This document shows, one piece after another, positions 1-64,000 of a stretch of DNA of 64,000 nucleotides. The position numbers and the translations under genes are program-made. The first letter of the stretch is position 1. Each line of letters opens with the position of its first letter. Origin of the DNA: Dendrophyllia cribrosa (lineage: Eukaryota; Cnidaria; Anthozoa; Scleractinia; Dendrophylliidae). The stretch lies in the NCBI GenBank assembly GCA_024195265.1, contig JAJLRJ010000006.1, forward strand, positions 26,206,270 to 26,270,269. Direction: 5' to 3'. The notes below the pieces were generated by a model. The model had not been told where the DNA came from, ran no database searches, and saw only the letters and a list, made by a program, of their open reading frames with translations.

Positions 1-501
1 CAATCTCCAGGCCCATTAGTCTAACAGCTTTTTATTCTGTAATGGCACTCTACTATTTTCTGGGTTTCAACGAAAAACGTTATCCATAGAATCACGAATG
101 GTTCATTAAATATCCACGCTAAATTTTTTTCTGGAAGCAATATTTCTTTTGCGAATCTCTTGCTACCCAGCCATACAGTTTTGTTTTTTTCTATATCCAC
201 CTCAAACCTGAGCATTCTCATAATATAATAAATTATCCATGTTTTTTTTTCTGCAATAGACCTGTTTTTGGTGTGTGATATGATGCTTGGGAGAACCTTC
301 TCAATACGAACCAGAGCTGGCTATCGCATAGATAACTCTTATTAATAATGAACATGATTATAGTTCTGACGTGCGCCTTCACGATCCATCTATACCGAAA
401 CGTCCTAAACAATTCACACCGTTTTTCAAATAAAACTTATCGACTTATTTCTCATCTAAATAAAATAAGTGATAACATACGTTTTTGAATTTATAACGCA
501 G
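1..501. other. Intronic sequence, no gene seen
   Basis: AT-rich sequence ending in the acceptor (tataacgcag) of the first visible exon. The short open frames here have no recognisable product. It is inferred to be the 3' part of an intron whose 5' exon lies left of the window. Confidence 0.6.
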
Positions 502-624
502 ATCTTGACGAATGCGCTAGTGGAGATCACAACTGTCACGACCATGGTGTCTGCACTAACAATCCCGGATCATTTACATGCCACTGTCAGAAAGGATACA
601 CGGGTAATGGAACATGGTGCGAAG
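502..624 (+). CDS. Exon: calcium-binding EGF-like module
   Basis: Forty-one codons, phase 1 at both ends, as is usual for shuffled EGF modules. Six cysteines are present in EGF spacing and the module starts (D)LDEC, the calcium-binding D-x-D-E-C motif, if the split first codon is GAT. It continues with [10 protein letters not shown] and ends with a GYTGNG turn before the sixth Cys. The acceptor is ..cgcag and the donor is gaag|gtaatt. It probably extends from an extracellular array encoded upstream. Confidence 0.85.
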
Positions 625-3600
625 GTAATTATGTTTTAAAATATACAGACATTTCAGTAATACTATGTTGTTATTTATAAATTTTGCTCTGTTTATCGAA
701 CAAAGAGGTATTACTGTCTCAGGGCATTGCAACCTTTCCATTCATCCTTTATTTCTTGTTTGAGATACTTTTAAAAGTGCATGATTGTAGTTAGTAGATA
801 GCAGGTCGCGTCCTCTTTAAGGTGAGATGATTGTTTTGACTACCGTTTACCACTTATTGCTGTTTGTTTGTATGTCTGTTGGTTACCATGTTGATCTATT
901 GATGTTAAGTCGATCGCTTTTCTTGCGAAAAACTGCAGTCAAAACATAACCAATTTTGAAAAAAAAAAACAGAACATTTGTCTAATTAACAAACTGTCCG
1001 CTATTGATAGCGTTATCCCTCTAAATCCTAATCGCGTTCACAGGACGAAGTAATGAATTTACTAATCTTTAATGAACCTTTACTTGCACTTAAAATCGTT
1101 ATGGACGAAATAATGAATTTACTAATCTTTAATGAACCTTTACTTGCACTTAAAATCGTTATTGCGTCCTGCTCAGTTTCAACACCTCAAATAATTTTTT
1201 TTGCCAAATGAATGGCAAAAATGTTAAAAAAATGTCTCAGGGCATCACTGGGGGCATTATATGCCTTTTTGTGTTATTTCCTTAGTTAATGCTCTTGGGA
1301 TGGGCCACTAAAAACTCAAGGAAACTGGCCCGACTGGCCACCAAGCACTGGAGTTAATTTTTAGCCCTGCAGTTAGGGGTTAAGGCTACACTAGGGCTAA
1401 AAATTCAGTTAAGGTTAGAATTCACACTTGCTTTGGGTAAAAGGGCTCACCTCACAGTTAGTTTTACTATCATTATAGTAAAAGTGTTACAGACAAGCCT
1501 CTCTAATACTAACATTACCTGAAAAAGAAGAGAATAAATCGTGTTAATGAAGAAAAACAGCTGTGTCGATCGACCTGTGACGGAAATAAATCTGTTTCCA
1601 AATTTTTATATTGCCCTCAGATAACAAAAATCCATCGAAACTGCTGGGAAAAAGCATCTCAAAATTAGTAAAGTGGTCGAGTTAAAAAGCGATATCTTTT
1701 AAAATAGTGGAGAGTATGGCAAATTTCACAGACGTTTGGCAAGACATTTGGCTGCGCGATACAAACGTATGTGAAATTTGCCGAATTTGCGGAGCTACAT
1801 ATTCTCCACTATTTTAAAAGATACATGTATCACTTTTATACTCGGCCACTTTTCTAATTTTGAGATGCTTTTTACAGCAGTGTCGATGGATTTTTGCTAT
1901 CTGAGGCCAATATAAAAATTTGGAAAAACAGTGATAAGACCTATTGATGTTAGGTTAAGTTTAGATCAATCGACTTTTTAGTAAATTGATCATATGTAGT
2001 TTCAGATAGTACTTTGCTATGTACAATTTCACCACTCAAATAAAGCCCCGTCACTACAAGGCGATGTAAGATTAACACATGCAAGAATACAAGGCAAAGT
2101 TAAATTCAATAAAGCTATCTAAAATTTGAAAGGTAGGAGTCATTAACGAGCGTTCATTTGTGAGCACATGTGACCAACACTAGCGTGACATGAACTACAT
2201 GACTTCTGTACATGTATTCAACGAAACCATGATGGAAACAGTTCGTCTCAGACACAGCCATTAAACTACGATAAAATCGCAACAAAGAAAACACTGTTGT
2301 GAAAGTAACGTCCCTCCGTACGTTTAATTAAGAAGGAATTAATATAGTATAACATAGATTGTATTTTTAGATCGTATTTCTTCCGCACTGCATTCAGGGC
2401 ATCATATTTCTCCTCGTGTTTGTTTCAGGGCGATCATGCACCAACTAGCATTCCGTCGACCGGCTGGCTTTTAAAAAGCAGCATCCTTTTATCCGTGAAG
2501 ACAAGTTAAATAACGTTTGAATTCAAAGGTTAAAAGCTTCGAAAGAAGGCGACACCATTATATGCCTGGACAAGCATGTTAAGATTGTATACTCGCGGTT
2601 CACGCTAAATTGTGTTCGTTCGAAATTCGTTTCTGTCTCAGTAACATAACAATTGATCGATATTTTGATCTCCTTTGGTCAATGCAGTGCTCATTTTAAA
2701 CCTGCAAGGGAAATTATCCACTTACGTTTTCCTTGGCGATCAACTCTTCTTATTTCTGCTTCCTTCGATGCAGGATCTGCTTGCGAAATATTAAAGCAAC
2801 AACACAGTCACATGTCTAGTCAGTCATTAACCGCTAACAACGTTTGCCCGCTATGAGTTATGGGTATTTTTAGAGCAAATCGTGAAGGGAAGCAATACAT
2901 TCTGTCTTTAGAGGGATTTTATTAACACTGCAGCCAACCAAAAATCAAAGCTTAAAACTTCGCTTGCCGTATATCCCAAACCCGAAACTCACAGAAATGT
3001 ACCATTTGGCTCGCTGCAGTGTCTTCACCGTTTGCAGAGCGAGGCTGAAACGTTTTGGCACCACCGGAGTGGTCTTTCTTTTATGCTCTCGGATCGGTTC
3101 ATCGGCCCGATTACACCTCTTTAAGCCATCTCGTACTTAGATGATGTACCAGGCACTCTGCAAACGGTGGATTTTTTCGAATTTCAGCCTCTGAGCCGTG
3201 ATTCAACCTCTTGGTTTGCCCGCAGCTCTGATCGAAACGTTTGCAGATTCGTACATAACGTTCGAAAAGAGGAAGCTTCTGCGCATGGTCACGGCTTTAA
3301 AATCTGATGCCCAGTACTTCGTGGACAAAGTAACGCAATATTGTAACGCAAACTGATCATGCATGAAAGGCAACTATATATATATACACAGGACGAAATA
3401 ACGACTTTAAGTGCAAGTAAAGGTTCATTAAAGAAAACTTAAAGAACAATTTCGACTATCTTTAAGTGCACCGTAAATTACTTAAATAAGCCTTTACTTG
3501 ACAACACTTAAAGCTAGTAATGAACAATTTAAGTTGCCTTTAAGGGTCTTTAAGTTGTTGAAAAGTTGAATTAAAGATGACGTAAAGGTTCTTAAACACA

Positions 3601-6206
3601 TTAAAGATACTTACTTACTTTAATACATTTAAGAGTATTTACGTCTCAACTTAAAGATTTTCGATACCTTTAAGTAAAATTTAATTTTCTCTTAAAGATT
3701 AGTAAATTCATTATTTCGTCCTGTGCTGATATTGTCAATTCCAAAGTTCAATTGAAATCTATTTTCATTTTATATGCCTCTTTCGCCAGCTTGTCCTGAA
3801 TACTCCAAATGCATCCAGATAACTCCACACTTCTGCGAATGTTGGTGCAAATATTATAATCCTGAGCTTCCGGGGATTGGTCCATGCAAACTTTACGGTA
3901 GGCAAAAGGCCGTAATAAATGTTTTATACAAGATTAAATTGCAGTGGCACATACCTTCGACCACCTTCCTGTATGTAAGTGAGATTTTATCTTCAAGAAA
4001 AGTCTATGCCTTGGACGTGACTGATTTTCATTTCATTTAAAAATGAAATATATCCTTTACCTAATGTGAAAACGACCTACATCGGATAAACAAGATACCA
4101 TTTCTAGTCCATTACAGCATCATATATAACTCCAAGAACCAACCCATATTGCCGACGTCAGGGGCAGGAAAATACACGTATGTCCAATAATATTGCCTTT
4201 GTTCCTGATTGGTTGAAAAACCAGGATTTTGCTTTGATTGATTAGAATTTAATATTAACGCTCGGAAAAACAGGATAAAATTGACTTGAAACCCATTCTT
4301 GTGTTAACGAACTTGCAGTTTTATTTCTGCTGTAGATTATCCAGTTCTTGATGATTTCCCAGAAGCTGTCATTTATGATGCGGAAACACAACCTGTCACT
4401 CCAAATCGCTTTAGACGGGATGAGACACGAAAACTAGACGCATCGTTTGATTTGGGCACCAGAAATTCAAATGAAATCTTATTCTATTGGAAAATACAAC
4501 ACCTTGAATTGTCACCATTTAAAATTTCTAACAACACAGAGCTGTTAGTGAGCAACACTCTTGAGCTGAATATAGGACGTAAGTTGTTGACATCTGGATT
4601 AAAGTTGGTAGTGTTTGAGCTACAGGTGAAGGGGTGTCCCCTGATTGCTCGAGACTTTGCTTTTCTGAAAGTTGAAGATGCAGCTCTCGTAGCCACATTT
4701 GCAGGTGGAACTGAGATCTTACGATCTCTCAGCAAGCCAATTATTTTGGATGCCAGTTCGTCTTATGACCCAGAAAGTGGAGCTGGAGTCCTTTCAGGAA
4801 TGACTTTCAATTGGTCGGGTTTTGTACTTTCAATGAATAACGTTTCTGGTGTCAATACCACGCTCAAGAACCTTTCTGTTGCTGTCAATAACAAAGGGAA
4901 AATATTTTATTCAATTGTTCACTCAGCATTTAATCAAACTTTCCTCCAAATGCCAGACAATGTATTTCTGCATTCCGAAGATGGTAAAGTTACTCTTGAT
5001 GCAGGAAATCTGACTGCCAACAAAACGTTTTACGCACTTCTCACACTTCACAAAGACAAACGTCAGGCAAATGCAATGCAAATCGTTCGTATCCATGATC
5101 GACTGCTTCTTGACATTCGTATTCGGTAAGTGGAAGTGTTTGTATAAACATGGTTATTTTTGTTACATATAATTATCCTCTGATAACTGGACTGAATTGC
5201 ACTAATCAAATCACATAATTGCTTTAATCACATTAATAAAAAAATTGAGATTAAAATCTATGTGAACTTTATTCTACTAAGAACGTCAGGAATGATTTCT
5301 ATCAGTTTGAAACCAGCCCAGCAAAGCCAAAAATAACCCATTTTAGTTCAGCTGATTGACGCGCGCACAACGTAGGTGTCCAATAGAGGTTTTGCACGGC
5401 AGCCATGTTGCATGGCAGGAACAATAGATTATTTTCCCTATGGGAAAGAATGTTCTTTCTAATGAAAAACATTTTCATTGTTCCGGCCATGCAACATGGC
5501 TGTCGTGCAAAACCTCTATTACAGCTTTCCAATTACACAAAGTTGTAATTGTATAGCTGTATTTGGACACCCACGTGACCTCGCACCACTTTCGTGAGAA
5601 ATAGGCACCATATGACCAATCTCAATCGAGAATTTTGTTATTGATACATACAAACGTGTAACTCAACCAGCCTGTTGAGGCTTGAGCTGTGTTTGGGGGA
5701 AAATTTGAATCTGATTTCTCAAATTTCTTCACACTCAAGGAGATTCGTCAGACCATCAGATTCGTGATCTGCATGAGCGGGATTTTTGGAAAGAAGTCTG
5801 GCAAGGGGTCTTTTGTGCAAATTTACTCGTTCCGTCCGATGTTTTGTTTCTTTAACGATGTCATATCATGCTTAATTCCGGTAAGATTTCAGTGCCTTTA
5901 TTTCGGAAATTAACTGTTAAAGTAGAAAAATCATAAGCTAGTCCAAACCAACCAGATTTTTCTATAGATTTGTCTTTTTTGTGGTCGGGGGGAAGGGGGG
6001 GGGGGGGGGGAGGGGGAGGGGGTGAGATAAAGAATCCATATGATTCGAGATCGCAAATCCGATTTCGGATTGTGCCAAAAACTCAGCCTTAGATTTCGGC
6101 GATTTTAAGGGACTGTGCAATAATTATCAGGGGGATAAGAAAATGGGCTTCAAGTAGGAAAATATTAGGTAATTCTCCCCTTCTAAAGGAGTGAATTTAG
6201 TTATTG

Positions 6207-6242
<36 letters not shown>

Positions 6243-9200
6243 CCTTCACACACCTTTTATATACAAATACCCAGCATTTTCTTAATATACACCCTTATTT
6301 TTTTCCAAGAGGGCACGGTAACGAATCCTGCAATCTGATTGGTTCTTGCGCGGTCCGGATTTTCCTATCTCTGCCCACGGGCACGGTAACGCTTTCGTGA
6401 GTGATGTGACTCCGTTGTTTTAAGCTTGTAAGCCCTGGTTTTATTGAATTTTCTCGTTAATTATGGACACATACGAAAGCTACCAAAGCGAAAGTGAATT
6501 TTATTGGCCAGATAAAATATTTAACGACACAAATGAAGAAAACAATGAAGAAAACCAGCAAAATTTCACCATGCATGGCTGATCGGTCGGCTGACATACA
6601 AAGATCCGAAAACACGCTAAAGACGAGGTATCAAAAAGACTCAATGAAGAAAGAGAGATTAAACTACTGGGTGGAAGGATAAATAAGCCGTAAAATTAAA
6701 GGTCAATGTTATTCCTCAGAAAGGCGAGTACAAGTTTGGATTTTATGATTTGTTGATTTCATAGTTTGTTCGGCGTTTGTTGTTTTTTTTTTTACAAAGC
6801 GGCTTTTGGCATAAAAAAATACTGTAATTAGACAAAGTTTTTGACTCCATTTGATTCAAGTGTTCTTATTTTTCCGTTTCTTTCTTCTTCTAATGGAGAT
6901 TCTGTTCACTTTCATTAAAAAGTCTTGCTTAAATTTCTCATTTGATTCTCGTAGTTTTGTACTAGCTTGTTGTCAATATAAATTTTAATACACGCAATTT
7001 CTCGATCGGATTTTACGAGATAATTTGGACTTTCACTACATTGCTCGGTTTGAATGCTTTTATTTCGCAGTTGTTACCTTCTTTTATCTACATTTGGTAA
7101 GTTTTCATTCAAGAAAATATGCTTTTTAAATTAGAATAGCTCAGTTTAAGCTTTCGCACTGCTATGAATGAATTACGCTCGACTTTTCTTTTATACAAAA
7201 ATTTGAAAATTTTTTATTTTAAAGTTACTCTTCAGCTTTCCACGGCTTCGCTGTGGGCAAGACATTTCTCTATTCTCACCAAAAGCAAACACAACAGCCG
7301 TTTATTCTACCGAGAGACATAAACTAATAGAAATGAGTTTACTTTGCAAAGTAAGTTCTTTTGTTTATAAATGAAAAAGTTGTGAAGATTACCAAGTTAA
7401 TTTAGGTTTTGCACGCGTTGTGTCAGTTTTGCTTGACGCGGCGCGTAAAGACATGATTTCTTGGAAAGCTATACAAGTGTATCACGATTTTCTCGGCAAA
7501 TCGCAGAATTGAAGTAGGGAAAAAATAAATAAGTTATTTACCGGCCTTGGTCGGTCCGTATAGGAATCAAAGGGCCCTTAAAGCCATCTCGTTAATGCGT
7601 GAGAACATAAGGTTAATAAAAAACAACAACAAGAAGAATTAGAAAAGTTGGGTGCCCTTGATAGGTAAATATAGTAAAGACGTGATAGGTAATATGTTTA
7701 AAGCTGCTAAATGGTCTATTGAAGTTTTTTTTTGGCGGGAAAAGTAGCATCACTTCGGAAAGGGTTTGACCTGTATGTCAATCAAAATTTGGGAAAGATG
7801 TACGGAGGTTAAAAATATTTACTATCTTTATTTATTGATATTTAAAGAGAACTAAATTATATTGCAACGATTTTCATTTGGGATTGAAATTGATTTACTG
7901 CCAATGTTTTTAAACAGCCAATTTATATGTGCAGTGTATATGTGGATGGATGAGACAAAACAAGAACTTGCGTGATCAGAGAAAAAAATCAGTGCGTGAA
8001 ACGTGAAAGTTAGTAAAATGGAAACGTGATTCGTAAATTTAGGAACTAATATCGTAGTAAGGAACCAGACTAAGGAATTTAACGAATATGTGACGCGTGA
8101 ATTGCGTAAAAAAAGGTGCGTGAAACGGGATCGTGGCCCGTGCAGAGTGAGCCCGACTCCAGAAAAAGCCTGGATGCTAAGTAAGAAGGCCTGGTTACAC
8201 CTTCCAATGTTTTCCAAATCCAAATCTTTACTCCTCATCCACAATGGAGGGCTAATAAATTAAACACTAGGAGTAATCGGAGATTAGGGTAGTGCGTTCG
8301 GCAGTTGAAAGGGGGGATTTTAATTTTTGGTTATTGGGATAGATGAATATGTCTATGGTATATTGTCAAATTAAGGGTTATTGTGTACAGTGAAACCTGT
8401 ATTTACTTTGTGTATGAAGACGGTAGGGAAAGTTTGGTAGCAGAAAAAAAAAATCCTTTGAAGTTTGTTGTAGTTGTCGGTAAAGAAAAGTGCTTGGCGG
8501 TCCCGTGGGAAAAGTGCACCGAATTTGCATATGTCAAAACGGTAATTTGAAACCTGAAAACACGCTGGCAAAAGCGAAAGTCGCAAGTACTCTGTGTATG
8601 AAGACGGTAGGGAAAGTTTGGTAGCAGAAAAAAATTGAATCCTTTGAAGTTTGTTGTAGTTGTCGGTAAATAAAAGTGCTTGGCGGCCCCTTGGGAAAAG
8701 TGGGAAAAGTGCACCGAATTTGCATATGTCAAAACGGTAATTTGAAACCTGAAAACACGCTGGCAAAAGCGAAAGTCGCAAGTATTTATATAAACAGACT
8801 ATGCGCTTCTACAAATTCTCTGCTTTCTTCTTAGTTTCGCTCGCCAAATTAAGATTAAGCTTTTCCAAACTCTCAGCCTTCATTTCCAAGTTTTCCACCG
8901 CGCTAAAACATCACAGAAAGTTTGGAGTGTCTTCGGGAATAAACATAAGCCGCGTTTGGTTTCGCGAGCGTTCCATCGATCCATCCGCATAATCTCCATC
9001 AAAGTGAGAAAAACATTCGTCGCTTGATTCTTGCTCGTTTTCTGGCTTGAATCTCACTCGTGTCTGGCCATAAATTTTCGAACGGGATGGCTTGAATATG
9101 GCCCGATTCTAGCTCAGTCAAGCCATCCGAATGTCACGGCGGTACATATGTCTCGCTCAATTCTTGCTCAATTCTCGTTTGTTTGTCTCGTTCGTGTCAG

Positions 9201-10621
9201 CCGAATCATCGCCATGATTTGATTCTCGCTGATTGGCATATTTTCTATGGCCTGAGCATCTTGTTACGTGTAAATACCACGTGTAAATACCAGTTCCCGG
9301 CGGCCGAGAAAATTATCACATGGAATCGAGGCTACGTGTGCTAGTCCACATGGAATCGAGGCTGTGTGCCAGTCCAAGATGGCGTCCAAACCCTGAAGTC
9401 GCATAGCATTCAGCCCAATTCCTCCCACAATCCCCTGCGCCCAGACCGATACCCGACGAAATTAGAAAGCGTTCTCCTATCGTCGAACGCAATAAAAGAT
9501 TTCTATTCAAAATAAAGTCTTGATCACATGTTTAAAAAGTAAAATTTTGCTTGTCAGACAGTGTATCTGAATTTCTTTTTTTTTTTTTTACTTTTCCAAA
9601 AAAATGGGTCGGTCGGGCGATGGGAAACGAAACATTTTATGGGGATGGCCTTAGACTCATATAGTAAAAGATTGAAAAAGCAAATCGAAGGTCACCGAAG
9701 GGAAATGGATTTGAGTTCGAGATTACGGGGAGTTCGAGAGGTTCAATTATTCTCAACTGTGAAACTGTAGGTGCAAATTGCGGATCATCGCGATACAGAA
9801 TTAATTCTGACTAGAACTGTCAAAACTGTCAAGCAGAACCGGTTCAAAAACAAGCTAGGATCATAGGATCATCCAATTTTCATCTTTGATGTGTGCCACA
9901 ACGCATCGGAAAACTGTTTACGTTTATCCGCGTTTGTAGATCTTTATATGTAAGACATGTAAACATCTTAGAAACGGGCCATAGTGGCCCGGTTCAAACG
10001 TCGAACTTCACATGTGCCGAATCCAATGCAAATGACAAAATTTATAGATGGTTTTCACTCACGTGACCTTCATGTGACCTAAATGTGTCACGCAATGCGT
10101 CACGCTATTTCAGATAAGCCGCGAAAATAAACAAAATTGAATCAGCTGAAAGTTATTGTTTGCATTATAAGTGCTTATAAACCGAGTTAATGAAGCTTAT
10201 AGCAAATACAATATTTTTGGATGTGATTTTTGGTGTAATTAAGACTTTGAATTTTTGGCCGCCATCTTTGTGCCCCTGAGTGGGGCACATTACTCGATCG
10301 CGTGGAACGTGGGGGAATTAGTGATAAATAAGTGTGAAAGATACGTGTCAAGTACCAGATGTTTGGATTTAGCCCGTTTACATGCAATCCAACGAGATGT
10401 GTCAAAGACCGGATGCTTAATTTTAGCCCGTCTGCATGTAATCTTTGGTAAAAAATGAAAACGGTCAGTGATTATGTAGATTATAGGTTTTTATCACTGT
10501 AAATATTTTTGTTAGTTTTTTTATTCCATTATTATTTTAGACTTGTATATACACTGATCACCGGTTTATACCAGCGTTTTTATTTTAAATTCGCTGATCG
10601 GTTTTTCAGGATAAATAAAGC

Positions 10622-10661
<40 letters not shown>

Positions 10662-13600
10662 TTGAGTCGATACGTTGTTGAGCCATTGTAAAAGTGAGTT
10701 GATAGTGAGTTGAAATCTGTGATTAACGCCTCGAGATTGTACCGAGAAGCCTGTAACGCCAATAAACCAAGAGGACCTGTGAGTATCTTATCTGTTTTGA
10801 TTTCATTCCTTTTTGTCGATTGCGTGGGAATAACTGCTTTGGAGGCAAAAATTTTCCCACAATACTATCAGATCGCTATGTTCACGACACTTAAACATTT
10901 CTGCACAGACTGCCGGGCACGGTCTCAAATAGACTAAATGCCCGGCAGTGAGAAATTTTCATAGTATTTACAGTGAAAAGCTCTTTCAAACCTTTTGAGA
11001 GTATTCGATGTTCGTTTAGAAATGTCAAGCGATTAGACTTGATTTTATCGTAAACCGGCCTTAAAACTTCTCTGAAATCAGCAATTTAAACTGCCAGGCA
11101 TTTAGTCTATTTGAGGCCGTGCCCGGCAGTCTGGACAGAAATTTTCTAAGTGTCGTGAACATAACGATTTTTATGGTATACCCAAGTTTGGATATTTCGT
11201 CAACTGGAAAATCAAAATAATGTTGGGAAACGCTTGACAACGAACTTTGAATGAGACGTTCAAATTTACCACGTGATTTCTGAGGGGGGCAAACAACTCA
11301 AACCAGTTGTTTATTATACTGATATCTTTTCGGAGCTTATACATTTTTACAGTGTTACAGTAGTTGATATATATATGTTAAGAAAATATTTGGGATATTT
11401 AGAATTTTTTCAAGATATATTTAGGAAGAAAAAGTGAGATATTTAGGAAAAATATCGAGAATTTCCGGAAAGATATTTAGGCGATTTTACGTGATATTTG
11501 TAGCTTATAGGGCTATGTTTTCGCGTTATCAGTTACATTGTAATTGATCTCTGTAACATATGTTTCTGCCCTCAACGAAATTGTGGAAAGCTTTCTGCTT
11601 TTTAATACATGGAGAACTTGACAGTACTCCCTCAATTTTGTTGGATCATTTGTGAAAAATAAACGGCTAAACTTCAGAACACCCGGCCACTCAAATATTC
11701 CTAATCACGTCCGCAGTCACAAACATTAAATTGCTACTGCCGCGGTCCGCAGTCACAAGCACATTTTGTAATTATGCAACAACTCCGCTCGTATGTCACG
11801 CCATTCTCGGATCGATCGCGACTGATTGAAAGAAAATAAGACAAGTAGCCCGATGGGCTTCGAAACTGGCTCGTTTGGTCTCAGTTTCCACCCCGGGTTT
11901 TCATTTTAGAGTTTTATATTAGCAATCCACAATATAGAGTGTTTTCACTGATGTCATATGAAAATTCAGAAGCAGTTTTTGATTCTAAAATGTTTACGGA
12001 ATTGTAGAGAGTTTAAAACTACACATCTGGGTCAAATTTTGAAGCGCAAGAGCATTTCATTCAAGAGTTATAGGCGAATGAGTATAGACATTTTTAGTAA
12101 GAAATGTATGGAGCGGCCATATTGGTGTCCCACTTGGGGACACCAACATGGCGACCAAAAATTTAGACTTTAAAGTCTTAATAACACCAAAAATCTCATC
12201 ACAAAATATTGCATTCACTATAAGAGGCATGAAATCGGCTTATAAGCATCTATAATTCATTAATAACTTTCAACTAGTTCAATTTTGTTTATTTTAACGG
12301 CTTATTTGAAATAGCGTGACGAATTGCGTGACACATTTACAACCTTTATAAATTGAAAACGAAACATCGTTAAAACCTGAAACTTTTTGTAAAAGATTAT
12401 AACACTGGTATCCACATACCATGTTAGAAAAAGCTTTGTAGGATGTATACTTTAGATTTTTATTTTTTATGACGTCATGTGAAAACACTCTATACAATCT
12501 AGAATCTATCAATATGCACAGTCCAGTCCACATTTACATTTACATTCCACAGCCCGCTTCAAGCACTCCATAGGGACCGACCATTTTATTGTTAAGAGAA
12601 GGGGGGGGGGATGAGTGGTTTGGGAAATTACTAAAAAAAATTACTGCAAAGCAAAATTAACGTAAAGAACAAAAATAATGCACAGCGAGCCAAAGGAAAA
12701 AAGGTATGGAACAATCCCGAAAAAAAATTATTGCACAACATCAAGACGAAAAAAAAATTCATGATCAGAATAATTGCCCAATACCGCCCCCTGCCCCCCC
12801 CTAACCCTAACCCTAACCCCTAACCCTAACCCTAACCCCAAACCCTAACCCTAACCCCCCCCCCCCCCCCCCCCCCCCCCCACACACACACAAAAATAAA
12901 ATCGTCCATCCCTTAGTTGGCTACAATTTCAGGTCTATATTTTTTTCTTCTCTGATCGGCTCCGTACTGTTAGAAAAAAATAAGTTTAGAACTTTGTATA
13001 TTTTTTTTCGCTTTAAAATCCCTGAAACCACCTACCACAAGAAATCGGGATTGTTTAAACACGGGCATTTTGGAGAATCGGTGATGGAGTTTCGAATAAA
13101 TTAACGATATCAACATTATCGATCAAATATCGAGATGTGTGGAATTTGAGCGTGACTCCATGCCGTTATGCATGAGAATTGTTTACTCAGCAGTTCTTTG
13201 ATTTTGTTCAACGATTTGTTCCATTTAAACTCAACTGTTTGACAATTGATTTGATTTATAGAAAAGTTCAACGCGCTTTCCTTTTCCCAGAAATAGAACA
13301 CATCCGAAAATCACAGCGATTTAATGTTTAACAATTCCGTCGAAATTAGAACGGTAAATATTTCAGTCGGTAGTTGCTTAATTATTGTTTACAGTTCGCT
13401 ATACTACTGTTGAAAACACAAAATCACACACGGTAGCGATATACAAAGGATATAAATCGCAAAGCAGAGCCATTTCCCTTAAATGATCATTACTTCCTCC
13501 TAGACGTCTCCTAAAACGAAAAAAAGTGGAAAACATATGGTTGTATTTTAAAATAATCACAGCAAATGGCTAAATGACATGCAAGACAAAGCTTACCTTG

Positions 13601-16600
13601 CAGAATATCTAACCAAAATTTGTCAAAGTGAAGCGATCGATGAATGTCACAGCAGCTGCATCAAACTAACCATCGATGTCTAACAAATCCAGCAGCCGAG
13701 TCTTGTTACAGTATCGTATTGTTTTACAACGATATCGCTTGCTTTCATAACGATCGAAGGAAGGAAGCATTCTTGCAACATCAATCGAGCTGAGGAAGGT
13801 CTGGAACGAGTCATGCACCCCTCCCCCCAACAAATATTATTTTGCGTGACAAACATTGCACCATAGATTGAATTTATTGCTTTCCGAGTAAATCCACACT
13901 CGTCTAATACTTTCCAAACCATAATTTTTTTGCTGTTACATTTAAAAAGACTATTTTTTTAAAGCAATGAAATCATTATTAATATGCCACGCATTTCATA
14001 GTCCATGATCCACAGAAGTCCAGTCCAGAGGTCTAATTGTTGTTTACAATGATGGGCATGAAACCTGGCAAAGAACGATCCCGTTTTCCCGTGTATTTCT
14101 ATTGTTTTTTCGCTAAATAAAGTCCTGAAATTACTCACTGCAGGCAGCGAGGACTGCACAAAGGCATTGTAAAGAATCGGTAGTAAAAATTGTAATAAAT
14201 TAACAATATGCTTACGAACACGAAAGAATCGTTTTGCTCTTTAGCCTCGAAAAATAGCTGTTATTTCCCCAGAATCTCGACAAATTTGGTCTCAAGTCCC
14301 ATGTTGTGTACAAAATCAACATTCACCTCGATGGGAGAAATACAGGATTGGCTTATACACCAATAAGACCAAATCACGGAAAATGTATGTCATGCGCATG
14401 CGTAAGAAACATTTATTACGCACCATAACAAAAGCAGCAATTTTTCTAAAGCAACAAGACGATGAGAACCCCCATGTTTTCAAGAATTATCTCTTGCACG
14501 AAATACGCATCTGAGTACAGCACGTTTCTATTTTAAATTGCTTTTATATAAAAAAGCTACCACAAGGAAGCCACCGACTAGTCTTTGCCTTTAATATAGG
14601 TGACTTGAAAGTAAAGGTTAGCGTACAGTATGGGTTGGGGTTGGCGGCGTTACGGCGTGACCGCGTGACACTGCCGCGACGTCGTTTTGATGACATCACA
14701 GATTACGTCTTTTCTGAAAACCTGAAGTAAACTAGGTACGGTGTTGGCCGAGCAAAAGCGATTCCCAGGGCAGGTGACCCGACAGGGAAAAAAAAAAGGG
14801 TATTTTAAGAACTGTCTCGTCGCAGAGCGACGAGCCAGTTAAAAAACCGATACGTATACATGTGCATACAAAACATAAATATCGCCAAATGTAGCGCAAT
14901 ATTAAACTTGATCACCTAACTTGTAAACAAACCCTGGCGGGACGGAGCGAGCTCTGCCGGGCTGCGCAATATGTACATATACATTCCTAGCTTGTAAGTC
15001 TTTCTTCGAAACTCAGTGACGATCATAAACTTCACTTGAGCGAATGTTTTTCATTAACAAAACGGTCTTCACTTTTAATTAAACTTAGTGTTCACATGAC
15101 GCTCTTATTATTTTCTATAAACAATACTGAACGAAAACACGAAACGCGAATGATTCTCATGTATTGTGACCATCTTTGTTGACAAATTCTTTAGAGTGAT
15201 TAGGGGCCGTCGACATATTCACAAGTTCCCCGCTTAACGTCCACTTAGAATTTTCACCGGACGTCGCTTTGTCGTCGTTTTGTAATAGTCGAGTGAATAC
15301 AGTTTGCGACACTACTGACCTGCTGACGTGTGAAACAACAAACATTATTTGTAAATGGGCTTTAGAATATTTAAAAAGACTGACAGTTCCTCGTACCTGC
15401 TTTGCTAAAACATCATTGTTTCCACTTTGTGCCTTTTCACGGCTCTCTTATACGATTAAAAACTAACAATTTCGTACTTGCTCCAAATGCCCCGCGCTAA
15501 CATCCAAATCTCGACTCTCTCTAACCTCCCCCCGCCCCCCAAACGTCCAGTGGACGTTAAGCGGGGAACATGTGAATATGTCGACGGCCCCTTAACTGAT
15601 CTGTGAACATAACCATGTTTCTCCAGATTACAATAAGCTTTCCAACAGTCAAATACGATGATAGTTCATGGTTCGATCCATTTCTGAATAATAGGCAGCA
15701 GTGTTGCTTCGTCTCTTAACTCAACCGCCACCAGAAAAGATTTCCTACTCTCTTCCTCTATTCCGCCGAATTTCCATTGTCCTACATGATGTCCACGACG
15801 ATATTTGCACAATCTTCCCCTCTCTTCGAAGTCTCTCTCTTCTTAAAATGCTTGCTTTGTCATTCCATTCACAGCACCAACTTGTACATTTGCACAAAAT
15901 GATAAACTTTAATTTAGTTCAGCAAAATTATGACGATCGACTCTTGCATACTATTGCATAATCAAACCGCAATAGCAATGATTCAGTATTACAAAATAGA
16001 ACAAAACCCAAAATTCATGCTATCTGATCTTGCTGATGGAAACGCTAATGGCTTTTCGACAAATGACTGACAAGAAAGACACACTGAATTTCTTGATCAA
16101 TTAACCCGTCTCGAACAAAATTTGAACCAACCACATATGTGTAAAGCGTTGATGATCTAACAGAAAATTTGTCTCAATAAAAAGCCGTCTCGAACAAAAT
16201 TTGTAGAGTTACGACAAACCAACCGCATGTGTAAAGCGTTGATGATGACAGAAAATTTGTCGAGCGCGGAAAATGTCAAAGCGCAACTCGCGCAGATCAC
16301 TGTAACTAACCGCGCAGATCACTGTAAATAAGAACAGTAATACCTTTGTGGTGACGTAGCGTAAGACATAACAAGTTCATGACATTTCAATACCCTAGGG
16401 AAATTAACAATAGGTCCGGGGGTGCTCCTCAAAAATTTTAGTGGCGGTATGTGACGCACTTCTTGAAATCCTAACCTGTTTAACTAACCATATCCTCGAT
16501 GCCCTAATATAGCCCCACGGACAAATGTTAACAAATGTTAACAAAATTTAACAAAGAACCTTCGTTAACAACTTTTGCGCCTTTTTCATTTTTGATTCCT

Positions 16601-19600
16601 ACATCTCGTTTGCGCGCATGCGCATTAACGAGATAAAAAACTGTGCCCCAGGTCTTGAGTACGGCCCGAGGCCCGGCCGTACTCAAAACAGAGGTCTAGA
16701 TGTTGAGAAAATTACTTATATGCAAAAACCATGACGTCATCAGATCGTTGTTATGGTAACACCGATGTCAATCAAATCTACTTTTTTGGAAAATTTATTT
16801 CATCTGTAGTATATGTGTGAAGCAGCTTGCCTGACCGAGCTCAGACAGTGAAGTATCAGCCGTTCAAAGTTGGGACGTTGTGTCGCCAAAAAAACCAGTC
16901 GAGCTACCTTAGGTACCTTGCGAGCAGAGTCCCCTTTGATCTTCTTAGAAAAATCGAGATTTTCTAGGAAGAGCGAAGGGGACTCTGTTCGCAGGGTACC
17001 TAAAGGTGTCAGCTTATTTAACGTTTATACCAAATTTTTTTTGCAATAAAACAAAGCTGATTACGGTGACAGCTATTTTTTAAGGCTTATCAGCCCAAAA
17101 GGAATGATAACTTTCCACACCAACAAACCATTATAAAACTTGGTGGAAATGACGAGTTGTAAAACGAGACAAGCTATCTTCGAATGACATTTATTTTTCT
17201 TTACTTAGTTGCATTGTGAACTGTGCCTCGCCAGCGAGTACCTCATCTCGCATTTCCCTGAGGACTGACTGTGGCTACAATGATTGTCCTCACTCGTTTA
17301 CTTATCAATGGAACATGTTCAGATATGATGAGAGCAACCCAAATCTCACTTGGATTCCTGAAACGAACTTTCCAAATTTCTTGGCTTCTGAAGTAACTTC
17401 AAAGAACCTGGTTATAAAGAAGCAAATGCTTGTACCCGGTACCTTGTATCGAATTACTGTAGATGTTCTTTCACCAAATGGAACCATGGGGTGGTCAGCA
17501 TACCGTTTTGAGACATCTGCGGCCCCTTTTAATGGAACATGTTTCGGTGTGCATCTAGACAGAGAAGCAGTAGGGATGTGGTTTAACATTAGCTGTCATG
17601 GATGGAGAGACGAAATGATACCTCTTACCTATGAATTCTACCGTGAATTATACGATGGACAATTTGATTTACTCTCGTATGGAGTGCAGCCTTGGAGTGT
17701 TATTCACTTTGCACCTTTAGTCGGAAGAGATGGTCTTCGCTTTAAAGTTGCCATTGTAAACGTCCTTGGAAGTGCAAGTGAAGTATACCTGTTTATTAAG
17801 GTGGGCAGGGTGTTTTCAGCAAGAAATATATGAGTCTAACATTATTGTTATTTGATAACCTGTGGGAAAAAGTCAGGATTTTAGGATTTTAAGAAGAAAA
17901 ATATGCAGGTGCAATTTTTCATTATTATTTTTATTGTCTTACGCTTGAGAGGATGTCTTTGTTTTTGGATTTAGATCTGTAACGGCATATATGGTATGGT
18001 TCTGTAATGCCTCAATGCTTGATTGTTCTGCCGTTTTCGATTTATAACTGACGTTCACGGTGTTTTACTTGGGGCATACAGCCGGAAAGTAATCGCCGAG
18101 TTTGCAACAACTCTTTTTAACGACTGAGTTTGTACCGCTTTTCCCACAAGACACTAGTAGTCACAGTGTGTTTATTTCTTCTTTCTTCACAGATTAACCA
18201 GTCATTATTGGCGCAACCTACAGAGCTGAATTTCACACAAATCGAGGAAGCTCTGGCTTTGATTGACACCCATTTGTCCCTGGCACAAATAAACCTGGCA
18301 ATTCAAAAAGCAGACGCTCTCCTGTTGTCTCTGAAGAGCTCTGAACACTGGATCAATAAAGACCTACTTCATAGTGTAGGTTTTGCTTGACCCTTTCACT
18401 TCCAGAGTCAATTATGGAGACATGTAGTGTAGTTCTAACTTTTTAGTCTGTGGACGAAATCCTATTGTGTGACCATTCAAATGATATGAAACCTCTTTGG
18501 AAGTTCTTTTTCATGATACCATTTGTTTTTAAATATTTTACAAAACGAAATTTGGGATTTTTCTTGAATTTTGATATTTGGCACTCTTGAGAGTTACAGG
18601 GTTAAATGAAATAACTTAAGGTTACAGTGTACCTTCGGGGGTGTCTCCAGTATAACAGCTCTAGCGTCTTAAGATTACACTTAATATACCTAAACCATGA
18701 TATCAAATTAAAGCTTATAGAGCTGGCTATCTAAATATGGAAACCATTTGGTAATAAAATGAATTGTCGAATTTTTTACGACGTCTAAACTCGAACGTCC
18801 GAATCAGCTTTAAAACGCTATAACTCAAAGCGATTATTGTATTTTGCTAATTTGATTTGTTCTCGGATTTCAGGACACGTAGCGCTAAAAAAATGTGCCG
18901 GCGATTTCCCATATTTAATTGCAGTGAAAAGTTAAAGAATATTTTCGAAAAAGGGAGAAAACAAATTGAAGTGATCGCACGGAAATGGCTCTTGACGAAA
19001 AAGTTTTCGGAAATAAGAAATTCGCCGACAGGTTTTTGTTGATTATATGTTAGCCTAGCTTGTGTCCAAATTTGAGGAAAATCGAACAAATTCCCTTTGA
19101 GTTGTAGCTCTTTAAAGTGTCCCCTACAAGCGAAAAATTAACTTTGAGAAAACAGCGCTTAGAAAAACATATCGCTTCGTAAACAAACTCCGCCCACAAA
19201 AGTTATACCGTCATTTCTCCGTCAATTTTCACTATTTTTCGATAATTTGTTTTTTGGATGAAAGTTCATTCTGTAAACCTTATTTTGACGCCAAAAAAAT
19301 AATTTCAATAAATTTTCGATCTGAAGGTACACTGTAACCTTAATGACAGGACCGTTTTCGAGCACTGAACCTTGGACTTACAATTTCTTGAGACAGCATC
19401 CTTAGCTTCAGCAATTTAATAGTAGACCCGAGTTGAACTCCTCATCTGGTCTGCTTATACTACGGGTTGGGTCTCTGTGTCTTGTAACATAACCATTAAC
19501 TCTGAAAAAAAAATCCCCTTAAACACGAGTCAATAAATGCATGGGTATAATTACAATTGAATTATGCCAACATACGACGTGAAAATTACGCTGTGATTTC

Positions 19601-22600
19601 AAAAAAGGCAGCGTAGTCGGGCGTCGGACTTGAAATCCGGAAGTCCCGGGTTCAAGTCCCACTTTAACCACTGGTTGGAGTTGGAGTCGGAATGTAAATC
19701 CGAATTTAACTCCTCGGCTACACTTGTAAATACGCCAACTGGGGTCAACTGGTTATAATTACAATTGAATTATGCCAACATACGACGTGAAAATTACGCT
19801 GTGATTTCAAAAAAGGTAGCGTGGTCGGGCGTCGGACTTGAAATCCGGAAGTTCCGGGTTCAAGTCCCACGGAAAACTGTTTTAGTTTACCCAATTCTAA
19901 TCTAAACCTACAATAAAATGATAACAAAATAATATAATTACAATAATTACAAGCTGGGGCCACACGACACCTCTCAAAGCCTTATTCAGGAATTTAAACT
20001 GATATCCTATGTGTCCCTTATATCTTGCAGACTAAAGACTACGTTATATCCAGGATGTGCGAAATAAGAGTCAATAATCTAGAGCGGTTACTTCAGATTG
20101 CTGTTATTTTAAACAAAGCAACAGAGGGAGCTGCCAGTATCTTTTACAACACAACGGTATGAGCGATGCATTCTTTTAAACAGGAAACACTTATCAATTG
20201 AAACAGACCAATAGCCCAATTGGACGATAAGGTCATTTACCATATAGCTTCGCTAATGTTATCAAATTTATAACACCAGAACAGTCTTTCAAAGGATTCC
20301 TGCATGTCCCCCACATAATCACTCGAGTCTCTAATTATCACGCTCAAAAAGGTGCGTTCAAACAAATATGTCAGAAATTTAGATTACACCCCTTGACTCG
20401 ATATTTCTCGTTTATAGGCCAAATATATGTTGATGGTACAGAAAATGACAAATGTATAACCCATATACTCATGTTTGTTAATAGTCAGATGAATGGATGG
20501 AATACGAAACACAAGTCGCTTAATGAAGATTTGTAATTCTCTTTCGTTGCAGCTTGCTCTGTCAGAGAAGTTATTCAATTTGACGTCACTGCTCGCATTA
20601 ATGGCCGAACACAAGTCTGATACTCGCCTTGTAATAGATGGAGGAAGATCGTTACTACATTGTATTACTAACATCATGGAAAACACGTCTCGTAGACTGC
20701 TTGCTGCTAGCAACCCCACCGTTTACGATCAGGAAAACGAGGTTTATAAATGCCATCTTCACGTTCTAATTTCAGTCGTATTTTCAGTTGGGGACTTGCA
20801 GTTTTGCGATGTCCTATTATAAAATGGTGAAAGACAGCAGTGCTTTGATTGTAAGATCATCGTCATCGCCATCACCATCGCCATAGATATCGTTATGTTC
20901 ATCGTTGTAATCATTATGTATGTTGTCGTCATTCTTATAATCATCATCAACTTCATCATCATCTTTATTATCATCAAATTCATCGTCATCATCATGCAAC
21001 ACGACCACACCAGCATCTCTTCTTCTTCTTCTTCTTCTTTTTCTTCTTCTTCCTCTTCTTCTCATTCCCATTACCATCACCATAGACATCGTCATCTCCA
21101 TCGTTGTAATCAACATGTATGTTACCATCATTCTTATAATCATCATCGTCATCTTAATCATCATCGTCATGGAACACGGCCACACCAGCGTCGAATTCTC
21201 TATATTGAAGTTTTATATAAACAAAATGTGTTGTCACTCACGTCATCGTCATTTGCACCATTTTCGCCATTGCTGTCATCATAAGTATCATTTTAAGTAT
21301 CGTGATGGTTTTAAAAAACCATCACGGTCCTTACTAATAACCACCATAACAATTGGCACCATCATCCGTATCCTCCTCAAGCATGTTAAGGCATGGCTCA
21401 GAGGCTAGTATGCATAAAATCTGAAAGCAAATCTAACTTTAAAGAGATTTACAAAAACAGCCTGAAAATTGGCAAAAGTAGAAACTTTGATGACTTTCAA
21501 TTTAAATTGAAAATGTTTGCTTTTTAGAGGTGTCGTATACTTGCGTCACGTGAGCTGTTATCATTGTTTTCTTGCACAACAGGAAATGGGAAAATGGGCC
21601 TATGTGATGCCATGTGATGATTATAAATTGCCAAGTTGGTGTGATTCAATGGTTCTTCTTTATATGAATCTGCCCGGTATTGTTGACTACGATTTACCGT
21701 TAATGGGTCACATTACATGTTTAGTCTCTCAAAAAATAAATAATTGTCTATTCCAGGCACGGATAGTTAAGGTATACTAGCCGACAGGTGATTTTTAAAA
21801 ATACTCTCGGTAACGTGTCGGCCGACAGTTGGTCAACAGTCGGCCAACAGATGAAAGGGAAATGTCCTTCACTCTTACCGGATAAATCAGTTCTGGCTTC
21901 CCTTTAAATGCAACCAGCAAAGTATAATAGCAGTGTTGAAATGTGATGCAATGTTTTCGCAGGTAATTGCGGTAAAGAAAATTTCTGATCTTTGCTACAA
22001 CCTAACAGTTAGGATTACCAACACACTTCTTTCGTTAAAGCTGCCGGGAGAAGAATATACTGTGATAAAAAACGATCTTCAATCAACCGTTTTGGGCAAA
22101 GTGGAAGCGTATAACGTAAGCAATCTGACGATTGAGGATGGAGAGGCAGGCTTTAAACTTCCCTCTCTGAGCGCCGATGTGCTTAAAAGGATCATGGGTA
22201 ACACCTCCGAGGTTGGAATAGAGGTAAGTCTCTTTTAATTTTTGTGATTGGCTAAAATTTCGCACCATTTTATCAACCAATCGAAACCAAAACTCAAACC
22301 AATTGTGACTTGCTTGCACGGGTTTTCCCGCACTTGTCGGCGCGACATGTCTTTGCTTCAAGTTCTGATTGGTCCATTGGACTGTCTGCGTCTGGTTTTG
22401 GTTTTGGTTTTGCGGCAATTAAGTGAAGACTGTTTTATTGCCTACTTAACAAATTTACACCGGTTTTCCGTGGTGTGGATTCTTATTTACCACGATTTAC
22501 GTCATCACATGGTCAAAATGTTGTGGACTCACGAGGCGCAGCCGAATGAGTCAGCAACAAATTTTGACCATGTGATGACGTAAATCGTGGTAAATAAGAG

Positions 22601-25600
22601 TCCACACCACGGAAAACCGGTGTAAATTTGTTTTTTACAACAATATTTAGAAAAAAATACAAGGAAAAATTGAAGTCTTGTTACAAAACGTGACAGCAAA
22701 GAAAAAGCAAGCGTTGTCTATAACTTTCTCGCAATCTGATTGTTTTTTTTTTTTCAAGCGCGCGTGATGTTAGCGTCAGCACCGTTGTCTGGACTCTCAT
22801 TTACCACTCACGTCGACCAATCAGATTGCGAGTTTAGAGGCAATTGTGGTAAAATTTTGTTGTGACTCAGCAGGTGTGTTACTCTCACATGCATTTCGTT
22901 ATGTCCTTTTTTGTTAACTTTCAGATGATCATCTATAACTTCAACCCGTATTCACATCACAATAACAGCAACAGAGTCAAATCGCAAGTTGTCAGCCTCG
23001 CTCTTAAAGATGGTTATGGCAACGATTTGACGGTGTCTGGTCTACCGTTAGACATAAAAATTAACATTCCGTTATCACAAACTTTACCGGGTAATATCAC
23101 ACGCGCGGATTATTTCATTAATCCTGGAGACATGCAATATCATGTTTTTACCGCAGCGGAGGTTAATACTACCTATAAAGCTTCTATGGAGCTGGAGAAA
23201 CCGGTTTTGGTCACTGCCTATATTAAATATGGCGAACAACCGACAAAACATTCATACGACAAGGTTATTAGCTTTACAAAAGGGGATGAATTCAAAAGCA
23301 CGAAATGGGATTGCAATTCTACAGAGAGATGTTCTCGTAACATCTTAATCAGTTGCAGCTTTCCAGGAGAATATTTCATTGGTCTCACGTTCGACAGCGA
23401 AAACGACACAGTGCATTCAAGAAACAGACGATCTTTGTTGTTTGAGGAAGCTCCTCAGGAGAAGTGCGTTACTTTTAAAGATCCTCCACCTACTGTCCCC
23501 ACCCAGGTGGAGTCTTCAGTCATTTTACCGCAGTATGACCCTGAAAGGTCCTTAAATTATAGTTTAAATGTGGAAGGTATTTGGTGTGCTTTCTGGTCTA
23601 ATGATCAAGAACAGTGGGCAAATGAAGGTTGTAAGGTGAGGAAAAGTTAAATAATACTAGTTATAGATTCGGCCCGAGTTTTCTTGTTTCTATTTGTGTT
23701 ACATTAGTGAATGCAAATTTATGCACGCAAAATTTAGTTTTACTGGTCTGATTGGTTGCCACGCAACTTTATGATCTCGCTTTTGATTTTAAGGTTACTG
23801 TGAACCTTCGAGGGTGTCTTCCGGAATCTTCCGGAATCTTCCGTACGCGCGCTATTTTTAACGATACCCCAGAACTATACATCACTTTAAAGCTAATAAA
23901 TTGTATATTAAAAAAATAACAATTATTATTCCTTTTTCTCATTAAGATAAGTGTGCGCGAGCCTTCAACGCAAAACCGACGGTGTTTGCAAACTTAAAAC
24001 TTCAAATGAAAATAAAAATTTTGGGCAGTTCGATTATTGATCATATCGAATCATTCAAACACAATCAAAACAAATTCATTTCGAATTTGTTCGAATTGCA
24101 TCTCTTGACTCGTGACACAACTTTCGGTTGATGTTCGATGAAGTCTCATTGCCGAAGGTTCGTTTGAACTTCTATATGTTTGAAATATTTGAAAACATAT
24201 ACTTATAATCCCAGTTGTACAGTCAGCCTTGCTTTATTAGTTACTTCGTATATCTAAATATCCACAGGTCGACCAAGAATCCAACACTTCTTCCCTGAGA
24301 TGCCTGTGCAATCACCTGACCTCGTTTGGTGGAGACGTTCTTGTTGCACCAAATTCCATTGATTTCAAAGCGGTTGAGAAAACCTTTGAAAACCTGGATC
24401 CGAACGATCTTCTGGTCCTGGTCACAGTGTGTTCTGTTTTCCTGATCTATTTTATCGTGGTGGTAATAGCACGGTGGACCGACAATAGGGATATTGCCAA
24501 GGTTTGTAACCCAAAACAAAATAGCTCAACCCCATCCCAACCCTTATATCAGTAGAAATAGGAGAGGTTTTCAATAGCTAGCGGTAATTGTCACATACAA
24601 AATTCTCCATCTCGGGCTTTATGGTGGTCTTAAGTGTCAAGTTAAAGTTTAACCATCAAGCGAGAAAACCACAGCCCAGTAGACCAACAGAAGATAGCAA
24701 GAGAAGACACAAGGGACAAAATGGCCAAACATTTCGCTTCTCTCGTCAAAGAAAGAACTTTTTAAGCCCTTTAACATTAACACGGATAACACAAAATAAA
24801 CGAAAAAGAATAAAATTATTCTATAGTACATTCATTCTAAGTTCAAAGTTCGCAGAGTATGAAAAGAGTTTAAGCTAAAAATAAGCTCATGCTAGTCCAA
24901 ATGTTGGAGTGTGGCCTGGAGTGCTGTACATGCTCTAGTCAATTAGGACTGCGAACACCAGAAAAAAAAATCAACCGTTAAGTGTTTTTTTCTTGAATCT
25001 TTTCAGAACAGTCATCTGATTCCTCTGCCAGAACATCAAGGTGGCGAATATAAATACGAGGTATCCATAACAACGGGGGGATGGAGAAACTCAGGGACAA
25101 CCGCTAATGTATCCATGATCATCCACGGGAGCGAAAATACTAGTGACGTCATTAAATTATCACGTGACCACTCGAAAGGTAGGAAATTGTTCGCCCGGGG
25201 AAACACTGACAATTTCTTAATCCATCTCGAAATGCCTCTGGGTTCGGTGATCGGAGTACAAATTGGCCATGATACTTTTGGAGACGACTCGTCCTGGTTT
25301 CTTGATGAGATTTCAGTCGTCGAGAACCAATCAGGAGATCAGTGGATTTTTAATTGTCACCGTTGGCTAGCTTTGGAAAGAGATGATGGAAATACCACCA
25401 GAGTATTCTATACAGAAGATAATAAAGGTAGCGAAGAATTCAAAAGATCGTTCCGTGCATTGCGAAAGAATGGTTTCGCAGACGATCATTTGTGGCTCTC
25501 GGTAATAAGTAAACAGCCCAGGAACACTTTCACGCGGGTTCAACGAGCCTCGTGTTGCTTGTGTTTTCTTCTGTTGTCGATGATAACGTCTGCCATGTTT

Positions 25601-28600
25601 TATGGAACGGAAAGTCCTAAACAACAGAAAATAAAGATTGGTCCATTCACCTTCTCTTTCAGCCAGCTTATGATTGCTGTAGAAACTGCAGTAATTGTTC
25701 TTCCTGTGAGTCTTTTAATCGTCTTCCTTTTTCGACGAAGTGAGCCTACATTAGCCAGTCAAGGATGGCGGTACTATCGCACAGAAGGTCAAACGAAAAC
25801 ACAGTATTTACTTCCTCATTTTTGCATTTACATTGCTTGGTTTCTCTGTGTTAGTACTTCTATCGCCTCAGCAGTGTTCACCGTGCTTTATTCACTTGCG
25901 TGGGGAAGTGCGAAATCGGCTCGATGGTTAACTTCCGTCCTTCTCTCAATAACTGGAGATGTTGTCGTCTCTCAGCCCATCAAAATAATCTTGGTCTCCG
26001 TTGTTTTAGCCTTACGATGTGGCTGTTATAAGAAGACCAAAGAAGAGGATAAATCGGAAGAAAAAGACAATCTGGAGGTGTTACAACATGATCTGTCACC
26101 TGTAGACGTCGAACAAGCTAGAAAGTATAAGATCAACGAAAGAAAAATGTACAGATACATGAAGGAACTCGTCTTCACCCTGTTATTTTTCTTTCTTTTA
26201 CTGATTGTCTGCTACGGTGACAAAAACGAGCACAGATATAACTTGAATGAAGCCACCGACAACGATTTCCAGTTTTTTGACGATAAGGTGAGTTCAAACC
26301 TTCTTCGGTATTAATCAGCATTTGACGTAGTTTGTCTGGTAGATTTCACAGCAATTAAGATTAGATTAAAAGTTTAATAGACCGATAATAAAAAAAATGT
26401 GGATAGAGTTTAATAAAGTTGTGGTATTCATTGATTTTAATCCCGTCAAGACCAATTCTCAAGTATCGTTTATCGTAAAACGCATCAAGACGACGTGTAA
26501 TATGTTTAGTCTTTTTACTTTTCTGTTGTTTTGTAGAGATGTCGTGTCTCTCCTTTCGATTTTTCCTCTTGATGTAAGAAAAAAAAAACCACAAAGGAGA
26601 AAATAAACAAAATACAAAAACATCTAGACGACGTCATTGTAACACAGAGCTTCTCAGAATGACGTTCTTACGAGCAGATTTGGAGCGCCGTGATAAGGTT
26701 TTAAGCCAGTAATGTCTATCGTAGACGTACGCTGTTTAATAACTGAGCAGCTCATGGAATGGAAATGGAAATGTCCAGTAAACCAAACAAGTTTGTGAAA
26801 CGTTTTGAAATCACGACCATTATGTTTCGTTTTCAGATTAAAAATGGGACTCGTGTCTCTCCTTTCGGTTTTTCCTCGTGATGTGAAAAAAAACAAAAAC
26901 CATAAAAGAAAACATAAACAAAATACAAAAAACATCTAGACGACGTCATTGTAACACAGAGCTTCTCAAAATGACGTTCTTACGAGCAGATTTGGAGCGC
27001 CGTGAAAAGGTTTTAAGCCAGTGATTTCTATCGCAGACGTAGCTGTTTAATAACTGAGCAGCTCATGTCAGCAGGAAAATGTCCAGTAAACCAAACAACT
27101 TGTGAAATGTTTGAAATCACGACCTTCCATAGATTTTTGCCATGCCATTATCTTTCGTTTTCAGATTAAAAATGTGACTCATTTCTGGCGATGGATGAAG
27201 AACACGTTTGTATCGGAGATCTTCACAGGTGATTGGTACAATGAACAAGAGGAGGAAGTGACAGAATACGTTGGAAACAAGCGGTCTATTTTGGTGGGAA
27301 TGCCTCGTCTGAGACAACTCAGAATAACAAAAAGTAAGAATATCCTTCCGTTTTAAAGAATATATTCATTTTAAAAAGCGTTCCTGTTAAATAGCTAGTT
27401 TCTTGTGAGCTTTTGCAACCTCCAGAGCTTTTTAGCAACTACATGTACATTTTGATAGCTCTTCTTATTCCGAAACAGATTAAGTTACGCGATAGCAATA
27501 AAATGGGTAACGCTTCAAATAAGCTAAACGGTCGGGAATACGCGAAGCGTTATAGGAATTGTAGCATTTGGGTAGAACTTTCACTCGATCACTCGATCAC
27601 TCGATCACTCGATCACTCGATCACTCGATCACTCGATCGCACGATCACTCGAACACTCGATCGGCTGTAAACATTGAGGTCGCGATGCAATGGTCTGCCC
27701 ACAGGGGACCCAAACGCTGTATTAGCTGTAACATAATCATTTAATAAAATATTGTTATTCACCTGTGTTCCTGTGTCTTTTTGAGTTGTTTTCGGGAAGC
27801 GATTTGAATCAGAGCGAAGACGGTTGTCCTTGCACGTTTCAAATATTATCTTGTCTGCCGCTTTGTAAATCCGACGCACCTATTACGTCTCAAGTTTCCA
27901 TTATTATTAACTATTAACTCTCCTCGGGCGAAGAGTAAGAAGAAAAGAGAGCATTGTTCTCTTCTCTCTTCTCGTGGCCGTTAAATTGAAACCCGAGATT
28001 CTCCACCGAGGAGAGTTAATAGTTAATGGTAATGGATCTTGAGTTAATAATAATGGAAACTTGAGACGTAATAGGCGCGTCGTATTTACGAAGTGGCAGA
28101 CAAGATAATATTTTAAACGTGCAAGGTCAACCGTCTTCGCTCTGATTCAAATCGCTTTCAAAACGGCTCAAAAAGACAAAGGAAAACAGGTAAATAAAAA
28201 TATTTTATTAAATGATTATGTTATAGCTATTGTTATAGCTAATAAAGCGTTTGGGTCCCCTGTGGTCTGCCTTAGCCATTGGGACGACATTGGAGGGAGG
28301 GGAGGGTGGGGAGTCAGCCGCAGGTGGTGGGGGGTCGGTGTAGCAAGCGGCTTAGGAGAGGGGAGAGTCCAAAAGTGTGCAGAATCTTTTATTTAGAACG
28401 TTTCGTATGCACGAGTTGGATTTGATTTATACATCTCAAACATTAATAATTCAAGACCAGAACACAAAGGAAATCACTACCGTGAAGGACGTTTTGAAAT
28501 CGTTTATTAATTTGCATAGATTTGGGCGATTTTATTCCTTCGTTTATTCCGTATTTAACGATCAGTTTTAAGAAGCTATATCAAACACTCGAAACAGTGT

Positions 28601-30576
28601 TTCATCAGATTTCCAAACACCTTGAAATGGATTTTAAAAAAAACTCGGCTGCGCCTCGTTTTTCCAACCCACTACTCGGTGTTTGGAAATCTGATGAAAC
28701 AATTTTCCTCGTGTTTGATATATTACTTGATGAACTACGAGACACAACCACAGGAACTTACGTTTTTTCACGCAAGTTGACTTCTAGACGAACGGTATAA
28801 TAAGGGATCGACGACTCCAATTAATTTTCTTTTCTTTAAATAGATTCTTGTGAAGTAAATGAACTTTTCAAAGATGCGATCACCACTTGTTATGATTTCT
28901 ATTCCAAGAGGGATGAAGATAAAACCAGTTGGATTGCTTGGGATTGGCTTCGCAATTCCTCTTCGTCAGTATTATGTCCAGAAAATTGGGAATACAGTGC
29001 CGATAAACAAACCTACGGCTTTGACACCTGGGGTCGCTTCGCTGTTTACAGCGGCGGTGGATACGTAGCGAATTTGGGTTACAACGAACGTACAGCCAGA
29101 AGGATTATTGATGATTTGGAGAAAAACAATTGGATCGATCGCCAGACCAGGGCTGTAATAGTCGAATTTGCATTGTATAATCCATCGAGTAATCTCCTTG
29201 CGGTGATGTCGTACTACTACGAAGTTCTTCCATCGGGATTTGCTGGTACTTTCAAGAGCTATGGACTTTTACCCCTCAGCGCTACAGATCCTCAAGCTCA
29301 TGACACTTACTTGCTCTTTGCATTTTTGTTTGCGCTACTGCTTGTTTGTTACTTGGTAATCGAATGCATCAAGATCTGCCGTCAAAAGTGCTCGTATTTT
29401 AAATCAGTTTGGAACTGGTTGGAAATTCTTCAGATATTGAGTGCTTCTTTGTCATTGTTCCTGCAATGGATCCGGTCGAAAGAAGCGTCTAAAACATTTG
29501 AAAAGCTCAAGATGAATCCTTTTGTGCCGATCAGTTTTCACCAAGTCCAATTCCTGTTTGATGCTGAAAACATCGTGATCTGCATAACGTCTGTTGTTGC
29601 TACCTTGCGTCTTCTCAAATGCTTTTATTTCAATCCTCAAGTTGTCATTTTCTCATTAACCATTCGCAGATCGTTTGCATCAATAGCATCATTCTTCGTG
29701 GTTTTTTTAATATCTTCTATGGCTCACGCCCATTTAGGGGTAATCGCATTCGGAAACAGTGTCCACATTTTTTCTTCAGTACACGAGGCTATTGTCTCGC
29801 AATTTTTGTGGCTTCTTGGGAGCAATATTCCAATGCACGAGCTCAACGATGCAAGTCCTGTTGTGGGCCGTCTTTTCTTTTTCACTTTCATTTCCACTAC
29901 AACCTTTATACTAGGAAATATGTTCATGTCCATTATCAACGATAACTATGCCAGTTCGTGCGCCAGCAAGGAGGGAGAAGACATTGAACTTGCGGAGTTT
30001 ATTATCAATAGGATTGTGCAAACCTTGTTTGGGCAAAAAGCCAAAGATACGGCTGCATGGAGAGGAAACTTGAACCACGAACTCTTTGAACCTAAGGCTA
30101 TTTCAGGTGACGTTTGTGCGAGAGAAGAACCTGATGGATCGTCATCACCCGAAGGGTCACCTGAAATGTGCCGCAGCCGCAAGAGTCAAACAAGCACCAA
30201 AGTTTCTTTCATACTAACTGATAGTGTAGACTTGGAAGGAAAGCCCTTGTTTTGGGAAACTTACGGACCAGACAGCTTACCCGCCTACAGAAGAAGTATA
30301 AACTCCAACAATCAGATAAGTGTTCTCTGGAAAGCATCGAGTGATGACGATGATTATGATAATGATGCTGATGATGACAGCGATGATCATGAAAATGATG
30401 ACAGCAGTGATGACGATGACGATAGTAGTGATGATGATGAGGATAGTAGTGATGACGATGACGATAGCAGTGATGACAATGATCAGGAAGGCCTTAATGA
30501 AAACCTAAAGAAATTTTGGAAGTTATTTTTTGAATTTCTTTTACACGACAAATGTGATAATAGTGGTGATTTTTAA
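502..30576 (+). CDS. Polycystin-1 family (REJ/GPS/PLAT/channel) gene, 3' part, 13 exons, 5' end outside window
   Basis: Thirteen exons with AG/GT borders and compatible phases (1,1,1,2,0,0,0,0,0,0,0,0,1) join into an uninterrupted frame of 6,500 nt, about 2,166 residues plus stop. Domain order is EGF-EGF-REJ-GAIN/GPS-TM1-PLAT-TM2 to TM6-polycystin extracellular domain-channel segments-acidic tail, which is the polycystin-1/PKDREJ/PKD1L group layout (11 membrane segments). Family knowledge: these are plasma-membrane or ciliary receptors and channel subunits that pair with polycystin-2 proteins; the REJ name comes from the sea-urchin sperm receptor for egg jelly. EGF modules next to REJ recall sea-urchin REJ proteins, so a sperm or sensory role is possible but is inference. 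The orthologue cannot be fixed (PKDREJ, PKD1L1, PKD1L2 or a cnidarian expansion), so no symbol is given. No upstream exon is seen in positions 1-501. Coordinates span introns; exons are listed separately. Confidence 0.9.
1039..1171. repeat. Short MITE of the CAGGACG family with an internal tandem copy
   Basis: The segment starts cacaggacgaa and ends gcgtcctg, so the ends are inverted. Inside, a roughly 62-bp unit starting cgaa(g/a)taatgaattt occurs twice in tandem with almost no differences. Its inner sequence (actaatctttaa, tttacttgcacttaaa) is shared with the longer member at 3387-3725. Confidence 0.6.
1594..1929. repeat. Foldback (inverted repeat) element, about 336 bp
   Basis: The left end gtttccaaatttttatat pairs with the right end atataaaaatttggaaaaac; long inner arms also pair (ctcaaaattag with ctaattttgag; tcttttaaaatagtggag with ctccactattttaaaaga). 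Arms cover most of the element around a short centre. This is the structure of a non-autonomous DNA element; the superfamily is not identified. Confidence 0.7.
3387..3725. mobile_element. MITE, CAGGACG family, 339 bp
   Basis: Perfect inverted ends CACAGGACGAAATAA and TTATTTCGTCCTGTG bound an AT-rich body dense in TTTAAG/CTTAAA motifs on both strands. There is no coding capacity. It lies in the intron between the two EGF exons. A target-site duplication is not obvious. Confidence 0.75.
3790..3897 (+). CDS. Exon: second, divergent EGF-like module
   Basis: Thirty-six codons between a phase-1 acceptor (tcgccag) and a phase-1 donor (tacg|gtaggc). The reading is ACPEYSKC...CECWC...GPCKL, giving six cysteines in roughly EGF order, but the loop after the third Cys is short. 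It lacks the D-x-D-E-C calcium motif of the preceding module. Frame continuity with the exons on both sides supports it as a real exon. Confidence 0.75.
4336..5125 (+). CDS. Exon: Ig/PKD-like segment and first part of REJ domain
   Basis: 790 nt, phase 1 in and phase 2 out (attcg|gtaagt). The product begins [12 protein letters not shown], contains an FYWKIQ strand like those of PKD/REJ modules, then [12 protein letters not shown], a REJ-type motif (family pattern L.A..S.DP). Several N-x-S/T sequons agree with an extracellular location. The donor is followed by a 12.1-kb intron that is unusually long for this gene; the next exon restores the frame. Confidence 0.85.
5382..5520. repeat. 139-bp hairpin MITE
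   Basis: The left arm aatagaggttttgcacgg with gcagccatgttgcatgg pairs with the right arm ccatgcaacatggctg with cgtgcaaaacctctatt. Arms of about 44 bp surround an AT-rich loop. It is non-coding. Confidence 0.75.
5987..6239. repeat. Poly-G tract facing a poly-C tract
   Basis: A G-rich tract (5987-6022, broken by A) and a pure C tract of 32 bases (6208-6239) lie about 190 bp apart. They could pair with each other or form quadruplexes, and may be the ends of a small element. Tract length is likely unreliable in an assembly. Confidence 0.45.
8400..8784. repeat. Tandem duplication, two units of about 184-195 bp
   Basis: The unit starting tgtatgaagacggtaggg at 8411 recurs at 8595. Both copies run through gttgtagttgtcggtaaa and end at gcgaaagtcgcaagta. 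The second copy has small insertions (an extra gtgggaaaa). The open frames crossing it repeat only because of the duplication. Confidence 0.85.
10057..10290. repeat. Partial, inverted copy of the GAGTGTTTTCAC MITE family
   Basis: The sequence from ggttttcactcacgtgac through tgcgtcacgctatttcag to ttttggccgccatctttg is related, in opposite orientation, to the 3' half of the element at 11937-12490 (gaaatagcgtgac, tgcgtgacacattt, catggcgaccaaaaa). It is diverged and lacks one end. Confidence 0.5.
10623..10661. repeat. (ATT)n microsatellite
   Basis: Thirteen uninterrupted ATT/TTA units, visible as poly-Ile in two frames on both strands. Not coding. Confidence 0.95.
10872..11168. repeat. Foldback element, about 297 bp
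   Basis: The left arm atcgctatgttcacgacact with gactgccgggcacggt pairs with the right arm gccgtgcccggcagtc with agtgtcgtgaacataacgat. Arms of about 80 bp enclose a centre with no coding potential. Confidence 0.75.
11937..12490. mobile_element. MITE with GAGTGTTTTCAC ends and TA flanks, 554 bp
   Basis: The left end GAGTGTTTTCACTGATGTCAT and right end ATGACGTCATGTGAAAACACTC are inverted, and TATA lies on both sides, which fits a TA target duplication. The centre contains an inner palindrome (ggtgtccc...ggggacacc). Non-coding. Confidence 0.7.
12573..12912. mobile_element. MITE with GGGAC-type ends, carrying telomere-like repeats
   Basis: The left end GGGACCGACCATTTTATT and the reverse complement of the right end GGGATGGACGATTTTATT match with few differences. 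Each is followed inward by a G-rich run. Flanks are ATA on the left and TTA on the right. The end design (GGGA.GGAC.ATT, then a G run) resembles the termini of the 8.8-kb element at 39616-48404. Confidence 0.65.
12798..12857. repeat. Interstitial telomere-type repeat (CCCTAA)n
   Basis: About ten CCCTAA units with occasional extra C or A, followed by a long C tract. The hexamer is the metazoan telomere repeat. It lies inside the MITE rather than at a chromosome end. Confidence 0.85.
15203..15591. mobile_element. MITE with 43-bp GGGGCCGTCGAC ends flanked by TTA, 389 bp
   Basis: The ends match over 43 bp with one difference (left GGGGCCGTCGACATATTCAC, right the complement). TTA lies immediately outside both ends (15200-15202 and 15592-15594), a 3-bp target duplication. 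GGG ends and a TWA duplication are typical of PIF/Harbinger elements. No transposase is present. Confidence 0.8.
16106..16262. repeat. Direct repeat, two units of about 80 bp
   Basis: Units begin ccgtctcgaacaaaattt at 16106 and 16194 and both include gtgtaaagcgttgatgat and acagaaaatttgtc. A shorter direct repeat cgcgcagatcactgtaa follows twice (16290-16330). Confidence 0.7.
16909..17001. repeat. Hairpin, about 93 bp
   Basis: ggtaccttgcgagcagagtc then cccctt pairs with aaggggactctgttcgcag then ggtacc, and cttcttagaaaa pairs with ttttctaggaag. The loop is very short. Probably a MITE remnant 200 bp before the REJ exon. Confidence 0.7.
17209..17800 (+). CDS. Exon: REJ domain core
   Basis: 592 nt after a ttacttag acceptor. 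The junction gives R-CIVNC, then [10 protein letters not shown] and FTYQWNMF, matching the REJ pattern of paired cysteines followed by Y-x-W. Two fibronectin-like halves follow ([20 protein letters not shown] and [13 protein letters not shown]). The donor is ttattaag|gtgggc, phase 0. REJ domains are extracellular and made of FN3-like folds. Confidence 0.9.
18193..18375 (+). CDS. Exon: helical segment at the REJ/GAIN boundary
   Basis: Sixty-one codons, phase 0 at both ends (cttcacag acceptor, atagt|gtaggt donor). The sequence is amphipathic and helix-rich ([21 protein letters not shown]), as expected for the helical GAIN subdomain A in polycystin-1 proteins. Confidence 0.8.
18620..19339. mobile_element. 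MITE with GGTTACAGTGTACCTTC ends and TTAA flanks, 720 bp
   Basis: The left end GGTTACAGTGTACCTTC is perfectly inverted at the right end (GAAGGTACACTGTAACC), with TTAA just outside both (18616-18619, 19340-19343). TTAA duplications are used by piggyBac and Kolobok elements. It has no coding capacity and sits in a polycystin intron. Confidence 0.8.
19546..19870 (+). repeat. tRNA-derived SINE, two tandem partial copies
   Basis: Two copies starting ataattacaattgaattatg (19546 and 19755) both carry a tRNA-like head (19607-19663 and 19815-19870) with gtcgggcgtcggacttgaaa and a B-box-like gggttcaagtccc. The anticodon-loop position reads cttgaaa, suggesting derivation from a tRNA-Ser(UGA)-like gene. 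Flanking sequence in the head differs from a functional tRNA (no complete acceptor stem), so these are not annotated as tRNA genes. Confidence 0.7.
20031..20156 (+). CDS. Exon: GAIN subdomain A helices (part 1)
   Basis: Forty-two codons, phase 0, acceptor atcttgcag and donor acaacg|gtatga. The product contains [20 protein letters not shown], a helical repeat typical of the region upstream of GPS in polycystin and adhesion-GPCR GAIN domains. Confidence 0.8.
20553..20741 (+). CDS. Exon: GAIN subdomain A helices (part 2)
   Basis: Sixty-three codons, acceptor tcgttgcag, donor aacgag|gtttat, phase 0. The product has [20 protein letters not shown] and [19 protein letters not shown], again helical and with sequons. 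The donor is weaker than its neighbours; the next exon keeps the frame. Confidence 0.8.
20840..21290. repeat. Compound simple-repeat tract (ATC)n with (TTC)n
   Basis: Degenerate ATC/ATT triplets on either side of an almost pure TCT tract (21017-21062). The long open frames across it, rich in Ile/His or Ser, are artefacts of the triplet repeat. It fills an intron between the GAIN exons. Confidence 0.85.
21963..22223 (+). CDS. Exon: GAIN domain, central part
   Basis: Eighty-seven codons, acceptor ttttcgcag, donor atagag|gtaagt, phase 0. It includes [18 protein letters not shown] and ends GNTSEVGIE. Placement between helical exons and the GPS exon fits the helical-to-beta transition of a GAIN fold. 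No other family is recognised. Confidence 0.8.
22448..22632. repeat. 185-bp near-perfect palindromic hairpin
   Basis: aacaaatttacaccggtttt with ccgtggtgtgga and accacgatttacgtcatcac are mirrored by their exact complements ending aaatttgtt. Arms of about 73 bp enclose a loop of about 40 bp (ttgtggactcacgagg...). Likely a young hairpin MITE in a GAIN intron. Confidence 0.85.
22925..23635 (+). CDS. Exon: GAIN subdomain B and first half of GPS
   Basis: 237 codons in phase 0 after an actttcag acceptor. Beta-rich sequence ([37 protein letters not shown]) ends in the GPS pattern C-x-F-W...W...GC. A basic RNRRS stretch near 23419-23433 resembles a furin-type site in the exposed loop, though this is only a motif match. 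The donor gtaag|gtgagg splits the GPS between two exons. Confidence 0.9.
23803..23850. repeat. Truncated copy of the TTAA/GGTTACAGTG MITE family
   Basis: TTAA followed by GGTTACTGTGAACCTTC and gagggtgtct resembles the left end of the element at 18620 (GGTTACAGTGTACCTTC, gggggtgtct). The matching right end is not found, so this copy is broken. Confidence 0.5.
24268..24501 (+). CDS. Exon: second half of GPS with HL/T cleavage site, and TM1
   Basis: Seventy-eight codons. It carries [10 protein letters not shown], the complete GPS autoproteolysis signature with cleavage expected between L and T (about 24308-24325). Then follows a hydrophobic helix [20 protein letters not shown], the first membrane segment, and a charged stop-transfer RWTDNRD. 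The acceptor is tccacag and the donor gccaag|gtttgt. Confidence 0.92.
25007..26287 (+). CDS. Exon: PLAT domain, TM2-TM6
   Basis: 427 codons, phase 0. The PLAT/LH2 beta-sandwich runs from [20 protein letters not shown] to [10 protein letters not shown]...WIFNCHRWL, a lipid/Ca-binding intracellular module between TM1 and TM2 in polycystin-1 proteins. Five hydrophobic segments follow: [78 protein letters not shown] and [18 protein letters not shown]. The last is the first segment (S1) of the channel module. A charged [14 protein letters not shown] linker precedes it. Confidence 0.95.
26540..27180. repeat. Tandem duplication of about 320 bp next to a polycystin exon
   Basis: Two units share tgtctctcctttcg, catctagacgacgtcattg, aatgacgttcttacgagcag and aataactgagcagctcatg, with the junction near 26856. 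Each ends in cgttttcag|attaaaaatg: the second is the true acceptor of the exon at 27165, the first (26837) is a duplicated acceptor with only the first few exon bases. Confidence 0.85.
27165..27333 (+). CDS. Exon: polycystin extracellular (TOP) domain, start
   Basis: Fifty-six codons plus one base after a gttttcag acceptor. The product has [11 protein letters not shown], then [10 protein letters not shown], the family motif G-x-P-R-L-R-Q-x-R that starts the extracellular polycystin domain between S1 and S2. The donor is acaaaaa|gtaagaa, phase 1. A near-copy of its acceptor and first codons sits in the tandem duplication just upstream. Confidence 0.92.
27582..27661. repeat. Octamer tandem repeat (CACTCGAT)n
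   Basis: About ten copies of cactcgat, the last ones mutated (cgcacgat, cactcgaa). Located in the intron after the exon at 27165. Confidence 0.95.
27700..28264. repeat. Foldback element with long arms, 565 bp
   Basis: Ends cacaggggacccaaacgc and gcgtttgggtcccctgtg are inverted. Inner arms of over 200 bp pair (gaagacggttgtccttgcac with gtgcaaggtcaaccgtcttc; actattaactctcctcgg with ccgaggagagttaatagt) around a short centre. No coding sequence. Confidence 0.8.
28577..28722. mobile_element. Hairpin MITE of the ATCAAACACTCGA family
   Basis: tatatcaaacactcgaaac and tttcatcagatttccaaaca pair with tgtttggaaatctgatgaaa and gtgtttgatata. A diverged relative lies at 58363-58474. It ends about 120 bp before the last polycystin exon. 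Confidence 0.75.
28844..30576 (+). CDS. Last exon: polycystin channel S2-S6, pore and acidic tail
   Basis: 1,733 nt with stop TAA. It completes the extracellular domain ([16 protein letters not shown]...[19 protein letters not shown]), then S2 ([20 protein letters not shown]), S3 with the family motif [11 protein letters not shown]4, S5 ([21 protein letters not shown]), pore loop LWLLGSNIP and S6 ([15 protein letters not shown]). In polycystin-2 the filter is L-G-D; here the acidic residue is Ser. After S6 there is no clear coiled coil or EF hand. Instead a low-complexity Asp/Ser tail is built from GAT/GAC/AGT codons (about 30340-30485), followed by a hydrophobic/aromatic end. Confidence 0.95.
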
Positions 30577-30666
30577 ACGAGCGGATGACTGTAAGTTTTC
30601 TTGTGTTTTGACAAATGCAAACTTGTTTACAGCGCATTGCACTTTTGAATTGCGTACATTGGGCAT

Positions 30667-30672
30667 ATTAAA
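30667..30672 (+). promoter_or_regulatory. Candidate polyadenylation signal (ATTAAA)
   Basis: ATTAAA lies 91 bases after the polycystin stop codon, the first polyadenylation-like hexamer downstream. The downstream sequence is GT-rich in places. Without transcript data this is a motif match only. Confidence 0.4.
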
Positions 30673-31738
30673 GTAAGCTGAGAATGGAAGCCTCTTTCCT
30701 CCCAGGGATGAGGCGGGGTGGCTATATAGGTATCTATGTGGCCCCTGAGGGTATAGTTTGCCCTCTAGTCTGAAATTGGTTCAGGGTTTAAGTGGCTGTC
30801 CGCCTAAGATCCTCATAGCCAAAATTGGTCATGAAACAGATTTTCTTCAATTCTTGCATGTGAATTACACTTTGTCTAGTAACTATAAAAATACATTTCG
30901 TTTGGTCTCAAAATGTTTTCTTCAGCAATTTACAGGGGGGTCCCCTGGGGGACCAAATTTGAGATTTTTTTAGTATGAAAAATGAAAAATTTCACTAACT
31001 TTGGCAACTTCTCACAACACTTAAAATTTGATGCAGAGCTAAATTCTACTGTTGTTTGACAGGTACAAGTCCAGTTATTATTACAACGTTATAAAAGTTT
31101 CCATATCGTTGTTCCAAGTGGTTAAACATTAAACTTCTATCAACCAACTTTCACAGCTTGTAATAAAACAGGAAAAATGGGTTCACAAAAATTCCTCTAA
31201 ACCAAAAGTGGATCGTCGTACAGCAATTTCCTTGCGGCCATAGAACAATAAAGACTTAATCTTAAATATTATGAAAAAAAATTGTGCGGCCAGTTGGTTT
31301 TAAGACTACGAGGACTCTTTGAAATAACGGTATTTACAAATTATGCAAATTAGGAACCTCAACCTTAGCGTGCAAATACAGTGCAAATGTGAACCGAACA
31401 ATGTTGTTTTCCATCAGAGAAACACAAAAATAATTTCAAACTACAGCAAAATACAAAAATATACTACTATACATCAGTATACAGCAGTATTGAAATTGAT
31501 GATAGCCTTCAAAGTGCCCATTAACTGTCCTCGATGCACACAAAATCCTGCAAAATACTGCTTCGTTCAATGACTGCTAATTTTGCTCGAGAAGTAAGTT
31601 TACAAAAGAGTCTTCATCTGTAATTATTAATCTGACTATAACGCATAAAAAAACACGACATAATGCGTATATTGTTAATTCAGAGCTTACTGCCTTGAAC
31701 TGATACAGACTGATATCAGTGACTGCCATCTTGGTGTA

Positions 31739-31872
31739 TGTGTTGTAGTTAATTTTTTATTTCAGGTAATTTTTGTTTTTCCTTTGTTTCAAATTCATTA
31801 GCATATATTACCATACCCAAAAACAATGGAAAAACAAAAATTAACTGAGATAAAAAATTAACTACAACATAT
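31739..31872. mobile_element. Small MITE inserted in the left palindrome arm only
   Basis: gttgtagttaattttttat at the left is inverted at the right (ataaaaaattaactacaac) around tttttgtttttccttt/aaacaatggaaaaacaa. The equivalent place in the right arm (about 33978) lacks it. Confidence 0.8.
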
Positions 31873-32654
31873 GCTTTCATTTGTACTTGCGGCCTTTTCC
31901 ACACTCAGTCGCTCGTCATTCATTTAAATTTCATCCATGCTTATCACTGAGAGTGCATTGAGGAAGCCTGGAAGCGTCAATCTGCTTGAGTATGGGTAAA
32001 TACTTGAATCAAAACACTGATTTCCTTCACGCTTTCGCCATGGTAGCTCGCCATGATACACGTGTCAGGATGGTATCCGCTGACCAGACAAACATGAACC
32101 ATACCATATGCACGGCTGTAATTACAAATGACGCGTGTTTGTTTTTATGCTGACAACACTCGCGTGGCAAGTCTGGTTTAACTATACTAATACATTTTTT
32201 GTTCTTTGTTTGTCTGTTTGTTTTCATAAAACGAAATAGTAGTTTCTGCGTTTCTTGCGTATGACTATCCGGGTTATGAGGAGTTGCCACACCAAATAAT
32301 TTTGAGAGTGATGTTGATTTCATCGATATTGACATATCAGTGTTGAACTGAACATGTGATATATTATATTATCATTTTAAATGAAATAGCTGTAGCATTT
32401 TAAGAAGCTTTATTCCACTGAGGAATCTTATATAAATGAGGGTATAAAACTATGTCAGTTTAGCTCTCGAATTGGATGTTTTTGATTTGGCCCAGCAAAG
32501 ATTGCGTGACGTGATTCAGGGGCGTTAAAGCGTTCTTCTTTTACCTCTGTTTTGTAATCACCGTGATATAATTATCATAAAGTAGTATTCTGTCTATAAT
32601 TTTTTCTTTACTGTATTTCTTTTAAGACCCTCTTTGGGTTCGTCTGTCTACATA

Positions 32655-33201
32655 CAGTCAACTCCCGCCTTGCGAACACCTCGCTAATGGCTATTACGGA
32701 CACCCAGATAGTACGGATAGCAGCTAAATCCCCAACAAAAGTTTCAAATACGGACTGAAACAAACTCCCGCTATTGCGGAATTTCGCTATTATGAACACT
32801 TTATTCGGCCCCAACGTTAGAATGTTATTGTTTGACACTCGTTATAACTGACATCGAGCGGTACCTTTTAACAATTACACATAATTGAAATCTTAGGATT
32901 TGAAATTGATGGCCGCGGACAAAAGAAGCGTAAATCCAACCAAAAAGACAAAGGCGATGACACACAAAAAAAAAACATTTCAACTATTAAAAGGTGCCGC
33001 TCGATATCAGTTATAACGAGAGTAAAACAACATTGTGACGTTGGGGCCGTATAAAATGTCCGTTATAGCGAGATTTCGCAATAGGGGGAGTTCGTTTCAG
33101 TCAGATATCTGTAACTTTTGCCGGGGATTTAGGTGCTGTCCGTACTAGCTGGGTGTCCGTAATAGCCATTAGCGAGGTGTTCGCAAGGCGGGAGTTGACT
33201 G
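32655..33201. mobile_element. Mariner/Tigger-like non-autonomous element at the palindrome centre
   Basis: Ends CAGTCAACTCCCGCC and GGCGGGAGTTGACTG are inverted and each is flanked by TA (32653-32654, 33202-33203). It contains degenerate cggacacc-type motifs as in the element at 49860. Its own arms merge into the longer arms of the palindrome. Confidence 0.7.
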
Positions 33202-34938
33202 TATGTAGACAGACGAACCCAAAGAGGGTCTTAAAAGAAATACAGTAAAGAAAAAATTATAGACAGAATACTACTTTATGATAATTATATCACGGTGATT
33301 ACAAAACAGAGGTAAAAGAAGAACGCTTTAACGCCCCTGAATCACGTCACGCAATCTTTGCTGGGCCAAATCAAAAACATCCAATTCGAGAGCTAAACTG
33401 ACATAGTTTTATACCCTCACTTATATAAGATTCCTCAGTGGAATAAAGCTTCTTTAAATGCTACAGCTATTTCATTTAAAATGATAATATAATATATCAC
33501 ATGTTCAGTTCAACACTGATATGTCAATATCGATGAAATCAACATCACTCTCAAAATTATTTGGTGTAGCAACTCCTCATAACCCGGATAGTCATACGCA
33601 AGAAACGCAGAAACTACTATTTCGTTTTATGAAAACAAACAGACAAACAAAGAACAAAAAATGTATTAGTATAGTTAAACCAGACTTGCCACGCGAGTGT
33701 TGTCGGCATAAAAACAAACACGCGTCATTTGTAATTACAGCCGTGCATATGGTATGGTTCATGTTTGTCTGGTCAGCGGATACCATCCTGACACATGTAT
33801 CATGGCGAGCTGCCATGGCGAAAGCGTGAAGGAAATCAGTGTTTTGATTCAAGTATTTACCCATACTCAAGCAGATTGACGCTTCCAGGCTTCCTCAATG
33901 CACTCTCAGTGATAAGCATGGATGAAATTTAAATGAATGACGAGCGACTGAGTGTGGAAAAGGCCGCAAGTACAAATAAAACCAAACACCAAGATGGCAG
34001 TCACTGATATCAGTCTGTATCAGTTCAAGGCAGTAAGCTCTGAATTAACAATATACGCTTTATGTCGTGTTTTTGATGCTTTATTGTCAGATTAATAATT
34101 ACAGATGAAGACTCTTTTGTAAACTTACTTCTCGAGCAAAATTAGCGGTCGTTGAACGAAGCAGTATTTTGCAGGATTTTGTGTGCATCGACGACAGTTA
34201 ATGGGCACTTTGAAGGCTATCAACAATTTCAATACTGCTGTATACTCACGTATACTAGTATAATTTTGTATTCTGCTGTAGTTTGAAACTATTTTTGTGT
34301 TTCTCTGATGGAAAACAACATTGTTCGGTTCACATTTGCACTGTATTTGCACGCTAAGGTTGAGGTTCCTAATTTGCATAATTCGTAAATACCGTTATTT
34401 CAAAGAGTCCTCGTGGTCTTAAAACCAACTGGCCGCACAATTTTTTTTCATGATATTTAAGATTATGTCTTTATTGTTCTATGGCTGCAAGGAAATTGCT
34501 GTACGACGATCCACTTTTGGTTTAGAGGAATTTTTGTGAACCCATTTTTCCTGTTTTATTACAAGCTGTGAAAGTGGGTTGATAGAAGTTTAATGTTTAA
34601 CCACTTGGAACAACGATATGGAAACTTTTATAACGTTGTAATAATAACTGGACTTGTACCTGTCAAACAACAGTAGAATTTAGCTCTGCGTCACATTTTA
34701 AGTGTTGTGAGAAGTTGCCAAAGTTAGGGAAATTTTTCATTTTTCAGACTAAAAAAATATCAAATTTGGTCCCCCAGGGGACCCCCTGAAGAAAACATTG
34801 CTGAAGAAAACATTTTGAGACCAAACGAAATGTATTTTTATAGTTACTAGACAAAGTGTAATTCACATACAAGAATTGAAGAAAATCTGTTTCATGACCA
34901 ATTTTGGTTATGAGGATCTTAGGCGGACAGCCACTTAA

Positions 34939-37545
34939 GAAGCGGGCGCCGTAAAATGCTGTAATTCATAAAAAGAATTCTTTTCTTGCGTATCGTCTGA
35001 TTTAATTCTTTTTTTATAACAAAATCTCCGGCAAAACATGCGAACGCTCCGTTTGTTAATTTTCTTCAAAATCCCGCCAAGCCAACTGAATGCAACGAGA
35101 ACGACGCGCTCAACCAATCACGAGTGAGAAATTTTGATGCACGACCAATCAGGAGCGAGTAATTTTGCCCTCAGTTAAAAAAAATGCCCTCTTAGTCAGC
35201 CAATCAGCATTCAGTAATTTTGCCCTCTATATCATAACAAACATTATACGAGTGTTTTACCGGCTAGGACGAGAAGAAGTGTCCTCTTAATAGATAGGTG
35301 TCCCTTTAAAAGAGATGATAATTAGATTACAAATATTATATGAGCGTTTTGCTGGCCGGGACCAAGAGAAGTGTCCTCTTAATGGAGGTGTCCCGATGTA
35401 GAGGTTTCACTGCATGTCTATATGAATGAAGGGGTTGAAGGCAATTGACCATGTACTTTTCTTGGTACTTCTACTTATGCTGTATAAAGGAGCAGTTCAA
35501 ATTGTTTAGTTTTTGCGGTTAAGTTTTTTGCGGTTTGACCATGCAAATGAAAGCTATTTAGCAGTACCTTCCTGTGGTGTCACTGGTTTGATTTTAATTA
35601 TTTTTGGGGGAAAATGTAAAATAATTTAAGCTTTTTCGATTGTCGTCCTGGCACCGTGTCTTGAACGGAAGAGGTCAAATCAATTTCCCTTACTCACAAT
35701 TACTATTTACAAGTACATATTCATATTCCAATTAAAAGCTGTATTTGGTGATTTGCTGTGTTAAATTATTTCGTGCGTCATTACCATCTACTTTTTCCGT
35801 TGTTGTTACAAGTTTTCGTATCTCCTCGCTTGTATTGAAAAGGTTTTTTCAGTACATTTCAGCACTGAATAAAATGACGTCTGTCTTGATGGTTGTGACA
35901 GGAGCAGAAACAATGTCACGTGCCCCTTCCTTTGTTTTCGTTACCCTCAGAAGGAACAGTATCCTGGCTGATATATCATGTTGTCATGGTTATGGCCAGG
36001 AGCTTGCTTTGAGCTTGTTTTATTACCTTGAAACGGGAAGAAAATCACCAAAAGTGATGAACGCGAAGAAATGTGAACTAAAGAAACAAATAACGGTAAC
36101 AAAAGTCAAATTTCCACAAAATGTTTATTTCTTGGCCTCCCGTCACGAAATCAAATTTGATGAACTGTTATCCACTTCCATCCTTGTAATCCTGTATTTT
36201 ATATCTTCCTGAATATTAACAACGCAATAGAAATGCAGACAACACGTTTTGTTATAAACGGCCTATAAATCATGATCAAGTCATGATTGAGTATTTATTA
36301 ACAGTCCGGGAGTATGCCAGTTTTAGCAGAAGCGAAAACAATGGTCTACGTCACCAACCATAATATGATCACCATGGCGATGGTCTTTTTCAAAACACTC
36401 AAAATGGCGGACAAGTGAGAGGAATCGAAGAGTATAGACAAAAAATGCTCGTTTAATCGTGCCTTTTATCTTGTCTTCTCGATGTCTGTGAATTGGGAAA
36501 CACATCGAGGGTAGAGAAAAGCCATTCTTGCGCTAGAACTCTTACTTTGTCGTGCACTTAGTGCTAATGGCACTACGTACGTAGTCTCTACTTCGGAAAA
36601 TATAGTTAAGCACGCTAACAAGTGCGCCTGTTTATTTCATTTAATTTTCATATTGATAGAAAAAAGAATGCTTTGGAAACAAATAAGAAAGTGAGCTGCT
36701 CTGTATTTTTTTTCTGATGTTTGCAGAGAGTAATTTTTTGAGTAATTTGTCGCGAGTACGCGGTTTTATCACTTACACACATGTAGTTTTATATGGTGAG
36801 GTTAAACATTTTTGTTTTGTTTTTTTCGTTGATTCCGTTTCGGCACAAGCTTTCATTTATTTGTAAAATCTCTGGTTTTTCGAATTTGTCTTTCTGTTTG
36901 TTTGTTTTTTTCTAACGGAGTTCTGTCCTGGTGTACGAGTTCACATGGTTCACAAGGGATTTCACATTACAGCGGTAAAAACCCCGGTATAACCTACATT
37001 TTTTAAGTCTGGCAAAACAGGTTCTTGTATTTTAGGGTAGTTATTGGCAATTTAGACTTAGCAGGTTCTTAATTTCTGTGAAGGAGATATACAGTAGTTG
37101 TAGATTACCAGAAAAATAAATAAACTTGGGTTTGTTCCGCATATATACAGTATTTATTCGTGACAACTGTGTTATGATAAATAGGCCTAACAAAACTGAT
37201 GACAGAATCTATATGTATGCTTATCTGTACAACAAGAGTTGAAAAATAAATAAAATAAAACACTTTCTTGTAATATAATTTTGCAATCTTAAAAGTCAAA
37301 CTCCTTGGTTAAAATGTTTATCATAACTGTAACCCACATATAAGAAGGTTCCTCCTTGATCTATTTTGGTAAAACAGGTTCTTATACTTTTGGGTACTAA
37401 CATGGATTTCTGTCAGCAAGTTCTTAAACCACAAGCTTTTACACGCGGATTTTCACTGTATATTCCCTTTGTATTGTGTCTGTGTTTAATTTTTTGTCTT
37501 TGTGTACCGGTACACCAGGACAGAAACTGATAGATTAATCTAAAG
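34939..37545. other. No gene recognised
   Basis: AT-rich sequence after the palindrome. The longest open frame (35745-36212, + strand) begins with GTG and resembles no protein I know. Only a repeat end at 36302 is supported. Confidence 0.5.
36302..36334 (+). repeat. Repeat end cagtccgggagtatgcc, copy 1
   Basis: The 33-base sequence starting cagtccgggagtatgcc and continuing agttttagcagaagcg recurs inverted at 50774-50806 with one difference. Downstream sequences differ, so only an element end or short domain is shared. Confidence 0.6.
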
Positions 37546-38799
37546 CCCCATTCACACCAATGGTTAAACATGTTTAAATGTTGTTTAGTTTAACCCATTC
37601 ACACCTGAGGATTTTTACGTTTTTGAGTGATTTTCTGCATACACACGCCCCATAGGATTTCGTGACTTCATATTTGGAGTTACCATTGAAAGTGCTGCTG
37701 TTCTAAAACACTGAAGGCTCGAGTTTACTGGAAACGTCATTGTGACGATCTCATTTTGCTTGGTTGATTTGCAATAAAGGGTCCAATATGAATTATCTAC
37801 GATTTTTGGTAAGTTCACAGCCATTTTTCATCTTTAGTAGCTGCCTGGTGAGCATCATTAAGCTTGGAGGTAGTTCTGAGTCCACTTCTCAATGAAGCGA
37901 GTTAGGTGTTGTACTTCGTTTACGAATTTGGCTCGTTGCTCGTTGAACTGGAAAAATGGCCGCCTGGAAGCGAAGTGGCTTTGGGACTCGACTCTGGATG
38001 AATTTCTCGACCTACCGCGGCATATTTTGGAAGTTGCGACCACAGGAGAATACAACAAGCGCGAAATTTCGGCGGTGGGTCGGAGTGGCTGTGGACTTAG
38101 TATAAATATGAAATGTGTGGGGAAAGAATGGAACGCTGTCAAAATTTTTGGCTTTTTTCCAGCATGCAGTGCGGTGGTGATGTTGAAAATCGAGGCAAGG
38201 TGAGTATGCACTAGTATAAGAAGCTGTAGCTAGGCCCGAGCAACGAATAAGAGCAAAAAAATTCACTGCTAAGCTAGGACTAGGACTGAATTTTGCTGTA
38301 AATGTTGACTTTTGGGTTTGCCACGATGATTTGAATAAAAAAAACTAAAGGCAAAAACGTGATTTGTTGTTTTTCTATGACGTTAAAAACGGTAAATTTT
38401 GTTATTGTCCAAATTCAAACGCTGATATTCTGCAAAAATCGCTGACTTTTTTGTGTTTATTGGGTATCTCAATTTGAAAGACTTTCTAGTCAATGCTGAC
38501 AACTGCTAGTTAAGGCAATGTTCGCACGATTGAGAAAGTTACAATTTTTTAAAGCAGTGGAGTCTTGTACGGGCGGTTACGGGCGGTTCAGGTGTCAATG
38601 GGTTAACTATGTTTTTAGCCACCATCTCAAACGCTTTTAAATGTACGACTCAAACTACCTGGAATGATAATAAAAGTCATTAAGTTGCCTTTAGTAAAGA
38701 TTTCACTCCAAATATTTCAGGAATTTAGGATGTATGTTTCTAAACCTGTTTTAAACTAAACAACATTTAACCATGTTTAAGCGTTGATGTGAATGAGGT
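37546..38799. mobile_element. MITE interrupted by a nested piggyBac-type element
   Basis: Left ccattcacaccaatggtt and aaacatgtttaaatgttg pair with right caacatttaaccatgttt and gatgtgaatgag. Removing the nested TTAA-flanked insertion (37594-38602) leaves a short element of about 240 bp with continuous arms. Confidence 0.7.
37594..38602. mobile_element. PiggyBac-type non-autonomous element, 1,009 bp
   Basis: Left CCCATTCACACCTGA and right TCAGGTGTCAATGGG are inverted with few differences, and TTAA lies outside both ends (37590-37593, 38603-38606). CCC ends plus a TTAA duplication are the piggyBac signature. Overlapping 80-117-codon open frames on both strands (37858-38266) are not recognised and no DDE transposase is present. 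Confidence 0.75.
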
Positions 38800-39615
38800 A
38801 TAAGACCTTATATTTTTTATCCCACCTCAAACCCTTTTGCTTCCAACAATTCCACTGTCTGGAGTTCAGTGATTATTTGCATGCAACAACAACAACAATT
38901 TTTTTATACATGGAGTAGTGAACTGGCAAAAGTTCTAGCATTCTAAGAACAGCTAATATACCGTAATTAAAAAATTCAATAGATTCATTAAAATAAGGTG
39001 TATATCCTGGAAAACTAAGAAAGCGAGTTACATTTTTCAAACTCGAACTCGAACTAATACTAATATATATAGATAGGCAGAGCCTAACAGCGTAGCAATA
39101 TGAACAACCTTAAAAACTTAAACTAAAGTGAAAGGTCGGAAGCACAAGAATTAAGATTGACGACCGGGCTATTTTTCAATTTTAGCAATTGTCAAAAAAA
39201 CAGTATTACCCGACCGTCTGCACAGTACATTTAGACCGTACAAAAGTTCACAAAAACAACTTTTCTCTGTCTAGAATAACAGGTACGACTAACTTCCGAA
39301 TAAAATACAGTTTTTGTTTGTCAAAAATTGCCCGAGAAACTGATTTGGAAATCAAAATTGCAAAAATACACAAACATATTTGCATAAGGCGACGCGAGTG
39401 AAGACAGAAAATCTAAGTCTAGTTTTGTTTACATAAAATCGCTTTTCAATCTATGTAATGAATGAACAAGCACATAAAAATGGACAACACAATCTTCTTT
39501 CGAAAAATTTTATTCAAATCTTCATTAGTTTATGTTTAAAAGTAAAACACGTTGCATTTATAGCGCATCAAGGCAGAGCTGTCCTCGATGAAATTCAAGA
39601 TAACAACACGACTTA
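38800..39615. other. No gene or repeat recognised
   Basis: AT-rich sequence with a short (CAA)n run near 38884. It ends in TTA at the left border of the 8.8-kb element. Confidence 0.5.
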
Positions 39616-39656
39616 GGGACGGACCATTATTTTTCTGGAGGGGGGGTATGAGAAAT
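39616..39656 (+). repeat. Left 41-bp terminal inverted repeat of the 8.8-kb element
   Basis: Identical to the complement of 48364-48404. Just inside are repeats of ctctgcaaaca/cctgcaaaca followed by T runs (39661-39730), likely subterminal binding sites. Confidence 0.85.
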
Positions 39657-40257
39657 TTTCCTCTGCAAACATTTTTTTTTTATCCATGCGCCTCTGCAAT
39701 TATTTTTTTTAAAAACAAACCTTCCTGCAAACAATTTTTTTCATTGTGATCTTGTAAGGTTCCAAAAAAAATATTAAGGTACTTTTTCCAAGTCACTAAC
39801 AGTGCTATATACTGGTCTTGTAACGCTTTCGAGTGGCATATCACGAGAAAGTGTTGCATAACTATTTTATACCATGCCGTAGAAAATACAGTAGGAAGCA
39901 CCATCAATGCGACATACGTGCAGCGCACGATGGGAAGGTTGGGTGTAATACGGTCGAACAACGGCTTTCCTGTATTCTGATTGGTTGTATTTTCTATGGC
40001 ATGGTATAAATGCATTTAAATTGCCTATTTTTCTAAATAGTTTCTGTAAATAAATTTATGCAGTAGTCACTTATATTTGTTGTGGTTTCTTTATACATCA
40101 CTTACCATTCTATTTTAGATAGAAGTACGCAGTACTACTGTGGAGATGTATATATTTTGAGGCTCGGGAATAGTGGTAGTGAGCGAAAAGTCGTTTGTTC
40201 AATCCTGGTCTCTAGCGTCGTGTTGGTTCCTTTGATAAATTGAGCAACTTCACTCCA

Positions 40258-40545
40258 CATTGTATAAATGGGTTGTGTCCTTAATAGACAAGAAACTTTA
40301 CTCCATATTGTCTCTCTCCACCCAGGTGTATACATGGGTTGTGTCCTTAGACAAGAAACTTCACTCCACATTGTCTTTCTCCACCAAGGTGTATAAATGG
40401 GTTGTGTCCTTAGACAAGATACTTTATTCCATATTGTCTCTCTCCACCCAGGTGTATAAATGGGTTTTGTCCTTTATAGACAGGAAACTTTACTCCACAT
40501 TGTCTCTCTTCACTCAGGTGTATAAATGGGTACCAGTTACCGTTA
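40258..40545. repeat. Minisatellite, four units of about 63-68 bp plus a partial fifth
   Basis: Each unit reads tgtataaatgggttgtgtcc, then a variable tag(a)caagaaactttactcca and tattgtctctctccaccc. It lies between the left terminal repeat and the 3' end of the large minus-strand gene. Confidence 0.9.
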
Positions 40546-40713
40546 GGTAAACTTCACAGAAATACTGGGGGTAACCCTGTGATAGACTAGCATGCATCTA
40601 TAGTCATTTCATGCTACAGAAACCATAGCAAAGCGCGGACACCGATTAGCCACCTGGTTAGTTCATTTTTCTTGGGCATGGGCTTTTAATACCTTCACAG
40701 TACTGCTACAAAG

Positions 40714-43700
40714 CTACTGACGCACATAGAGGGCATATGACAGGCAATATGCCAAGGGAGTTGCAGGCTTTTTCCCACAATACTTGAGGCCAGACCCTCG
40801 TTGACGATGCTCCCATAGCCCATCGTACTCATACCACCCGGCCTGTGGTACCAATGGTGATGGTAGGCACATTGCTGATTTGAAATGATTGCCATTGCCA
40901 TACGTTACTCCAAACAACTTGTACGTAGTCAATGTCCCATTAGCTTTCAAAATCATGTCGTCAGGAAGATGACCGACCTCCAACACTCGCCCATTCCTTG
41001 ACAGAATGTCAACGTTACATGGTAAAACAAGCGGCATTCCTTGAATGAAGAACCGGTTGGACTCTGTTCTTGAGCCCTGGCACAGTGAGCTACTGCGCTT
41101 CTTTTTCCGAAGGCAAGGAGAAGGGGTTGTCTTGTGGAGCCAATTGCAGACAGACATCTTAAAGCTATTTTCAGGTGTGTTCGCTTTGGCATCACTAAGG
41201 ATTATTTCAGAAGACTTTGATGAAATTGAAGGCTTTGGGCAAGTGCTCTCACTGCAAACGGTGTTGTAGGTTGTGGCAAGTACATTAGCCATTGCTGAAA
41301 TGAAAAAGTCGTATTCACTCCCAAATATGTCAATGACAGGCTGTGTAAGGTCAACTTTATGCGGGAACATCTCCAACCAATGCATTTTACCAAGCACAAA
41401 TTCCCCAGCCTGAAAATATCTGTGTACACCCATAATACGCTGGTAAAACAAATCCTTCTCAGCCTGCACTATCGCGGGATAAAGGGTGCAAATGAAGTGA
41501 AACATTGTAAGCCAATTGTCTATTGGGCATGTGTTTTGCAGTCTTACAACGTTTCCGTTGTACACTGTGCTACCTGCCCAAGGTGGAACAGGCGGCAAAC
41601 TGTTGTTGGTGTGGCTCTTTGTGCGTTGGACTGTCATTTTCAGAGAGACACCTGTATTTGGTATGTGACCGCACATAATGTTCTCTTTGATTAGTTTTAC
41701 TTTCTTCCTTTTGTTGAATCCTTTTTTCTTTGCATCTTCAACTGACATACCACAACATTCTGTAAGATACAAGTTTAGCTCTGCAATAGAAAGATCTGTT
41801 AAACCGCCATATTTTGCCAGGTGTTCCCAGTCAATGTCATCAACATGTTTTGCTGCTGCAGATTCTTTGGCAGATTTTTTCTGGGTTTTTTTCATTGTTG
41901 CCTTAATTTCAAGTTCAACTTGTTTCTTGGCTTCTTTCAAGACTTCATCCCTCAAGTCTTCCCCCACAAATTCAATAACAAGCGCATCTACACCATCAGT
42001 TACTTTCGTCATTGTTTCGTTGCTGTCGACAGGTGTAAGAGTTTGACTTCCGTCATCATGGGTAGTGGTGTTATATGAAAGTTGAGGTTTCCCACAATCT
42101 TTGATTAGTTTATGAAGCTGTGTACGGGGACAGTAGTCATCCACTTCTCGCGTTTTACTCATTACTTTGGCTTTACTAAGAGAAAACTTTTCCATGAAGT
42201 TTCCAGACTCTACCTGCTCGGATGAACAGTAGTGAAAATCAGATGATTCTTCATTGTAATCAGGAACTGGGGCATTCACTCTTTGCACTGGAAGATCACT
42301 CCACCCATCAGCGTTGAGTCGATCTGTGTTTTCCACAGAGGCATGGAAGTGACACTTTTTCTCACAAGCATCTCGAATTGCTTCCACTCCGCCATCATAA
42401 ACTCGATAATGCTCGGAGAAAAATGTTTGCTGGTATTTGAAATATGCACTTCCTGCGCATGCATTTAATGCCTTAGCTGACGAAGACATGCTACACTTTA
42501 CAAGGAATTCATGGTCAAAGAAAAAGCCATCCCATGAACAGTCGTTTGGAACTCTTGCATGTATAGAGGTTCCCATGCAAGGCTTTCCGTCATACAACGA
42601 GGCAACGGATTTGGCACATTGATATGCTTCGTCTTGTTCCTTTCTGGTCATCACATCGTTCAGTTCGTCGTCTTTCATGATCAGAATTTCGCCAGGTGAA
42701 ACTATACTGGTGAGTGGAACTGACGGAATTGGAATAGTATGTCCTGACCCAGCATGTTCATTCAGTGATCTCATCACCTTTTCTGCAATGTGAACTCTTG
42801 AGTCCCCGGGAGCATAGTGTAGTCTAGCCTGTAAATCCAAACTATGAATCTGGAATGCTTCTGCAAGGCGAATTTGTGTCACTTTCTCCTTGGAGTTCAC
42901 CCCGGGACCAGCATCGGAAGTTTGAATTTCAATTGCACGGTGCTTTGGAAGATTCAGAGATTCTAACTGAAGTCTCACTCGTCTAGCTTCAGACTTCAGA
43001 GAGCCATATTCTGACAGTAACTGTTGCTTTGACTCCTCACCTGGACATGAAACTTGAACTATTTTTTGCAGATCTTCTACTTGACTCTTTAACTCATGAA
43101 GCTGGCTGACAACTGTAGAGCAAATGTTATCTTCCCTTGTATCAAGGTTTGTGAGGACATTTGTTACTGATTCTATCCTTCCTTTCAGCACATCCAGCCT
43201 CAGTTCCTCTCTTGCTCTATGATCACTTCCATCTGAAATGCGTAGAAAATCAGCCTCGATTGTCATAAGTTCAAACTGTAACAAGGAGTCCCGTATAAAG
43301 ATGAGATGGCTGGCAGCTTCTGTTGGTTCCAGAAACACTTTTCCATGCTCTTCAGAGAAGTTGCTTGGAAGTTCGTGTTCTTCTCTAAATAGAAGCCTTG
43401 AGGAGTACAGGTCATTGGCCCAATTTGTAGCATGTGATGGATAGTAAACTTTGGGTTTACAGTTCACGGAAACTGTCACATCTTCGGGGACATACTTGTC
43501 TCGCCCATTGTATTCTGTCTCACTTTGTTCATTCACCATCAAAACGACACCAGGGCTCACATATCCTGTCTTCTTTGGATAGTCAGAGGAGGGAAGCTCA
43601 AACTTTAACTCTTCCTTAGCCAACTGCAACGGCCTGTGCAAAGGTCGAGAGAATCCTTCAGAGGTTCCACACCGGAGGTAGCATTTGTCATCGACTGCTA

Positions 43701-45090
43701 AACGCAACACACGACCTCTATGTTTTGAATTCTTTGCAAAAGCGAGCCTTGTGTAGTTCTTTATGAAAGCTCTGTTGTAATGAACATTTACATGTCGATT
43801 GCATTCCTTCTTCTGACTTCTGGTGAAGGACCACAGACTTTTGCCCCTGTGTTGTTTAGCTTGTACTGAGCGCTTGTTTCGAGGTTTTCCAAATGCTCTA
43901 ACAGTTTCTTTTGACTTTATCAACCTCGTGTTGTTTTTCTTTAAAAACTTGTTGGCAATTCGGAGCATCTCCCTGCTTTGGATTCGCTGAGAAGGTTCAT
44001 CCAAGTACGCTGTTCCTTCTTCACCATGCCGGCGCCTGTGGGCTTTTGAATGCTCTGCAAGTACATTGTAGATGGCATTTTCCGCGCCTCTGTCAATTAG
44101 GTAAGACCCCCTTTTCTTTCCCTTTTGATTCCACAAATCAGATTTCCACGCTCTAAACTTTCTATAAACATACTGCTTCCTTAGGCTGGTAGAATCCTCC
44201 TGTAATGTCTCAAGTTTCTGCCTCTTGTTTGCAATATCACTTTCATAATCACTGATAATGTTTTCATCAAGGCGTTTCCTTTTCTTGGCAAGGGATTCTG
44301 ACTTTTTCTCAAGGGCATTTCTCAGTTTCAAAACTGTTTCTTCTACATGAGTAGCTGCTTCATTTTCGAATTCAGTCATCTTATCTGGGACAGACCACAG
44401 CATGTCTTCAACCTGTCCTTGAACACTTGACACGAAATCCGGATTCAGGCCTAGATACTCCTTTAGTCCCGTTTTGCTGAAAATGTTGCTGAGAATATAC
44501 AGGAGTAAGTACCTGTCCTTATTTGTTGAAGTTAAGGACATCAGGTGTTCAAAGACTGGGGTAAACGACTTCAGTTTTTCATTAAGAATTGTAGGCTGTA
44601 GTTCCTCAACAATAGATTCCAACACCTCTTCAAAGCTGTTGCAAATTTCCTGGTTTACACCGTTCTCCATCAGCATAACAAATGCTCTCACACCTGTTGT
44701 TAAGTAAATAACAGGGAGGCCAGCATGTCCAAGCAGCTTCTCTTTGAACGTCTGCTTGGCGTTGCGCATTACTGACTCGGAAAGTTGTGTTATATCTCTG
44801 ATGTGAGATGTGTAGTATTTGAAGCACTCGTCAAATGCCATAACCTTTCTAATCAGCAGTTCGTCCAGCAATGATGACAGGGCTGTGAAGGCAGAGGCTG
44901 ATTTTCTGTTTTTTTCTTGATCTTCCAGAATTTTCATCTCAATAAACGCTTGGCAGCTAATGACAGACTGAACATTCAATGATCGCTCGATATGAACTCC
45001 ATTCTTTTTGTGAAATTTTTCGCTGTCGTCAATTACTCGAAGATTCCTCAGATCTCTCCTGCGTTCATTCCACTCGTTTGTGCTCGCCAT
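40714..45090 (-). CDS. Unrecognised 1,458-residue intronless protein with SAP-like motif and USP-like C-terminus
   Basis: One uninterrupted frame from ATG at 45090 (context caacATGgcg); an in-frame GTG further upstream is not a likely start. Visible parts: helical N-terminus; a coiled coil with a basic KKRKR cluster (about residues 270-340); a basic Lys/Arg stretch; a second heptad-like region near 650-720; a SAP-like motif (about 1097-1138, LSIAELNLYL...GFNKRKKVKLIKENI) that may bind DNA; and a C-terminal 270 residues with N-T-C-P-I-D-N (Cys1188) and G-N-H-F (His1402) then G-W-Y-E-Y-D-G. That order matches the Cys and His boxes of ubiquitin-specific proteases (C19), though overall similarity is not evident. 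It lies inside the 41-bp inverted repeats, head to head with the gene at 45309. No DDE transposase is recognised; it may be a transposon protein or cargo. Confidence 0.8.
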   Translation of the reverse strand: MASTNEWNERRRDLRNLRVIDDSEKFHKKNGVHIERSLNVQSVISCQAFIEMKILEDQEKNRKSASAFTALSSLLDELLIRKVMAFDECFKYYTSHIRDITQLSESVMRNAKQTFKEKLLGHAGLPVIYLTTGVRAFVMLMENGVNQEICNSFEEVLESIVEELQPTILNEKLKSFTPVFEHLMSLTSTNKDRYLLLYILSNIFSKTGLKEYLGLNPDFVSSVQGQVEDMLWSVPDKMTEFENEAATHVEETVLKLRNALEKKSESLAKKRKRLDENIISDYESDIANKRQKLETLQEDSTSLRKQYVYRKFRAWKSDLWNQKGKKRGSYLIDRGAENAIYNVLAEHSKAHRRRHGEEGTAYLDEPSQRIQSREMLRIANKFLKKNNTRLIKSKETVRAFGKPRNKRSVQAKQHRGKSLWSFTRSQKKECNRHVNVHYNRAFIKNYTRLAFAKNSKHRGRVLRLAVDDKCYLRCGTSEGFSRPLHRPLQLAKEELKFELPSSDYPKKTGYVSPGVVLMVNEQSETEYNGRDKYVPEDVTVSVNCKPKVYYPSHATNWANDLYSSRLLFREEHELPSNFSEEHGKVFLEPTEAASHLIFIRDSLLQFELMTIEADFLRISDGSDHRAREELRLDVLKGRIESVTNVLTNLDTREDNICSTVVSQLHELKSQVEDLQKIVQVSCPGEESKQQLLSEYGSLKSEARRVRLQLESLNLPKHRAIEIQTSDAGPGVNSKEKVTQIRLAEAFQIHSLDLQARLHYAPGDSRVHIAEKVMRSLNEHAGSGHTIPIPSVPLTSIVSPGEILIMKDDELNDVMTRKEQDEAYQCAKSVASLYDGKPCMGTSIHARVPNDCSWDGFFFDHEFLVKCSMSSSAKALNACAGSAYFKYQQTFFSEHYRVYDGGVEAIRDACEKKCHFHASVENTDRLNADGWSDLPVQRVNAPVPDYNEESSDFHYCSSEQVESGNFMEKFSLSKAKVMSKTREVDDYCPRTQLHKLIKDCGKPQLSYNTTTHDDGSQTLTPVDSNETMTKVTDGVDALVIEFVGEDLRDEVLKEAKKQVELEIKATMKKTQKKSAKESAAAKHVDDIDWEHLAKYGGLTDLSIAELNLYLTECCGMSVEDAKKKGFNKRKKVKLIKENIMCGHIPNTGVSLKMTVQRTKSHTNNSLPPVPPWAGSTVYNGNVVRLQNTCPIDNWLTMFHFICTLYPAIVQAEKDLFYQRIMGVHRYFQAGEFVLGKMHWLEMFPHKVDLTQPVIDIFGSEYDFFISAMANVLATTYNTVCSESTCPKPSISSKSSEIILSDAKANTPENSFKMSVCNWLHKTTPSPCLRKKKRSSSLCQGSRTESNRFFIQGMPLVLPCNVDILSRNGRVLEVGHLPDDMILKANGTLTTYKLFGVTYGNGNHFKSAMCLPSPLVPQAGWYEYDGLWEHRQRGSGLKYCGKKPATPLAYCLSYALYVRQ

Positions 45091-45308
45091 GTTGAAATAT
45101 TGGGCAAATACGAGGAGAAACTGTAGCGAGAAGAGCGAAAACGTTCGATGCACGAGTGACACGAGGTCGAGCTTTAATAAAACTGATACTCGACTGACCT
45201 ACTCGACTACGGAAATCAGGAATAACCACTTTGATAATCTCAAACTAACAAAAGGACTGGTGACTATTTGAAAGAAAAACCGCTGTTCACTGAACATGCA
45301 TTTTCAAA
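45091..45308. promoter_or_regulatory. Divergent promoter region, 218 bp
   Basis: The only space between two start codons facing away from each other. Both starts have strong context (caacATGgcg and caaaATGgcg). No TATA box at a convincing distance is seen. Shared use by both genes is inference from spacing. Confidence 0.5.
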
Positions 45309-46904
45309 ATGGCGGACACGCTTGCTTTCGACAAATTTCTTTGTGATGCAAATTTGCAAATGTTTAAAGATAAATTCGTAAGCGAAGGGGTGGAAAGAGT
45401 GCGTGACATCACGGATGTTTCAGATGATACTCTTACTGGTTTTGGGATGTCTAAAACTCAAATACAGCGATTGCGAAGGCTCTTCAAACTCTGGCAACTG
45501 GAAACCAGCATGTCAAAGCCCAGCGACCAAAGCATTCCCCCAAAGACAAAAGAAGTGGAGGGCAGGGTAAACGTTCATGTGCCTTTGAACTTTTTCAACT
45601 CAACAGGAGGAAATATTCTTCAAATATCGCGAAAACCGTTGGAAAAACGCTACTCGAAACTGTGGTACTCGAACCCAAACTCGCTGAAACAGACTTTAAA
45701 CAATTCGTTTATTCTTGCCATGTGCTATGAAAGGGACCGTGACTTTAATAACATCCGTTTGCTCGAAGACTGGGCCAGGAAAGAGAGGGAACGAAGAATT
45801 TCAGTGCTGTTGTCTATCCATCCCTGTGATGTAAATTTGGCAAAGGAATCTGTATACATCAAACAAAAGTCAGTACCTTGGATGTGGAATCAGTTAAAAA
45901 AGAATTATCCTATGGCTGCCACTCTATCAGCAGACACAAAAACCTTTTCTGGATCAGCTGCAAAGGATATACTTTTTTACTATGATGGTGTCAAAGAATT
46001 AGAAGAGAGTGTGAACAGAGTGTTAAAAATGGCAGAGGATGGCTTGTCTGAAACCACAGACAGTGGTATGAAAATGAAAGAATCGTTTAAAGGTGCACAC
46101 CAATGGTATTCTGAAGTTTTACCACAGATCACTGAACTTCAAAACAGAGTGGCAACAGACCTTGCTAGAATATCCACACTCAAAGCAATTGTTGTAAGCA
46201 AGTACCATATGGAAGAGACAGTGAAAGTCATTGCTGAAAGAAAACGAAAGAAAAATGCACGGAAAGAGAAAAGAAAGAAATTAAAGCAGACAGAATCATC
46301 ATTGAACAGCAGTTCAACCAAAAGCATTGGGCAAAAAGGACAGAAACTGGTGTCCTATTTTGCCAAAACAGACACAGTTGATGAGGCCCAAGTAAACAGT
46401 CAATGCAAGGCAAACACCATGGGGGAAGATGGTAGTTCAGTTATCAATGAGGATATGGTTTCAGAGGAAAGTGTTTCCCTCCAAGCAAGCACTCAGTGCA
46501 AGCCAAACACCATGGGGGAAGATGATAGTTCAGTCATTAATGAGGATATGGTTTCAAAGGAAAGTGTTTCCCTCCAAGCAAGCACTCAATGCAAGCCAAA
46601 CACCATGGGGGAAGATGACAGCTCAGTTATTAATGAGGATATGGTTTCAGAGGAAAGTGTTTCCCTCCAAGCAAGCACTCAGTGCAAACCAAACTCTGAA
46701 GAAATATATGTTACTTCAGATGTTAGTGAGGGTATGGCTGCAAAAGAATGTACATCCCTTCATCAAAACTTTGAAGAAAAATGGGATATATTTGATAACC
46801 AATCTGAAATAGGCACAGACAGTTCAGAAACAGACAGTGACTCGTCTGCTGATGAGTTTTCTGCTATTGATCCATTACATGAGGATAATGTGGAATACAT
46901 TTAA
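45309..46904 (+). CDS. Unrecognised 531-residue protein with SAM-like domain and internal repeats
   Basis: Intronless frame from ATG (context caaaATGgcg). Residues 1-63 (FDKFLCDANLQMFKDKF...DDTLTGFGMSKTQIQRLRRL) fit a sterile alpha motif (SAM), usually a protein oligomerisation domain. A central part rich in aromatic and charged residues (SKLWYSNPNSLKQT, VPWMWNQLKKNYP) is followed by helices and a strong nuclear-import-like cluster ERKRKKNARKEKRKKLK. KLVSYFAK near residue 345 resembles a PCNA-binding (PIP) motif but lacks its Gln. Three 31-residue repeats follow, then an acidic Ser/Asp-rich end. It is head to head with the 1,458-residue gene within the 8.8-kb element, so a joint nuclear function, perhaps in transposition, is inferred. 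Confidence 0.8.
   Translation: MADTLAFDKFLCDANLQMFKDKFVSEGVERVRDITDVSDDTLTGFGMSKTQIQRLRRLFKLWQLETSMSKPSDQSIPPKTKEVEGRVNVHVPLNFFNSTGGNILQISRKPLEKRYSKLWYSNPNSLKQTLNNSFILAMCYERDRDFNNIRLLEDWARKERERRISVLLSIHPCDVNLAKESVYIKQKSVPWMWNQLKKNYPMAATLSADTKTFSGSAAKDILFYYDGVKELEESVNRVLKMAEDGLSETTDSGMKMKESFKGAHQWYSEVLPQITELQNRVATDLARISTLKAIVVSKYHMEETVKVIAERKRKKNARKEKRKKLKQTESSLNSSSTKSIGQKGQKLVSYFAKTDTVDEAQVNSQCKANTMGEDGSSVINEDMVSEESVSLQASTQCKPNTMGEDDSSVINEDMVSKESVSLQASTQCKPNTMGEDDSSVINEDMVSEESVSLQASTQCKPNSEEIYVTSDVSEGMAAKECTSLHQNFEEKWDIFDNQSEIGTDSSETDSDSSADEFSAIDPLHEDNVEYI
46401..46709 (+). repeat. 93-bp coding tandem repeat, three copies plus a partial fourth
   Basis: Units start at 46401, 46494, 46587 and 46680, exactly 93 bp apart, each encoding QCK(A/P)NTMGED and SSVINEDMVS(E/K)ESVS. 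Copies differ at only a few bases, so the expansion is recent or homogenised. The frame is preserved. Confidence 0.95.
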
Positions 46905-47060
46905 CTTTAAACAGTTTATAATATATTAGTATATACCACAAAAGTGAATAGTGCTTTCGCTCTATAATAGTTAACTATTCACCTTGACTTGACTTGACTT
47001 ATCTTATGCATCTCCTAATCTGTTTTCATTTAATAATAGGTGCTGATTTATGATAAAAAA

Positions 47061-47170
47061 TATTTGTTATGAAAAAAGTGCTCAGTCAAACCGACTACAA
47101 ACTGTTAAGGGATTTTCCCTAAAAATCCTGTACATCGAGACAATATTGGGCACTTTTTTCATAACAAATA
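47061..47170. repeat. 110-bp hairpin within the 8.8-kb element
   Basis: tatttgttatgaaaaaagtgc and gcacttttttcataacaaata are exact complements around a centre with aaggga/tccctaaaaatcc. Flanking tgctgatttatgat occurs on both sides (47041, 47177), possibly a target duplication. Confidence 0.75.
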
Positions 47171-47836
47171 GTTAATTGCTGATTTATGATGATAAAAATA
47201 CATTATGATTAATTATTATCTGATCACAGGTAAACCACTAGGGATTGTGGAACACAAGTGTTGTTGTTTTAGTTATTAGTCATCGCAATGAACATTAATT
47301 GGTAAAGGATTGATGCTTTTCTATTAAGAATGTAAGCTGGTGCAGCAAGTGGGAACATAGTGATCCAACCTTAATTTTTACCAGATGATAAACTTTATTC
47401 CTGCCACAAACAAAGGAATCATTTGTGAAACTATACAAAAATACAGTCCTTGTTTGTATGAATAAATAGAGAGTTCTTGTTTGTATTACAGAATCTTGGA
47501 GATTAAGCTGTTATTAAACAATGTTCAGTGTTTTTCCATGTAAGTGACTGGCTTCTGACAAGGGATTATTCTCTTGTTTATGAAACATCATGCATTTACT
47601 GCGCCTTTCAATAATGGTTGAGTTTTACACTGCCGTCAATCACTGTAGCAGAAGCTTAAGAAACAAAGTAGCTTAGTTCAACAGGGTCAAAAGGTCGCAT
47701 TCGTACACAGTGATTGGTGGATTTTGTGGACTTTGTTTGATTGACGGCAGGAAAAAACGCAACCGTTAGTTGAGATTTAAATTTCATGAGTCTCCATTTT
47801 ATTGAAAGGGGTAGTAAATAGCAATGATGAGTATAA

Positions 47837-47998
47837 TATACTGCAATTGTTAAGTTTAAATATTTAATGCGCCAGAAACTAAAATGACTGCCACACAGAA
47901 TTTTCTTTTCCACTGAAGAAGGGGCAGTAGCCTCGAAACGTATGGAACTTTTTAGTTTCTGGCGCATTAACTATTTAAACTTAACAACTGCAGTATAT
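47837..47998. repeat. 162-bp hairpin within the 8.8-kb element
   Basis: tatactgcaattgttaag then tttaaatatttaatgcgcc and agaaactaaaa pair with ttttagtttctggcgcatt and cttaacaactgcagtata. Non-coding. Confidence 0.75.
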
Positions 47999-48363
47999 GT
48001 TTATATGTGCTACACAGTTTAGTCACATATTTTTTTGAAATTACCTAATGATGAGTGTAGCTGAGTTTTATCAAATTTCTTGAATCAACTTTTGACAGAA
48101 ATTTGATAAGTTAGAGAAGTAAAAAATTGTTGATATTTAATTCCTTTGATTTACCAAATAACCCAGCTGAGTATATTCTTGTACTTTCAATCTGGAGGTC
48201 TCACGTTAAGATTTTAAATTTAAGTTTTCGAACTAATTTTTTTTTCATGAATAGCTGTTAACTTCGTTTGTGTGGCTCTTTTGCAAACTTTTTTTTTTAT
48301 ACATATTGCGTTTGCAAACATTTTATTTTGTCTTTTCAGGCTCTGCAAACAATTTTTTTCAAT

Positions 48364-48404
48364 ATTTCTCATACCCCCCCTCCAGAAAAATAATGGTCCG
48401 TCCC
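48364..48404 (-). repeat. Right 41-bp terminal inverted repeat of the 8.8-kb element
   Basis: Exact complement of the left end. Inside it, three copies of ttgcaaac/ctgcaaac with T runs (48280-48357) lie in the same + strand orientation as those of the left end. Confidence 0.85.
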
Positions 48405-48407
48405 TTA

Positions 48408-49288
48408 ATTTGAACACGTTTCATAAACAGGTCTCCAAAACTTAAGATAACACAAAGAAAAAGTCAATCAAAAATTGATATCAACATAAATTCCCATCGA
48501 AAAATGTGATTTATTTTACCTTTAAAGCACTGGACTGCTTGGAAATTCGTTAAAACTCCGCTTCTTCGGTTCTGAAATCCGTAATAAAAACAAGGCATCT
48601 CCCCGCATTGCTCCTGCATTGATCATGTTGATAATATGAAGTTCCTCGAAGCAAGATTTTATCCCTAAAAGCTCTTCTTTTTCCACTAAAGCGGCTTCTG
48701 AGTATTCCTGAATTAGTATCCCTGTCTTGAGTAGCAAAGCGCGAAAAAATGCAGGGAAATAACGACTTTACTGCTCCGCCTAACACTGCGAAAGATCCAA
48801 CTTTTAAAAAAAGTGTTTACCGAGCTGACGGCTGTGTAGCCGCGCGTGTGGGCGACACACATGTTGCAGACACGCGTCCGCGAAACATTCCGCTAGTCAT
48901 GACCATGAAAAATCACGGGCAAGGTTCTATGAGTATGGGGCTGCGCAGCCAGGCCTTCGGCTCGGCGAGTGCTCCGCTATAATCCACCAGATTTAACCGG
49001 AGGTCAGGTTATAGCACAAGGAAATGAAGCAAAAGATGTGCAGGTCTCAAATGAACTTTGATCAACAAGGTTGAGGGATGTTATAACATATCCCCTTTCA
49101 ATGGGAATTGATTTTTCACCAAGGTGTTAGATCTGAAAATATAATCATGGCTTTTAACTCCGGTTTTGCCTTCAAACCAAAGACATTGTAAAAGTTCAGA
49201 GGTTTGCGATGAACTGCAACTTCTGGGGGGCTCGATCTCTTCTCTGTGAGCACCCACAAAAATTATATAATTTGACCCATAATAATAT
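48408..49288. other. No gene recognised
   Basis: Sequence right of the 8.8-kb element. Open frames of 71-78 codons on either strand near 48522-48982 resemble no family I know. Confidence 0.45.
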
Positions 49289-49387
49289 AGACTGCTAGCC
49301 GTCTCTTATTTTTCTTTAAGTTAGTTGAGTGAGCGTGCGCATGCTCACTCGACTAACAAAAAGAAAAATGAGACGGCTCGCAGTCTA
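49289..49387. repeat. 99-bp hairpin MITE
   Basis: agactgctagccgtctc and atttttcttt pair with aaagaaaaat and gagacggctcgcagtct. The centre itself is palindromic (gagtgagcgtgcgcatgctcactc). Confidence 0.75.
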
Positions 49388-49859
49388 ATAATGATTACCA
49401 CACTTGCCATGACCACAAGGAAAGATTTTCAAAGTTCTTTTTGCTTTCCATGTTTATATTGAACAACACTTGCAAGTATATACAAGGAATGCGCACCAGA
49501 TTGTAAAAAACAATATTATTTATTGTTATATTTTGTAGTCATAATTTGATAAGTATCCATGACCTTGTTTTTTAAGGCCTTCTTGTACCTGTAGAAAAAA
49601 AAAATGGAAATTAAATTCAATGAATGATGGTGGTATCTGACATCAATTTGCAACAGTTATCTTGTGAGTTGTCTCTCGTGTATGAATATAAAGGAGATTA
49701 TTTTACTGCGAGGGAATCTCAAGATTTTACGATTCATCCAAATACAAACTTCTGTTGATATTTTGACATAAATGTGGGCTTATGCACAGGGGCTGCATTT
49801 GTCCTGATCCATGTTTGATGTTATGCCACAGCACAGGTGTGGTATATAATAAATTGATA

Positions 49860-50037
49860 CAGTCGAACCTCTCCTTACGGACACCTCCATAATACGGACA
49901 CCTCTCTATTACGGACAGTTCTCTTGGTCCCTAAGATACAAAAATTCATACAATCCCTACCACTATAATACGGACACCTCTATAATACGGACACTTTGGT
50001 CTGTCCCTTTGGTGTCCGTATTAAGGAGGTTCGACTG
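49860..50037. mobile_element. Mariner/Tigger-like MITE, 178 bp
   Basis: Left CAGTCGAACCTC and right GAGGTTCGACTG are inverted and flanked by TA on both sides (49858-49859, 50038-50039). The interior repeats tacggacacctc several times. End sequence and TA duplication place it with Tc1/mariner-type elements. Confidence 0.85.
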
Positions 50038-50039
50038 TA

Positions 50040-52268
50040 TATATTTGATGTAATTATCCCTTTTTGGCTGAACATTTGTATTTGGGATATGTAAAGTATA
50101 AACATTTGACACAATTAAGTATCGAACGTCATGTACAGAAAATTTAGTCCACATTTAGCCTATACTCACACTGATTAAAACTGATTTCACAGACATCATT
50201 TGGATCAGTTAAGCTAAAGTTATTTCTAGATAAGAGTCATGAATGAATACATTGCCTGTGAAGAAAACTAGAAACAAACGCGATACATTATACCTAAAAT
50301 TACAAAGGCCGAATAAGTCATTACCATCTATACAGTAACCCTTCGCATCCGTAGGCAATTTTCAATGTGTGGTTGCCATTTTTACTAGGTTGTTGCCTTC
50401 TATGAAACTTTGACTGATCATCAATTACATGTTGTAGTTTCAAGGAAAATTAGTCTTGATTTCTTAAAAATTCGGCAAGATACTGAAAACTAAGCATGAA
50501 GACATGTACTTACATTCGATGCCCGTCAAGATGGCGGCGGCGTCTTCGAAGGCCGTTTGAATCTCTCGCTATTTTATCACAAAACTTCCGAAATATTGCA
50601 CGAAACTTCCTTGGAGACACAGGAAGGATCCTTCTTCAAGATGGCTTGCTTGGAAGTCCCGGATATTGAACGACGGGATCTGGGACAGCTTTTGAAAAGC
50701 CTCCCTTTTTTCTCGCGATTATTTTTTCCGATTTTTGCGTATTTTTAGCGGAACAATAGAATCGTGACGTCACCGCTTCTGCCAAAACTGGCATACTCCC
50801 GGACTGATTAAAAAGACCGTTGGTATACACGGTTCCATAGTTTGGGTTAAAATTGGATGGTTCAATTTTGAATTATCTCAAAGCTACAACAGGCGACATA
50901 TTAAAAATAGTTGACCTTTATACTAAAGACGATTTTCGTGCCATATTTAACACTTTCTCTTTCCATTCACTACACTCTGTCACAATAACCCCGTCCCCGC
51001 TGCAATGTTGTAGAATTATAGCGGCAGACCTGACTAAAGGATACACAACATTGTTTGGGGGATATGGGGTTGGGAATAAGGGGAGTGGGACTGAAATGTG
51101 TCTCGTCCCTAAGAAAATGGGGTTCAAAATTACGATGTGTCAATAATATTGTCGCATATTGTAGCTTGCAATAAGCAATTATAAGATTAAATATATTGAT
51201 ATTAACCAGTAAATGATTGCTCCATTCAGATAGTGTTGCAAAATTTGTACTCTTCCATCAGTGGTAATAGAGTTCAATTGAAAGCACTTTTATTCTTTGA
51301 GTCGCGGTCACGGTAGGTCCATTTGTTTGTGTGGTGTGTTTAGATTTCGATTTATTTTCAATTCGAAATTGATACTACGGCAATAGTTTTTGTGATTTCA
51401 TTTCATTGACTTTCCCTGCTGCAGTGAAGCCTCCGTTACAAAACTTATAAATGTTCTTAAAGAAAAATATTACTGACTTAGGCACTCAGCTGATACTAAA
51501 AGAATTGTCGTTTAGTGAAATGTGTTCTCTAAAATTCCAAACCTTACACCCCATTAAAATTCTTTTTCTTTTAGCTTTGCATAAGTTCAACCAGTAGCCT
51601 ATATACAATAAAAAGCAATCATTTCTTAATAAAAACTAAACACGAATTATTTAGCACCTTTTCAATAGGTTAACAATACCTTTTGGTGCAATAAAGTTCA
51701 ACAATACCCCGAGCTATATAGCACTGTTTTAAGCTTTATCCTAATTTAAATAAACAAACACAATCTCATTTTTATATAAGTTCTAGAACCACCATGTTAT
51801 ATATTATTAATATACGTGAGAACTTCTTTTCCTTAAATGTCTGCCTTGTATCCTGGTTGCCAACTGTTACTATTTAAACCATATCACGACCTCGCTGTGA
51901 GTCAAGAACCATAAGATTAGTTTTTAATAAAGTTTCAGTTCATTTTCCATTCTCTGTATTGTCACCACAGTTAACGTTCCTAACACAAACTAACACGTAA
52001 CGATAATGGCATCACGCTAAGCCAACTCAATGAAATAAAATTATTAAATTCATTGATATTTCATAAACAATATACAAAAGAAATGAAACTTTAATGAAGG
52101 TTTGTAAATGATGTACATAACATCTATACTGTATTACTGATACAGAATAATCATAGGAATACTAAAATGCTTGATTTATAAGTAAAATAAAATATTCGCA
52201 ACAGAACTATATGAATTTTACAATGGGTATATTCATACAGTTGTTGTCGCTCATATTTTATTTATTGT
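50040..52268. other. No gene recognised
   Basis: AT-rich sequence, most marked at 51400-52260. Only the repeat end at 50774-50806 is supported. Confidence 0.5.
50774..50806 (-). repeat. Repeat end cagtccgggagtatgcc, copy 2
   Basis: Inverted match of 36302-36334 (cgcttctgccaaaact then ggcatactcccggactg). The neighbouring sequence contains tgacgtca and a short MAAASSKAV-type reading at about 50532, not recognised. Confidence 0.6.
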
Positions 52269-52272
52269 TTAA

Positions 52273-52805
52273 CCCTCGGACGTACACGCAAACTTGTACC
52301 TCCTTGGGTTTTGGAGGTGTTTCAATATTTCGAAAATATTTTACACCTAATAGATAGCCTGTGACAGGCTCTACAAGATAGGGTAAATATTATAGGTTGT
52401 AGCGCTGTTGGGGGGTCCGTGGCGTCATCCAAAATGGCCAACAATATGGCCGCCATCTTGGAATTTACTAAAAATTCAACTTTATCAGGAAAAAATGGAA
52501 TTTGCAAATATTTTTTGTTAGAGTAGCAAAATATTATACAATTAAACATTTTGCTGCTTTTGGTAGCATTTTATTTGTTTTGTTTTTTTCACCGAAAAAA
52601 GGTAAAACATGCATTTTTATTCAAAAATGGCTTTACCTCATGCTACTTGTGACGTCATATCTTGTTACCATAGCAACCGGTTGTCAACAAACTTTACCAA
52701 AATTTGTCAAAAGGATAAACGAACAGCCATCAATAACGGCATGTGCCAACAATAAATGCTTTTGAAAACATCTGAGAAAACCTTTTTCCCTAGTACGTCC
52801 GCGGG
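52273..52805. mobile_element. PiggyBac-type MITE, 533 bp
   Basis: Left CCCTCGGACGTAC and right GTACGTCCGCGGG are inverted with one insertion/difference, with TTAA outside both ends (52269-52272, 52806-52809). The interior is non-coding and includes aaaatggccaacaatatgg and cttgttaccatagcaacc. Confidence 0.75.
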
Positions 52806-52809
52806 TTAA

Positions 52810-55800
52810 TTTTTGAGTAGAAACGTGTTTGGAAATTAATGTTTACTGGAAACGTGTTTCGTTGAAACATGTTTACTCTAAACATTTTTCGGCACTGATG
52901 TGAACGCAGCGTAAGATTCTGAACATTGTGAAAACGAATACAGAAGATTTTATTGTTTACGCTTCATTTGCAAACAGCAGGGGCAAGCAAATGAAATTGT
53001 TTCTTTCCGACATCAATAGAATCCGTGGGGCACGTTTGGCTTGCAAAACGCAGACTGATGTTAATTTGTCATTGTGTGCTCCAGAGGATTTTGACATGCA
53101 AAGAAAAATGTAATGTCTAAAAGTATGCTTTTTAAACAGGATAGAAGATTTCTGGTTCTTCAGGTATTCGTAAGATACTTTCACTTTCACCGATTTTCTT
53201 TTCTTACACAAAAGTGTTCTTTAACTTATGAGGCAGCTCGACTGGCCGCATCAAAATACATCACTTTTATATAACTGTTTTTGGGCGTATTTTGTAGTTT
53301 GGTATTTCATAGATTTGTTTAGCTTCCTAATCTTCCATGGATTTTGATGTCATTTATGATTATCATTATTTTAGTATCTGTTGACGATAGCATCATAAAA
53401 AGAATATTTTCAGAGTTTTTAATTTTGTTATTGTCTTTTCGCTGATGATGTGCTATCTTGAACCGTTCATCCTCATGAAATCTATGTTACTATTGCGCTT
53501 TCACTGTTAACACTTTGTTACGGTGTGGATTCATGCCATCTTTGTAGCCAGATTGTTCTTCGGCTCAAGACGTGGGATGGTAACATATTTACCGGTGGAT
53601 GCATCAGTGTCAATATAACTAATTTTGTTGCGTTGTGTCCTAGATTTTTGTATCTTTTCTGGTGGCTTGCTCGGCTTCGAATCAAAGTGTAACACTTGGT
53701 AAGAAAGCTTCAAGTAATTTTGGTTATTTTGTCATTTACAAACTGGTCTTGCATTCAGTTTATTGAAAGCTGTGTATATCGGGTGAAACACTAGAAATAC
53801 ATGACAAATTCCTTATTTAAGGAGGCTAGAGCTAAAATTTACATACCATTAATAGATGGCTAAACAAACACTTTGGCGCGATTTGAGTCAGTTTGCAGAA
53901 TGTAAATTCCATATTACAGAGAATTTATTACATGGAATTTTAAGGTTTTACAGAGGCAGTATCACGGGGATTTGGTGTGATCTCAAACAACAGAAAATGT
54001 TTTGGTATTACAGCGGTTACCAACAACACGCAACCCAAAGCCTTCACAAGAGGCGGATAAAGTTAAGTTTTAGTGGACGCCAATCAAAGAAAAACTGTTA
54101 AAATTATTTTGAATTCTGACAGGATTTCAAGCAAACAGAGTTAAAAGATCGACAATTTAATCCACTTACAGAAGGTAAAACTTAACAAACTTGATTTCCA
54201 AGCCAGTTTAAACAAAACATTTTAGAATAAAACAAATATTTTTAGAATAAAATTTTTTAATTTCACTGCACGCGATAGTTTGCAACTCAGATTTGCATGA
54301 TGAATACATGTAGTAGCCGGATCACAATCATAAAGGCGACACTGCATGCAGCGCCAGTTTTTTATCCTGTTGAATGAAAACTTTTCTTTAAAATTCTTAC
54401 TTTTTCTTTTTTGTAAATTGTTGGAAATCCAGTCGAAACGTAAAAAACAATGAAATGAAGTGCGATGGGTCGCGTGTTAAGTAACGCTCCACATAAGAAC
54501 TACAGTAAACTTCATTGTTCTGCGGCATTGGCTCTTTCTCACATAGAATGTCTTTGATTTCAAGAATAGGGGAGGAGCTAATGGTTTATAATTATATTTC
54601 AGTATAAAAATAAAGAATATCCATTTGCGTCAGATAAATTTTAGGAAATGTTCGTGCTTAACCAATCAGAATAGCAGAAGACAAGAGCTAATAATTTTGC
54701 TGCTTTGATGAAGTTCCTCAAATACAGTTTCCTTAAAAATTTGCATGTTTTGCGATTGGGTCTTAAATTACATGAAACCTTTAAAAAATCAAACAAAATG
54801 CACCTAGAAACCTAACTTTTTAGCGGTCTTTGAGTCTAGGCCAATCAGATCACTAGTTGTAACAATGAAAAAAGTTGACATTCCATCGTGCATTGCCGTT
54901 AGCACTTTCCTTCTTATGCGCGCGGATCATTACTTAATGGTAACCGCTGTAACAGAAAAAGAAAAATAATGATTCAGTCTTGCGAAAAATTACCACCCGA
55001 GTATATCAAAACTGCATACGCGTGTCTGTCTTTGGGTCTGTATGAATAGCAGAAGTTAGCCTAACGTACGTTTGCCAACTTCTTACATTTTTGTTCCTCT
55101 TTTAAGAATTGGCTAGTTTGATGACATGTAAGCGCATTGAGACTCTAACACTTAACACTTAATTTTTGGGCTCTATAACATTAAACAGATAAATTTTCGG
55201 CATTTTAACATTAACAGTAAAAAGTTCACTGTAACAGTTAATTTAATGCAGATAGAAAGAAAAACGGCTCCGAATTAACTGTCCAAAAGTCATTTGAACG
55301 TTTCCGATCATTTCCGAAGATTTCCGAGGTGAAATTCGAAAATGTTTCGACTATATACTAGGACAAACAGTTCATTCCATTCATCACTTAAACAAGGAAA
55401 AGACGTTTATAATAGCAAACATAGTGTCATCGATATATTAACATGTGATAGATATATATTTTACAGTCCAAAGATACGATTTTTTTCTCAGTGAGAGAAA
55501 TCCTTGTAAGACCTTGTAATTCACTCTAATTTATATATATAATAACATAGCATATTATTCATTATTAAAAAGGGATACAATGCTCAACAAAAATGACAGA
55601 TTATTCAGATTAATGTCATTCATTCCTTGCTATGTATATGAACCACGAACTTTTCAACGCCAGTTTCCGTTATGCAATATTGCAACGATTCAATCTGACT
55701 CGAGGGTCAACTCTTTGAAAATTTGTAGATTTAAAGAATTGTAAATTATTGTTCTTTTGAAACTCAGTAAAAGCTTTATCAGTGTTTTTATAGAGTTTTA

Positions 55801-55959
55801 AACTTTAACATAATAATTATCTTGCAAAAATGTTCAATTAGTCAATTTCGTGACCAGTCAAAAGCTCATGGATATGTGCATACCTGATCGTTCTGTTTTT
55901 CTTACAAATCTAGGCGAAAATGAGCGCGGATGGCCCGACCGGACCTGGTGACCGTTATG
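52810..55959. other. No gene recognised
   Basis: AT-rich sequence. Open frames of 60-84 codons (52928-54101) look random. A run of ttaacactt/ttaacatt motifs lies at 55140-55250. Confidence 0.5.
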
Positions 55960-57779
55960 TCAGGTTATGTCATCCTCTATATCGCTCTCTGAGTCGGTGT
56001 CGTATTCATCCTTTTGCACAGGTAGATCAGTCATTTCACCAACAGCAACAACTGCAACCACGCTATCGTCCACACATGTGACCCTGGTTACATCATGATC
56101 GTGACCTGTAACTGGTGGCATATTCTGCTCGATTCGTTCTTGATTTTCTGTCACTGAATCGTCTCGTGAATCCTCGTGGAATATCACCTTCGTACAAGAA
56201 GGTTGAATGGAGTATACTGCTGGCGGAAGTGCTCCTGCTTTGTCTTTGTTGGTTTCATTGCGCAATGTTCTTTGCCTCACAGGGCGATATCTGTCAAACA
56301 ACTCCTTCATGCCCACTTCAAACTGGGGATCTATACTTTCGGATAGTATGATTTCTCGTGTGTAAAGTATTTCGCGCCCCATTTCGTTGTCCTTTTCAAA
56401 GAGTCCTTCTAAATCGTGCCAAAGTCTTGGGCATGTTGCAGAGCAGTGAACGTCTTTTTTTTGAAGTGGGAGACTGCATGAAGGTTGTCAACTAAAGTTA
56501 TTGATAACATACGTAGGTCAATGTCACCAAGATAGTCCTCATTCATATTCTTCACGTTACCTTGTAGTCGTCTCATCCATTCTTCGAGAAGTACCAACGA
56601 AACTTAAGTTTTCTTCGAGACAGTCTCTTCAGGGCCATTTGTGGCTGTCGTTTCCTTTATGTTGTAGTGCTGCTTTACTTCACAACTGTATTTTTAGTGC
56701 ATGCATTCACAGATGAAACATTCTTCACAGCATCATGAAGAGATAATTGCACCACGTTTATCGTTTGAGCGCCTGTCGTAGAGACATCCGAGGATGTGAA
56801 GGAAGGACACCGTGCCAGTAAGCCCCGAAACTAATTTGATTGTTCCAGCAGCTATGTCCGAAACAAAAATAGTATTCTGCAAGGAACATATTCCATGGAC
56901 TTGCGTGCAGTTTTCTTCAGTTCCATCGGCAGTTCCTTGATGACTAGTACCCATCAAGGTCTTTTAAAACTATTTTGGATAAGGGATCAAAGGTCTTAAC
57001 CATGCGATCACTGCTGTCGGTAAAAACAATGCTGTCCCCATAACCACACAGCCCTTTGATTTCCTTGCATGAATCCGATGCATTCCGCAAGAGCAGCTCG
57101 ACATTTAAAGTTGTGAGGTTACAGCAATAAAAACCACCGGCTGTACCAGTTGCAGCCAAGTATACTGACTGCCTTAGCACGTACAAAGATTCAAAACCTG
57201 ACAAGTCATTGGGGTAGTTTATCTGTCGCAACCCATTGTCAATGATTGCAACTCCATTGTACTCTAATTCCACTTACATTATGCGTCTCTGCTCGTCATC
57301 TGCACAAAGAGAATATCCTTACTTGCTGCACAGATTGACGTTGGTTTACGTAAAGGTGGGTTAAGCTGAACAATTTCTACATTCTCAACTTGTTCAGCTA
57401 AAGCTCTTTAACGTGTCGTGAGCCGCTTCCGTAGAATTGGCATTGTACTCTCGAGTGACAAATCGAAACGACTCAGCTGTGAACTAAAGTAAATCAGCTC
57501 GTGATTTGAAGCATTAAAAGTACTTCACCTTCCAAGTCAATGAAACGAAGCAACGAAAACTATGCCGTTTGTAAAGCAAAGGTCTCTTGCATCTTTGAAT
57601 ATTTCTTTCCGTACATTAACATCAACTGGTTGCTGTAAACGTAATATCACAAGGCGAGACTCGAGAAAGTTGAATTCATAATCTAAAGCCAGTACTTTGC
57701 CTCGGGGCCCACTTTCAAGTGCAATTGGTCTCCGAATTTCAATGCAAGCTTCCGAAGCCCAAGTAATTCCGTCAGATGT
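55960..57779 (-). pseudogene. Decayed beta-propeller-like (NHL-type) gene remnant
   Basis: Read on the minus strand from 57779, coding traces occur in order: SDGITWASEACIEIRRPIAL; then PNDLSGFESLYVLRQSVYLA, GLCGYGDSIVFTDSSDRMVK and QVHGICSLQNTIFVSDIAAG, which look like repeated propeller blades; then NEDYLGDIDLRMLSITLVDN with HFKKKTFTALQHAQDFGTI; and an acidic end (DEYDTDSESDIEDD). The pieces lie in different frames with stops between, so several frameshifts and stops break it. From memory it resembles a multicopy family of uncharacterised anthozoan proteins; the function is unknown. Confidence 0.65.
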
Positions 57780-58362
57780 TTCTTGACGGCTGCCACGCTG
57801 GGTTGTTCTGCAAGGTCAAAAGTGACCCTGCTTCTATGCCGTCCAAAAGCCGAATCCTCCCGCTTCTAAAAAAGCTCACTAGAATTTTAACAACACCGAA
57901 TGCCGCCATGATGTTGCTGACTCTTTTTTTGCCCTCGACCCTGACCAAAGGATCGCGGGCTCTTGGGACGAGATTGGTCCCCAGGTTTCCCAGGATACTG
58001 TTGCGCATGGGTAGAAAGAAGAGACTACTGCCCCTTTGGGCACAGGCTCAAAGTTCATGCATGGCAATTCAGTGATTTTGTTGACGATTTCCGCAGAGCA
58101 GATGAGTATTTACAATGCTAAAAGACTAAAAAATATGGGTAAAAAACACTAAACACTAAACACCATTCAGACCCTCATTTAATACTAAGCGTCGCTTCAG
58201 CCTAATGGCGCTCTCTGATTCTATTCAGTTTCATCTGTCTGTTTTTTGTCTACCTGATATTATTTTGAAGTGACTATTAACCTGTAAGTTTATTTCAAAT
58301 TTAATTCCACACTAATGCGTTGTTAGTAGGTTCTTATTTGAAAACGTATACTTTTTTATGTA
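57780..58362. other. No gene recognised
   Basis: Open frames of up to 99 codons occur on both strands at 57772-58075 but overlap one another and match no family. The upstream end of the pseudogene may extend here. Confidence 0.4.
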
Positions 58363-58474
58363 ATATATCAAACAAGAGAAAGAGTCTTTCATCAGGATAT
58401 CCAAACACCGTGCGTCGAATAAACGACTTTAAGGTCTCTGAATACCTAATGAAACATTCTTTCGAGTGTTTGAT
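58363..58474. mobile_element. Diverged MITE of the ATCAAACACTCGA family
   Basis: atatatcaaac...tttcatcaggatatccaaac at the left and atgaaacattctttcgagtg then tttgat at the right match the ends of the element at 28577-28722. Middle sequence differs. Confidence 0.65.
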
Positions 58475-58476
58475 CT

Positions 58477-58601
58477 AGTAGTTATTAGAGAGGCAGTCAA
58501 ATACCAGTTTTCAAGTTCATGGAGAAGCTGGCCGAACGCGTGCGGCCAGCTTCTCCATGAACTTGAAAACTGGTATTTGACGTTCCTCTCTAATAACTAC
58601 T
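58477..58601. repeat. 125-bp near-perfect palindromic hairpin
   Basis: agtagttattagagagg and caaataccagttttcaag then ttcatggagaagctggcc are mirrored by exact complements ending taataactact. The loop is about 12 bp (gaacgcgtgc). It abuts the preceding MITE. Confidence 0.9.
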
Positions 58602-58714
58602 CGGGATACCCGTCAAACCCCCGTAAGAGGGGTCAAATGCGTTTTTTCCCGAGCCCGCCCGCAACGGCAAGCGAGACATAACCAATTGGAGAAACCCCTC
58701 CTCTCATTGTAACA

Positions 58715-59462
58715 ATGGGGAAAGGAAGAAAGTGCATTCTGACACAATCAGATCAACGAAGGGCATTAAACCATTCAAGGCATGGCAGTCTTCTTTGTTG
58801 TTATGGATGCGGAAAAGGAAAATGTGGAAGCTGTAATTACTTTGAAGAAACTCGAGAGCAAATAATTCCTTCTGCTCCTTCATTCATTGTACCGCAATAT
58901 ATTCTTGAAGCCACACAAAGACTGACTCCACAACAACTTGTGGCGTTGATTCCCAATTGAAGAAACTCTTACACCCCATATAAAGGTGACAATGCCCTTC
59001 GTCAACGAACCAATGACTGCCGTTGCGTTTTTGAAAATGAGGGGAATTGAGTTGAAAGAAGGCGATGACTTATATGCAAAGAACAAAGGGACGTTCGAAT
59101 ACATCCCTTGCAGACATTGTGGTTTAAACTTCACACAAAGCCACTCACTCGTGGAGCATCAAAAATACGCTTGCAAGAAGCTGAGAACAGAAAAACGCCC
59201 GAAAGAGATTTGTCCCGGCTGCAATCGAGCAGTTTCTAAAACAACGGTTTACAGTCATTTAAGAAATTGTTGCCCTCCAGCGAAAAGAAATCCTCGAGTT
59301 TTTATACAGCGTGAGGTTGTTCGAGATGTTTTTGCAAACATTAGCCAGCATGAACTGAATGCCTGGCTTGACGAGCAAGAACAAGAACCATTTAAAAACA
59401 AAAGCCTGGAGGCTCTCAACCCCTTACCCAGGATCCGAGATTTGAGCTTTGTTTCTGATTTC
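58715..59462 (+). pseudogene. C2H2 zinc-finger ORF, frameshifted and cut by a LINE
   Basis: The first frame (ATG at 58715; a Cys-rich CCYGCGKGKCGSC near residue 30) closes at 58960. The next frame picks up as FPIEETLTPHIKVTMPFVNEP, so one frameshift near 58945-58955 is likely. The second part has CRHCGLNFTQSHSLVEH then C, a C2H2-like finger, and CPGCNRAVSKTTVYSHLRNC, a second. Coding resemblance stops at SDFII where the LINE tail begins (59462). Family and function are unknown; it may derive from a mobile element or a host zinc-finger gene. Confidence 0.55.
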
Positions 59463-59664
59463 ATCATACATACATACATAATCTTTATTTACCCACGGTT
59501 TCTCCATTCATACATAATGCTCTTCCTGAGAGCCGTGCCTATAAATTACCTAATTTATTAGAAAATACGAAATAAAATTGATAAGTTAACTAAGGTAATA
59601 AAAATGTAAAAACAAGGTCACTAAGTTAATTTTATTTGTACTAAAAATTTCTTCTCAAAATGTA

Positions 59665-62600
59665 TCATTTAATTATGTTTTTAAAAGCTGTAACGTTCGG
59701 CTGAGTTTTAGCATTACTGGGGAGGCTATTCCAAAGTACAGAGCCTCTATACTGATAGCTGTTTTTGCCAGCTTCGCTGTTTGGTCTAGGCACAAACAAA
59801 TTTTCTGATGAATTTCTCAGGTTGTAAGAATGGATAATGTTTGTATTTTCAAACAAATTTGTCAGGTAATTTGGAGTGCCTGCATTTAGCGTTTTATACA
59901 TTAGTATTGCTAATTGTTTTGATCTTCTTTCTTCAAGATTATCCCAGACTAGTTCATCCAGTAATTCAGCCGAACGTTTATCATAATTGGAAAAGGTGAT
60001 CACTCTAGCAGCTCTGTTTTGGAGACTTTGGAGTGTATCAGACAATCTCTTTCCACATGTTCCCCAAATTGCGCTACAATAATCAAAATATGGCAGCACA
60101 AGGGAATTATACATTGTAGTCAGGGTTTCATTTGGAACGAGATGCCTTACTCTTTTCAGCGCGCCAATTCCTCCCGAAACCTTTTTACTAATTTTGTCTA
60201 TATGTTCTTTCCAAGTAAGGGATTGATCTATCTCTACTCCGAGATATTTATATGTCAATTCCCTTTTCAATGATTTATTATCTACTTGAATTTGGAAAGG
60301 ATAATCCAGGTTTCTGATCTTATTTTGACTGGCTATTATCATGTACTTTGTTTTGACGACATTTAAGCTAAGCTTATTTGCTTTTAACCATTTATGTACT
60401 TCATGCATATCCTGATTTAATTTTTGTTCTAGAACGCTTTCATTTGCATTAGCAACAGTCAAACTTGTATCATCCGCATACATACGTACGCTGGAATTTA
60501 GATCACAAGCAGGTAGATCATTAATATAGACAATGAAAAGCAGTGGCCCCAGTATCGATCCTTGGGGTATTCCACATTTAAGTTCACAACTATCTGACAG
60601 TACGCCATCCACAGCTGTTATTTGTTTCTATCTATTAGATAGGAGGCAAACCATTTTAGGCTGGCATCACTGACACCATATAGCCTTAGTTTCGCCAATA
60701 GTATTTCATGGTCCATGGTGTCGAATGCTTTTTTAAGGTCTAGGAAAATAACACCATTCAAAAGGTTGTTATCTATATTTAAAAGCCATTCGTTTGTGGC
60801 ATCTAATAATGCTGTCATTGTGGAATGTAAAGGTCTAAATCCAGACTGTAAATCTGTAAGTAGACCGTGTTCTGTCAGGTAATCATAAAATTGATTAAAA
60901 ACTCTTCTCTCAATAATCTTTGTAACAGCTGGTAAGACCGAAATAGGTCTGTAATTGTCAGGGATACACTTTTTGTCGGCTTTGTAAATAGGCGTCACTT
61001 TGGCAATTTTCCAATCTGCTGGAAAAATGCCAGTTTGAACAGAAAGATTAAATATATGAGTCAGAGATGGGACAATTATCGACCCAGCCTCTCTTAACAG
61101 CCTAGTAGAGATACCATCTAGTCCACATGCTTTGTTTAGCGGCAAGGCTTTTAACAGTTTATCCACTTCGATAATCAATGTTTCTTTAATACTAAATGAG
61201 TGGTTGGTTTGAGTGATGTATTCTGAAAACTGTTTTGTCGGAGGAGACAATTCAGAGGCTAATTTAGGCCCGATTTCTGTAAAATGATGGTTCAGTGCAG
61301 AACTTATTTCTTTTGGAGAGGAATGTGTTTTGTTATTATATGTAATATTTTTAATGGGCACAGTGTTTTGATCATTGCCCAGTAGAGAATTAATTCCCCT
61401 CCAAGTCTGCTTTATGTTCTTGATAAGGTAAACATTATAATATTGCGTTTTAGCCAATTTAATATCATGATTAATTTTGTTTTTCAGTTGTTTGTATTCA
61501 TTCCAACTCTCTGGGGTATTAAGTCTACTTGCTATTTTCTTATACTTGTCTCTTAAAAACATCTCAGTTTTCAAATTTGGAGTCAGCCAAGGAGATGATC
61601 TAGCTTGCACCCTTTTTCGTCTTACAGGGGCGTGGTGGTTACAAACAGAGAGGAATGTTTCTTTCCAAATGAGCCAAGCAGAAGCTGGATCATTACAATG
61701 ATGTTCAATACTCTCCCACGGGATCAGCATGAGATCTCGTCTAAATTCGTTTTGATTAAAATTTTTAAATTGCCTTGTCTCGATTATTTTCGGGTTATGC
61801 TTCAAAGAGGACAATTTTCTTATTGCGTATATTAAGTTGTGATCGCTTATTCCAATTTCGGAAACTCCACATTTGGAGAATTTTTGGGCATCGTTTGTTA
61901 GGAAAAGATCGATCACGCTTGATGTGTCCTTTGTCACCCTTGTAGGTTCTTTAATAAGCTGCTCATATTGGAAAGTGTTGCATATTGCAAGTAATCGAGA
62001 CGTATGATGTTCGAGGGGGCAGGCGCTTATATCGCAATTAATATCGCCTATAATATTAATTTCAACCTGCTGTGATTCAAGATCCTCCAAAAGACTTGCA
62101 AATTTATCCATTATATTTATTGGTGAACTAGGTGGTCTATACCACGTTGCCACCAAGAAAGGCTTTGTTTTGGGCTTATTAACTTTTATACAGAGCCATT
62201 CCAAGTCCAAATTATGTAATTGTAAGGTATTATCAAGTTCGTACTCGATAACATTTCTAATGTAAAACGCCACACCCCTTCCGTGTCTATTGCGATCATT
62301 TCTTTCAAGTACATATCCGGGTATGCCAATTTCATTATTACTTATGGTACCATCTAACCGGGTTTCATTGATAGCAAGAATATCAACTGGCTCGTTGAGC
62401 ATGTAAGTCCTAAGCTGGTCTATATATTTTGGCAAACTGGTTATATTCAGTGCTGCCAGCTTAAAACCTCTGGTTTTGGGGATACCTAGATTTAACTTTG
62501 CATGGATTTCGTTTGTGTCCAGGATGGGCAGGCTCGGACTTTGTGGCCTTACATCGAGAGTCACTGGGGATGCGTTTTGTACGTTTACTGATAAATTATT

Positions 62601-62687
62601 GATCATACCAGTTTGATATAACTGTCCTGTAGCTGTCTCTTGTGGTTCAATCGATGTTTTTTCCTGATCATGATTTGTTATGCGCAC
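59665..62687 (-). pseudogene. LINE ORF2: APE endonuclease plus reverse transcriptase, one frameshift
   Basis: The first part (62687-60618, 689 codons) has the AP-type endonuclease (LNITSL about residue 80, NETRLD, RHGRGVAFY, IIGDINCD about 215, ISDHNLI about 281), then reverse transcriptase motifs (PDNYRPISVLP, QSGFRPLHST, FLDLKKAFDTMDH). It stops at YLIDRNK. The second part (60612-59665) continues with CGIPQGSILGPLLFIVYIND, then MYADDTS (catalytic YADD) and the thumb. A single missing A near 60617 explains the break. The first codon of the open frame is GTG, overlapping ORF1 by 10 nt; the first ATG is at residue 28, so the true start is unclear. Confidence 0.9.
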
Positions 62688-64000
62688 CTTGTTACTCGGG
62701 CTACATGATCCAGATACATCTTCCAGTTCCTTGGGTCGTGGTTCTTGTAAGATCCCCGAAAACGCGTCTTCTGGGCCTCATTTGAGCAAATGGACCTCAG
62801 GTAACCGCAAAAGTTGCTGCCCAATTTCCTGTCACCATGACGATTTAGGTGAAGATTCGAGCCATTGAGGTGCTGAGTCCCGACGTTGCTGTTATCGATA
62901 AAGCCAATCCCGTTTTTTGTGCAAATTGCACTAATTGAGCTATTAAGTTCATCTATCTTCCTCGTTAGTATTGGATTATTTAGTCTAGTAATCACACTTG
63001 AGATTGCCATTGTCTCCACGGAGGGTTGAAACTCTGTTACCAGGCCCTCGAGACTCTTTTCCACCTTTTTAACGTCGTTTTCCACCAATTCGTTTGTTCC
63101 TACGTGTACTATAAGGATGTTTTCCTTGTCTTTACCACCCTCAGTCAACATAGAACGGATTTCAGACTGAACCTGAGTTATTTTAGCTCCGCTTATCGAT
63201 TTGCAAACAGCTTCTCTGTCACAAGCTTTACTAATCTTGTTTGGGCTTATGTTCTTTATTATTGAATCGCCAACGATCAGGACTTTCTTACCATTCCGGT
63301 GTTTTTCGCTGTGATGTTTACTTTCTCTTTGATATTTTTCTCTTTGTTTTTCTTTATAAGCCCTAAGTTGATTGTCAAGGGAATGACTTGGTATTTCTGG
63401 CTGCTTGTTCGAGGATGAGTGGAGTTGCGAACACGGCAATTTGTGACCAGGATCCACCATAATCACTGCTGGTTGCTTATCAAGGAAATGAGTTGGCGAA
63501 GGTGGCGATTCATTTGAGTGCAAAGGTTCGTATCGATTTTCAAGCCTCGATGGACCACATTTTTTATTTTTGACGCCTATCCACTCTTGGCTGTCAGTGA
63601 GTGTCTCCGATTGGACGAGTTGACGAATAGATGACACTTCTTGACGAAGACTAATGAGTTCATTCCTTAGGTCATTGTTGGAAGTCATTAGTGCAGTGTG
63701 AGAATCTTTCAGAATATTGAGATCATTTAGGACTTTTTCCAGTAATCGCTTGGTTTGAACTGATTGATATTCATCTTTTACGTTAGATTCATTTGCATAG
63801 TTTGAAGCTTTATCCCTTTCGCCATTGTTTGGATCAAGTTCGATTTCGCTTTCACTTTCGTCTTCAGCATCTTCGAAATCCTGTCGACCAAGTTCGCTTC
63901 CATTTGATAACTCAATTAAAGACTTCAATTTAGTCTTAATCTCCTTTTGATTCGTGCCCTGAATTTGAAGTGTCTTAGTGCTTGTATAAAGCGTAAACGT
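62678..64000 (-). CDS. LINE ORF1 with SGNH esterase domain, 5' incomplete
   Basis: The frame stays open to the window edge (24 further codons upstream of the TTG at 63928), so the start lies outside. It contains an acidic region, a coiled coil (RLLEKVLNDLNILKDSHTAL and following), a Ser/Pro-rich linker, and an SGNH/GDSL-type esterase: KKVLIVGDSIIKNI (nucleophile Ser), ILIVHVGTNEL (block III) and LHLNRHGDRKLG (catalytic His). ORF1 esterases are known in CR1 and L2 LINEs, where the protein binds nucleic acid and may act on lipids. Stop TAA at 62678-62680. Confidence 0.88.
   Translation of the reverse strand, partial: TFTLYTSTKTLQIQGTNQKEIKTKLKSLIELSNGSELGRQDFEDAEDESESEIELDPNNGERDKASNYANESNVKDEYQSVQTKRLLEKVLNDLNILKDSHTALMTSNNDLRNELISLRQEVSSIRQLVQSETLTDSQEWIGVKNKKCGPSRLENRYEPLHSNESPPSPTHFLDKQPAVIMVDPGHKLPCSQLHSSSNKQPEIPSHSLDNQLRAYKEKQREKYQRESKHHSEKHRNGKKVLIVGDSIIKNISPNKISKACDREAVCKSISGAKITQVQSEIRSMLTEGGKDKENILIVHVGTNELVENDVKKVEKSLEGLVTEFQPSVETMAISSVITRLNNPILTRKIDELNSSISAICTKNGIGFIDNSNVGTQHLNGSNLHLNRHGDRKLGSNFCGYLRSICSNEAQKTRFRGSYKNHDPRNWKMYLDHVARVTRCA

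What the first reader, a model, noticed from the sequence alone, without database searches (positions are those of the whole stretch)
39616..48404. Large DNA element with Harbinger-like ends but no recognisable transposase
Seen: identical 41-bp inverted ends, TTA on both sides, and two head-to-head intronless genes within 8,789 bp. Known: GGG ends with TWA duplication are typical of PIF/Harbinger, and 3-4-bp duplications also occur in CACTA and Academ. Inference: the 1,458- and 531-residue proteins are either a new transposition machinery or cargo carried by an element mobilised in trans.
Basis: partly seen in the sequence, partly recalled or inferred. Interest (0 to 1): 0.88.

Follow-up and report, generated by a model that had tools for sequence, protein, structure and literature searches.

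The report
Recently active coral-type DNA transposon
This is a real, recently mobile 8.8-kb DNA transposon, with relatives in corals, whose two unusual proteins (one of which looks like a very divergent cut-and-paste enzyme) match no transposon family that could be checked here.

Summary
In detail: perfect 41-bp inverted ends flanked by TTA, and two divergent open genes, at 39616-48404. The own genome lists 20 full-length ORF1 copies, window included. All 20 have both ends and a matching TTA or TAA duplication and differ on average by 0.043%. One sits in a repeat with 40 listed uninterrupted paralogues. So it is a recently active transposon, not two solo MITEs. The end motif TWAGGGRCGGACCATTA occurs 1,748 times, 0 in the reversed control. 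A second family (ORF1 34-53% identical) keeps similar ends, TTA and the two-gene layout. ORF1 matches no Pfam family convincingly but carries an invariant D467/D726/E770 in an RNase-H-like order of predicted strands and helices. I read it as a divergent DDE transposase with the SAM-domain ORF2 as partner. The fold is unconfirmed: structural matches came only from a helical insert. Only target site and first base agree with PIF/Harbinger; its hallmark domains were not found. Possibly an unnamed superfamily; Repbase and Dfam could not be checked.

The parts
39616..48404 (.). complete element, 8,789 bp
   Evidence: 20 of 20 full-length copies judged share both ends; lengths 8,783-8,793 bp
39613..39615 (.). 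left target-site duplication TTA
   Evidence: empty-site support from another copy
48405..48407 (.). right target-site duplication TTA
39616..39656 (+). left 41-bp terminal inverted repeat
   Evidence: perfect match to the right end
48364..48404 (-). right 41-bp terminal inverted repeat
   Evidence: perfect match to the left end
39663..39741 (+). three left subterminal repeats, CTGCAAACAATTTTTTT type, starting at 39663, 39694, 39725 (31-bp spacing); candidate protein-binding sites
   Evidence: 1, 3 and 0 mismatches. Of 9 matches with at most 3 mismatches in the whole window, 6 are these and the right set. Binding is inferred
48281..48359 (+). three right subterminal repeats of the same type and on the same strand, starting at 48281, 48312, 48343; not inverted relative to the left set
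   Evidence: 3, 3 and 0 mismatches; the second family shows the same polarity by eye
40714..45090 (-). ORF1, 1,458 aa, candidate transposase
   Evidence: 20 of 36 listed genome matches span residues 1-1458
42736..43728 (-). candidate DDE region of ORF1 (residues 455-785; D467, D726, E770)
   Evidence: triad invariant in every aligned row with a letter there; order of strands and helices in two weak models
42943..43371 (-). helical-bundle insert between D467 and D726 (residues 574-716)
   Evidence: predicted helices; structural matches there to helix bundles
40717..41535 (-). C-terminal domain of ORF1 (residues 1186-1458) with C1188, H1402 and D1423; cysteine-peptidase-like by motif only
   Evidence: NTCPI[DE]N in the 3 rows that reach it; GHY and YYYDGLW in the second family; no peptidase family in Pfam
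45309..46904 (+). ORF2, 531 aa, SAM-domain partner protein
   Evidence: SAM_TNK E 1.2e-9, above its cut-off; homologues P0002, P0003
45333..45488 (+). SAM domain of ORF2 (residues 9-60)
   Evidence: coordinates
45091..45308 (.). intergenic stretch between the divergent genes, presumed shared promoter
   Evidence: position only; function inferred
46388..46694 (+). 93-bp tandem repeat inside ORF2 (31-residue unit)
40261..40531 (.). 63-bp tandem repeat between the left end and the stop of ORF1

Best explanation
The stretch is a complete and probably autonomous cut-and-paste DNA transposon. ORF1 is a highly divergent DDE transposase (D467, D726, E770) with a long helical insert between the first two acidic residues. 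It cuts at the GGGACGGACC ends and inserts with a 3-bp stagger at TTA/TAA. ORF2, a SAM-domain protein, is its partner; SAM domains often self-associate (recalled), so it may assemble on the three subterminal repeats at each end. The C-terminal part of ORF1 may be a cysteine peptidase acting on ubiquitin or on the protein itself. Shown: ends, target duplication, copies, recent movement, an empty site, conservation of the triad and of the two-gene layout. Inferred: catalysis by ORF1, cut-and-paste chemistry, and the roles of ORF2, the subterminal repeats and the C-terminus.
For: 20 of 20 full copies have both ends and matching TTA (8) or TAA (12) duplications. Mean pairwise difference outside gaps is 0.043%, maximum 0.148%. 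The joined flanks of copy L026, with one TTA, match 40 listed uninterrupted paralogues at 97-100% (40 scored of 1,472 candidates). In alignment A3, D467 is D in 40 of 40 rows with a letter, D726 in 9 of 9 and E770 is E in 9 of 9; in A5 the counts are 24 of 24, 15 of 15 (one of them a row with little cover there) and 14 of 14. Both models give strand(D467)-strand-strand-helix-[helical insert]-strand(D726)-helix-helix(E770); model 2 adds the fifth strand. A second family, about 9.3 kb, two copies, keeps similar ends, TTA and divergent ORF1/ORF2. The end motif occurs 876+872 times against 0+0 in the reversed control. Of 25 neighbouring inward pairs under 12 kb among the first 100 places listed, 24 have matching duplications.
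Against: No curated profile or PDB sequence identifies ORF1 as a transposase (one search shows 25 of 57 families). The models are weak (pLDDT 63.7 and 61.9, pTM 0.35 and 0.49): D726 and E770 lie in a stretch under pLDDT 50 in model 1, D467 and D726 in model 2. Structure comparison saw only the helical insert. Variants among the 20 copies are 8 synonymous to 13 non-synonymous, against about 21:79 expected without selection, which is too few to prove constraint. One 5.8-kb element with the same kind of ends (L042) carries a Tc1/mariner-like transposase and a frame with a weak Rep match, and no ORF1 or ORF2 by tblastn.
Confidence: 0.7

Rival explanations
1. ORF1 is an extremely diverged PIF/Harbinger (PHIS) transposase and the partner gene has been replaced by a SAM protein; the element is then a far branch of a known superfamily.
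For: The TWA target, two genes and first base G of the ends fit the published PIF/Harbinger description (Han et al. 2015, PMC4482050; abstract, first part of the results). The order of the triad on predicted strands and helices is compatible with the one given there.
Against: PF13359 is not among the ORF1 hits at E up to 1, nor among the 25 families shown of 57 for the 41 members of A3, although the same profile gives 150 scored matches over its cut-off in this genome. No Myb/SANT domain in ORF2 at E up to 1. Length is 8.8 kb against a published mean of about 4.1 kb.
Confidence: 0.2
2. The two genes are cargo; the element is moved in trans by a canonical PIF/Harbinger transposase that recognises the same ends.
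For: Canonical Harbinger transposase loci are abundant: 150 scored of 1,358 candidates. The target site is the same. Some elements with these ends are non-coding or unrelated inside.
Against: 0 of 12 listed PF13359 loci on C1:1-34.6 Mb lie within 34 kb of an exact end of this type, whereas the single ORF1 copy there lies between two. The ORF1/ORF2 pair is kept in a diverged family with correspondingly diverged ends. The ends of the canonical elements themselves were not determined, and the exact pattern could miss variants.
Confidence: 0.15
3. These ends are mobilised by a Tc1/mariner-like enzyme such as the one in the 5.8-kb element L042, and ORF1/ORF2 are passengers.
For: L042 has the same end motif, a TAA duplication and an open frame with HTH_Tnp_Tc3_2 (E 1.8e-12) and DDE_3 (E 4.5e-9).
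Against: Only one such element was seen. A 3-bp TTA/TAA duplication does not fit the TA duplication general for that group (passage in PMC10045372). The frame could itself have been carried in, though no nested inverted ends were found around it. Whether it recurs inside such ends could not be tested; that search did not complete.
Confidence: 0.07

Closest known systems
PIF/Harbinger (PHIS superfamily)
   Same: 3-bp TWA target duplication, ends beginning with G, two-gene layout (description from PMC4482050)
   Different: no PF13359-type DDE domain and no Myb/SANT partner found; a SAM protein instead; a 1,458-aa ORF1 with a helical insert; element about twice the published mean length
Zator / ISAzo13
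   Same: 3-bp duplications (passage in PMC10045372)
   Different: no DDE family of Pfam among ORF1 hits at E up to 1; no shared end sequence tested
Kolobok, hAT, P, MuDR, Dada group (C/DxxH transposases; passage in PMC10045372)
   Same: DDD/E enzymes of eukaryotic elements; hAT and P enzymes also carry large insertions in the catalytic domain (recalled)
   Different: the insert here lies between the first and second acidic residue; no C/DxxH spacing seen by eye between D726 and E770; different target duplications (recalled)
Academ
   Same: 3-4-bp duplications and long proteins (recalled)
   Different: not tested; the AcademH paper was not held

Membership tests
PIF/Harbinger | TWA target-site duplication | tested here: met
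   20 of 20 copies TTA or TAA
PIF/Harbinger | ends beginning with A or G | tested here: met
   GGGACGG in 20 of 20 copies
PIF/Harbinger | Harbinger-type DDE transposase (PF13359) | tested here: not met
   not among hits at E up to 1 for ORF1; not among the 25 families shown, of 57, for the 41 members of A3; the profile works in the same genome
PIF/Harbinger | second ORF with Myb/SANT domain | tested here: not met
   ORF2 matches SAM_TNK, no Myb/SANT at E up to 1
DDE/RNase-H transposases in general | invariant D-D-E triad | tested here: met
   A3 40/40, 9/9, 9/9; A5 24/24, 15/15, 14/14 rows with a letter
DDE/RNase-H transposases in general | RNase-H fold | tested here: inconclusive
   expected order of elements in both models, but low confidence, and structure matches only for the helical insert
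Zator | 3-bp duplication | tested here: met
   Zator value from a passage in PMC10045372
Zator | ISAzo13-like transposase | tested here: not met
   no DDE family of Pfam among ORF1 hits at E up to 1; that Pfam holds such a model is recalled
Tc1/mariner | TA duplication | tested here: not met
   duplication is TTA/TAA, with no TA directly at both junctions
CACTA | CACTA/CACTG termini (recalled) | tested here: not met
   ends are GGGACGG
Academ | Academ transposase | not tested
   no model or paper available
CA-clan cysteine peptidases (ORF1 C-terminus) | Cys-His-Asp triad in a peptidase fold | tested here: inconclusive
   motif residues kept in the second family; no peptidase among Pfam matches; no fold made

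The most novel reading that the evidence does not exclude
An unnamed superfamily of eukaryotic DDE transposons: a very large transposase with a helical-bundle insert and a ubiquitin-peptidase-like tail, a SAM-domain partner, polar (direct, not inverted) subterminal repeats at both ends, and TTA targeting reached independently of Harbinger. It would also be the source of hundreds of non-autonomous elements in this genome.
Probability: 0.45. Interest if true: 0.78.

Novelty: new variant of a known kind. Interest (0 to 1): 0.64.

Why it matters
Repbase listed 23 superfamilies of eukaryotic DNA transposons in 2022, 21 of them with a DDD/E transposase (passage in PMC10045372). A further one that is still nearly clonal in a living genome could be tested directly and might serve as a genetic tool. 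Names given by sources to two relatives in Paramuricea clavata, an ion channel and a reverse transcriptase-type name, suggest that the family is at present misnamed rather than recognised. The 1,748 exact end motifs show that it matters for the make-up of this genome.

Tried and rejected
Solo MITEs joined by chance: rejected, since the whole 8.8 kb recurs in 20 copies, window included.

Prokaryotic or viral origin: pattern scans of GTDB genomes and viral contigs found no relative. These scans reach only relatives that share the chosen peptide patterns.

Profile search of A3 against PDB sequences gave 9 weak matches to unrelated proteins, best a 26S proteasome subunit at E 0.0087.

A third two-gene relative, L041, shows divergent ORF1 and ORF2 remnants, but no ends were found; 3,865 of its 9,901 bases read N. 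L028 runs into N and was dropped before the count of ends. Partial copies at C12:4.83 Mb and C20:35.58 Mb were not fetched.

Literature: eight searches were answered. In their listings and abstract starts I saw no transposon described with a SAM-domain partner or these ends. Of papers opened I saw: PMC4482050, abstract and first part of the results; PMC2872659, abstract and outline; PMC10045372, passages. Repbase and Dfam were not available, so an existing entry there is not excluded.
Full report
Observation. The element is at 39616-48404. Its 41-bp ends are perfect inverted copies and are flanked by TTA. ORF1 (1,458 aa, minus strand) and ORF2 (531 aa, plus strand) stand head to head with 218 bp between them. 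The end motif appears nowhere else in the window at up to 3 mismatches. Inside the ends lie three subterminal repeats per side at 31-bp spacing, all on the plus strand; they make up 6 of the 9 matches with at most 3 mismatches in the window.

A mobile element, not a chance arrangement. The window lies in an unnamed 627-Mb genome held as 22 contigs. Of 36 ORF1 matches listed there, 20 span residues 1-1458, the window's included; 772 first-look candidates existed and only 32 were scored, so the count is a lower bound. I fetched 20 regions: the other 19 full copies and L028, whose match begins at residue 45. With the window, 20 full copies could be judged for ends; L028 runs into N and was dropped. 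All 20 have both ends and matching duplications, 8 TTA and 12 TAA, which are the same trinucleotide read on either strand. Oriented on TTA, 12 of 20 sites have C just before it. Lengths are 8,783-8,793 bp; the mean pairwise difference outside gaps is 0.043%, the maximum 0.148%, and 10 of 190 pairs show none. Three of the 20 have a broken frame: a stop in ORF1 in L020, and a frame-shifting insertion in ORF2 in L014 and in L015. One more copy, C1:13.42 Mb, has ORF1 in two pieces and, by coordinates, both ends and matching TTA; it was not fetched. The joined flanks of L026 with a single TTA match 40 listed uninterrupted paralogues at 97-100% identity (40 scored of 1,472 candidates). This is what an insertion with a 3-bp duplication predicts.

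A second family in the same genome. L029/L030 and L031/L032 belong to two copies of about 9.3 kb (from their coordinates) with ends beginning GGGGCGGACCATTAGAAATCCCGG and TTA on both sides. In the copy read in full (L029), ORF1 matches the window's in five pieces at 34-53% identity along residues 46-1455, and ORF2 over residues 7-201 at 28%. Both copies have the divergent two-gene order. The pieces suggest introns or decay; which of the two was not settled. Its subterminal repeats (TGCA[GC]GAATTTT type) also point the same way at both ends, judged by eye. A third relative, L041, keeps the divergent layout, but its ends were not found and much of it reads N.

Non-autonomous relatives. TWAGGGRCGGACCATTA occurs 876 times forward and 872 reverse, against 0 and 0 for the reversed pattern. 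Only the first 100 places, all on contig C1, were listed. Among them 25 neighbouring inward pairs under 12 kb span 234-8,792 bp, and 24 of 25 have matching duplications. Of four such elements fetched, L034 (270 bp) and L035 (386 bp) match the window's terminal region beyond the inverted repeat, L036 (1,529 bp) matches mainly the ends, and L033 (4,306 bp) keeps a short ORF1 C-terminal remnant at E 6e-5.

What ORF1 is. Pfam, NCBIfam and PDB sequence searches found nothing convincing (one search shows 25 of 57 families). A search with the whole ORF1 found one protein; a search with the core alignment found 63. Two of those were labelled Paramuricea clavata and one Porites evermanni; most had no name. 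I aligned the window with 40 of those 63 and, for a second alignment, with 28 of them plus a translated piece of L029. D467 is D in 40 of 40 and 24 of 24 rows with a letter; D726 in 9 of 9 and 15 of 15 (one of the 15 has little cover there); E770 is E in 9 of 9 and 14 of 14. D468 varies: 2 N in A3, 2 N and 1 G in A5. Two AlphaFold models, weak overall (pLDDT 63.7, pTM 0.35; pLDDT 61.9, pTM 0.49), give the strand and helix order expected of an RNase-H-type DDE domain with a helical insert. D726 and E770 lie under pLDDT 50 in the first, D467 and D726 in the second. Structure comparison saw only the helical insert. I therefore hold the DDE reading as likely, not shown.

ORF1 tail. NTCPI[DE]N is kept in the 3 aligned rows that reach it (window, P0064, L029), and a later His and YDGLW in the second family. 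P0052 and P0040 end before it. The resemblance to ubiquitin-type cysteine peptidases is recalled; no profile supports it.

ORF2. SAM_TNK at E 1.2e-9, a conserved central block around NSFIL, and two database homologues at 49 and 41%. QKL[VM]xxF, which resembles a PCNA-binding box (recalled), is shared with both.

Harbinger test. Han et al. 2015 (abstract and first part of the results seen) describe PIF/Harbinger by TWA, a DDE/HTH transposase and usually a Myb/SANT partner, with a mean length of about 4.1 kb. Target, first base and two-gene layout agree here; the domains do not. The genome does carry canonical loci: 150 scored of 1,358 candidates for PF13359. Twelve of the 150 lie on C1:1-34.6 Mb, and none is within 34 kb of an exact end of the present type; the nearest distances are 34, 42 and 191 kb, and 2.7% of that stretch lies within 6 kb of an end. 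The canonical elements' own ends were not determined, so this is a limited test.

Result against the simple picture. L042 (element of 5,766 bp, TAA on both sides, ends of this type) has no ORF1 or ORF2 by tblastn but carries a Tc1/mariner-like frame and a frame with a weak Rep match, E 0.013. No nested ends were found around them. Whether this combination recurs could not be tested, because the search did not complete.

Verdict. This is a real, recently mobile transposon with a probable divergent DDE transposase and a SAM-domain partner, outside the families that could be tested. It works like a cut-and-paste element with TTA targeting; membership of PIF/Harbinger is not supported.

Noticed in passing
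L042 (G000:C1:18248780-18254620): An element with the same kind of ends carries a Tc1/mariner-like transposase frame (3687-4799, minus) and a frame (1766-2779, plus) with a weak Rep-type match; no nested ends found.
   Followed up: partly
window 47836-47998, 47612-47768, 47058-47173, 39866-40010: Four long hairpins inside the element (25-49-nt arms, 84-96% complementary) look like small nested insertions; the one at 47058-47173 is flanked by a related direct repeat (47041 and 47177).
   Followed up: no
relatives P0010, P0012, P0014, P0016, P0025 and others: Their similarity and open frames end near the position of residues 639-675 of ORF1, as if an intron began there, whereas the window's gene runs on without a break.
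   Followed up: no
flank of L026 (G000:C6:19413438-19423011): The insertion lies in another high-copy repeat of hairpin type, with 40 near-identical copies listed in the genome.
   Followed up: partly
own genome G000: Canonical Harbinger-type transposase domains (PF13359) are very abundant, several in groups of identical score that suggest recent families.
   Followed up: no
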